From: Gammaproteobacteria bacterium
GTDB lineage: Bacteria > Pseudomonadota > Gammaproteobacteria > Natronospirales > REEB76
DNA: 48,027 bases
Assembly: GCA_028864905.1 (NCBI GenBank)
Contig: JAGWLP010000004.1
Location: forward strand, 1 to 48,027
Direction: 5' to 3'
Part shown: positions 1-48,027 of the stretch, in pieces
How the letters are laid out: the number at the start of each line of letters is the position of its first letter
Numbering within the stretch: the stretch's first letter is position 1
Program-made: the position numbers and the translations under genes
Notes under the pieces: generated by a model
What the model was told of the DNA's origin: nothing
Databases searched by the model: none
What the model saw: the letters and a program-made list of their open reading frames with translations, nothing else

Positions 1-1040
1 ATATGATGCACGTGCGCGTAGGATTCGATTGCCATCAACTCGTCCACGCGCACGCTGCCGGTGCGACACACACGCCCCAGATCGTTGCGCTCCAGATCCA
101 GCAGCATTACGTGCTCGGCGCGTTCCTTGGGATTGGCCAGCAGCTCGTGGATCAGCGCTGCATCGAGTTTCGGGTCGGAGTCACGCGGCCGGGTGCCGGC
201 GATGGGACGGGTTTCCGCGCGTCCGCCATGCACGCGCAGCAATCGCTCCGGCGAAGAGCTGATGATTGCGCTGTCACCGTGTAATGCCAGTGCTGCAAAC
301 GGCGCCGGATTGGCACAGCACAGCCTGCGGTATATTTCCGCCGCCGAAGCCTCGGCGCGCAACGGCGCCTGCCACCGGCGTGAGAGATTCGCCTGAAAGA
401 TGTCGCCGTCACGGATATAGCTTCGCGCCCGCTCTACGGCGTGCAGGTAGCGTCGCGGATCCTCCTCCGTCAGCGGCGCTGCCAACAGCGGCCGTGCGTC
501 GGCGGTGGGCGGTGCCAGCGCACGCAAATCGGTTTGCATTTGTTCCATCTGCTCCGCGTGCCCGGATTCGACCAGCAATGTCGTGGTGCCTCGATCATGG
601 TCGCAGATGACGGCGGCCGGAATGCGGGTCGCCCAGGCCAGCGGCAGGTTTTCATCCGGTTGCAGATGCAGCACCGGCTCGACCTCGGCGGCCAGTTCAT
701 AGGCCAGAAACAAAAACCAGCCGCCGCGAAACGGCAGGTGCTGCAGCGTGCCGTCCGGAGGCGGAAGGCACTCACGTTGCCACCACCCATCCAGCGCATC
801 CAGGAAGCCGTTTCCTACAATCGCTCCGGACGCCACGCCGCTGAGACGGCCGTCCGTGTGCAGGGCGAGCGTGGCGCCGGGATAGGCCATGAGTATGTCG
901 TAACGGCCGAGTGCCGCACCGCGTGCGACAGTTTGCAATAAATAGGGATAGCGCCCGGGCTGGAGACGTTGCAGCTCCGGCAAATTCGCCACGCCGCGCA
1001 GCACGCGGGTTGTGGAATCCGCTGCAGCCGCTTTCAGCAT
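1..1040 (-). CDS. pabB: Aminodeoxychorismate synthase component I (chorismate-binding), partial; 3' end lies beyond the window start
   Basis: Reverse-strand translation from ATG at 1040 runs open to the window edge: ...RYLHAVERARSYIRDGDIFQANLSRRW...SSSPERLLRVHGGRAETRPIAGTRPR...ERAEHVMLLDLERNDLGRVCRTGSVRVDELMAIESYAHVHH, typical PabB/TrpE motifs. Confidence 0.9.
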   Translation of the reverse strand, partial: MLKAAAADSTTRVLRGVANLPELQRLQPGRYPYLLQTVARGAALGRYDILMAYPGATLALHTDGRLSGVASGAIVGNGFLDALDGWWQRECLPPPDGTLQHLPFRGGWFLFLAYELAAEVEPVLHLQPDENLPLAWATRIPAAVICDHDRGTTTLLVESGHAEQMEQMQTDLRALAPPTADARPLLAAPLTEEDPRRYLHAVERARSYIRDGDIFQANLSRRWQAPLRAEASAAEIYRRLCCANPAPFAALALHGDSAIISSSPERLLRVHGGRAETRPIAGTRPRDSDPKLDAALIHELLANPKERAEHVMLLDLERNDLGRVCRTGSVRVDELMAIESYAHVHH

Positions 1041-1065
1041 GCGATATGCGGGGCGCGCGCGGAAC

Positions 1066-2310
1066 TCAGTGGAGGCGACGGAACACGAGTGTGCCGTTGG
1101 TGCCGCCAAAACCGAAGGAATTGGAGAGCACGGCATCCATCTGCATCTTGCGCGCGGTGTGCGGCACGTAATCCAGATTGCAGCCCTCATCGGGATGGTC
1201 GAGATTGATGGTGGGCGGGGCCACCTGGTCGCGCAGCGCCAGAATGCTGAAGATGGCCTCCACGCCGCCGGCGGCGCCCAGCAGGTGACCGGTCATGGAC
1301 TTGGTGGAGCTGACTGCGACTTTCCTCGCCTGTGCGCCGAAGGTGCGCTCAATGGCGATGCTTTCGCCCTTGTCGCCCACCTGAGTCGAGGTTCCATGGG
1401 CGTTGATGTACTGCACCTGCGCGGGTTGCAGGCCGGCATCGTGCAGCGCATTGAGCATGCACAGGCGTGCACCCTCCCCGTCTTCCGGCGGTGCGGTCAT
1501 GTGGTAGGCATCGCCACTCATCCCGAATCCGGCAAGCTCGGCATAAATCCTGGCACCACGCTTTTTGGCATGTTCGTACTCTTCCAGGACGATGATGCCG
1601 GCGCCTTCGCCCAGCACGAAGCCGTCGCGATCCCGATCCCAAGGGCGGCTGGCTTTTCCCGGAGCATCGTTGCGCGTGGACAGAGCGCGCGCGGCACAGA
1701 AGCCACCGATACCCAGCGGGGTGACGGTCATCTCGGCACCGCCGGCAATCATGACATCCACGTCGCCATACTGGATGCAGCGCATGGCGATGCCAATGTT
1801 GTGGTTGGCGGTCGTGCAGGCGGTCACCACAGCCAGATTCGGGCCCTTGAATCCGTAGATGATGGACAGATGGCCGGCAATCATGTTGATGATGCTGGAG
1901 GGCACGAAGAACGGCGATACCCGCTTTGGACCCTGGTTCTCCAGAATCGAAGCGTGCGCCTTCTCGATGTTGGTGAGCCCGCCAATGCCTGCGCCGATGG
2001 CTGCGCCGATACGTGCGGCATTGGCTGCGGTAACTTCCAGGCCCGCATCCTTGATGGCCTGCATTCCCGCCGCCACACCGTAGTGCACGAACGGGTCCAT
2101 TTTCTTGATGTCCTTGGGCTCGATGTACTGCGCCGGGTCGAAGCCTTTCACCTCCGCTGCAATGCGCGTTGGGTAATTGGCCGCATCGAAATGGGTGACG
2201 GGTCCCACGCCGCTTTTGCCGGCGACGATGGCTTGCCAGGCCTGTTCCACGCTGTTGCCCACCGGGGAAATGATACCCAGTCCGGTCACCACCACACGCC
2301 GCTTGGACAC
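1066..2310 (-). CDS. fabF: Beta-ketoacyl-ACP synthase II; GTG start inside the 434-aa ORF
   Basis: [19 protein letters not shown]..., active-site [37 protein letters not shown]. Confidence 0.95.
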
Positions 2311-2411
2311 AGCCTTAATCCTCTTGCACACCGGTCTGGAGAGTATAAGAAAAGACAAGGCCGCTGCCACCTTCCGGTAACAACGGCGCGTTTGTCAGGG
2401 GACGGGGCAGC

Positions 2412-2654
2412 TCAGGCGTTGGGCAAATGCGCCTTGATGTAATCAACCGCCTGGCCCACGGTGGTGATTTTCTCGGCTTCCTCGTCAGGGATTTCGCACT
2501 CGAATTCCTCTTCCAGCGCCATGACCAGTTCCACGGTATCCAGGGAGTCAGCACCCAGATCGTCGACGAACGAGGCCTGCGGAGTCACTTGTTCCTCTTT
2601 GACACCCAGCTGTTCCACGACGATCTTCTTGACGCGTTCTTCGATGCTACTCAT
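2412..2654 (-). CDS. acpP: Acyl carrier protein
   Basis: [80 protein letters not shown] with the DSL phosphopantetheine site. Confidence 0.97.
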
Positions 2655-2689
2655 GACTTTTGGAACCTCCCGAAGTGACAACAACAGTG

Positions 2690-2710
2690 TTGGCCGGGGT
2701 GGCCGGCCAA
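2690..2710 (-). promoter_or_regulatory. Perfect 8-bp hairpin in the acpP 5' leader
   Basis: TTGGCCGG-CCACC-CCGGCCAA; a TACAAT -10-like box lies just upstream on the minus strand. Confidence 0.4.
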
Positions 2711-2765
2711 ACTGGGGGCGGTATTGTAGTGAAATCCGCCCCCCCATGCCAGCACGGCCGCATTG

Positions 2766-3512
2766 CTAGGCCATATACATGCCGCCATTCACGTGCAGAG
2801 TTTCGCCGGTGATATAAGCGGCTGCAGGCGAGGCCAGGAACAGTACGGCTTGTGCAACATCTTCCGGCAAGCCAAGCCGTCCCAGTGGAATTTGATTCAA
2901 CAAGGCAGTGCGCTGCGCTTCGCTGAGCGCACGGGTCATGTCGGTATCAATGAATCCCGGAGCCACGGTGTTGACGGTCACGTTGCGGGAACCGATTTCG
3001 CGCGCCAGCGATTTGGTGAAGCCAAGCATGCCGGCCTTGGCGGCCGAATAATTGACTTGCCCCGGATTGCCGGTGGCGCCCACGACCGAGGAGATATTGA
3101 TGATGCAGCCGCGACGTGCCTTGAGCATCCCGCGCAGGCAGGCTTTCGACAGGCGGAACACGGAGCTGAGATCGGTATTGATTACCGCTTGCCAATCCTC
3201 TTCCTGCATGCGCATCAGCAGCGTGTCACGGGTGATGCCGGCATTGTTTACCAGGATTGTGGGGCTACCGAATTCCTTGCCGATCTTTTCCACCATCTGT
3301 TCCACGGCCTCCGGATGGGCGACGTCCAGTACCATGCCGCGGCCGGACAGATGTTCCGCTGCCAGGTAGCCGTTGATGGTGGCCACGCCCTCCATAGTGG
3401 TCGCCGTGCCGATTACCGTGGCACCGGCTTTCGCGAGCGTGAGCACTATCGCCCGGCCGATGCCGCGGGTGGCGCCGGTTACCAGCGCAAGTTCATGTTG
3501 GGGCAGGCTCAT
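2766..3512 (-). CDS. fabG: 3-oxoacyl-ACP reductase
   Basis: TGATRGIGRAI, NNAGITRD, YSAAKAGMLGFTKSLARE. Confidence 0.95.
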   Translation of the reverse strand: MSLPQHELALVTGATRGIGRAIVLTLAKAGATVIGTATTMEGVATINGYLAAEHLSGRGMVLDVAHPEAVEQMVEKIGKEFGSPTILVNNAGITRDTLLMRMQEEDWQAVINTDLSSVFRLSKACLRGMLKARRGCIINISSVVGATGNPGQVNYSAAKAGMLGFTKSLAREIGSRNVTVNTVAPGFIDTDMTRALSEAQRTALLNQIPLGRLGLPEDVAQAVLFLASPAAAYITGETLHVNGGMYMA

Positions 3513-4447
3513 GGCGTGCTCACGGCGGCTAAAGCGGCCTGCAGGGTTTGCGGGTCATACACGGGATAGGCTTCCACAGACTTGTTGATGCGTTTGGTCA
3601 ACCCGCTCAGCACCCGGCCTGGCCCGAATTCCACGAGTTTTGTGATGCCTTGGCTTGCCAGTGATTGGACGGTTTCCGCCCAGCGCACTGGGCTATACAG
3701 CTGTTCCTTGAGGGCCTGCCGGATGGCTGCAACGTCAGCATGAGCCGCCACATCCACGTTGTGGATGATCGGAATCTGCGGCGACTTTAACTGAAGGTCG
3801 GCAAGTCTGGCAGCCAGTTTGCCCGCGGCAGGCCGCATCAGAGCGCAATGCGATGGCACGCTGACCGGCAGGAGCACGGCGCGCTTCGCCCCTTTGGCAC
3901 TGCAGGACGCCATGGCACGCTCCACGGCCGGTTTTTCTCCGGCAATGACGACCTGGCCCGGGGAGTTGAAATTCACTGCCTGTACCACTTGGCCTTGGGC
4001 CGCCTCCATGCAGGCAAGGCGCACGGTTTCATCCTCCAGGCCGAGGATCGCCGCCATCGCCCCTGCGCCCGGTGGCACCGCCTGTTGCATGGCCTGCCCG
4101 CGGAACTCAACCAGCTTGATGGCTGCCTTGAAATCCAGGGCCCCGGCGCACACCAGCGCTGTGTATTCACCCAAGCTATGCCCCGTCATGAAGGCTGGTT
4201 TGGATCCTTTACTCGATTGCCATAACCTCCAAAGAGCGACCCCCGCGGCCAGCAGCGCGGGCTGCGTCCGCTCAGTCGAATTCAGGCGTTCATCGGGTCC
4301 AGCTTGAACCAGCTCCCACAGGTCGTAATTTAAAACCTCGGAAGCTTCTGCAAATACCTGTTTAATCTCAGGATACTCAGGTAAAAAGCTCGCGAGCATA
4401 CCAATTGATTGTGAGCCCTGGCCGGGAAAAACGGCGGCGAAACTCAT
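3509..4447 (-). CDS. fabD: Malonyl-CoA:ACP transacylase
   Basis: FPGQGSQSIGML, GHSLGEYTALVCAGAL; overlaps the fabG start. Confidence 0.95.
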   Translation of the reverse strand: MSFAAVFPGQGSQSIGMLASFLPEYPEIKQVFAEASEVLNYDLWELVQAGPDERLNSTERTQPALLAAGVALWRLWQSSKGSKPAFMTGHSLGEYTALVCAGALDFKAAIKLVEFRGQAMQQAVPPGAGAMAAILGLEDETVRLACMEAAQGQVVQAVNFNSPGQVVIAGEKPAVERAMASCSAKGAKRAVLLPVSVPSHCALMRPAAGKLAARLADLQLKSPQIPIIHNVDVAAHADVAAIRQALKEQLYSPVRWAETVQSLASQGITKLVEFGPGRVLSGLTKRINKSVEAYPVYDPQTLQAALAAVSTP

Positions 4448-4475
4448 GCGCAGGTCCTTTGGGAGAGGCGGCGGA

Positions 4476-5105
4476 TTATACCTGCCCGCCTACCCTGTTT
4501 CGGCCAGTTTGCCAGTGCGACGACAGCAGGACCGCCGCGCCCACTACCGCACCGCTCAGGGCTCCCCACAGGTGCGCGTCTACAATGACCGGGCCGCCAG
4601 TTGTGGCCACGGACCACGGCAGCGGGCCCAGCAATTGCTCGTAGATGAGCTTCAGCACCAGGAACAGCGCGAGTACCCAGCCCAGCCAGTCGCGGCGCGC
4701 CATAAGCAACATGGCGCCAGCTATCCAGAGCGTGTTCAACGCGCCTGAGATGCCCACATACCAGCGTAAAGCCGGGTCACCCAACAGCAGGCCGAGACCT
4801 ACCCCCAACGATCCAAGGACCACCAGCGCGGGGCAGCGCCAGCCAGGCAATTCGTGTTCGAACAGCAGCCAGAGTAGTACATAGCCCGCCAGGTCCTCGC
4901 CCAGATGTCCCCACCCGAGGTGCACCCAGTTGCCGGTGAAAATGCGCCAGATCTGCCCATCCAATATGGCAACCCGGTCAAAGCGCAGGGCGCTGCGTGC
5001 GGCATTGCCGGCAAGGGCAAGCAGCACACAGGGCACCACAATGACCAGCATGGGCCAAAGGCGCCGGGCGCTCAGCAGGGAACCAGGAATTGCGCGTGCA
5101 GTCAT
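4476..5105 (-). CDS. Rhomboid-fold protease of the rhombosortase type (TTG at 5120 is an alternative start)
   Basis: Multi-TM protein with IWRIFTGNWVHLGWGHLGEDLAG, GISG serine motif, LKLIYEQLLGP and IVDAHLWGALSG (His), matching my recollection of rhombosortases. Confidence 0.7.
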   Translation of the reverse strand: MTARAIPGSLLSARRLWPMLVIVVPCVLLALAGNAARSALRFDRVAILDGQIWRIFTGNWVHLGWGHLGEDLAGYVLLWLLFEHELPGWRCPALVVLGSLGVGLGLLLGDPALRWYVGISGALNTLWIAGAMLLMARRDWLGWVLALFLVLKLIYEQLLGPLPWSVATTGGPVIVDAHLWGALSGAVVGAAVLLSSHWQTGRNRVGGQV

Positions 5106-5187
5106 CGTCAAATGAGACAAGCCGTTGTTGTATGATGGTTTTCGGACTTCAGCCGCACTTTAACCCGCTCGCCTCAGCCAACCCGCC

Positions 5188-5649
5188 ATGCGCATCCGCC
5201 AGCAGTCATCCGGTTTCACCCTCATCGAAGTCATGGTGGTAGTGGTTATTCTCGGGATTTTAGCCTCCATTATCGTGCCCAAAATCATGAACAAGCCGGA
5301 CGAGGCACGCGTCGTCAAGGCCAAGCAGGATATCCGTGCCATCCAGTCTGCGCTGGAGATGTACAAGCTGGACAATTTCGTTTACCCCACCACCGATCAG
5401 GGCCTGCAGGCGCTCGTGACCAAGCCAACCACGGATCCGGTACCGCCGCACTGGAAGCAGTACCTGGATCGCCTGCCGATAGACCCGTGGGATTACCCCT
5501 ACCAGTATCTCAACCCGGGTGTCCATGGCCCGATCGACATCTGGACCTACGGGCCCAAGGGCCCCTCCGGGGGCAGTACGGATGCCGGGGTGATTGGTAA
5601 CTGGAACTTGGAAGGCAGTAACACGGGCACCGGCAACAGCGGCCATTGA
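5188..5649 (+). CDS. gspG: Type II secretion major pseudopilin
   Basis: Prepilin site SSGFTLIEVMVVVVILGILASIIVPKIM; DQGLQALV; DPWDYPYQYLNPG. Confidence 0.96.
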   Translation: MRIRQQSSGFTLIEVMVVVVILGILASIIVPKIMNKPDEARVVKAKQDIRAIQSALEMYKLDNFVYPTTDQGLQALVTKPTTDPVPPHWKQYLDRLPIDPWDYPYQYLNPGVHGPIDIWTYGPKGPSGGSTDAGVIGNWNLEGSNTGTGNSGH

Positions 5650-5669
5650 GGCCGCGCTGCGAGTGCGGC

Positions 5670-6233
5670 ATGGCAACAACACGTATCCGCGGGTTCACTC
5701 TGGTCGAAATACTGGTGGTGCTGGTCATCATCAGCATCGTGACTGCTGTCGGGATACTTTCGCTGGCATCGCTGGGTGCCAATCCGGCCGCGGAAAATGC
5801 CGCACAGAAACTCGCCGCGATTACCGATCTGGTAGCCCAGCAGGCCGTGATGCGCGGACAGCAATACGGCCTGCGCGTTTCGCCGCATGCCTACGAATTC
5901 CTGGCGTATGACGGGAGTAAGTGGTCGCCAGTCAATGATGACGAGCTGCTGCGTCGCCGGCAGCTGGACAGCGGACTGATCCTGTCGCTGCAACTGCAGG
6001 GGACCCCCATCCAATTACCGGTCAGCAATCCCGCGAGTGACGATCTTCTCACGGACAACAAGGCCGCCAATCAAACTGAAATCAAGCCGCAGATACTGCT
6101 GCTTTCCAGCGGCGAGCTTACGCCGTTCACCATCACCGTGCGTGGTGCCGATAACAACAGCAGCTACCGCGTGACTGGCGACTTGCAACACGGTATCCGC
6201 TATGTTCCCCCGGATAATAATGATGCCGGCTGA
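5670..6233 (+). CDS. gspH: Type II secretion minor pseudopilin GspH
   Basis: RGFTLVEILVVLVIISIVTAVGILSLASLG and position after gspG. Confidence 0.85.
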   Translation: MATTRIRGFTLVEILVVLVIISIVTAVGILSLASLGANPAAENAAQKLAAITDLVAQQAVMRGQQYGLRVSPHAYEFLAYDGSKWSPVNDDELLRRRQLDSGLILSLQLQGTPIQLPVSNPASDDLLTDNKAANQTEIKPQILLLSSGELTPFTITVRGADNNSSYRVTGDLQHGIRYVPPDNNDAG

Positions 6234-6678
6234 CGCACGCGCACCGGCAAGTTGTCGTGCCCGGGGTTTTACGCTGATCGAAGTGCTGATTGCGCTGGCG
6301 TTTCTGGCGCTCGCCATGAGCGCCATCATCGCCACGGTGGGAGTCAGCATCCGCAATGCGGCCGGGTTGCAGGACAAGACCTTCGCACACTGGGTGGCGA
6401 TGAACGAATTGACCACGTTGCGTTTGGCACCTGCGTGGCCGGACATCGGCACGCAGAAAGGCGATGCCGAAATGGCCGGTCAGAAATGGAATTGGCAGGC
6501 GGTCGTGAGCAGCACCCAGGATCCGGACCTGCTGCGCGTGGATATTGACGTCAGCAATGCGCTGTCGCCCGCCACGGTGAGCGCCAGCCTCGTTGGCTTC
6601 ATTGGCCGGCCACTGCCGCAGTTACCGGGCAGCAATCCGGCACCACACGCCGCTCAGGGCGGCACGGCGGCACCATGA
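6220..6678 (+). CDS. gspI: Type II secretion minor pseudopilin GspI (start codon uncertain; 6202 also possible)
   Basis: RGFTLIEVLIALAFLALAMSAIIATVGVSIRNAAGLQDKTFAHWVAMNELTTLRL. Confidence 0.88.
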   Translation: MMPADARAPASCRARGFTLIEVLIALAFLALAMSAIIATVGVSIRNAAGLQDKTFAHWVAMNELTTLRLAPAWPDIGTQKGDAEMAGQKWNWQAVVSSTQDPDLLRVDIDVSNALSPATVSASLVGFIGRPLPQLPGSNPAPHAAQGGTAAP

Positions 6679-7289
6679 ATAGGTGCGCGCACGGCTTCAC
6701 GCTGATAGAAATTCTGGTGGCCATGGTCATCGTGGCCGTTATTGGAGTGCTTGCCTACGGCGGCCTGCACGGGCTGATTCGCGAACGCGAGCAAACCGCA
6801 ACCAGCATGCAGCGCCTGCGCCTGGCGCAGCAGGCACTGGCCATCATGACGCGCGATTTCAGCCAGCTCGAACCACGGCCGATACGCGATCCCTTGGGCG
6901 GCACACCGCTCGCCGCCTTCCTGAGCATGCCTCAGAACCAGCCGTCGCTGGCATTCACGCGCGGCGGATGGAGCAATCCGCTCGCCGACGTGCGCAGCAC
7001 CGAGGAGCGCGTGGCGTACCAGCTGGATAACGACCAGTTGCTGCGCTTGTCATGGCCGGAACTGGATGTGCCCGCGCAAACCGAACCCGCGAGACAGGTG
7101 TTGCTCACCGGCGTCACGCAGTTTGATCTGCGCTTCATGGACAGCAGCGGCACGTGGCAGAACCAATGGCCGCCGCTGAATGTGAATAGTGCGGCCTACC
7201 TCGCGCAGTTGCCGCGCGCGGTGGAAATCGACGTTACGCTCAAGGATCTGGGCCGCATCACGCGCATTGTCGAGGTAGCAGCACCGTGA
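6675..7289 (+). CDS. gspJ: Type II secretion minor pseudopilin GspJ
   Basis: HGFTLIEILVAMVIVAVIGVLAYGGLHG...MTRDFSQLEPRPIRD. Confidence 0.9.
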   Translation: MNRCAHGFTLIEILVAMVIVAVIGVLAYGGLHGLIREREQTATSMQRLRLAQQALAIMTRDFSQLEPRPIRDPLGGTPLAAFLSMPQNQPSLAFTRGGWSNPLADVRSTEERVAYQLDNDQLLRLSWPELDVPAQTEPARQVLLTGVTQFDLRFMDSSGTWQNQWPPLNVNSAAYLAQLPRAVEIDVTLKDLGRITRIVEVAAP

Positions 7290-8269
7290 GTACGCGGGCG
7301 CATGCATCGGCAAAACAGCGCGGCGTGGCGCTGCTCATTGCTCTGGTGGTCGTGGCGATTGCGGCGACGCTGTCTACCGGCATGATCTGGACTCGCGAAC
7401 TGGACATACGCCGCACCGCCAACATTACCCAAGGCGATCAGGCGATGGAATACGCACTCGGCGCCGAAGCTTGGGCAGAGCAGATACTGCGCCGCGACTA
7501 CCAGTCCAGTCCCAACAATACAAATCTCACCCAGGATTGGGCCATGCAACTGCCGCCGCTGCCGGTTCAGGGCGGCTCGGTCACCGGACATCTGCAGGAC
7601 CTGCAAGGCCTGTTCAACGTGAACAATCTGGCCAGCAGCAATGCCGCTCAGGCCGCAGCTGCGACTGCACAGTTCCAGCGCCTGCTGGTGGCGCTCAATC
7701 TGGACCCGGAAATCGCCACTGCGGTATTCGACTGGGTGAACGGCGGCAGTCAGCCGCATTTCCCTGGCGGCGCCAAGGATGAATACTATTCGCGCCTCAG
7801 CCCCCCCTACCTGACCGCGGAGCAACCGATGACCAGCATCAGCGAATTGCTGCTGGTCAAAGGTGTCACGCCGCAGGTCTATGCGGCCTTGCTGCCCTAT
7901 GTGTGTGCCCTGCCCCTGCACCCTCCGGGTACTCCGTCGGGAACGCCGTTGACACCGGTAGCGGTCAACGTCAATACCGCGCCTGCACCGGTGCTCATGA
8001 TATTGACCACTGGTATCAGCGGCGAACTCGCAGCCGGTGCAGTGCAGGCACGCGCCCAGCAGCCGTTCCAGAATGCAGCGCAACTCACTCAACTGCTGGG
8101 GAACATTGCGATACCGGCAGGTGTGCCCGCACCCCGGACGTTCAGCAACTGGTTTCGGCTATCCACGCAGGTGACCATTGGCAGTGCACAGTTGACCATG
8201 TACAGTTTGCTGTACCGCACCGGAACCGGCGTGACCATTGCCGTGCGGCGCAGCTTCGGAACCCTATGA
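7286..8269 (+). CDS. gspK: Type II secretion GspK
   Basis: RGVALLIALVVVAIAATLSTGMIW; DLQGLFNVNNL; VNVNTAPAPVL. Confidence 0.93.
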   Translation: MSTRAHASAKQRGVALLIALVVVAIAATLSTGMIWTRELDIRRTANITQGDQAMEYALGAEAWAEQILRRDYQSSPNNTNLTQDWAMQLPPLPVQGGSVTGHLQDLQGLFNVNNLASSNAAQAAAATAQFQRLLVALNLDPEIATAVFDWVNGGSQPHFPGGAKDEYYSRLSPPYLTAEQPMTSISELLLVKGVTPQVYAALLPYVCALPLHPPGTPSGTPLTPVAVNVNTAPAPVLMILTTGISGELAAGAVQARAQQPFQNAAQLTQLLGNIAIPAGVPAPRTFSNWFRLSTQVTIGSAQLTMYSLLYRTGTGVTIAVRRSFGTL

Positions 8270-9498
8270 GCGAAACCCTGGTATTGCGGATGCCGGAAGC
8301 CGGGCGCCCCGCCATGTGGCTGGTAATGGATGCGTTTGGCAACCGCATGGGGCAGCCGGGCAGTGGCACCCTGGCGCAAGCCGCAGTGATCGCCGACGGC
8401 AGGCGGGTGCGCGTGTGTGTGCCCGGCGCACAGACGCTGTTCCTGCATGCCGACCTGCCCACGCGTAACAGCCACAAAATCCAGCAAGGCCTGCCCTACG
8501 CGCTGGAAGACCGGCTCGCCGAGGACATTGAAAACCTGCACTTCGCCGTGGGCGTGCGCGATGCACGCGGCTACCCGACCATCGTGGTCGCGCGGGCGCA
8601 CATGCAGGCGTGGCTCGACGAGCTCACAGCGGCCGGCCTGACACCTGCCGAACTGGTCGTGGATGTGCTCGCCTTGCCGGTGCGCGAGCACAGCCTGGTC
8701 ACAGTGGCTGATGGCGAACAGGTGCTGGTGCGTTTCCCGGACAGCAGCGGCATCGTGGCGGACCGGACTCTCGCCTCGCTGTTGATTCAGCGGCAACTTG
8801 CCAAGCTGCCTGAATCGCAGAACTGCACGCATGCCCTGGTGTATGCCGCCGATGAGCCCGCGCAACAGGAAGCCGCAGCTTTGCTCGCCGGTCTGGATCT
8901 CGAGATTGCCTACAGTCACTTGGGTTCCGGCGCGATTGGCCTGATGGGCGGAAGTGCACGCGCGCCGCAGGCCATCAATCTGTTGCAGGGAACGTTTGCA
9001 CGTCGCGATGGCGCGGCGGGATATTGGCCACGCTGGCGCGTCGCGGCAGTATTGTTGGCGGCGCTGATCGCGATCCTGATCGTACAGCAGGGTGTGAGTG
9101 AGTTCAGATTGCGGCGCCAGTCCGCGACGCAGCAGGAACAGGTTGCGGCACTCTTTCATCGGGCGCTTCCCGATGTCACGCGCATGGTGGAGCCACGCGT
9201 GCAAATGGAGCGGCGCCTCAGTCAGCTTAGCGGAGGCAGCGGTTCTGCCACCGGCCTGCTGGCGATGCTGGCGAATGTGGGCGCGGCACTGCAAGCGCAA
9301 TCCGGCATGCAATTGCTGGGATTCAGCTATCACGGAAATGTCCTGCAACTGCAGGTCCAGGCCGGCAGCATGGACGCGCTGCACGACCTGCAATCGGCAT
9401 TGGCAAACAACGCCGCACTCGAGGTGCAGCTGGATTCGGTCAGCAGTGCGGCCGGCCAGACCACGGGTCGTTTGACGCTGCACGGGCGCAATCCATGA
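8266..9498 (+). CDS. gspL: Type II secretion GspL
   Basis: Starts at the ATGA overlap with gspK: MSETLVLRMPEAGRPAMWLVMDAFGN...; actin-like cytoplasmic part then TM (VAAVLLAALIAILIVQQGV). Confidence 0.88.
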   Translation: MSETLVLRMPEAGRPAMWLVMDAFGNRMGQPGSGTLAQAAVIADGRRVRVCVPGAQTLFLHADLPTRNSHKIQQGLPYALEDRLAEDIENLHFAVGVRDARGYPTIVVARAHMQAWLDELTAAGLTPAELVVDVLALPVREHSLVTVADGEQVLVRFPDSSGIVADRTLASLLIQRQLAKLPESQNCTHALVYAADEPAQQEAAALLAGLDLEIAYSHLGSGAIGLMGGSARAPQAINLLQGTFARRDGAAGYWPRWRVAAVLLAALIAILIVQQGVSEFRLRRQSATQQEQVAALFHRALPDVTRMVEPRVQMERRLSQLSGGSGSATGLLAMLANVGAALQAQSGMQLLGFSYHGNVLQLQVQAGSMDALHDLQSALANNAALEVQLDSVSSAAGQTTGRLTLHGRNP

Positions 9499-9995
9499 AT
9501 ACCCTGCAGCAGTTGCGCCAATGGTTTATGTCGCTGGAAAAGCGCGAACGCCGGGTACTGGGAAGCGGCGTGGTGATTCTGGCGCTGTTCATTCTTTACG
9601 CGGGACTGGTTTCTCCCTACGCGAGCCACCGGCGTGCGTTGACCTCGGAAGTGCAAGCCCAACGTGCGTTGCTTGCCTGGATGCGGCCCGTGGCCAGTCG
9701 CATTGAAGCCTCGCAGGGCAGGAAGCCGGCAGCGCTTCCCGGGGGATCCTTGCTCGGCGCGGTCAATGCGAGCATTACCAGTGCCGGTCTGGCCGGGGCC
9801 TTGCAGCAGGCGCAGCAGTCCGACGATGGCACGGTGAGGGCGCAGTTCAAGAGCGTGGATTTTGACAGCCTGGTGAGCTGGCTGGCGGGATTGCAACGCA
9901 CCTACGGCGTGGTGGCCAGCGATGTTACGGTGACACGCGCATCGGGGCCGGGCCAGGTGGACGCCAGCATCAGGCTTGAGGACTCCGCTTCGTGA
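9495..9995 (+). CDS. gspM: Type II secretion GspM
   Basis: MSLEKRERRVLGSGVVILALFILYAGLVSP; position between gspL and gspN. Confidence 0.88.
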   Translation: MNTLQQLRQWFMSLEKRERRVLGSGVVILALFILYAGLVSPYASHRRALTSEVQAQRALLAWMRPVASRIEASQGRKPAALPGGSLLGAVNASITSAGLAGALQQAQQSDDGTVRAQFKSVDFDSLVSWLAGLQRTYGVVASDVTVTRASGPGQVDASIRLEDSAS

Positions 9996-10738
9996 GCTGG
10001 CGCTCCGGTCGCTGGTGGCTGGCCGGCATCGTTGCGTATCTGGTATTTCTGCTGGCCACATTGCCGGCTGGCTATGTCGTCGGGTGGTTGCACAAACGTG
10101 TGCCGGATCTCCGGCTCGCGGGAGTACAGGGCAGCGTGTGGGCGGGATCCGCTCAGGACATCGCATGGCAAGGTCAATCCTGGGGTCTGCTGCGCTGGCG
10201 CTTTGACTGGGCGGCGTTGTTTGCCGGCCATGTGGGCTTTTTTCTCTTTCTCAACGCCCCCGATCTGGTACTTCAGGCCCGGGTTGCGGGCAACCGCAGC
10301 AGATTACTGCTCGAGGATGTGGTCGGCCACCTCCCCGTTAACCAGGTGGTGCATTGGCTGCCGCTGCCGTCCGGAAGTGTTGCGGGCCAGATTAATATAA
10401 GGATGCAGCGCATGATTCTGATAAACGCGCGCCCCAGCGCAGCCGACGGCATGATCAACCTGACCGGCCTGAGTTTGAGCTGGCCACAGTCAGTAGTCTT
10501 GGGAGACTACGAACTGAAGCTGCAAACTCAAGGTGACGGCGTCCACGGAAGCCTGCTGGATACCTCCGGACCCTTGATAGTGCAAGGTAGCCTGCGTGTC
10601 ACACCGGATGGCGGCTACGACTTGACCGGTATCGTGGCAGCGCGTGATCCGGCCGATACCGCGTTAAACAATCTGCTGCAGTATCTTCCCGGCAACCAGG
10701 GCGGAAAACATACCTTCAATATCAATGGCAAATGGTAA
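9992..10738 (+). CDS. gspN: Type II secretion GspN
   Basis: Position; N-terminal TM then GSVWAGSAQDIAWQGQSWGLLRWRFD...; GTG start overlapping gspM stop. Confidence 0.8.
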   Translation: MSWRSGRWWLAGIVAYLVFLLATLPAGYVVGWLHKRVPDLRLAGVQGSVWAGSAQDIAWQGQSWGLLRWRFDWAALFAGHVGFFLFLNAPDLVLQARVAGNRSRLLLEDVVGHLPVNQVVHWLPLPSGSVAGQINIRMQRMILINARPSAADGMINLTGLSLSWPQSVVLGDYELKLQTQGDGVHGSLLDTSGPLIVQGSLRVTPDGGYDLTGIVAARDPADTALNNLLQYLPGNQGGKHTFNINGKW

Positions 10739-10868
10739 AAATGGTTGTCAATTCTTATGGATATCAGTGGCTTATGGGGATATACGAGATAAAAGCTGAT
10801 ATTATTTGGCTGCCAGAGGTGGAGTCGCCGAACGGCTTGGGCCGTTTAGCGCTGGGAGCGCCCCATCC

Positions 10869-13800
10869 ATGAAACCCGAAAATGCCATGCACCTGTCCCC
10901 GGCCGGCGCGTTTCACGCGCTGACCGAGCAGTTGGCGGGGGTCACAGGCGAGGACTTCACCCGGGAGGTGGTGCGGCGTTTGGCATTTTCACTGGATGTC
11001 GAATACGCCTTTGTAAGCGTGCGCCAGCCGCCTGACAATCCCAAATTGCGCATCGTCTCCGCCTGGCATGTCAATCGCGCGGAGTCAGGCAGCGAATTCG
11101 CCATGGAGGGGACGCCGGCGGCGCGCGCGCTGGCTGAATCCGAGGTGTGGCACGAAGACGAGGTCAGCAGCCTCTATCCCAAAGACCGGTGGCTGCGCAA
11201 ACACGGTGTGCGCGCATACTGTGCCGTGGCCATTCGTGATGTAGACGGCCACGCAATCGGGCACCTGGGCGTCATGTCGCGTCAGCCGCTGCAGGCGGAC
11301 ACCGAGTTAATCTCCGTTCTGCGCGCTCTGGCGATGCGCGCTGCGGCGGAATTGCGCCGGCAGCGTCTGGAGGAAATCCAACGCCTGACCGCGGCGAAGT
11401 TGGGCAGCCTGTTCCGCATGACGTCGGACATCATCGGTGCTGCAGGGCTGCAGGATTTCCAGATTACCGACATCAGCCCCTCCGTGGAGCACGTGCTCGG
11501 CTACAGCCCGGCTGCGTTGATAGGTCAAAGCCTGTTGCACACGGAGTTATTCGAAAATTCGCAGCTGGGCAGCGCATTTTTTCAGGAGCTGAAGGCCGGT
11601 GGCCATATTGTGAACCGCAAAGTCGCCTTGCATGCGAGCAACGGTTCGGTGCGGCACGCCAGGTTATCGGTGGAAGTCGGTGAATTCGGCGGGACGCGTC
11701 ACATCCTGTTCAGCCTTGTGGACGTAACCGATTCGCAGGCGGCTCTGGGCCACGTTCAAAACCTCAACGCCACCGTCGATGCACTGTTCAGCACTGCACA
11801 GGATGCGATTTTTATCTGCACCTATCCACTGGCAAATCCCGCAGAGTGCAAATTTGTGCAGGTCAACGATATCGCCTGCGAGTGGCTGGGTTACACCCGC
11901 AGCGAACTGCTGCAATCAACCTGCGTCCAGGTTCTGGATGCCAGTGACCTCAACAAGCTCCAAACCGGAGCGCAGCGCCAGCGGCTCAAATCTGAGCCGA
12001 TGCACTTCCGCAGCAAGGCTGGAAATGCACTTCCCTGCGAAGTACACGCCAGATTGTTTGGTGAGGGCAATGAACGCGTGTTGTTGCTGCGGTGTCAGCA
12101 CCGGGCGCAAAATGCCGAGTCCCCTGGTGCACAGCGGGAACTCGAGCACAAATATCAGGATTTTTTTGACAACGCCAGTGATGGTATTTATCGATCCACC
12201 CCCGAGGGCTTGATTGTCAGCGCCAATCCCGCACTGGCGCGCATTCTCGGCTACGACAATCCGCAGGAATTAGTCGCGGACAAGCTGAACATTGCCGCGC
12301 GGATTTATGCGCACACTGAGCAGCGCGCCGAGCTTTTGCGGCGCATCGAGGAGCACGGGCAATATTCTGCGCAGGAATTCCAGATATTCCGGAAGGATGG
12401 CACAACGATCTGGGTGTGTGACAACTCGCGCGCGGTCAAGGACGCACGCGGGCGCACCCTGTATTTCGAGGGCACCCTGCAGAATATCACCGGCCGCAAG
12501 CGCGCCGAGGAGGCTCTGCTGCGTTCAGAAGAAAAGTATCGGTTGCTGGTGGACATGAGCCAGGACGGCGTATTTCTCAGCCAGGCCGGCAAGCTGGTGT
12601 ACGTGAACCGCGCGTTTGCGCAAATGCTTGGGTATCGCTCCGAAGACATGCATGGCATGCCGCTCAGCGAGGTGATCGTCTCGGCGAACGACGGGTTGGC
12701 TGAAAAAATTGCCGCGGATTCGGTTGATGAGCATTATCTGGACCCCCACGAAATGCACTTGCGCGGCAAGCCCGGCATGCCGCGCATCACCGCGTCGGTT
12801 GCCGTAAGCCGGATTTTCTGGCGCGGTCGCCCCGCGGTCATGGGCACGGCGCGCGACGTCACCGAACGCAAGAAAGTCGAGCAGGATCTGGTTCACAGTG
12901 CCTACCACGATGCACTCACGGGGCTGCCAAACCGCAGCTTTTTCATGGATCGCCTGCGCCAGGCCGTGGCCTCGGATAATTCCGCCGGATCCGCCCGATT
13001 CGCGCTGTTATTTCTCGATCTTGACCGCTTCAAACTGATAAACGACAGTCTGGGCCACAGCTTTGGGGATCGTCTGCTCACGGCCATCACCAAGCGCCTG
13101 CGTACCTGTCTGCGACCCGCGGATCTCATGGCCCGGTATGGCGGCGATGAATTCACGATCCTGCTCGAGCATATACAGGCCCTGGACGAAGCCACGGCGG
13201 TGGCGGAACGCATTCATGAGGAGCTGGCGCGGGCCTTCAATGTCGGCGGCCGCGACGTATTTACCACTGCCAGCATCGGTATCGTTACCAGCGCGCCCCA
13301 CTATCGGCACCCGGATGAATTGCTGCGCGACGCGGACACCGCCATGTACCGCGCCAAAGCCGCCGGCAAGGCGGGCTACGTGGTTTTTGATGAGGCCATG
13401 CACCAGCATGTCAAGGCCAATCTCAAGCTCGAAACCGAGTTGCGCCACGCGTTGCAGCGCAATGAATTTCGCGTGTACTTTCAGCCGATCCTCGATCTTG
13501 CCAGCGGGCGCCTCACCGGTTTCGAGGCCTTGGTGCGCTGGGCGCACCCCGAGCGCGGTCTGGTGGCGCCCGATCAGTTCCTGGCGGTTGCTGAAGAAAC
13601 CGGGCTGATTATTCCGCTCGGCTGGTGGGTAATTGAAACTGCATGTGCGCACTTGTCCCAGTGGCGCAAGCGCCACCAGCATCTGGGTGACAAATTCACG
13701 GTGAGCGTGAACATTGCGAATCGCCAGTTTGCCCATTGGTTGTTGCCGCAACGTGTGGCGCGCGTGCTGGACATGACCGGCATTCCCGCCAATACCTTGT

Positions 13801-14207
13801 GCCTGGAAATTACCGAGACGGTATTCATGGATAATCCGGAGCTGGCTGCCGAAACCATCAGCCGCCTGCGCGCCATAGGGGTTAATTTGCAAATGGACGA
13901 TTTCGGCACCGGTTATTCATCTCTCAGCGCCTTGCGTACATTCAAGCTGGATACACTCAAGATTGATCGCTCATTCATCGCCGGCATAGAAAAGAACCGC
14001 AGTGACCGCGCGATCGTCCGCACCATTACCGTGCTGGCGGCGGACTTGGGGATGGATGTGGTTGCCGAAGGCATCGAAACCGCGAGACAGCTTGAACTCC
14101 TGCGTGCGCTTGGTTGTCGGCGTGGCCAGGGCTATTATTTTTCCAAGCCATTGGCTGTCAATGAAGTGGACCGCTACCTGGCGGCATTGAAACCGATCAA
14201 CGCCTGA
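10869..14207 (+). CDS. GAF-PAS(multiple)-GGDEF-EAL bifunctional c-di-GMP protein
   Basis: RYGGDEFTILLEH preceded by RPAD (RxxD I-site spacing), GFEALVRWAHP, CLEITETVFMDN, DDFGTGYSSL, DTLKIDRSFI, VVAEGIET; PAS-like repeats (ENITGRK/DVTERKK). Confidence 0.93.
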   Translation: MKPENAMHLSPAGAFHALTEQLAGVTGEDFTREVVRRLAFSLDVEYAFVSVRQPPDNPKLRIVSAWHVNRAESGSEFAMEGTPAARALAESEVWHEDEVSSLYPKDRWLRKHGVRAYCAVAIRDVDGHAIGHLGVMSRQPLQADTELISVLRALAMRAAAELRRQRLEEIQRLTAAKLGSLFRMTSDIIGAAGLQDFQITDISPSVEHVLGYSPAALIGQSLLHTELFENSQLGSAFFQELKAGGHIVNRKVALHASNGSVRHARLSVEVGEFGGTRHILFSLVDVTDSQAALGHVQNLNATVDALFSTAQDAIFICTYPLANPAECKFVQVNDIACEWLGYTRSELLQSTCVQVLDASDLNKLQTGAQRQRLKSEPMHFRSKAGNALPCEVHARLFGEGNERVLLLRCQHRAQNAESPGAQRELEHKYQDFFDNASDGIYRSTPEGLIVSANPALARILGYDNPQELVADKLNIAARIYAHTEQRAELLRRIEEHGQYSAQEFQIFRKDGTTIWVCDNSRAVKDARGRTLYFEGTLQNITGRKRAEEALLRSEEKYRLLVDMSQDGVFLSQAGKLVYVNRAFAQMLGYRSEDMHGMPLSEVIVSANDGLAEKIAADSVDEHYLDPHEMHLRGKPGMPRITASVAVSRIFWRGRPAVMGTARDVTERKKVEQDLVHSAYHDALTGLPNRSFFMDRLRQAVASDNSAGSARFALLFLDLDRFKLINDSLGHSFGDRLLTAITKRLRTCLRPADLMARYGGDEFTILLEHIQALDEATAVAERIHEELARAFNVGGRDVFTTASIGIVTSAPHYRHPDELLRDADTAMYRAKAAGKAGYVVFDEAMHQHVKANLKLETELRHALQRNEFRVYFQPILDLASGRLTGFEALVRWAHPERGLVAPDQFLAVAEETGLIIPLGWWVIETACAHLSQWRKRHQHLGDKFTVSVNIANRQFAHWLLPQRVARVLDMTGIPANTLCLEITETVFMDNPELAAETISRLRAIGVNLQMDDFGTGYSSLSALRTFKLDTLKIDRSFIAGIEKNRSDRAIVRTITVLAADLGMDVVAEGIETARQLELLRALGCRRGQGYYFSKPLAVNEVDRYLAALKPINA

Positions 14208-14282
14208 ACGGGCGACATTGCTGCTGTAGTAACTTGGCTGGGCACCGGTCGGATGCGGCGATGTTTCCTGTGTTGGTGATTT

Positions 14283-14441
14283 CTACAAAACAGCGGCTAT
14301 GGCCAGCAGCCATTTGGGCCAGTGAACTCCTGCAATACCCATTGCGACCAGCACGATTACTATCACCAAGGCGAGCACAAAAATTAGCTGCGTCAAACGC
14401 AGGGAACTGAGTCGTGCTTTTTGGTCGGGATCAGATTTCAC
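14283..14441 (-). CDS. Possible small membrane protein, 52 aa (GTG start, no clear SD)
   Basis: [52 protein letters not shown]. Confidence 0.3.
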
Positions 14442-14631
14442 GTGATGCAGAGGATAGGAGGATCCGCTGCCGGGATTTATTGAGCTGGATGGATGAATGC
14501 CAAGCATGGCAGGATGTAGGCATGCATGAGCTTGCTCGTGAATGCGTGCAAGCTCGGCGCTTTCGGCAGCACGGCGCTGGTGGTTGGATCCGGCTGTACG
14601 ACAGCATCTTGAAGGGCATAATTTCAGGGGA

Positions 14632-14711
<80 letters not shown>

Positions 14712-14793
14712 CGTTTGAACTACAGGTGAATGCACGCGACGGTGCCATGATAACCGATACACGCACCCGGTGCCTGGAAAATGTTCTTGCGGT

Positions 14794-15150
14794 TCAGCGT
14801 TTGAGCAGCTGCAGCAGATCTTCGAGCTCGGTGCGCAGCTGATGGACAATCTGCTGGCTTTGCGATACGTCTTGACGTGCTGTGTCGCTGGAAAGCTGTT
14901 GACGCGCACCCCCGATGGTAAAACCCTGGTCATAAAGCAGGCTGCGTATCTGGCGGATGACCAACACGTCGTGGCGCTGATAGTAACGCCGGTTGCCGCG
15001 GCGCTTGACCGGCTTGAGCTGCGGAAATTCCTGTTCCCAATAGCGCAATACGTGCGGCTTTACGCCGCAAAGATCGCTGACTTCACCGATGGTGAAGTAG
15101 CGCTTGCCGGGGATGGCCGGCAGTTCGTTATTGTTCCCGGCTTCCAGCAT
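14794..15150 (-). CDS. MerR-family transcriptional regulator
   Basis: [53 protein letters not shown]. Confidence 0.9.
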
Positions 15151-15430
15151 AGGTTTCGACTCGCGCCTTGAGTTTTTGCCCGGGCCTGAAGGTCACCACG
15201 CGGCGTGCGCTGATGGGGATCTCCTCGCCGGTCTTGGGGTTCCGGCCGGGACGCTGGTTTTTGCTGCGCAGGTCGAAATTGCCGAAGCCTGACAGCTTTA
15301 CCTGCCTCCCCCGCGCCAAGGCTTGGCGGACTTCCTCGAAAAACAGGTCCACCAGTTCCTTCGCCTCCCGCTTGTTGAGCCCCAGCTCTTCAAACAAGGC
15401 CTCTGCCATCTCCGCCTTGGTCAGCGCCAT
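15128..15430 (-). CDS. ihfA: Integration host factor subunit alpha
   Basis: [38 protein letters not shown]...[31 protein letters not shown]; downstream of pheT. Confidence 0.95.
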
Positions 15431-15432
15431 GC

Positions 15433-17802
15433 TCAGTCTCTTATTGTTGCACCCAGTTTATCCTGCAGCTGCCGAACTACGTGCTTGACAGTCGCATCCG
15501 CAGCCTCGTCCGTTAGAGTGCGCGAAGAGTCTTGTAAAATCAAGCTTAAAGCCACACTTTTTCGTCCAGAATCTATACCAGGGCCATGATATATGTCAAA
15601 TATGTAAACTTCAATAGGCTGGGGGGCCACGGCCTCCCGCACCAGCCCCAAAATCGTAGCGGCAGGTACCCTTTCGTCCACTACCACCGCCAGATCCCGC
15701 GACAACGAAGGAAATGGAGATATTGGCGCGAGCTTCGGCAGACGGCCATGCAGCAATGGCTCCAGGCGCAGCTCAAACAGGAGCACCGGCTGATCCAGCG
15801 TCATTTCACGGAGCAGGATTGGATGTAACGCTCCCATCCAGCCCAGATCAACGCCGTTCAGGTAGAGTTTTGCCGACTGGCCGGGGTGCAACGCAGGGTG
15901 CGGTGCTGCACTGGCTTCCAAGCGCTCCGCGGCGCCGCTCGCCACCAGCAGGGCTTCTACATCGCCTCGAAGATCGGCAAGGTCGGCCACGCGCTGCGGC
16001 AGTCCCCATTGCGCTGGATATTGGGAACCAGTTATCAATCCAGACAGAATATTTTCTTGTGTTATTTCATCATGTTGCGGAATAAAACTCATTCCGCATT
16101 CGAAAATACGCATGCGCTTTTGTTGGCGATTCAGGTTGTAACGCAACGTCTGAATCAGACCCGGCCACAGACTGCAACGCATTTCGGTCATGTCGGTGGT
16201 GATGGGGTTGGCCAGTGCAATGCCCGGGCCGCCGGTAAGCCGTTGCTGCAGCGGCCCATCTACGAAGCTGTAGGTGATGACCTCCTGGTATCCGCGGCCG
16301 GTCAGTATGTCCCGCAGTCGGGCCAACGGCAGTTGCTGCTCCGGCAATGGCAGCATGCGCTGGGTGGACGGGTAGGCAATGGCAGGTATGCGGTCATATC
16401 CGAACACCCGCCCCACCTCTTCCACCAGATCTTCTTCCCTTTCAATGTCGAAGCGGTAACTGGGTGCCCTCACCTCCCAAGTGTGCGCGCGCTTGCGTGT
16501 CCGGAATCCCAGGCGGCTCAAAATACGGCCCACTTCGCGTTCGGGAACCCTGATACCCAGCAACTGCCTCAATTTCAGTTGCCGCAAAACCAGTTTGGCT
16601 GCCGCATTTTTCCTCCCCGCAACCCTGTTCACGGGGCCCGGCTCTCCATTCGCAAAGTCCAAAAGCAGCCGGGTCGCACGCTCCAACGCACGCGTCTGGC
16701 CCGTCGGATCAACGCCGCGCGCGAACCGGTAGGCCGCATCCGTTTGCACACCCAATTTGCGCTCACGGCTGCTGATGGTCTGGGGCGGGAAAAAAGCGGC
16801 TTCCAGATAGATATCTCTCGTATCCACCTGCACGCTCGACGCCGTTCCGCCCATGATTCCGCCCACGCCCAACGGACGCTTGCTGTCGGCGATGACCAAC
16901 ATGTCCGGCTCCAGAGTGTGCGTGTTTCCATCTAGAAGCTGCAGTGACTCACCGGCCCTGGCCATGCGCACCACAATGCCTCCTGACAGCTGCTTCAAAT
17001 CGTAGGCATGCATGGGTTGTCCCAGTTCCAGCATGACGTATTGGGTTACGTCCACCACCGGGTGCACGCAGCGTAATCCGGCGCGGCGCAGTCGCTCGCG
17101 CATCCACAACGGGGTTACGGCATCGGTACGCAAACCACGAATGATCCGCCCGGCAAATACCGGACAAGCTTCCGGTGCTGCGAGATTCACTGGCAGCGTG
17201 TCCTTGATCGTCGGCTTTACCGGCGCACACTGCGGTAGATTCAAGTCCAGATCAAAGAGCGTGCCCAGCTCGCGCGCGATGCCGAGCACGCTCAGACAGT
17301 CGCCGCGATTCGGCGTGATTTCCACTTCCAGAACTTTGTCGGCACCGCCCAACACCTGGACCAACGGCTTCCCGACGGCCGAATCCACGGGTAATTCCAC
17401 AAGGCCCGAGTGATCATCCGCAATGCCCAGCTCGCGCGCAGAACACAGCATGCCCTGGGATTCCACTCCCCGCAGCTGGCTCACGTGAACCTCGGTGCCG
17501 TCCGGCAAACGGCCGCCGTGCAGAACAACGGCCACCTTCATGCCGGTTCGGACATTGGGTGCACCGCAAACGATTTGCAGTTGCTTCCCGGCGCTGATGC
17601 GGACGTCACAAATGCTGAGTTTGCCTGCCTGAGGATGACGCGCGACCTTCAGCACCTCACCGACCACCACCTTGTCAATCGCCGGCAGCGCATCCGTAAC
17701 GGACGAGATTTCAATTCCGGCCAACGTCAGGCGCTCGGCAAGCTCCCCTGCCGTGGCCCGCGGGTTCACGAATTCACGCAGCCACTGCTCGCTGAGTTTC
17801 AT
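15433..17802 (-). CDS. pheT: Phenylalanyl-tRNA synthetase beta subunit
   Basis: [31 protein letters not shown]..., C-terminal ferredoxin-fold anticodon-binding domain. Confidence 0.97.
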
Positions 17803-17811
17803 GGCTGATCC

Positions 17812-18834
17812 TCAGCGGAACTGGCGCAGGAAGCGCAGGTCGTTTTCATAGTTCATGCGGATATCATTGATGCCGTAGCGCAGCATGCCCAGCCGTTCAA
17901 TGCCCACGCCGAAGGCCCAACCGCTGTAGCGCCGGGTGTCGACGCGACAGGTTTCCAACACGCTGGGATGCACCAGGCCGCAGCCCAGCACCTCCAGCCA
18001 GCCGGTCTGCTTGCAGACGCGACAGCCGGTGCCGTTGCAGAAAATGCAACTGATGTCGACCTCGGCTCCCGGCTCCACGAATGGAAAATACGAGGGACGG
18101 AACCGCAACTTGAGATCATCCTTTTCAAAGAACCTCTGCAGGAAATCGGTGAGCGTGCCGCGCAGGTGCGCCATGCTCACTCCCGCGTCGACGAGCAGAC
18201 CTTCCACCTGGTGGAACATGGGTGTATGTGTCACATCGTAGTCGTGGCGGAAGGTACGACCCGGCGCGATCACCCTGAGTGGCGCGCCGTGTTTGAGCAG
18301 CGCGCGGATCTGCACAGGTGAGGTGTGCGTGCGCAGCAGCAAAGGCCGGTCCTTCAGATAGAAGGTGTCCATCTCGGCACGCGCCGGGTGCGCCGGCTTG
18401 AAATTCAGAGCGTCGAAGTTGTGGAATTCGTCCTCAATTTCCGGCCCTTCTTCCACGCGGAAGCCGAGGCTGGTGAACAGCGCTTGTACGCGTTCCAGGA
18501 TGCGGGTCACGGGATGCAAACCGCCGGGGTCCTGGCCGCGCCCGGGCAGGGTCACATCCACGGCATCGGAGGCCAGTTGCTTCGCCAGGGCGCGCTGCTC
18601 CAGCTCATGGCGGTGCGCGTCCAACAGCTCGGTAATCGCCTGCTTGGCCCGATTGACATGCTGACCGGCCGCAGGGCGTTCCATGGCCGGCAGGCTGCCC
18701 AGTGCTTTCAGTTGTTCGGTGAGTACGCCCTTCTTGCCGAGGTAGTGCACGCGCACCTCGTCCAGCGCCGCGAGCGATTCGCTGGCGGCGGCGCGCACGT
18801 GTGCTTCCTGGATCAGCTGATCGAGTTCAAGCAC
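17812..18834 (-). CDS. pheS: Phenylalanyl-tRNA synthetase alpha subunit (GTG start)
   Basis: [18 protein letters not shown]...[19 protein letters not shown]...[19 protein letters not shown]...[18 protein letters not shown]. Confidence 0.96.
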
Positions 18835-18850
18835 GGTTCTCGGTTCCCTG

Positions 18851-18923
18851 GTTCGCAAACGGGGGAAAAACCTCGCGGCCTTTCCCCTCGCTGGTTCACC
18901 GGCGGCCGCTACGGGCGGCGAAC
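18851..18923 (-). promoter_or_regulatory. Candidate structured leader between rplT and pheS
   Basis: Outer pair GTTCGC/GCGAAC (18918-18923 with 18851-18856) enclosing GGGGAAA/TTTCCCC (18881-18887 with 18862-18868) and a GCCGC/GCGGC hairpin. Confidence 0.35.
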
Positions 18924-18926
18924 AAG

Positions 18927-19283
18927 TCAGGCCAGACTTGTCTTGGCCTTTTCCACGAGCGTTGCGAAGGCTGCCTGATCGCTGACGGCAATGTCGGCGA
19001 GCAATTTGCGGTCGAGGCTGACCTGCGCACGCTTCAGTCCATGCATGAAGCGGCTGTAGGACAGGCCGTGGAGCCGTGCGGCGGCATTGATGCGCGCCAC
19101 CCACAAGGCACGGAATTCCCGTTTGCGCACGCGGCGGTCACGGAAGGCGTATTGGCCCGCCTTCATGACTGCCTGTTTGGCGGCCCTGACAGTTTTACGC
19201 CGTGCGTTGTAATAGCCCTTGGCGCGACCCAGGGTTTTCTTGTGCTTGGCGCGGCTGGTTACCGAACGTTTTACGCGAGCCAT
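18927..19283 (-). CDS. rplT: 50S ribosomal protein L20
   Basis: [68 protein letters not shown]. Confidence 0.98.
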
Positions 19284-19298
19284 GGTGATGTTCCTCCG

Positions 19299-19496
19299 TT
19301 ATGACCAGGGCAGCATTTGCCGCACGCGCCCGTGGTCCTGCGCCACGACTGTCGTGCCGCCGCGCAACTGGCGTTTGCGCTTCGGGCTTTTCTTGGTGAG
19401 GATGTGCCGCTTGTGCGAGTGTCCGCGCTTGTATTGGCCGCTGGCGTTGGCGCGGAAGCGCTTGGCCGCAGCACGGTTGGTCTTCAACTTTGGCAT
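19299..19496 (-). CDS. rpmI: 50S ribosomal protein L35
   Basis: [46 protein letters not shown]. Confidence 0.97.
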
Positions 19497-19526
19497 TGCC
19501 TGAACTCCTGGGTTTTACTTTATAAA

Positions 19527-19610
19527 GTCTGGCCCCGCGTGCGCGGCGTTTTGACTGCCAGACGGCGGGGCAACCATGGCCCCGCTTTTGCTTCAGTCTC
19601 CAACGAGACT
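19527..19610 (-). promoter_or_regulatory. Structured infC-rpmI intergenic leader (three consecutive hairpins); candidate L20/L35 autoregulatory site
   Basis: AGTCTC-GTTG-GAGACT (19595-19610), GCGGGGC-CATGGTT-GCCCCGC (19565-19585), GTCTGGC...GCCAGAC (19527-19563). Confidence 0.5.
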
Positions 19611-20128
19611 TATTTCTTCCTGGGCGACAGCACCATGACCAGCTGCCTGCCCTCAAGTCTTGGATATTGCTCCACCTGTGCGGCTTCCGTGAGATCGCCG
19701 CGGATGCGCTCAATCAAGCCGGTGCCCAGTTCCTGGTGGAGCATCTCGCGCCCGCGGAACCGGATCGTGACCTTGGCCTTGTCGCCCTCCGCCAGGAAGC
19801 GCGTCAGATTGCGCAACTTGATCCGGTAGTCACCCTCGTCCGTGGTAGGCCGGAACTTCACTTCCTTTACCTGTATCTGCTTCTGCTTCTTGCGCGCGCT
19901 CTGCTGTTTCTTGTTGAGCTCGAAGAGGTACTTGCCAAAGTCCATTACCCGGCACACCGGGGGTTCAACCGCCGGCGACACCTCCACGAGATCCAGTCCG
20001 GCCTGCTCCGCGTACTGTACGGCCTCGCGAGTGAACATGATGCCGATCTGCTGGTTATCCGGGCCGATGACCCGGACCTTGGGTGCCGTGATCTCCCCGT
20101 TGCGCCGGGCGCGTTTTTCCGAACTGAT
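19610..20128 (-). CDS. infC: Translation initiation factor IF-3, probable non-canonical ATC start
   Basis: [37 protein letters not shown]...; no ATG/GTG/TTG near the conserved N-terminus; GGAGG 8 nt upstream of ATC at 20128. Confidence 0.93.
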
Positions 20129-20186
20129 TAGCCGATCCTCCAAAAATAAACCTGAACCCGCCTCATAATTGCCCTTGGGGCGGCGT

Positions 20187-22109
20187 TCAGGCCGACTCTC
20201 CGCGGCTCGCAACCTCGCCGGCAAGCCGCCGGGCAAATTCCTCGATTTTGAGGCTGCCCAAGTCGTTGCCGGCGCGGGTACGCACCGCCACGGAACCTGA
20301 TTCCTGCTCCCGGTCGCCCGCCACCAGAAGGTAGGGGACGCGCTGGAGCGTGTGTTCGCGAATTTTAAGGCCGATCTTCTCGTTTCTCAAGTCAGCTTCC
20401 ACCCGAAGCCCCTGATTTTTCAGGATTTCGGTGACTTGGCCTGCATAGTCGTCCTGCCGGCTGGTAATGGTCAGCACCACTGCCTGGACGGGGGCCAGCC
20501 AGACCGGAAAACGGCCGGCATGATGTTCCATGAGGATGCCGAGGAAACGTTCCATGGAGCCCACGATGGCACGGTGCAACATCACCGGCACGTGCCGGGC
20601 ACCGTCTTCGCCGACGTATTCGGCACCCAGGCGGCCCGGCATGGAGAAGTCCACCTGCATGGTGCCCACCTGCCAGGAGCGGCCGATAGAATCCTTCATG
20701 TGATACTCGATTTTCGGTCCATAGAAGGCACCTTCGCCCGGTAGCTCCTGCCACTCTACCCCGCACGCGCGCAGTGCCTGGCGCAGCGCAGCCTCCGCCT
20801 TGTCCCAGACCTCATCGGAACCGATGCGCTGGCTGGCGCTGGGACGCAGGGCGAGTTTTACGCCGATAGCGGGGAAACCGAAGTCTCCGTAGACGCGCAT
20901 TGCCTGGCGGTGAAACGCCACCACTTCGCCCTCGATCTGGTCCTCCGCGCAGAAAATGTGGCCATCGTCCTGCACGAAGCCGCGCACCCGCATCAGCCCA
21001 TGCAGTGCACCGGAGGGCTCATTGCGGATGCAGGAGCCGAACTCACCGTAGCGAATCGGCAGCTCGCGGTAGCTGTGCAGCCCGTGTTTGTACACCAGCA
21101 CGTGGCCCGGACAGTTCATGGGCTTGAGCGCGTAATCGCGATTTTCCGATGCGGTGATAAACATGTTGGCACGATAGTTCCGCCAGTGGCCGGTCTTTTC
21201 CCACAGGCTCTTGTCGAGAATCTGCGGACAGCGGATTTCCTGGTAACCGCTGTCGCGGTACACACCGCGAAGGTATTGCTCCACCGCCTGCCATATCGCC
21301 CAGCCCTTAGCATGCCAGAACACCATGCCGGGCGCTTCTTCCTGGGTGTGGAACAGATCCAGCTCACGGCCGAGACGCCGGTGGTCACGCTTCTCTGCTT
21401 CTTCGAGCCGGGTCAGATATTCGCTGAGCGCTTTCTTGTCCGCCCAAGCCGTGCCGTAGATGCGTTGCAGCATCTCGTTCTTCGAATCACCGCGCCAATA
21501 GGCGCCCGCGACTTTGGTCAGGTGAAACGCCTTGAGGCGTGCGGTGGACGGCACGTGCGGGCCGCGACACAGATCAATGAAATCGCCTTGGCGGTACAGC
21601 GAGATTTCCTCGTTGACAGGGATGCTCGCAATAATCTCCGCCTTGTATTTTTCGCCCATGTCGCGGAAAAACTTGATTGCTGCGTCGCGCGGCATGCTGC
21701 TGCGGCTCACCGGCTGATCCTGGGCCGCGAGCTCCTGCATGCGTTTCTCGATGGCGGCGAGATCCTCTTCGGTGAATGGCCGCTGGTAGGCAAAGTCGTA
21801 ATAGAAGCCATCCTCGATCACCGGACCGATGGTGACCTGGGCTTGCGGAAATAGCTGCTTCACCGCTTGCGCCAGAAGATGCGCCGTGGAATGGCGGATG
21901 ACCTCGAGTCCTTCCGGGTCGCGGTCGGTCACGATAGCGAGCTTGGCGTCATGGCTGATGAGGAACGAGGTGTCCACCAGCCTGCCATCGACTTCGCCGG
22001 CAAGCGCCGCCTTGGCAAGACCAGAGCCTATGCTCGCGGCCACTTCGGCCACGGTTACCGGACGGTCGAACTTTTTCTGGGAGCTGTCGGGGAGTGTAAT
22101 GATGGGCAT
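20187..22109 (-). CDS. thrS: Threonyl-tRNA synthetase
   Basis: [28 protein letters not shown] (TGS domain), [57 protein letters not shown]. Confidence 0.98.
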
Positions 22110-22128
22110 TGCAATCTTCCTTACAGTG

Positions 22129-22149
22129 GCGGCCTATACCAAAGGCCGC
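22129..22149 (-). promoter_or_regulatory. Candidate thrS translational operator: tRNA-Thr anticodon-arm mimic
   Basis: Minus strand GCGGCCT-TTGGTAT-AGGCCGC: perfect 7-bp stem, 7-nt loop U32 U33 G34 G35 U36 A37 U38, 7 nt upstream of the AAGGA SD of thrS. Confidence 0.7.
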
Positions 22150-22185
22150 GTGTTTCGGGTTGGTTAAACTTTACAGTTTGGTATC

Positions 22186-22262
22186 TGGTAGGCGCGATTG
22201 GACTCGAACCAACGACCCCCACCATGTCAAGGTGGTGCTCTAACCAGCTGAGCTACGCGCCT
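22186..22262 (-). tRNA. tRNA-Val (anticodon GAC), CCA encoded
   Basis: AGGCGCGTAGCTCAGCTGGTTAGAGCACCACCTTGACATGGTGGGGGTCGTTGGTTCGAGTCCAATCGCGCCTACCA. Confidence 0.97.
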
Positions 22263-22388
22263 GCAGGGTGCAAACGATACCGGAATGACGCCATAGCGGC
22301 AAGATTTCAGCCGGATGTGTATTCAAAGACCCATGGCGACCGTATGCATGCGACGAATTATATCCAGCAAGCGTGCCGAATCATTCGT

Positions 22389-23327
22389 TTATTGATCATT
22401 CCGATAGGCATCCGTACTCAGATATCTCAGGCCGGAATCAATTATCAGCGTGACCACCGTTACGTCGGGACCGAGCGTCTGGGCAAGCTTGATTGCCGCG
22501 ATGACATTGAGACCGGATGATGTACCTCCGAAGATGCCTTCCTCCCGTGCCAGACGGCGGCACATCCGAATGGACGCCTCTGTGGTATCCGCCAGGACCG
22601 TGTTGACCCGAGTCGGATCCCACAGGGGTGGAACGAAGCCGATGCCGATGCCTTCGATCTTGTGGGAGCCCTTGGGTTTCCCCGACAGCACTGCGGATTC
22701 GGCGGGTTCGGCAGCGGCCAAATAAAGGTCCGGATTGTGCCGGCGCAAGGCCTGCGCCATTCCGAGGAGCGAGTGAGCCGAACCAACCGACTGCACGAAA
22801 GCGTCGACCTTGCCATGCGTTTGTTCCCAAATCTCTTCGCCCAGTGGGTAATAACCCGCGGCGGCATCCCGATTATTGAGCTGGTCGAACCACCAATGCC
22901 CGGGTCTCCGGCTGATCTCACGCGCGGCCTCGATCATGTCTTGCACCAGCTTTGCGGTGATTTGCCTGTTATCGCTGCGGATGCAGGTTATCCGGGCCCC
23001 GAACGCACGCATGGTGCCGATCTTTTCCTCGCTGAAGGCGTCCGAAGTGACGATATGCAGACTGTAGCCTTTCGCTGCACATACCAATGCCAGCGACGCC
23101 CCGGTCGAACCGCCGGTGTACTCGACGACGGTGTCGCCAGGCCGCAAGCGTCCACTGGCTTCAGCCGCTTCGATTGCAGCCTTGGCCATTCGGTCCTTCA
23201 TGTTGCCGGTCGGGTTCGCGCCTTCCAGTTTGACCAGCACGCGCGCGCAGCCGGGTGGTACAACCCGGTGCAGCTGGACGAGCGGCGTGTTGCCTATGGC
23301 CTCGAGAACATTCCGCGCGATAAGCAT
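22389..23327 (-). CDS. PLP-dependent cysteine synthase-family enzyme
   Basis: IGNTPLVQLHRVVPPG...GANPTGNMKDRMA (PLP Lys)...EYTGGSTGASLALVCAAKGY...EGIFGGTSSGLNVIAAIKLAQ. Confidence 0.88.
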   Translation of the reverse strand: MLIARNVLEAIGNTPLVQLHRVVPPGCARVLVKLEGANPTGNMKDRMAKAAIEAAEASGRLRPGDTVVEYTGGSTGASLALVCAAKGYSLHIVTSDAFSEEKIGTMRAFGARITCIRSDNRQITAKLVQDMIEAAREISRRPGHWWFDQLNNRDAAAGYYPLGEEIWEQTHGKVDAFVQSVGSAHSLLGMAQALRRHNPDLYLAAAEPAESAVLSGKPKGSHKIEGIGIGFVPPLWDPTRVNTVLADTTEASIRMCRRLAREEGIFGGTSSGLNVIAAIKLAQTLGPDVTVVTLIIDSGLRYLSTDAYRNDQ

Positions 23328-23433
23328 GGCTCGTTTCTGCACGGTTCCTTGTTGATGTGTGTCAGATACCGCGTACGCAGCGATCGCAAGTGACTGGATT
23401 GCACTTGAAGGTTGGCGCAGTCACGTCCGGGAG

Positions 23434-25467
23434 TCAGCCCGTCTTGACCTCTGGCAGGCCCATGTCAATTTCCTGGATACGGCGGATTTCATCGCGCAGG
23501 CGCGCCGCCTCCTCAAACTCCAGTTCGCGTGCATGCTTGTGCATCTGTTGTTCCAGCTGCTTGATGAGCTTCAGGCGTTTGTCCGGCGTCATGACTTCGT
23601 ATCTGGCGCGCTCTTCGGCGACCTTGAGATAGGTCACTTTGGTTGCACCCGGCGCCGTGCTGCGCGCGCCTTCCAGGACGTCCGCCACGGCCTTGCGGAT
23701 GCCTTGCGGCGTGATGCCATGCTGCTGGTTGTGGGCCATCTGCTTGTCGCGACGCCGGTTGGTCTCGTCCAGTGCGCGCCGCATGGAGCCGGTGACCTGA
23801 TCGGCATACAGGATCGCCTTGCCGTGCACGTTGCGCGCTGCGCGACCGATGGTCTGGATGAGCGAGCCTTCGGAGCGCAGGAAGCCCTCCTTGTCCGCGT
23901 CCAGAATCGCCACCAGCGACACTTCCGGCAGGTCCAGGCCTTCGCGCAGCAAATTGATACCCACGAGTACGTCGAACACGCCGAGTCTGAGATCGCGGAT
24001 AATCTCGGTGCGTTCCACGGTCTCGATGTCCGAGTGCAGATAGCGCACGCGCACCGCCTGTTCGGCAAAGTACTCGGTCAAATCCTCGGCCATGCGCTTG
24101 GTGAGGGTGGTCACGAGTACGCGCTCGTTCTGTGCGGCGCGCGCGCGCACCTCGGAGAGCAGGTCATCCACCTGCGTGCGCGCGGGGCGCACTTCCACTT
24201 CCGGATCCACCAGGCCGGTGGGGCGCACCACCTGCTCCACCGTCCGGTCGGAATGCTGCTTTTCGTAGGGGCCGGGCGTCGCGGAAACGAAGATGATCTG
24301 CGGCGCACGCGCTTCCCATTCCTCGAAACGCAGCGGCCGGTTGTCCAGCGCCGAGGGCAGGCGGAAACCGTATTCCACCAGGGTTTCCTTGCGCGAGCGG
24401 TCGCCGCGGTACATGCCGCCCAACTGCGGGATGGTCACATGGCTCTCGTCCACCACCAGCAGCGCATCAGGCGGCAGATAATCGAACAATGTGGGCGGCG
24501 ATTCGCCGGGCTGCCGGCCCGAGAGATGCCGCGAATAGTTTTCGATGCCGCTGCAGTAACCCACCTCGGCCATCATTTCCAGATCGAAGCGCGTGCGCTG
24601 TTCGAGCCGCTGGGCCTCGACCAGCTTGTTCAGCTGCCGCAGCTCGGCCAGCCGGATTGATAATTCCTTCTTGATGTTCTCCACCGCGTCCAGTACCTTG
24701 TTGCGCGGCGTGACATAGTGGCTTGAGGGATAGACCGTGTAGCGCGGCAGGCTGCGGATCAGGGCCCCGGTCAGCGGATCGAACATCCGCAGGGACTCGA
24801 CCTCGTCGTCAAGCAGCTCGACCCGCAGGGCCTCGCGCTCGGATTCCGCCGGGAAGATGTCGATGACTTCGCCGCGCACGCGATAAGTTCCGGGGTTCAG
24901 CTCCAGCTCGTTGCGGGTATATTGCATCTCCGCCAGCCGGCGCAGCATCTGGCGTTGTTCAATGCGGTCGCCGCGCGACAGGTGCAGCACCATGCTGAGA
25001 TAGGATTCCGGATCACCCAGGCCGTAAATCGCCGACACCGTGGCCACAATCACCGTATCGTGCCGCTCCAGCAGGGCCTTGGTGGCCGACAGGCGCATCT
25101 GCTCGATGTGCTCGTTGATGGAGGCGTCCTTCTCTATATAAGTGTCGCTGGACGGCACGTAGGCTTCCGGCTGGTAATAGTCGTAATAGGAAACGAAGTA
25201 CTCCACCGCGTTGTGCGGGAAGAATGCCTTGAACTCGCCGTAGAGCTGGGCGGCCAGCGTCTTGTTGGGCGCCAGCACCAGCGTCGGCCGCTGCGTGTTC
25301 TGAATCACGCTGGCGACCGAGAAGGTCTTGCCGGAACCGGTTACACCGAGCAGCGTCTGGCGTGCCAGACCGTCGCGCAACCCGCCCGTCAACCTGGCAA
25401 TGGCCTCGCCCTGGTCGCCGGCCGGCGAATACTCGGCCGCCAGCTGGAATTTCGCGTCGTCGTGCAT
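23434..25467 (-). CDS. uvrB: Excinuclease ABC subunit B
   Basis: [65 protein letters not shown]-terminal UVR domain. Confidence 0.98.
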
Positions 25468-25517
25468 TGGCAATTTCCCGGATGCTTATTTAAGATGATA
25501 GCGCCGTGCCGGATTCC

Positions 25518-26726
25518 ATGGAGATTCCCGTGACTGCTGCCTTGCTTGCGGAGCGCGTGCAGCGCCTGCAGCCCTCGCCTACGCTTGCCGTAACCGCGCG
25601 CGCCGCCGAACTCAAGGCCCAGGGCCGCGACATCATCGGTCTGGGCGCCGGCGAACCGGATTTCGATACGCCGGAACATATAAAGGAAGCCGCGATCCGC
25701 GCCATCCGCACGGGCCAGACCAAGTACACGGCGGTCGGCGGTACGCCCGCCCTGAAGCGCGCGGTCATCGCAAAGTTCCGCCGTGAAAACGGCCTCGATT
25801 ATCAGGCGGACCAGATACTGGTTTCATGTGGCGGCAAGCAGAGCTTTTTCAACCTTTGTCAGGCGTTGCTCAATCCCGGCGATGAAGCGGTCATTCCGGC
25901 GCCCTACTGGGTCAGCTACCCTGAAATAGTGGCGCTCGCCGGCGCCATCCCGATCATGCCCTACGCGGGCCCTGAACAGCACTACAAGCTCCGGCCGGAA
26001 CAGCTGGAACGCGCCATCACGTCACGCACGCGCCTGCTGGTGATCAACAGCCCGTCGAACCCGACAGGCATGGCCTATAGCCGCGCGGAACTCGAGGCCT
26101 TCGGCGCAGTGCTGCACCGGCATCCGCGGGTGTTCATCGCCACCGACGACATGTACGAGCACTGCCAATGGCGCGGCGGGCCCTTCAGCAACATCGTCAT
26201 GGCCTGCCCCGATCTCCATGCGCGCACGCTGGTGCTGAACGGAGTGTCCAAGACCTATGCCATGACCGGCTGGCGCATCGGCTACGCCGGCGGCCCCGCA
26301 TGGCTTATCAATTCCATGACCGATGTGCAGTCGCAGAGCACTTCGAATCCGGCGTCCATGTCACAGGCGGCGGCGGAAGCCGCGTTGACCGGTGATCAGT
26401 CCTGCGTGAGCCGCATGTGCCGCGCCTATGAGGAACGCCATGCTTTCGTTTACCAGCAGTTGCATTCCATGCCCGGCATACGCGTACTGCCGGCCGACGG
26501 CACTTTCTATGCTTTTCCGGATTTGTCCGCGGTGATCGCCAAGCTGAAGCTCGCCGACGACAACGCGCTGGCCGAGCGCCTGCTGAACGACGCGGGTATT
26601 GCACTGGTCGCCGGCAGTGCCTTTGGCGCGCCCGGGCACCTGCGCCTGTCGTTTGCCACCAGCATGCAGAATCTTGAAGCGGCCATGGCGCGCCTGCATG
26701 ATTTCCTGCACAAAGCGGGTGTGTGA
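25518..26726 (+). CDS. Class I aminotransferase (aspartate aminotransferase type)
   Basis: IIGLGAGEPDFDTPEHIKEAAI, SPSNPTGMAYSRAEL, NGVSKTYAMTGWRIGYAGG (PLP Lys). Confidence 0.93.
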   Translation: MEIPVTAALLAERVQRLQPSPTLAVTARAAELKAQGRDIIGLGAGEPDFDTPEHIKEAAIRAIRTGQTKYTAVGGTPALKRAVIAKFRRENGLDYQADQILVSCGGKQSFFNLCQALLNPGDEAVIPAPYWVSYPEIVALAGAIPIMPYAGPEQHYKLRPEQLERAITSRTRLLVINSPSNPTGMAYSRAELEAFGAVLHRHPRVFIATDDMYEHCQWRGGPFSNIVMACPDLHARTLVLNGVSKTYAMTGWRIGYAGGPAWLINSMTDVQSQSTSNPASMSQAAAEAALTGDQSCVSRMCRAYEERHAFVYQQLHSMPGIRVLPADGTFYAFPDLSAVIAKLKLADDNALAERLLNDAGIALVAGSAFGAPGHLRLSFATSMQNLEAAMARLHDFLHKAGV

Positions 26727-26787
26727 CGCACATCGGCGTTGACCCTCCGGAAGCGCTTCATTACCATATGCGCCCTTCCGCCACTGT

Positions 26788-26863
26788 TCCCCGGTAGCTC
26801 AGTTGGTAGAGCGACGGACTGTTAATCCGTTGGTCGCTGGTTCGAGTCCGGCCCGGGGAGCCA
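26788..26863 (+). tRNA. tRNA-Asn (anticodon GTT), CCA encoded
   Basis: TCCCCGGTAGCTCAGTTGGTAGAGCGACGGACTGTTAATCCGTTGGTCGCTGGTTCGAGTCCGGCCCGGGGAGCCA. Confidence 0.98.
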
Positions 26864-26927
26864 ATTTCCGCACGCCCCTGCAATTCCCGGCTGCATGCGC
26901 TTGCCGAAGTCCGGCACTCCAGTCCGC

Positions 26928-27848
26928 ATGACTGCACGCACCAAAATCGGCGTGATCGTGCTGAATTACAATTCAGCCGGCTACACCCTGCGCTGCATCC
27001 AATCCCTGCGTCGGTATACCAGCGCCTCCGCGGATGTCACCGTAGTCGTCGTGGACAACAATTCCGCTCCCGACGACCGAAAGCAAATGGCAACCATCCC
27101 GCAAAGCACGGCCGCCTGCATGTGGTCCGAGCGCAATCTCGGGTTCGCCGGCGGCATGATGCTGGGGGCACGCAGTGTGCAGGCTGATTATTATTTCTTT
27201 CTGAACAATGATTGTGAATTACTGAATGACGTGCTCTCCATCCTCACGCAGTTCATGGAGGCACATGCGGATGCTGCGCTCTGCAGCGCCAGCATGTTCG
27301 ATGCCGATGACCAGCCGCGCTCCAGCTTTGGTTATTTTCCCTCGCTGGCGCTAGCCTGCTTCGGCGCCGGCGTGCTGCGTCTCTTCCAGCCGCGGCGCTA
27401 TCCCCGCCGTCGCAGACTGTATCGAACACCGGTCGAAGTACCGGTGGTCACGGGTGCCGCCCTGTTTGTGCGCGGGACGGTACTCTGGCAGCTGGGCGGC
27501 CTGGATACCGCCTATTTCCTGTATTGCGAGGAAGAAGACTTCGCTTGGCGCGTGCATGCGGCGGGCCACAGGGTGTACCACGTTCCGCAGGCCAGGATAC
27601 GCCACATTGGCGGCGCGAGTTCCAAACGGCCGGAGCTGCAGCTCGCCTTGCAGCGGGAGTATTACATCAGCCTGTTTCGCTATCTGCGCCGGCATCATGG
27701 TGCCGCTTATTCGTTTGTGTTTCGCATCCTGGTCGCCGCCAAGATACTGCGGCGTGCCGTGTTGGGCGGGAAGCCATTCGGCTTGCTGGGTTTCGTGTTG
27801 CGTGGTGCGCCGGAGGACCGGAGTCTGCGCTACCGGCAAAACGAATAA
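26928..27848 (+). CDS. Family 2 glycosyltransferase (rhamnosyltransferase-like); start 26895 possible
   Basis: KIGVIVLNYNSAGYTLRCIQSL, VVVDNNSAPDD, NLGFAGGMMLGA, FFLNNDCELL, VTGAALFVRGTVLWQLGGLD, FLYCEEEDFAWRVHAAGHRVYHVPQARIRHIGGASS. Confidence 0.92.
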   Translation: MTARTKIGVIVLNYNSAGYTLRCIQSLRRYTSASADVTVVVVDNNSAPDDRKQMATIPQSTAACMWSERNLGFAGGMMLGARSVQADYYFFLNNDCELLNDVLSILTQFMEAHADAALCSASMFDADDQPRSSFGYFPSLALACFGAGVLRLFQPRRYPRRRRLYRTPVEVPVVTGAALFVRGTVLWQLGGLDTAYFLYCEEEDFAWRVHAAGHRVYHVPQARIRHIGGASSKRPELQLALQREYYISLFRYLRRHHGAAYSFVFRILVAAKILRRAVLGGKPFGLLGFVLRGAPEDRSLRYRQNE

Positions 27849-27851
27849 CGG

Positions 27852-28187
27852 CTATTCGCCCACCAACTTCAACCCGATGATGCCGATGAGAATGAGCGCG
27901 ACGCAAGCAAGCCGCAGCGCGCTGTGCGAGTCTCCGAACAGCAGGATGCCCAGCACCACCGCGCCCACGGTGCCGATTCCGGTCCACACCGCATAGGCGG
28001 TGCCGATCGGCAGGCTGCGCGCGGCCAAACCGAGCAGGCCCATGCTGGCGATCACGGCCACGGCGGTAAGCATGGAAGGCGCCAAGCGCGTGAAGCCGGC
28101 ACTGTATTTGAGACCGATGGCCCAGGCCACTTCGCACAGGCCCGCCATGATCAGCAATACCCAAGCCACAGACTTGCTCAATTCCAT
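27852..28187 (-). CDS. SMR-family exporter, SugE/Gdx (guanidinium) type
   Basis: [41 protein letters not shown]...[29 protein letters not shown]...IGIIGLKL. Confidence 0.9.
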
Positions 28188-28207
28188 GGCTGCGTTCTCC
28201 GGCGCAT

Positions 28208-29107
28208 TCAGGACTGGCTGCGGTCCAGCTTGCCACTGAGCGTGCGCAGATAATCCCGGAACGTTTCCCCCAGATCGGCGTGCTTCAGGCCGTATTCGAC
28301 CGTGGCCTGCAGATATCCGAGCTTGCTGCCGCAATCGTAGCGCGTGCCCTCGAACTCACAGGCATACGCTGATTCTTTGGCCAGCAATGCCTGAATGGCA
28401 TCCGTCAACTGGAGCTCGCCGCCCTTGCCCTTGCCGATGTGCTTCAGGCACTCGAAGATTCCCGGCGTCAGCAAATAGCGGCCCACCACTCCCAGCGTGG
28501 ACGGGGCCTGTGCAGGCGCCGGCTTTTCCACGATGCCGCGGATTTCATGCAGCCGCGGCTCCATGGACCGGGGCGTGATGATGCCGTAACGGTTGGTTTC
28601 GCTGCGCGCCACCTGCTCCACACCCACGACACTGCCCGGGTGACGGACATATACATCGCGCATCTGCTGCAAGGCGGAACGGCGCGCGCCGTCAATCAGG
28701 TCGTCGGCCAGCACCACGAAGAAAGGTTCATTGCCGATCACCGGCTCGGCGCACAGCACCGCGTGGCCCAGGCCGAGGGCCTCGGCCTGCCGGATGTACA
28801 CGCAGGTCACGCTGGGCGGCACAATGTTCTGCACCAGTTTCAGTTGCGCCTGCTTGCCGCGCTGCGCCATTTCGGTTTCCAGTTCATAGGCGCGGTCAAA
28901 ATGATCGGAAATCGCGCGTTTGGTACGGCTGGTGACGAATACCAGCACTTCGGCACCCGCCTCGACGGCTTCCTCCACCGCGTACTGGATCAGCGGCTTG
29001 TCCACGATCGGCAGCATTTCCTTGGGGCTGGCTTTGGTGGCCGGGAGAAAGCGCGTCCCCAAGCCGGCCACGGGAAAAACGGCTTTGCGGATGATGATGG
29101 GTTTCAT
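28208..29107 (-). CDS. galU: UTP-glucose-1-phosphate uridylyltransferase
   Basis: [46 protein letters not shown]. Confidence 0.97.
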
Positions 29108-29156
29108 GCAGGAGCGTTCCTTATCATGCGTGAGGCGCGGCCAGGGCCGACTCTGT

Positions 29157-30359
29157 TCAGGTAAGTGGGGCGGCACCCGCCGCCGTAAAGGCTATTTCGT
29201 GGAATGGCATGGTGCGGTTCCAGGTTTTACAGCCCGGACATTGCCAATACAGGGTTTTGCTGCGGAATCCACATTCCTCGCAGCGATAGCGCGGACCGTT
29301 GATCAGCAGCTTGCGCACCGCCAGCTGCAGGGGTTCGAGATCGCGCACCGCGCTCATGCCCTGCTGCTGGCCAAACGCGGCAAACATGTCGTACAGCCCG
29401 CGCAGGCTGGGTTCGCTGCGCAGGTAGTCGGCCACGCACCCGCGCGACACCGGATCATCGAGCTCCGGGTCCATGATGGCGGCAATCGCCAGATAACCCG
29501 ATGCCTTCGGATTGTCGCGCCGCAACTTTTCGGTCACCGCCTGCAGCGATGCCTGGCCATCGAGCTGGCGCGTCACGCGCGCCAGCGCCGGCAATACCTC
29601 GGTGGCGTACCGGATCTCGTGTTCCAGCACCCGGCCGTAGTGCTGGCGGCTGCGTTCCCATTGCTGCTCGGTTTCGTCGATCTGCGCCAGCAGCAGATGG
29701 GCACGCACGCAGTCGGCGTCCTGCGATTGCGCGCGCTTCAGCAGACGCCGTACCAGTGGCAGGTCCTTTGCGGACAGCGCGGTTTGCGCCATTTCGCAGT
29801 AGTACTGGGCGATGGTCTCCTCCTGCGCAGCGCCGTTCAGCGTCTGCAGGCGCCGGCGCATGGCGATGGCCTGATCCCAGTCCTTTTGCTGTTCATAAAG
29901 CGAGATCAGGCTGTGCAGAGCGGATTCCGTATAACCCGGTACGTCGAGCAATTCCAGCAACAGGCTTTCCGCCCGGTCCAGCAGGCCGGCACGCAGATAG
30001 TCCTGCGCCAGTTCGAACAAGGCCTGGGCGCGATGTTCCCGATTGAGGTTGGGCCGCGCAATCAGGTTCTGATGGATGCGGATGGCGCGGTCCACTTCGC
30101 CGCGTCTGCGAAACAGGCTGCCGAGTGCAAAATGCGTTTCCACCGTGTCGGAATCCACCTCGGCCACGCGAATGAAGACTTCCAGCGCTTTGTCGGGCTG
30201 TTCATTCAGCAGGTAATTGAGTCCCTTGAAATATTCGGCACTCACGAACTTGAAGTGCGAAGCGCGCTTGCCGCCCCGCCCCCAATGTGCCAGCAGCCAG
30301 CCGAGCACTGCCGCCGCTACCAGCAGCAGCACGCTGACCACGACCGAGTCAGTGATCAT
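29157..30359 (-). CDS. lapB: LPS assembly protein B (TPR with C-terminal rubredoxin-type metal site)
   Basis: N-terminal TM, TPR repeats (KGLNYLLNEQPDKALEVF), C-terminal YRCEECGFRSKTLYWQCPGCKTWNRT. Confidence 0.95.
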   Translation of the reverse strand: MITDSVVVSVLLLVAAAVLGWLLAHWGRGGKRASHFKFVSAEYFKGLNYLLNEQPDKALEVFIRVAEVDSDTVETHFALGSLFRRRGEVDRAIRIHQNLIARPNLNREHRAQALFELAQDYLRAGLLDRAESLLLELLDVPGYTESALHSLISLYEQQKDWDQAIAMRRRLQTLNGAAQEETIAQYYCEMAQTALSAKDLPLVRRLLKRAQSQDADCVRAHLLLAQIDETEQQWERSRQHYGRVLEHEIRYATEVLPALARVTRQLDGQASLQAVTEKLRRDNPKASGYLAIAAIMDPELDDPVSRGCVADYLRSEPSLRGLYDMFAAFGQQQGMSAVRDLEPLQLAVRKLLINGPRYRCEECGFRSKTLYWQCPGCKTWNRTMPFHEIAFTAAGAAPLT

Positions 30360-30642
30360 GTTTGAGCGGCAGGTTGCGCAGGTTGCGGATTTCCGCTTCC
30401 GCATCGCGCACCGAGCGCTTCAGCCGCCAGGCCTCCCGTTTGAGACGGAAAATGACCAGCAAGCTGCTCAGGATTCCCAGCAGCCAGCCGATAATCGCTG
30501 CCGCGAGCAGCGCCGAGGACAGATGCACCTGCCAGCGGCCGGCGAGGTAATCCAGGGTCACGGTCGAGCCGTTGGCGTAGGCCAGCAGCAGGGCGAGCGC
30601 AAACACACACAGCAGGATGATGACGGCGATCCAACGCAGCAT
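30349..30642 (-). CDS. lapA: LPS assembly protein A
   Basis: MLRWIAVIILLCVFALALLLAYANGSTVTLDYLAG...; upstream of lapB. Confidence 0.9.
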   Translation of the reverse strand: MLRWIAVIILLCVFALALLLAYANGSTVTLDYLAGRWQVHLSSALLAAAIIGWLLGILSSLLVIFRLKREAWRLKRSVRDAEAEIRNLRNLPLKHDH

Positions 30643-30692
30643 GACAGCCAGCTCCGATTACGTCTGGCGACGATAGTCCCCGCGCATGCGTA

Positions 30693-30983
30693 TCAGCCCG
30701 CGAGACTTTCGTTGACCCGGTCGCGCAGATCCTTGCCGGGTTTGAAGTGCGGGACATGCTTGCCGGGCAGGGCCACGGAATCACCGGTCTTGGGGTTGCG
30801 GCCCATGCGCGGCGGGCGGAAGTGCAGGGAAAAACTGCCAAATCCCCGGATTTCAATGCGCCGGCCGGTGGACAGCGCCGCACTCATGTGCTCGAGAATG
30901 GTCTTGACCGCAAGCTCGATATCCTTGCCGGCAAGGTGGCTCTGCTTGCGGGCGATGATCTCGATGAGTTCCGATTTGGTCAT
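30693..30983 (-). CDS. ihfB: Integration host factor subunit beta
   Basis: [70 protein letters not shown]; downstream of rpsA. Confidence 0.95.
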
Positions 30984-31099
30984 GACTCAATCATCCGCGC
31001 TGGCACGACTCGCTTCATGTGCTACCCAACCCCCATGCCGCAGGAATCACCTGTCCTGCAGCGCCCGATACGAGTAATCACCCGCACACTTGCATGCAC

Positions 31100-32779
31100 T
31101 TATTCAGTCTTGTCTCCGCCGATGTGCTCCTTGAGCAGGTCGCCGAGGGTCGTGGTGCTGGACACGGCGCTGCGTGCGTAATCCTCCAGCGCCTGAGCTT
31201 CCTCCTCGATTTCCCGGGCTTTCACCGACAGGCTGATGCTGCGGTTCTTGCGGTCCACGCCCACAAAGCGCGTTTCCACCTCGTCGCCCTCCTTGAGCAC
31301 AGTGCGTGCATCTTCCACCCGGTCGCGTGACAGTTCGGAGGCGCGCAGGTAACCCTCGATGCCGTTGCCCAGATCCATTACCGCGCCCTTGGCATCCACG
31401 CTGGTGACCTTGCCCTTGACCATGCTGCCCTTGGGATGCTCGGCCAGGAAATTCGAAAACGGATCCTTCTGCAGTTGCTTGATGCCCAGGGAGATGCGTT
31501 CGCGCTGTGCATCCACGGCCAGCACCACGGCTTCCACCTCGTCGCTCTTCTTGTAATTGCGCACCGCTTCCTCGCCGGGCGTGTCCCAGGCGATGTCCGA
31601 GAGGTGCACCAGACCGTCGATGCCACCCTCCAGACCCACAAAGATGCCGAAGTCGGTAATTGACTTGATCTTGCCGCGGATGCGATCGCCCTTGTTGTGG
31701 TTGGTGGCGAATTCCTCCCAGGGATTCGGCTTGCACTGCTTCATGCCGAGCGAGATGCGGCGGCGCTCCTCGTCGATCTCCAGCACCATGACTTCGACTT
31801 CGTCGCCTACTTGCACGACTTTGGCCGGATTCACGTTCTTGTTGGTCCAGTCCATTTCCGATACGTGCACCAGGCCTTCGACGCCCGGCTCGACCTCCAC
31901 GAAACAGCCGTAATCGGCGAGGTTGGTTACCTTGCCGAACAGCCGCGTGCTGGTCGGATAGCGCCGCGTGATGTCCACCCACGGGTCATCGCCCAGCTGC
32001 TTGAGGCCGAGCGACACGCGGTTGCGCTCGCGGTCGAACTTGAGCACCTTGACCTCGAGTTCCTGGCCCACGCTCACGACTTCGGAGGGGTGCTTGACCC
32101 GCTTCCAGGCCATGTCGGTGATGTGCAGCAGGCCGTCAATCCCGCCCAGGTCCACGAAGGCGCCGTACTCGGTCAGATTCTTGACGATGCCCTTGACCAC
32201 CGCGCCTTCCTGCAGGTTTTCGAGCAGCTGATCGCGCTCCGCGCTGTATTCCTGCTCGACCACCGCGCGGCGCGACACCACCACGTTGTTGCGGCGCTGG
32301 TCCAGCTTGATGACCTTGAATTCCAGTTCCTTGCCTTCGAGATACACCGGGTCGCGCACCGGGCGCACGTCCACCAGCGAACCCGGCAGGAACGCGCGCA
32401 CCGAGTCCACCTCGACGGTGAAGCCGCCCTTGACCTTGCCGCTGATGAAACCCTTGACGATGGCGCCTGAGGTAAAAGCTTCCTCGAGCCGTGACCAGGA
32501 GCGTGCGCGTTTGGCTTTTTCGCGCGACAGCCGGGTTTCGCCGAAGCCGTCTTCGACGGCATCCAGCGCCACTTCCACGTCGTCGCCGACGGCGATTTCC
32601 AGTTCGCCGCTCTCGTTCTTGAATTGTTCGGCCGGGATGACGCCTTCGGATTTGAGACCGGCGTTGACGATGACGACGTCGGGCCGGATTTCCAGGACGC
32701 GGGCCTTGAGTATGGCCCCGTTGCGCATCTGTTGCTGTTTGATGCTTTGTTCGAAAAGTTCCGCGAAAGACTCGGTCAT
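31100..32779 (-). CDS. rpsA: 30S ribosomal protein S1
   Basis: [31 protein letters not shown]..., repeated S1 motifs ([34 protein letters not shown]). Confidence 0.98.
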
Positions 32780-32878
32780 TGTAGGTTGAATCCTGTACAT
32801 CCCCGTTACCGGGGGCCTGGGTTGCCGCAGTTCCGTCCCGGAGACACGCGGGTTGATTGGCCAAGGGAGCGGTGCATC

Positions 32879-33592
32879 CTACCCGCCCTGCCGTCTGCCC
32901 GCCGCCGCCTCGCCGTACCGCCGCCGGGCCCGATCCAGAACCTGGTCCACCACCGCCTCGACCGGCATGCCGGTGGTGTCGAGTACCACGGCATCGGGTG
33001 CGGGCTTCAGCGGGGAAACGGACCGGTTGCGGTCACGCTCGTCCCGGGCGATCAGGTCGCTAAAAAGGGTCGGTAAGGTAGCATTTAATCCTTTTTGTTT
33101 CAACTGCTTATAGCGTCTTTGGGCGCGCTCCTCGACGCTCGCGGTGAGGAAGATTTTAAGACCGGCGTCCGAAAAAATGACCGTGCCCATGTCCCGTCCG
33201 TCGGCCACCAGCCCGGGCGCGCGGCGAAAGCCGCGTTGCACTCCCACCAGCCCCTGGCGCACTTGCGGGATGACCGCCAGCTCGGACGCGCGTTTGCCGC
33301 TCTGCTCACTGCGCACCACCGCGGTCACGTCCCGGTCATCCAGCAGGATCTGCTCCGCACCCGTGGGCGTACGCATGAATGCCACGCGCAGCCCGCGCGC
33401 CAGCTCCTCAAGGCGTGCGGGTTCGTCGGCCGAAACGCCGGCCTGCTGCGCCACGTGCGCCAGGATCCGGTAAAGTGCACCGCTGTCCAGCAAATTCCAG
33501 CCGAGCGCTTGCGCCGCCCGGCTTGCAACCGTACCCTTGCCGGAGCCGCTCGGCCCGTCAATCGCAATGACTGGCGGCAACTCAGCGTTCAT
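32879..33592 (-). CDS. cmk: Cytidylate kinase
   Basis: PPVIAIDGPSGSGKGTVASRAAQALGWNLLDSGALYRI; ADGRDMGTVIFSDA. Confidence 0.97.
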   Translation of the reverse strand: MNAELPPVIAIDGPSGSGKGTVASRAAQALGWNLLDSGALYRILAHVAQQAGVSADEPARLEELARGLRVAFMRTPTGAEQILLDDRDVTAVVRSEQSGKRASELAVIPQVRQGLVGVQRGFRRAPGLVADGRDMGTVIFSDAGLKIFLTASVEERAQRRYKQLKQKGLNATLPTLFSDLIARDERDRNRSVSPLKPAPDAVVLDTTGMPVEAVVDQVLDRARRRYGEAAAGRRQGG

Positions 33593-34932
33593 AGGGTTTC
33601 GGTTACGCGCAAATCCAACCCCACTTTGCGGGCGGTTTCGGCAAACCCGGGAAACGAAGTATCCACATTGCGGCAATCGCGTACGCGCACAGGTCTGGTC
33701 GCGCGCAACGCCGCCATGACAAAGGCCATGGCGATGCGATGATCGCCGCAACTGTCGATCTCGCCGCCGCCGAACTGACCGACGCCGGTGATCTGCATGC
33801 CGTCTGTGAACAGTTCAACCGACACTCCCAGAGTGTGCAATCCCGCGGCCATGGCCGCCAATCGGTCGCTTTCCTTGACGCGCAATTCCGCGGCGCCATA
33901 CAACCGGGTCTGACCCTGCGCCAGGGCCGCCGCTACCAGCAATATCGGCAACTCGTCAATTGCCAGCGGGACATCGGCTGGAGTGATTTCAATGCCCTGC
34001 AGGTCGCCACCCCGCACTTCTATATTGGCCGCCGGTTCGGCGCCAAGCTGCGGCAGAAATTGCACATGGATAACGGCGCCCATGCGTTGCAGCAATCGCA
34101 ACACGCCATCACGGGTCGGATTTACGCCGACCCCTTCGACGGTGACAGCCGCACCCGGACAGATTGCCGCACCTACGAGGAAAAACGCCGCCGCCGACAG
34201 GTCGCCGGGCACGGTGATGTTGGTTGCGTGCAGCTCATTGCCACCCACCACACCCAACCAGTCACCGTCGCACAACAGGCGGCAACCGAGGAGTTGCAGC
34301 ATGCGTTCCGTGTGATCGCGGCTCACGGCCGGTTCCTGTACCCAGGTTTCGCCCGTGGCCTGCAAGCCTGCGAGCAGTATCGCCGACTTCACTTGTGCGC
34401 TCGCCACCGGCAACTTGTAGCGCAGGGAATTGAGCGGCCGGCAACCGTGCACCGTCAGCGGCGCGCGACCGGCGGTGCTGTCGAAACGCGCACCCATGCG
34501 CGTGAGCGGCTCGATGACGCGCTGCATCGGCCGGTGGCGCAGCGAGTCATCCCCGTCGAGGGTCGCGGCGAACGGCTGGCCGGCGAGCACGCCACTCAGC
34601 AGGCGCATGCTGGTGCCGGAATTACCGCAGTCCAGCGTCCGCACCGGCACTCGCAGGCCGTCCGCACCCGCGCCTTGTATCCGGACATGGCCGGTTGGTG
34701 CGTGATCCATCTGCACGCCGAGCACACGCAGTGCGTTGAGCGTGGCCAGACAATCCTGGCTTTCCAGGAAATTCGAGACCTGAGTTTCGCCACGGGCCAT
34801 GGCGCCCAGCAACAACGCGCGGTGCGAAATGGACTTGTCACCCGGCACCCGGATGCGCCCCTGCATGCCGCCGCCCGGCTGCACCACAAAATCGCGGCGG
34901 CTCGCCGATGGCAGGGCCGTGGCAGAGTTCAC
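33589..34932 (-). CDS. aroA: 3-phosphoshikimate 1-carboxyvinyltransferase
   Basis: VPGDKSISHRALLLGAMARGET, LDCGNSGTSMRLLSGVLAG, RVKESDRLAAMA, DHRIAMAF. Confidence 0.97.
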   Translation of the reverse strand: MNSATALPSASRRDFVVQPGGGMQGRIRVPGDKSISHRALLLGAMARGETQVSNFLESQDCLATLNALRVLGVQMDHAPTGHVRIQGAGADGLRVPVRTLDCGNSGTSMRLLSGVLAGQPFAATLDGDDSLRHRPMQRVIEPLTRMGARFDSTAGRAPLTVHGCRPLNSLRYKLPVASAQVKSAILLAGLQATGETWVQEPAVSRDHTERMLQLLGCRLLCDGDWLGVVGGNELHATNITVPGDLSAAAFFLVGAAICPGAAVTVEGVGVNPTRDGVLRLLQRMGAVIHVQFLPQLGAEPAANIEVRGGDLQGIEITPADVPLAIDELPILLVAAALAQGQTRLYGAAELRVKESDRLAAMAAGLHTLGVSVELFTDGMQITGVGQFGGGEIDSCGDHRIAMAFVMAALRATRPVRVRDCRNVDTSFPGFAETARKVGLDLRVTETL

Positions 34933-36062
34933 GCGGCGAGCACCTGCTCAAGCGCCAGCAGCAGGCGTTCGTTTTGTTCCGGCAAGCCGATGGTGATGCG
35001 CAGATGATGCGGCAGCCCGTAATTGCCCAGCGGTCGCACGATGATGCCCTTGTGCAGCAAGGCGTCGTAGATCGGGCGCACGGGCCGGCCGAAATCCACG
35101 CTCAGAAAATTGGCGATCGAGGGCATCCACTTCAGCCCCAGTTCGCGGAACCCGGCCTGCAGTTGCTCGTGGCCGGCACGGTTCAACTCCGCGCTGCGCC
35201 GCACATGTGCCTCGTCGCCGAGCGCCGCGAGCGCACCCATCTGCGCAAGATTTCCGGCGTTGAATACCAAGCGCATGCGATTCAGCAGTTCTGCAATGCG
35301 GGCATGCGCCAGCGCATAGCCGCAGCGCAGTCCTGCCAGACCGTAGATCTTCGAGAACGTACGGGTAACGATCAGGTTGGGAAACTCGGGAAGCCACAGC
35401 GTGCACTCGGGATAATCCGCTTCCGCGACGTACTCCGCGTACGCCTCGTCCACGACCACCAGAACCTGCGGGGGCACGCGGGTCAGGAAACCATGCAGTG
35501 CACGCCGCTCGAGCCAGGTACCGGTCGGATTGTTGGGGTTGGCGATGAACACCACGCGCGTGTCGGCATCGATCGCCGTCAACAGGTTGTCGAGATTGTG
35601 ACCGTAGGCTGCGGTCCGGTGGTCCGGTGCATTGGCTTCGGCTATGCGGCTCGCGGCGCCGACTGCCTGGGTGACGATGGGATAGACGGCAAACGCATAG
35701 CGGGAAAACACCGCATTCTTGCCGGGTTGCAGGAAGCTGCGCGCGATGAGTTCCAGCACCTGTTCGGAACCGTTGCCCACGGTGATGCAGGCCGGATCAA
35801 GATGAAACCTCGCGGCCAGTGCGCGGCGCAGTTCATAGGCTTGCGCATCGGGGTAAATGGCCATCCCGCCGAGCGCGGCGCGCACCGCAGCCAACGCCCT
35901 GGGGCTCGGTCCCAAGGGGTTTTCGTTGGAGGCGAGCTTGATGACATCGCGCACCCCGAATTCGCGTTGCAGCTCGCTGACGGGCTTGCCAGGCTCATAG
36001 GGCTTGAGCGCCCGGACGCCGGGAGCACAGATGTCCAAGAGGTCGAAGCTGAAATCAGTCAT
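34929..36062 (-). CDS. hisC: Histidinol-phosphate aminotransferase type
   Basis: KLASNENPLGPSPRALAAV, NPNNPTGTWLER, RTFSKIYGLAGLRCGYALA. Confidence 0.94.
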   Translation of the reverse strand: MTDFSFDLLDICAPGVRALKPYEPGKPVSELQREFGVRDVIKLASNENPLGPSPRALAAVRAALGGMAIYPDAQAYELRRALAARFHLDPACITVGNGSEQVLELIARSFLQPGKNAVFSRYAFAVYPIVTQAVGAASRIAEANAPDHRTAAYGHNLDNLLTAIDADTRVVFIANPNNPTGTWLERRALHGFLTRVPPQVLVVVDEAYAEYVAEADYPECTLWLPEFPNLIVTRTFSKIYGLAGLRCGYALAHARIAELLNRMRLVFNAGNLAQMGALAALGDEAHVRRSAELNRAGHEQLQAGFRELGLKWMPSIANFLSVDFGRPVRPIYDALLHKGIIVRPLGNYGLPHHLRITIGLPEQNERLLLALEQVLAA

Positions 36063-36077
36063 GGGCCCAATCCCGGT

Positions 36078-37170
36078 TTATCCGTACCGGCGCGCGAAGT
36101 CACGCATGAACTCGGCGAGCGTCGCAACTCCGGCTTCCGGCATGGCATTGTAGATGCTGGCACGCATGCCGCCGCTGCTGCGATGACCGGCGAGATTTTT
36201 CAGACCTGTCGCCGCAGCTTCCTGCAGGAATAGAGCTTCAAGTTTCTGATCGTGCAGGCGGAATGGCACGTTCATCCAGGAACGCGATGACTTGTCCACC
36301 GCATTGAGATAAAAATCCGATGCGTCCAGCACTGCATACAGCAGCTCTGCCTTGCGCTGGTTGCGCGCCGCCATTGCACCAACCCCGCCCTGCGATCTCG
36401 TCCACTTGAGCATCTTGCCGAGCACGTACCACGCAAATACCGGCGGCGTGTGGGGCAAGGACTCGGCTTCCAGACTCACTCGGTAATCCAGCAGCGAGGG
36501 CGTGCCGCGTGGCGGGGTACGCAAGGCCGCGGGATTGAGGATCACCACGGTAATACCGGCGATCCCCAGGTTTTTCTGGGCCGAGGCATATATGAGCGCA
36601 TGCTCGGAGACCTTGACCGGCCGCGACAGGATCATCGAAGTCATGTCGGCCGCCAGCGGTACGCCCGCGCTTGCGGGCGCGGCGTGAAACTCCACGCCGG
36701 CGATGGTCTCATTGACGGTGTAATGCAGATAGCCGGCCGCGTGCGGTACCCGCCATTCATGGCGCTCCGGCACGCGCGTGTAGCCATCGGCCGTGCCGTC
36801 CCACACGGCTTGCGCATCGGCAACACGCTCGGCTTCGCGCCAGGCCTTGGCCGACCACTGCCCGGTCACCAAGTACGCGCCGTGGTCGCCGAGATTGAGC
36901 GGCGCCATGGCGAACTGCAGCGTAGCGCCGCCCTGCATGCACAGCACGGCGTAATCCGGGGGAATCGCCATGAGTTCGCGCAAATCACCCTCGGTTTCGC
37001 GCATCACGGTGCGAAACTCCGGGCTGCGATGGCCCAGTTCCAGGATGGAAACACCGCTGCCGCGGAACGCCGGCAATTCGGCGCGGATTTCGGCAATCAC
37101 TTCCGGCGGCAACACCGCTGGGCCGGCACCGAAGTAGTAGCTGCACGGAACTGCAGCAAGCGGCGCGGCT

Positions 37171-37193
<23 letters not shown>
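36078..37193 (-). CDS. serC: Phosphoserine aminotransferase
   Basis: [54 protein letters not shown]. Confidence 0.96.
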
Positions 37194-39714
<2,521 letters not shown>

Positions 39715-40100
39715 GCGGGAAGCGCTTTTTCGGGGAATTTTGGGCCGCCGGAGGCGGAAGATTCAAAGCAGAAATTTTACCATAGGCATCATGCTTATCT
39801 CCCGTTTACACAGCGCCGGAATGCGTGCGCAGGCGCGAAATCCGGCTGCGCCAAGTCTGTTATAGTGGCTGCGCGTCACAAGCGCACGCGTGCTGTCAGT
39901 GAATGACCGAATCGGCAAAATGCAATCCCGGGATGTCAATGCGTGGCGGGATCGTGTTGGTCCCGCCCGCCACGGGCGCAGGGCACGCCGCGCTCCGGGT
40001 TCGGGCTGTCTGTCGCCTGGCTGACGACGGTCGGCCACTCAGCGGCCCCCAAGGAGGCGTGTGCCGGTTGAGTGAGTGCATTCCCGATTAATCAATCCCA

Positions 40101-41426
40101 ATGACCCCTGCCGATCTTGTCATTCACGCGCGCTGGGTGATTCCGGTCGAGCCCGAGGGCGCGATCCTGGAACAGCACGCCATCGTGGTGCGTGACGGGC
40201 GCATTCTGGCGCTGCTGCCGAGTGCCGAAGCCCGGCGCCAATACCACGCCCACACCGGCGTTGAACTGCCCGACCATGTGCTGATTCCCGGTTTCGTGAA
40301 CGCCCACACGCACACCGCCATGTCGCTGCTGCGAGGTGCGGCCGAGGATCCGTCGCTCACGCTCTCGCTGCCAGAGCCTGCATGGACAACGCAAAGCCGC
40401 TGGATGAGCGCCGAGTTCGCGCGTGACGGCAGCGAATTGGCCATGGTACGCATGCTGCGCAGCGGCACCACCTGTTTCAACGACATGTACTTCTTTCCCG
40501 ATGTTACTGCCGAGGCCGCGCAGCGCTGCGGTTTGCGTGCCTGTCTGGGCATGATCGTTACCGAGGCTCCTTCTGCCTGGGCCGGCGGAGCGCGCGAATA
40601 CCTTGCCAAAGGCACGGCGCTGCGTGACCGGCACAAGGATGAACCGCTGCTGAGCTTCGCATTCGCACCCATCGCTCCCTGTACCATGGCCGCGTCGCGG
40701 CTGCAGGAAATCCGCACGCTGGCCGATGAATTGGATGTACCGGTGCATGCGGAACTCAATGCCACAGCCGCAGAAATCCAGCTTAGCCTGCAGCAACACG
40801 CTCAGCGTCCGCTGGCGCACCTGGCCGCGCTTGGATGGCTGACATCAAATCTCATTGCCGTGTACATGACGCTGCCGACTGATTCCGAAATCGCCGGACT
40901 TGCACGCGCCGGCGTACAGGTGGTGCACTGTCCGGAATCGAGTCTGAGACTCGCCCGCGGTTTCTGCCCGCTGGCGAAGCTCCTGGCCGCGGGTGTAAAC
41001 GTCGCGCTCGGTACCGGCGGCAGTGCTTTCGACATGCTCGCCGAGATGCGCTGTGGGGCATTGCTTGCCAAAGCCGTGGTTGGCGATGCGGCGGCGGTAC
41101 CCCCCGCGAGCGCGCTGCGCATGGCCACGCTCAACGGCGCGCGCGCGCTCGGACTCGATCAGGCCACGGGTTCGTTGCTGCCGGGGAAATGGGCGGACTT
41201 GGCGGCCGTGGACATGAACGTTCCCGAGTGCCAGCCGCTGTACGATCCGCTGTCGCAGCTGGTGTACGGCGCCAGCCGCAGGCAGGTGAGCGATGTCTGG
41301 GTAGCCGGCCGGCAATTGTTGCGCGCCGGCGCACTCACCACGCTGGATCAGGATGCGATCCTCGCGCGCGCCGCGCGCTGGCAGGAACCTGGCCGCAGTG
41401 CCACGCCCGAGGCCGCAAGCGCATGA
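40101..41426 (+). CDS. MtaD-like amidohydrolase-fold protein (5'-methylthioadenosine/SAH deaminase family), probably catalytically degenerate
   Basis: [30 protein letters not shown]...[22 protein letters not shown]...[25 protein letters not shown]...[35 protein letters not shown]...[19 protein letters not shown]; precedes ubiG. Confidence 0.88.
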
Positions 41427-42133
41427 GCTCCATGCACACCAACCTGGACCGGCGCGAGATTTCCAAATTTGACGCGCTGGCCTCGCGCTGGTGGGACCCG
41501 CAGGGCGAGTTCCGCACGCTGCACCACATCAATCCGCTGCGGCTGGCATACATCGAACAGCGCGCCGCACTGAAAAACCAGCGTGCGCTCGACATCGGCT
41601 GCGGCGGCGGTCTGCTCGCGGAAGCCATGGCGGAGCGCGGCGCCGAGGTCACCGGCATCGACATGGCCGATGAGGCGCTCGCCGTGGCGCGCTTGCATCT
41701 GCACGAATCCGGCCTGCAGGTGCACTACCGCAAGATCAGCGCCGAAGCGCTGGCGGCGGAAGCGCCGGCGCAGTTCAACGTGGTGACCTGCATGGAAATG
41801 CTGGAGCACGTGCCGCAGCCGGAATCCGTGGTGCGCGCCTGTGCGACCCTGATCAAACCCGGCGGCCAGGTGTTTTTCTCCACGCTCAATCGCAACCTGA
41901 AATCCTTCATGCTGGCCATTGTCGGCGCCGAGTACGCGCTGCGGTTGCTGCCGCGCGGCACGCACGAATACGCCAAATTCATCCGCCCGTCCGAACTGGA
42001 CGCCTGGGCGCGTGGCGCCGGACTGGAACTGCGCGGCAGCACCGGCCTGCACTACAACCCGGTGACCCGCGACTACCGTCTGGGCGGCCGCTTGGACGTC
42101 AACTACTTCCTGCACTACAGGCGACCGGATTGA
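41423..42133 (+). CDS. ubiG: Bifunctional ubiquinone O-methyltransferase
   Basis: [65 protein letters not shown]. Confidence 0.96.
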
Positions 42134-42135
42134 GC

Positions 42136-42825
42136 ATGCAACTCGTTTTGTTCGACCTTGACGGCACCTTGCTGGACACTGCGCCCGACCTGGGCGCAGC
42201 GCTCAACACCTTGCGTGCGGGACACAGCCTGCCGCCGCTGCCCGCCGAGCGCATCCGCCCACTGGTCTCGCACGGCTCCCCGGCCCTGCTCAAGCTGGGT
42301 TTCGGCATCGAGCCGCAGGATTCACGCTATGCCGGCATGCGCGCGCAATTACTGGATGTTTACCGCACCCGTCTCAGCCGGGAGACCCGGTTTTTCCCTG
42401 GCGTGGAAAGTCTGCTGGACAAGCTGGAGCAACGCGCTCTGCGCTGGGGCATCGTCACCAACAAGCCCGCAGCGCTCACCCAACCGCTGGTCGAGGCCTT
42501 TCATCTGTACACGCGTGCGGCTTGCGTGGTGAGCGGCGACAGCACACCGCGGCGCAAGCCGCATCCCGACCAGTTGCTGCACGCCTGTGCCCTGTCCGGA
42601 GTCGAGCCGCAAGCCGCCGCCTACGTAGGCGATGCCGCGCGCGATGTTGCGGCCGCACACTCTGCCGGCATGCGCGCGGTGGTGGCCCTGTATGGCTACA
42701 TCGGCGAGGACGAGCAGCCGCAAAACTGGCAGGCCGATGGACTGCTGGTCGCGCCCGCCGACCTGCTCGGGTGGCTGAACGCACAAGCCTTGATCCCGCC
42801 GGTGCTGAATGGTGTTGCGTCATGA
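42136..42825 (+). CDS. HAD-family phosphatase, MupP/Gph type
   Basis: MQLVLFDLDGTLLDTAPDLGAALNTLRAGHSLPPL...GIVTNKPAALTQPL...YVGDAARDVAAAHSAGM. Confidence 0.92.
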   Translation: MQLVLFDLDGTLLDTAPDLGAALNTLRAGHSLPPLPAERIRPLVSHGSPALLKLGFGIEPQDSRYAGMRAQLLDVYRTRLSRETRFFPGVESLLDKLEQRALRWGIVTNKPAALTQPLVEAFHLYTRAACVVSGDSTPRRKPHPDQLLHACALSGVEPQAAAYVGDAARDVAAAHSAGMRAVVALYGYIGEDEQPQNWQADGLLVAPADLLGWLNAQALIPPVLNGVAS

Positions 42826-44045
42826 CCGCAGCGCTGGCCGTCATCGCGCTGATTGTCGGCTTGTTGGCCGGATACCTGGCTGCCACATTGCTCACCCACC
42901 GGCGTCTCGGCGAATTGCACATGGAACTCGCGGAGCTGCGCGCCAAATCCGAGGCCCTGAACGGCACGCACGAGCAGATGGAAAACACCTTCAAGGCATT
43001 GGCCGGCGATGCATTGCGCGCCACCAGCCAGTCGCTGCTGGAACTCGCGGGCCAGAATCTCGGCAAGTTCCAGGCCGAAGCCAGGGGTGATCTGGAAAAA
43101 AGACAGCAGGCCTTTGCGGAACTCGTAAAGCCCATCGGCGAAACCCTGAAGAAAACCGAGCAGCAGCTGCGTGAAATCGAAAAAGAACGGCGTGAATCCT
43201 TCGGCAGCATCACCAGCCACCTCAAGCTCATGGCGCAGGGGCAGCAGCAGCTGGAGGCGGAAACCCGCAATTTGGTGAATGCCCTGCGCCGCCCGGAAGT
43301 ACGCGGCCGCTGGGGTGAGATTACGCTGCGACGCCTGGCGGAACTCGCCGGCATGGTGGAACGCTGCGACTTCTACGAGCAGGAAACCCGGGAAAGCGGA
43401 GATGGCCGGCAGCGGCCCGACATGGTGATCCGCCTGCCGGACAACCGCACGCTGGTGGTGGATGCTAAGACGCCGCTCGACAGTTACCTGTCGGCCACCG
43501 AGGCCGGCAGCGACGAGCAACGCGCGGCGCATTTGGCGCAGCACGCGCGCAAGGTGCGCGAGCGCATCCGGGAGCTCGCCAGCAAAAAATACTGGGATCA
43601 GTTCGACAACAGCCCGGACTTCGTAATTCTGTTCATTCCCGGCGACCAGTTCCTCAGCGCGGCGCTCGACCGCGAGCCCGGCCTGATTGAAGAAGCCCTG
43701 CGCCAGAAAGTCATGCTCGCCACGCCCACCAGTTTCATGGCGCTGCTCAAGGCCGTGGCCTACGGTTGGCGGCAGGTGGCGCTGGCGGAGAATGCCGAGG
43801 CCATCCGCGAGCTGGCTGAAACCCTGCACCAGCGCTTGGCCACGTTTGCCGAGCACGTGGACAGCGTGGGCCGCGCCCTGGATCTGAGTGTCAAGAATTA
43901 CAACAAGGCGGTGGGCTCGCTGGAACGCCAGGTGTTGCCCGCGGCGCGCCGCTTCACCGAACTCGGCGTCCAGGCGAAAAAGGAACTGCCTACGCTTGAT
44001 CCCGTGGAAACCGCGCCGCGCCTCGGCAACGACGCCAAGGAATGA
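42822..44045 (+). CDS. rmuC: DNA recombination protein RmuC
   Basis: N-terminal TM, coiled coil, LRRPEVRGRWGEITLRRLAELAGMVERCDF, PDMVIRLPDNRTLVVDAKTPLDSYL. Confidence 0.95.
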   Translation: MTAALAVIALIVGLLAGYLAATLLTHRRLGELHMELAELRAKSEALNGTHEQMENTFKALAGDALRATSQSLLELAGQNLGKFQAEARGDLEKRQQAFAELVKPIGETLKKTEQQLREIEKERRESFGSITSHLKLMAQGQQQLEAETRNLVNALRRPEVRGRWGEITLRRLAELAGMVERCDFYEQETRESGDGRQRPDMVIRLPDNRTLVVDAKTPLDSYLSATEAGSDEQRAAHLAQHARKVRERIRELASKKYWDQFDNSPDFVILFIPGDQFLSAALDREPGLIEEALRQKVMLATPTSFMALLKAVAYGWRQVALAENAEAIRELAETLHQRLATFAEHVDSVGRALDLSVKNYNKAVGSLERQVLPAARRFTELGVQAKKELPTLDPVETAPRLGNDAKE

Positions 44046-44875
44046 ACCTCGCCGAAGAAGCACGACGCAGACTCGCCGCCGCACCCGCCGATCTGCGCTT
44101 CGCCGTGCTGTTTGCGCCACATGCGCAACGCAGCGTGCTGACCACGTTGTTCGCGGTCTATCTCGAAATTCGCGAGATCTTGCGGGAGTGCTCCGATGCC
44201 GACGTGGCGCGCGCCAAGCTCGGCTGGTGGCGGGAAGAGATTGCGCTGCTCGCCGGGCACCGGGCGCGCCATCCGCTGAGCATCCGGCTCGACCAACTAA
44301 TCGGCGACGTGGCCCTGCCAACGGAACCGCTGTACGAAATCATCGAGAGCGTCGCCAGAGACATTGACGCCGCAGCGTTCCACGATTTCGATGAAGTGGA
44401 GAAATACTGCCGCCAACGCGGCGGTGCGCTCACGGAACTGACGACGGCACTTGCCGGAGCTTGCATACCCGGCACTCTGGCCGCTGCACGCCTGCTCGGC
44501 CGGAGCTGGCAACTCGCGGACATCGTCGTGAACGGGCTGGTGTATGCCGAACACGGGCGCATTTACTTCGCATCCGACGATTTGCGCAAACATGGCATCG
44601 ATCGTCACGTTTCCGGAGCAGCGCATTCCTTCGCCGGTGTGCAGGCCTTGCTCGCGGATTACGCTGCGCGCGCACGCGCACTGCATGCCACGGCGCTGGC
44701 GCAGACTGAAGTCACCTGGTCAGACCTGAGTGCGGGTCTCGTTCTGGGTGGATTGGCGCAGGCACGCCTGAAGAAATTTGCGCGCACCGGTTACCCCAAG
44801 GCAGCTGCGCCGGTAGAATTGCAGCCCTTTGCGCAACTGTGGACGGCGTGGCGCAGCGCCCGCCGCGCCCGCTGA
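44042..44875 (+). CDS. Squalene/phytoene synthase-family (NDUFAF6-like) protein lacking Asp-rich motifs
   Basis: APHAQRSVLTTLFAVYLEIREILRECSDADVARAKLGWWREEIALLAGHRARHPLSIRL...LLGRSWQLADIVVNGLVYAEHGRIYFASDDLRKHGI. Confidence 0.8.
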   Translation: MNLAEEARRRLAAAPADLRFAVLFAPHAQRSVLTTLFAVYLEIREILRECSDADVARAKLGWWREEIALLAGHRARHPLSIRLDQLIGDVALPTEPLYEIIESVARDIDAAAFHDFDEVEKYCRQRGGALTELTTALAGACIPGTLAAARLLGRSWQLADIVVNGLVYAEHGRIYFASDDLRKHGIDRHVSGAAHSFAGVQALLADYAARARALHATALAQTEVTWSDLSAGLVLGGLAQARLKKFARTGYPKAAAPVELQPFAQLWTAWRSARRAR

Positions 44876-44896
44876 CAACTCACGGCACCATCACCG

Positions 44897-45655
44897 ATGA
44901 CGACCTCCAGCATTCCCGCCGCTTATGCTCCGCCGCAGAACCTGCTCAGAGACCGCGTGATTCTTGTTACCGGCGCGGGCGACGGCATTGGCCGCGCCGT
45001 CAGCCGTGGTCTCGCAGCCTACGGCGCCACCGTGGTGCTGCTGGGCAAGACCATCAAGAAACTGGAATCCGTGTACGACGAAATCGTGCAGGCCGGCGGG
45101 CCGCTGCCGGGCATTTATCCCATGGACCTGCGCGGCGCCACGTACAAGGATTATGCAGACTTGGCCGCGGTGCTCGAAAAGGAATACGGCAAGCTCGACG
45201 GCCTGTTGCACAACGCCGGCATGCTCGGTGAACGCGCACCGATTGAGCATCACGAAGTGCAGATCTGGCAGCAGGTCATGCTGGTAAATCTCACCGCGCC
45301 TTTCCTGTTCACCAAGGCCTGTCTACCGTTGCTGTACAAATCGCCCGACGCTTCCGTGGTATTCACCGCCAGCAGCGTGGGCCGCAAACCGCGCGCCTAC
45401 TGGGCAGCCTACGCCGTGTCCAAGGCCGGGCTCGAAGCGCTGTCCGCCCTGCTCGCGGATGAAACCGAATTCCGCGGCACGTTGCGCGTCAACAGCCTCA
45501 ATCCCGGCGCGGTGCGCACCGAAATGCGCCGCCTTGCATTTCCGGCGGAGGACCGCAGCCAGTTGCGTGCTCCCGAGCAGTTGTTGCCGGCCTACCTTTA
45601 TCTATTGGGGCCCGACAGCCGCGGCCAAACCGGGCAACAATTCGAGATCCCGTGA
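44897..45655 (+). CDS. Short-chain dehydrogenase YciK type
   Basis: DRVILVTGAGDGIGRAVSRGLAAYGATVVLLGKT, NAGMLGERAPIEHH, YAVSKAGLEALSALLADE. Confidence 0.92.
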   Translation: MTTSSIPAAYAPPQNLLRDRVILVTGAGDGIGRAVSRGLAAYGATVVLLGKTIKKLESVYDEIVQAGGPLPGIYPMDLRGATYKDYADLAAVLEKEYGKLDGLLHNAGMLGERAPIEHHEVQIWQQVMLVNLTAPFLFTKACLPLLYKSPDASVVFTASSVGRKPRAYWAAYAVSKAGLEALSALLADETEFRGTLRVNSLNPGAVRTEMRRLAFPAEDRSQLRAPEQLLPAYLYLLGPDSRGQTGQQFEIP

Positions 45656-45761
45656 TTCGCCGGAACACAGAGTGATGCCAGGGTCACCGCGGGGCTAGCC
45701 GGAAATCCGCCGCTTGTGTACAGTCTGGCGCTCCAACCACACAGTCATCGGGAGACAGGAC

Positions 45762-46310
45762 ATGGAAAAGACCACCAAACTCCTGGGGGGATGGGGTTAC
45801 ATTCTGCTTATCGCCGGCAGCGTTCTCGGCTCACTTACTTTCGTGTTTCACCTTGTAGCGCTCGCGGGCTGCATTTGCCTGCTGATCGCGTTTTACCGGG
45901 CGAGTAACGAATTGGGCCAGCGGAAAATCTGGCGCAACATACTTGTTGCAATCGTGCTGTATATCGTTGCTTCGCTGTTGGTGATCTTCGTAGTCGGCTC
46001 CGCACTCATGGCGGCATTCCACGGCGGTGCCGCGGGTACGAGCGCGTTCACCAGCGGTGCCATCGGCGGCGGACTCGTTGCCTGGGTGCTGTGGATGATC
46101 GGCGCGTGGTTTTGGTACCAGGCTTCGATTCCACTCTCGGAAAGCACCGGCGTCGGTCTTTACAAGACCGGCGGCCTGCTGATCTTTATCGGCGCGATTA
46201 CGGTGATTGTTTTTGGCCTGGGCGCCATCGTGATGCTGATCGGTGAAATCATGCAGACCGTGGCGTTCTTCACCACTACCGAGAAAGTCCCGGCCAATTC
46301 GCCGGCCTGA
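45762..46310 (+). CDS. DUF996-like multi-TM membrane protein
   Basis: MEKTTKLLGGWGYILLIAGSV... four or more hydrophobic helices; SD GGGAGAC upstream. Confidence 0.75.
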   Translation: MEKTTKLLGGWGYILLIAGSVLGSLTFVFHLVALAGCICLLIAFYRASNELGQRKIWRNILVAIVLYIVASLLVIFVVGSALMAAFHGGAAGTSAFTSGAIGGGLVAWVLWMIGAWFWYQASIPLSESTGVGLYKTGGLLIFIGAITVIVFGLGAIVMLIGEIMQTVAFFTTTEKVPANSPA

Positions 46311-46329
46311 ACGTTAAAAGCTAACTATT

Positions 46330-46364
46330 AACAATCGCCGCCTTATCGTGAGGCGGCGATTGTT
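46330..46364. terminator. Strong inverted repeat, probable terminator between convergent genes
   Basis: AACAATCGCCGCCT-TATCGTG-AGGCGGCGATTGTT, perfect 14-bp stem. Confidence 0.75.
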
Positions 46365-46416
46365 GGTTATTGTCACGCAAGATTCCGCAGGTCGTAGAAG
46401 TCGCAGGTAATCCACA

Positions 46417-47526
46417 TCATCTACGATGTCTAGTGGACGTAACGTTATCTATGATCTTCCGTATCTGCATCACAAATTCTTGTGTATCGAGAAAATAGTT
46501 TGGGTAAGCCTTTTTAAGAACATTAATTGGTCCTGCTGATACCAAAACAGCCTCAATTGGTTCACCTGCTTTTGTACGTTGCTCAATCTGCCCGTACGCA
46601 GAATTTGCCTGCTCAAGGTTCGTCATCGAAAATGGTTGTATCCTTACTGTTCGATTCCCTGAATCGAGAGTGATTAGATGATAAGCCCCTGATCCTCTTG
46701 AAGCTAAAATTTTGTCGGCAGCAATTGCGAATCCCTGAAGTTTATCTAGCACGCGTAGTGATTGTTCTGCATTTGCAAGCAGCTTAAAGACCTGCTCTCT
46801 AGTGTAGCTCTCATATCCCGGAACCGCTGGTGTCTTCTCAACAACGGCTAGCGCTGCTCCCGCATTCGCAAAAAAGCTGCGCCACTCTTGTTCTCCTTGT
46901 CCAGACTTCAAAGCCTGCCCGAGAAAGGTTCCCATCGTCTCAACAGCCGTCGCCCATGCGTGTTGCCTACGAGTTCGGAATTGTAATTCCAGCAGTAGGC
47001 CGTTATAGGCAGAAACATTTGTGTTCACGTACCTATAAACAAGATGGATGCTACGGTAACCATCTGCTTTGGGTTCTTTGATGTAATCTTTGGAAGATGT
47101 AAGCTCATGTTTAAAGTGAGCCCCACGGTACGCACTTTCAAGTTTGCGCACCTTTCTGATGGAGCCAAGTATTGCCCTTAAGCCACCGATGTCTTGCATC
47201 CTGGCAAGTTGCATCCCGTGAAACCGCTGTAGCTTTAAAATAACTGATGGAGCGCGTTTTAATCTCTGGGCCACAATGGCTTTTGCGTCTATGAATGCAA
47301 GTTTTTGTCGAAGCGTCGCTTGAAACGTATTCATGGGATATCCATGGCAGGCTCGCCAATTCGCAAGAACTTCACCAGCCCAGTCCTGGTCTGTATCTGA
47401 ACACGATTGAGGAGCTATCAAAATAGCTCCGGCCCGATTGACTTGACTCCTTGAGTACCGTGGTCTAATAAATGTCATCGGATTCCTATAGTCCCTTTTG
47501 GCTAAAAGTTCGCGCTCCATTGACAC
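46417..47526 (-). CDS. RelA/SpoT synthetase-domain protein (small alarmone synthetase-like) with C-terminal extension; alternative start 47478
   Basis: RLKRAPSVILKLQRF, MQDIGGLRAIL, KDYIKEPKADGYRSIHLVYRY, LELQFRTRRQHAWATAVETMG; no HD hydrolase motifs. Confidence 0.9.
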   Translation of the reverse strand: MSMERELLAKRDYRNPMTFIRPRYSRSQVNRAGAILIAPQSCSDTDQDWAGEVLANWRACHGYPMNTFQATLRQKLAFIDAKAIVAQRLKRAPSVILKLQRFHGMQLARMQDIGGLRAILGSIRKVRKLESAYRGAHFKHELTSSKDYIKEPKADGYRSIHLVYRYVNTNVSAYNGLLLELQFRTRRQHAWATAVETMGTFLGQALKSGQGEQEWRSFFANAGAALAVVEKTPAVPGYESYTREQVFKLLANAEQSLRVLDKLQGFAIAADKILASRGSGAYHLITLDSGNRTVRIQPFSMTNLEQANSAYGQIEQRTKAGEPIEAVLVSAGPINVLKKAYPNYFLDTQEFVMQIRKIIDNVTSTRHRR

Positions 47527-47572
47527 GAATACGCCGTATCCAAAATACCTGGCTTAGAATGCCTTTTTATCC

Positions 47573-48027
47573 TCACGACGGATAGGGCTTGCCGTCTTTA
47601 TGCGTGAAGCCGGGGGAACCGGCGCGGATAGCCAGATCAATGTCGGGATAATCCACGCCATCGCCTTTGGGATTGCGCGTGCCAATTTCGAGTATTACCG
47701 CTTCTTTGCCGCTGCGGTTCTGCAGCTGGTGGCCGTCCGGATCGCCCGCCTTGAATCCTGCACAGTCACCAGCCCGCAGGATTTCCTCGCCGCTGTTCGT
47801 GACCAGCACCACCTCGCCCTCCAGCACCCAGACAAACTCGTCTTCGGTTTCGTGCCAGTGACGCTGACTCGACCAGACACCGGGCGGCAGGCGCAACAAA
47901 TTGACGCCGAACTGCGTGAGACCGGCGGCGTTGCCCAGCCGCGAGCGCGTGCGTTTGCAGCAGGGCTGGTCATAGGGCTCGGGATAGCCGCTGCCCTGCC
48001 GGATCGGCGCGTTTTCAATCTTGATCT
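47573..48027 (-). CDS. Cupin domain protein, partial (5' end beyond the window)
   Basis: Frame open to the edge: IKIENAPIRQGSGYPEPYDQPCCKRTRSRLGNAAGLTQFGVNLLRLPPGVWSSQRHWHETEDEFVWVLEGEVVLVTNSGEEILRAGDCAGFKAG. Confidence 0.9.
   Translation of the reverse strand, partial: IKIENAPIRQGSGYPEPYDQPCCKRTRSRLGNAAGLTQFGVNLLRLPPGVWSSQRHWHETEDEFVWVLEGEVVLVTNSGEEILRAGDCAGFKAGDPDGHQLQNRSGKEAVILEIGTRNPKGDGVDYPDIDLAIRAGSPGFTHKDGKPYPS

Follow-up and report, generated by a model that had tools for sequence, protein, structure and literature searches.

The leader of thrS in the window, a stretch of 48,027 nucleotides from a gammaproteobacterial contig (JAGWLP010000004.1), very probably constitutes a translational operator responsive to threonyl-tRNA synthetase (ThrRS), sharing ancestry with domain 2 of its E. 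coli counterpart and present here in a one-armed form. From the end of the upstream tRNA-Val gene (CCTACCA), the whole minus-strand leader reads CCTACCA-GATACCAAACTGTAAAGTTTAACCAACCCGAAACAC-GCGGCCT-TTGGTAT-AGGCCGC-CACTG-T-AAGGA-AGATTGCA-ATG, in which the anticodon-arm mimic (operator domain 2) occupies 22149..22129, that is, -40 to -20 relative to the thrS ATG at 22109. The initial annotation had described a perfect 7-bp stem with a 7-nt loop (UUGGUAU) at this place ahead of thrS, and on this point sequence, position and fold agree: the minimum-energy structure of the leader contains the arm as first drawn, and its 21-mer occurs once in the window at up to three mismatches (none expected). The geometry held in common by the family is 6 bp with a 9-nt loop, the seventh pair of the window stem (GCGGCC(T)/(A)GGCCGC), U31-A39 in tRNA numbering, not being conserved. 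The anticodon-like GGU (positions 34-36; 22138..22140, minus strand) sits in a loop that equals that of the tRNA-Thr(GGU) of the same genome (UUGGUAA) at six of seven bases, with base 38 differing. Between the arm and the Shine-Dalgarno sequence AAGGA (22118..22122, minus), itself called from sequence and part of a conserved block in the family, lies a single-stranded CACTG flank (22124..22128, minus) that is also conserved in E. coli. The Shine-Dalgarno sequence had been correctly named, but its distance of 7 nt does not stand, as it starts 6 nt past the conserved stem with CACTG between. On the 5' side, the flank ACCCGAAACAC (22150..22160, minus) is conserved over its ACCCG..CAY part throughout the window's family except in genome G010.

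On comparative evidence, the hairpin is not a product of chance, and the arm is an inherited homologue of E. coli thrS operator domain 2. In a gap-free, 30-column alignment of 40 distinct gammaproteobacterial arms, whose members were chosen by G35-U36, 98.3% of the cells of the 6-bp stem are paired, against 18-66% in slid controls; both sides have changed in four of the six stem pairs, and the stem covariation score is 0.446 versus 0.246 when shuffled. A covariance model built from 32 arms, with the window's family left out, gives the arm of the window a score of 40.4 bits at E = 4.5e-9, the next best match in the window having E = 1.3. In the window's genome it finds one strong match, as it does in every one of the ten genomes of the family with an available thrS leader. 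Aligned with the thrS leaders of its relatives, the stem covaries, and in the loop-blind sample described below G35-U36 is invariant. This is the very check that the initial annotation had suggested, and it bears out the earlier proposal that the leader mimics the tRNA-Thr anticodon arm in the manner of the E. coli operator. The accompanying suggestion of an independent version using GGU must be abandoned: the arm and its CACTG flank are inherited, with only base 34 switched, and an independent origin is ruled out by the homologous flank, the position and the class-wide distribution of the arm. At the same place, E. coli K-12 carries GTGATC-TTTCGTGTG-GGTCAC-CACTG, which shares with the window the pre-Shine-Dalgarno position before the same gene, the 6-bp stem and 9-nt family loop, U33, G35 and U36, and the CACTG past the stem; it differs in having CGU in place of GGU, G37 in place of A37, and a stem less rich in GC. 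PDB 1KOG, an entry listed for ThrRS, is, we believe, the co-crystal of E. coli operator domain 2 with the ThrRS core. Searches of Rfam 15 at or near the gathering score brought up no thrS operator family for the leader of the window or for that of E. coli. A sub-threshold Rfam match to HPnc0260 on the plus strand (window 22091-22224; 50.2 of 59 bits) probably echoes a tRNA-antisense family at the tRNA-Val gene.

Because the first alignment had been chosen by G35-U36, selection was repeated blind to the loop, taking leaders found by ThrRS protein similarity only and requiring a stem of 6 bp, a loop of nine bases and, after the hairpin, at least four of the five bases of CACTG. All 36 of the hairpins so obtained (36/36) carry G35-U36, with U33 in 34/36 and A37 in 33/36, and base 34 is C in 26, G in nine and U in one. 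Such freedom at the wobble base is what one would predict for a ThrRS that relies chiefly on bases 35 and 36. Among 141 arms, a set selected on G35-U36, the triplet is CGU in 89, GGU in 38, UGU in seven and AGU in seven. When C and G at base 34 are mapped onto a ThrRS tree that covers 53 arms, at least four changes are needed, and the window's genus holds two GGU groups, one comprising G000 and G002 and the other G010, whose sister G007 has CGU. By this pattern, the GGU of the window goes back to a C34/G34 switch, and its own genus has undergone such a switch at least twice. The seven operators with AGU are L255, L261, L281, L282, L291, L294 and L301; tRNA-Thr(AGU) is unusual in bacteria.

The arm and its trailing CACTG precede thrS throughout Gammaproteobacteria, E. 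coli included. A draw of 369 genomes from the class yielded a match at E <= 0.05 in 141, and 106 of the 110 best matches inspected lay directly before thrS, the other four being weak (25-31 bits) and within coding sequence. Arms outside the class were considered and rejected, given that in a draw of 399 genomes from the phylum 62 of 63 matches came from the window's class, with a single weak one from elsewhere. Control of other genes by the arm was likewise set aside, as second matches away from thrS are weak and mostly intragenic, some of them recurring antisense to a conserved protein segment. The only convincing second match outside thrS is an orphan arm with its flanks in genome G320 (L307 ~1501-1530; G320:C18:33394-33423), with a short ORF and what may be a terminator downstream; this copy could be a decoy RNA, or the leftover of a duplication or insertion. 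A search of the available literature library found no paper on wider conservation of the operator, which does not disprove that one exists.

The thrS gene (20187..22109, minus strand) is full length, with N-terminal and anticodon-binding domains, and encodes a ThrRS of 640 aa that aligns end to end with that of E. coli (57.5% identity overall, 58% in the anticodon domain), including the N-terminal domain needed for repression. Residues N575, R583, E600 and R609 (E. coli numbering), presumably those that contact the anticodon, are conserved. In E. coli, ThrRS binds two anticodon-like arms of the operator (PMC11088916, PMC9976931) and keeps the 30S subunit away by steric hindrance; tRNA-Thr acts as a competitor, and swapping the anticodon-like triplet moves control to MetRS (PMC7373986, PMC11088916, PMC9976931, PMC3858243). 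In the window's organism, free ThrRS would bind the arm via its anticodon-binding domain, recognising G35-U36 as it does in tRNA-Thr. As just 6 nt separate the end of the arm from the Shine-Dalgarno sequence, bound enzyme would block the 30S subunit; tRNA-Thr would compete for ThrRS, so that scarcity of free enzyme would relieve repression. We infer such binding and repression in this organism, and further that a single arm would suffice and that the 5' end of the thrS message would be released by tRNA processing. Because the E. coli operator has two ThrRS-binding arms and the window has no convincing second, repression may also be weak or absent.

The tRNA-Val(GAC) gene (22186..22262, minus) lies immediately upstream and ends 36 nt before the arm, with no terminator between, and the same-strand ORFs that follow thrS read as infC, rpmI, rplT, pheS and pheT (named by eye from their translations). 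This tRNA gene is found in the examined upstream stretch of 87 of the 141 arm-bearing thrS leaders, across many gammaproteobacterial families; a terminator-like hairpin separates it from the arm in 43/77 cases outside the window's family and in 0/10 inside. In the window's family the gap from tRNA-Val to the arm is 14-51 nt, with conservation beginning only ~10 nt before the stem, and gaps of 13-17 nt also occur in leaders of other families. As a consensus scan recognised neither promoter nor terminator, it is the short gap alone that speaks for cotranscription; in the window's family, gaps as short as 14 nt together with the lack of a recognisable promoter make cotranscription of tRNA-Val and thrS likely.

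To count arms, hairpins of the same geometry were sought upstream of the main arm. Those with G35-U36 cluster at 31-41 nt (10, where every other central dinucleotide reaches two at most); a third arm, at 67-72 nt, is present in three leaders. The three-arm leaders, L015 (G072), L016 (G054) and L257 (G306), have tandem arms with CGU or GGU loops, spaced 31-36 nt apart. True two-arm operators (L119, L265, L241, L254 and L275; genomes G060, G200, G274, G369 and G141) typically show a spacing of 33-37 nt. In L254, two near-identical arms 37 nt apart are each followed by CACTG, which looks like a tandem duplication. The scan by itself cannot establish one-armed status, because the second arm of E. 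coli has another geometry and goes uncaught. In the window's family, no conserved second anticodon-like arm (domain 4) was found upstream, and G010 keeps its main arm only 14 nt from tRNA-Val, too little to house a second arm downstream of the tRNA. These comparisons, and the little space that the gaps of 14-51 nt leave, support an operator that, in the window's family, is one-armed and sits directly behind tRNA-Val(GAC).

The alternative that survives best, although we consider it rather doubtful, is a two-armed operator in which a small AU-rich hairpin, AAACT-GTAA-AGTTT, acts as a second arm of reduced form (AAAC-UGUAAA-GUUU in this reading, showing the Thr anticodon UGU) touching the other subunit of the ThrRS dimer. 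The initial annotation had pointed to this hairpin as a possible second arm and placed it at 22167-22180, one base off its actual minus-strand position of 22179..22166. In family loop numbering, 35 nt separate its UGU from the main arm, a distance within the two-arm spacing, and the hairpin is present in the minimum-energy fold and persists, with a G-U pair, in the sister species G002. Yet its stem is short and AU-rich, U33 is missing, and it was not found in the remaining members of the family, G010 having no room for it; covariation is not demonstrable from two sister species, and it is the retention of the hairpin by the sister species alone that leads us to rate this reading low.

A more improbable alternative is that the loop is switched off by upstream pairing, since ATACCAAA after tRNA-Val (22184..22177) is an exact 8-bp complement of the operator loop TTTGGTAT (22143..22136). 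Complements also occur in G011 (7 bp, ATACGAG/CTCGTAT) and G009 (7, one G-U), and within the family own pairings beat permuted ones in ~99% of permutations, a weak family signal; however, the pairing is absent in G001, G005, G007 and G008, and the minimum-energy fold retains the arm instead. As a general feature, loop-to-upstream pairing was rejected, with no enrichment across the 141 leaders of the class (4.93 own versus 4.93 swapped). Hardly credible is the view that the hairpin serves the processing or stability of the tRNA-Val/thrS transcript, or acts as an attenuator, and that its GGU loop is incidental. It does lie 36 nt past the tRNA gene with no terminator between, but no U-tract follows it and the scan found no terminator. 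G35-U36 stays fixed across arms that differ in base 34 and in the stem, and the arm is kept both without an adjacent tRNA gene (E. coli) and in leaders with a terminator between it and the tRNA.

For tRNA mimicry in bacterial mRNA, the textbook example is the thrS operator of E. coli, usually described from that species alone. Reviews portray it as a two-arm system (PMC11088916, PMC9976931). With the complete E. coli operator (domains 1-4, two anticodon-like arms) the window shares domain 1, bearing the Shine-Dalgarno sequence, and domain 2, but has no convincing domain 4 and lies directly behind tRNA-Val(GAC), at a gap of 36 nt. The tandem-arm leaders carry the same type of arm before thrS as the window, but in two or three canonical copies, mostly 33-37 nt apart. 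The anticodon mimics in yeast AspRS mRNA and other yeast synthetase mRNAs work alike, in that the synthetase is bound by an mRNA mimic (PMC7373986, PMC6542539), but are eukaryotic and unrelated by descent.

We tentatively propose, as a possibility somewhat short of even, that in the window's family a one-armed thrS operator is cotranscribed with tRNA-Val, freed by tRNA maturation, and represses via a single mimic, perhaps with one ThrRS dimer on two mRNAs, while other lineages use two or three arms at intervals of ~36 nt, such that arm number would act as an evolutionary dial on repression. More broadly, the operator emerges as an element widespread in Gammaproteobacteria that is free at the wobble base, fixed at G35-U36 and built of one to three arms, and a covariance model is now supplied for an element without a family in Rfam 15. 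Whether repression needs two arms, and whether arm number may set its strength, thereby become testable questions.
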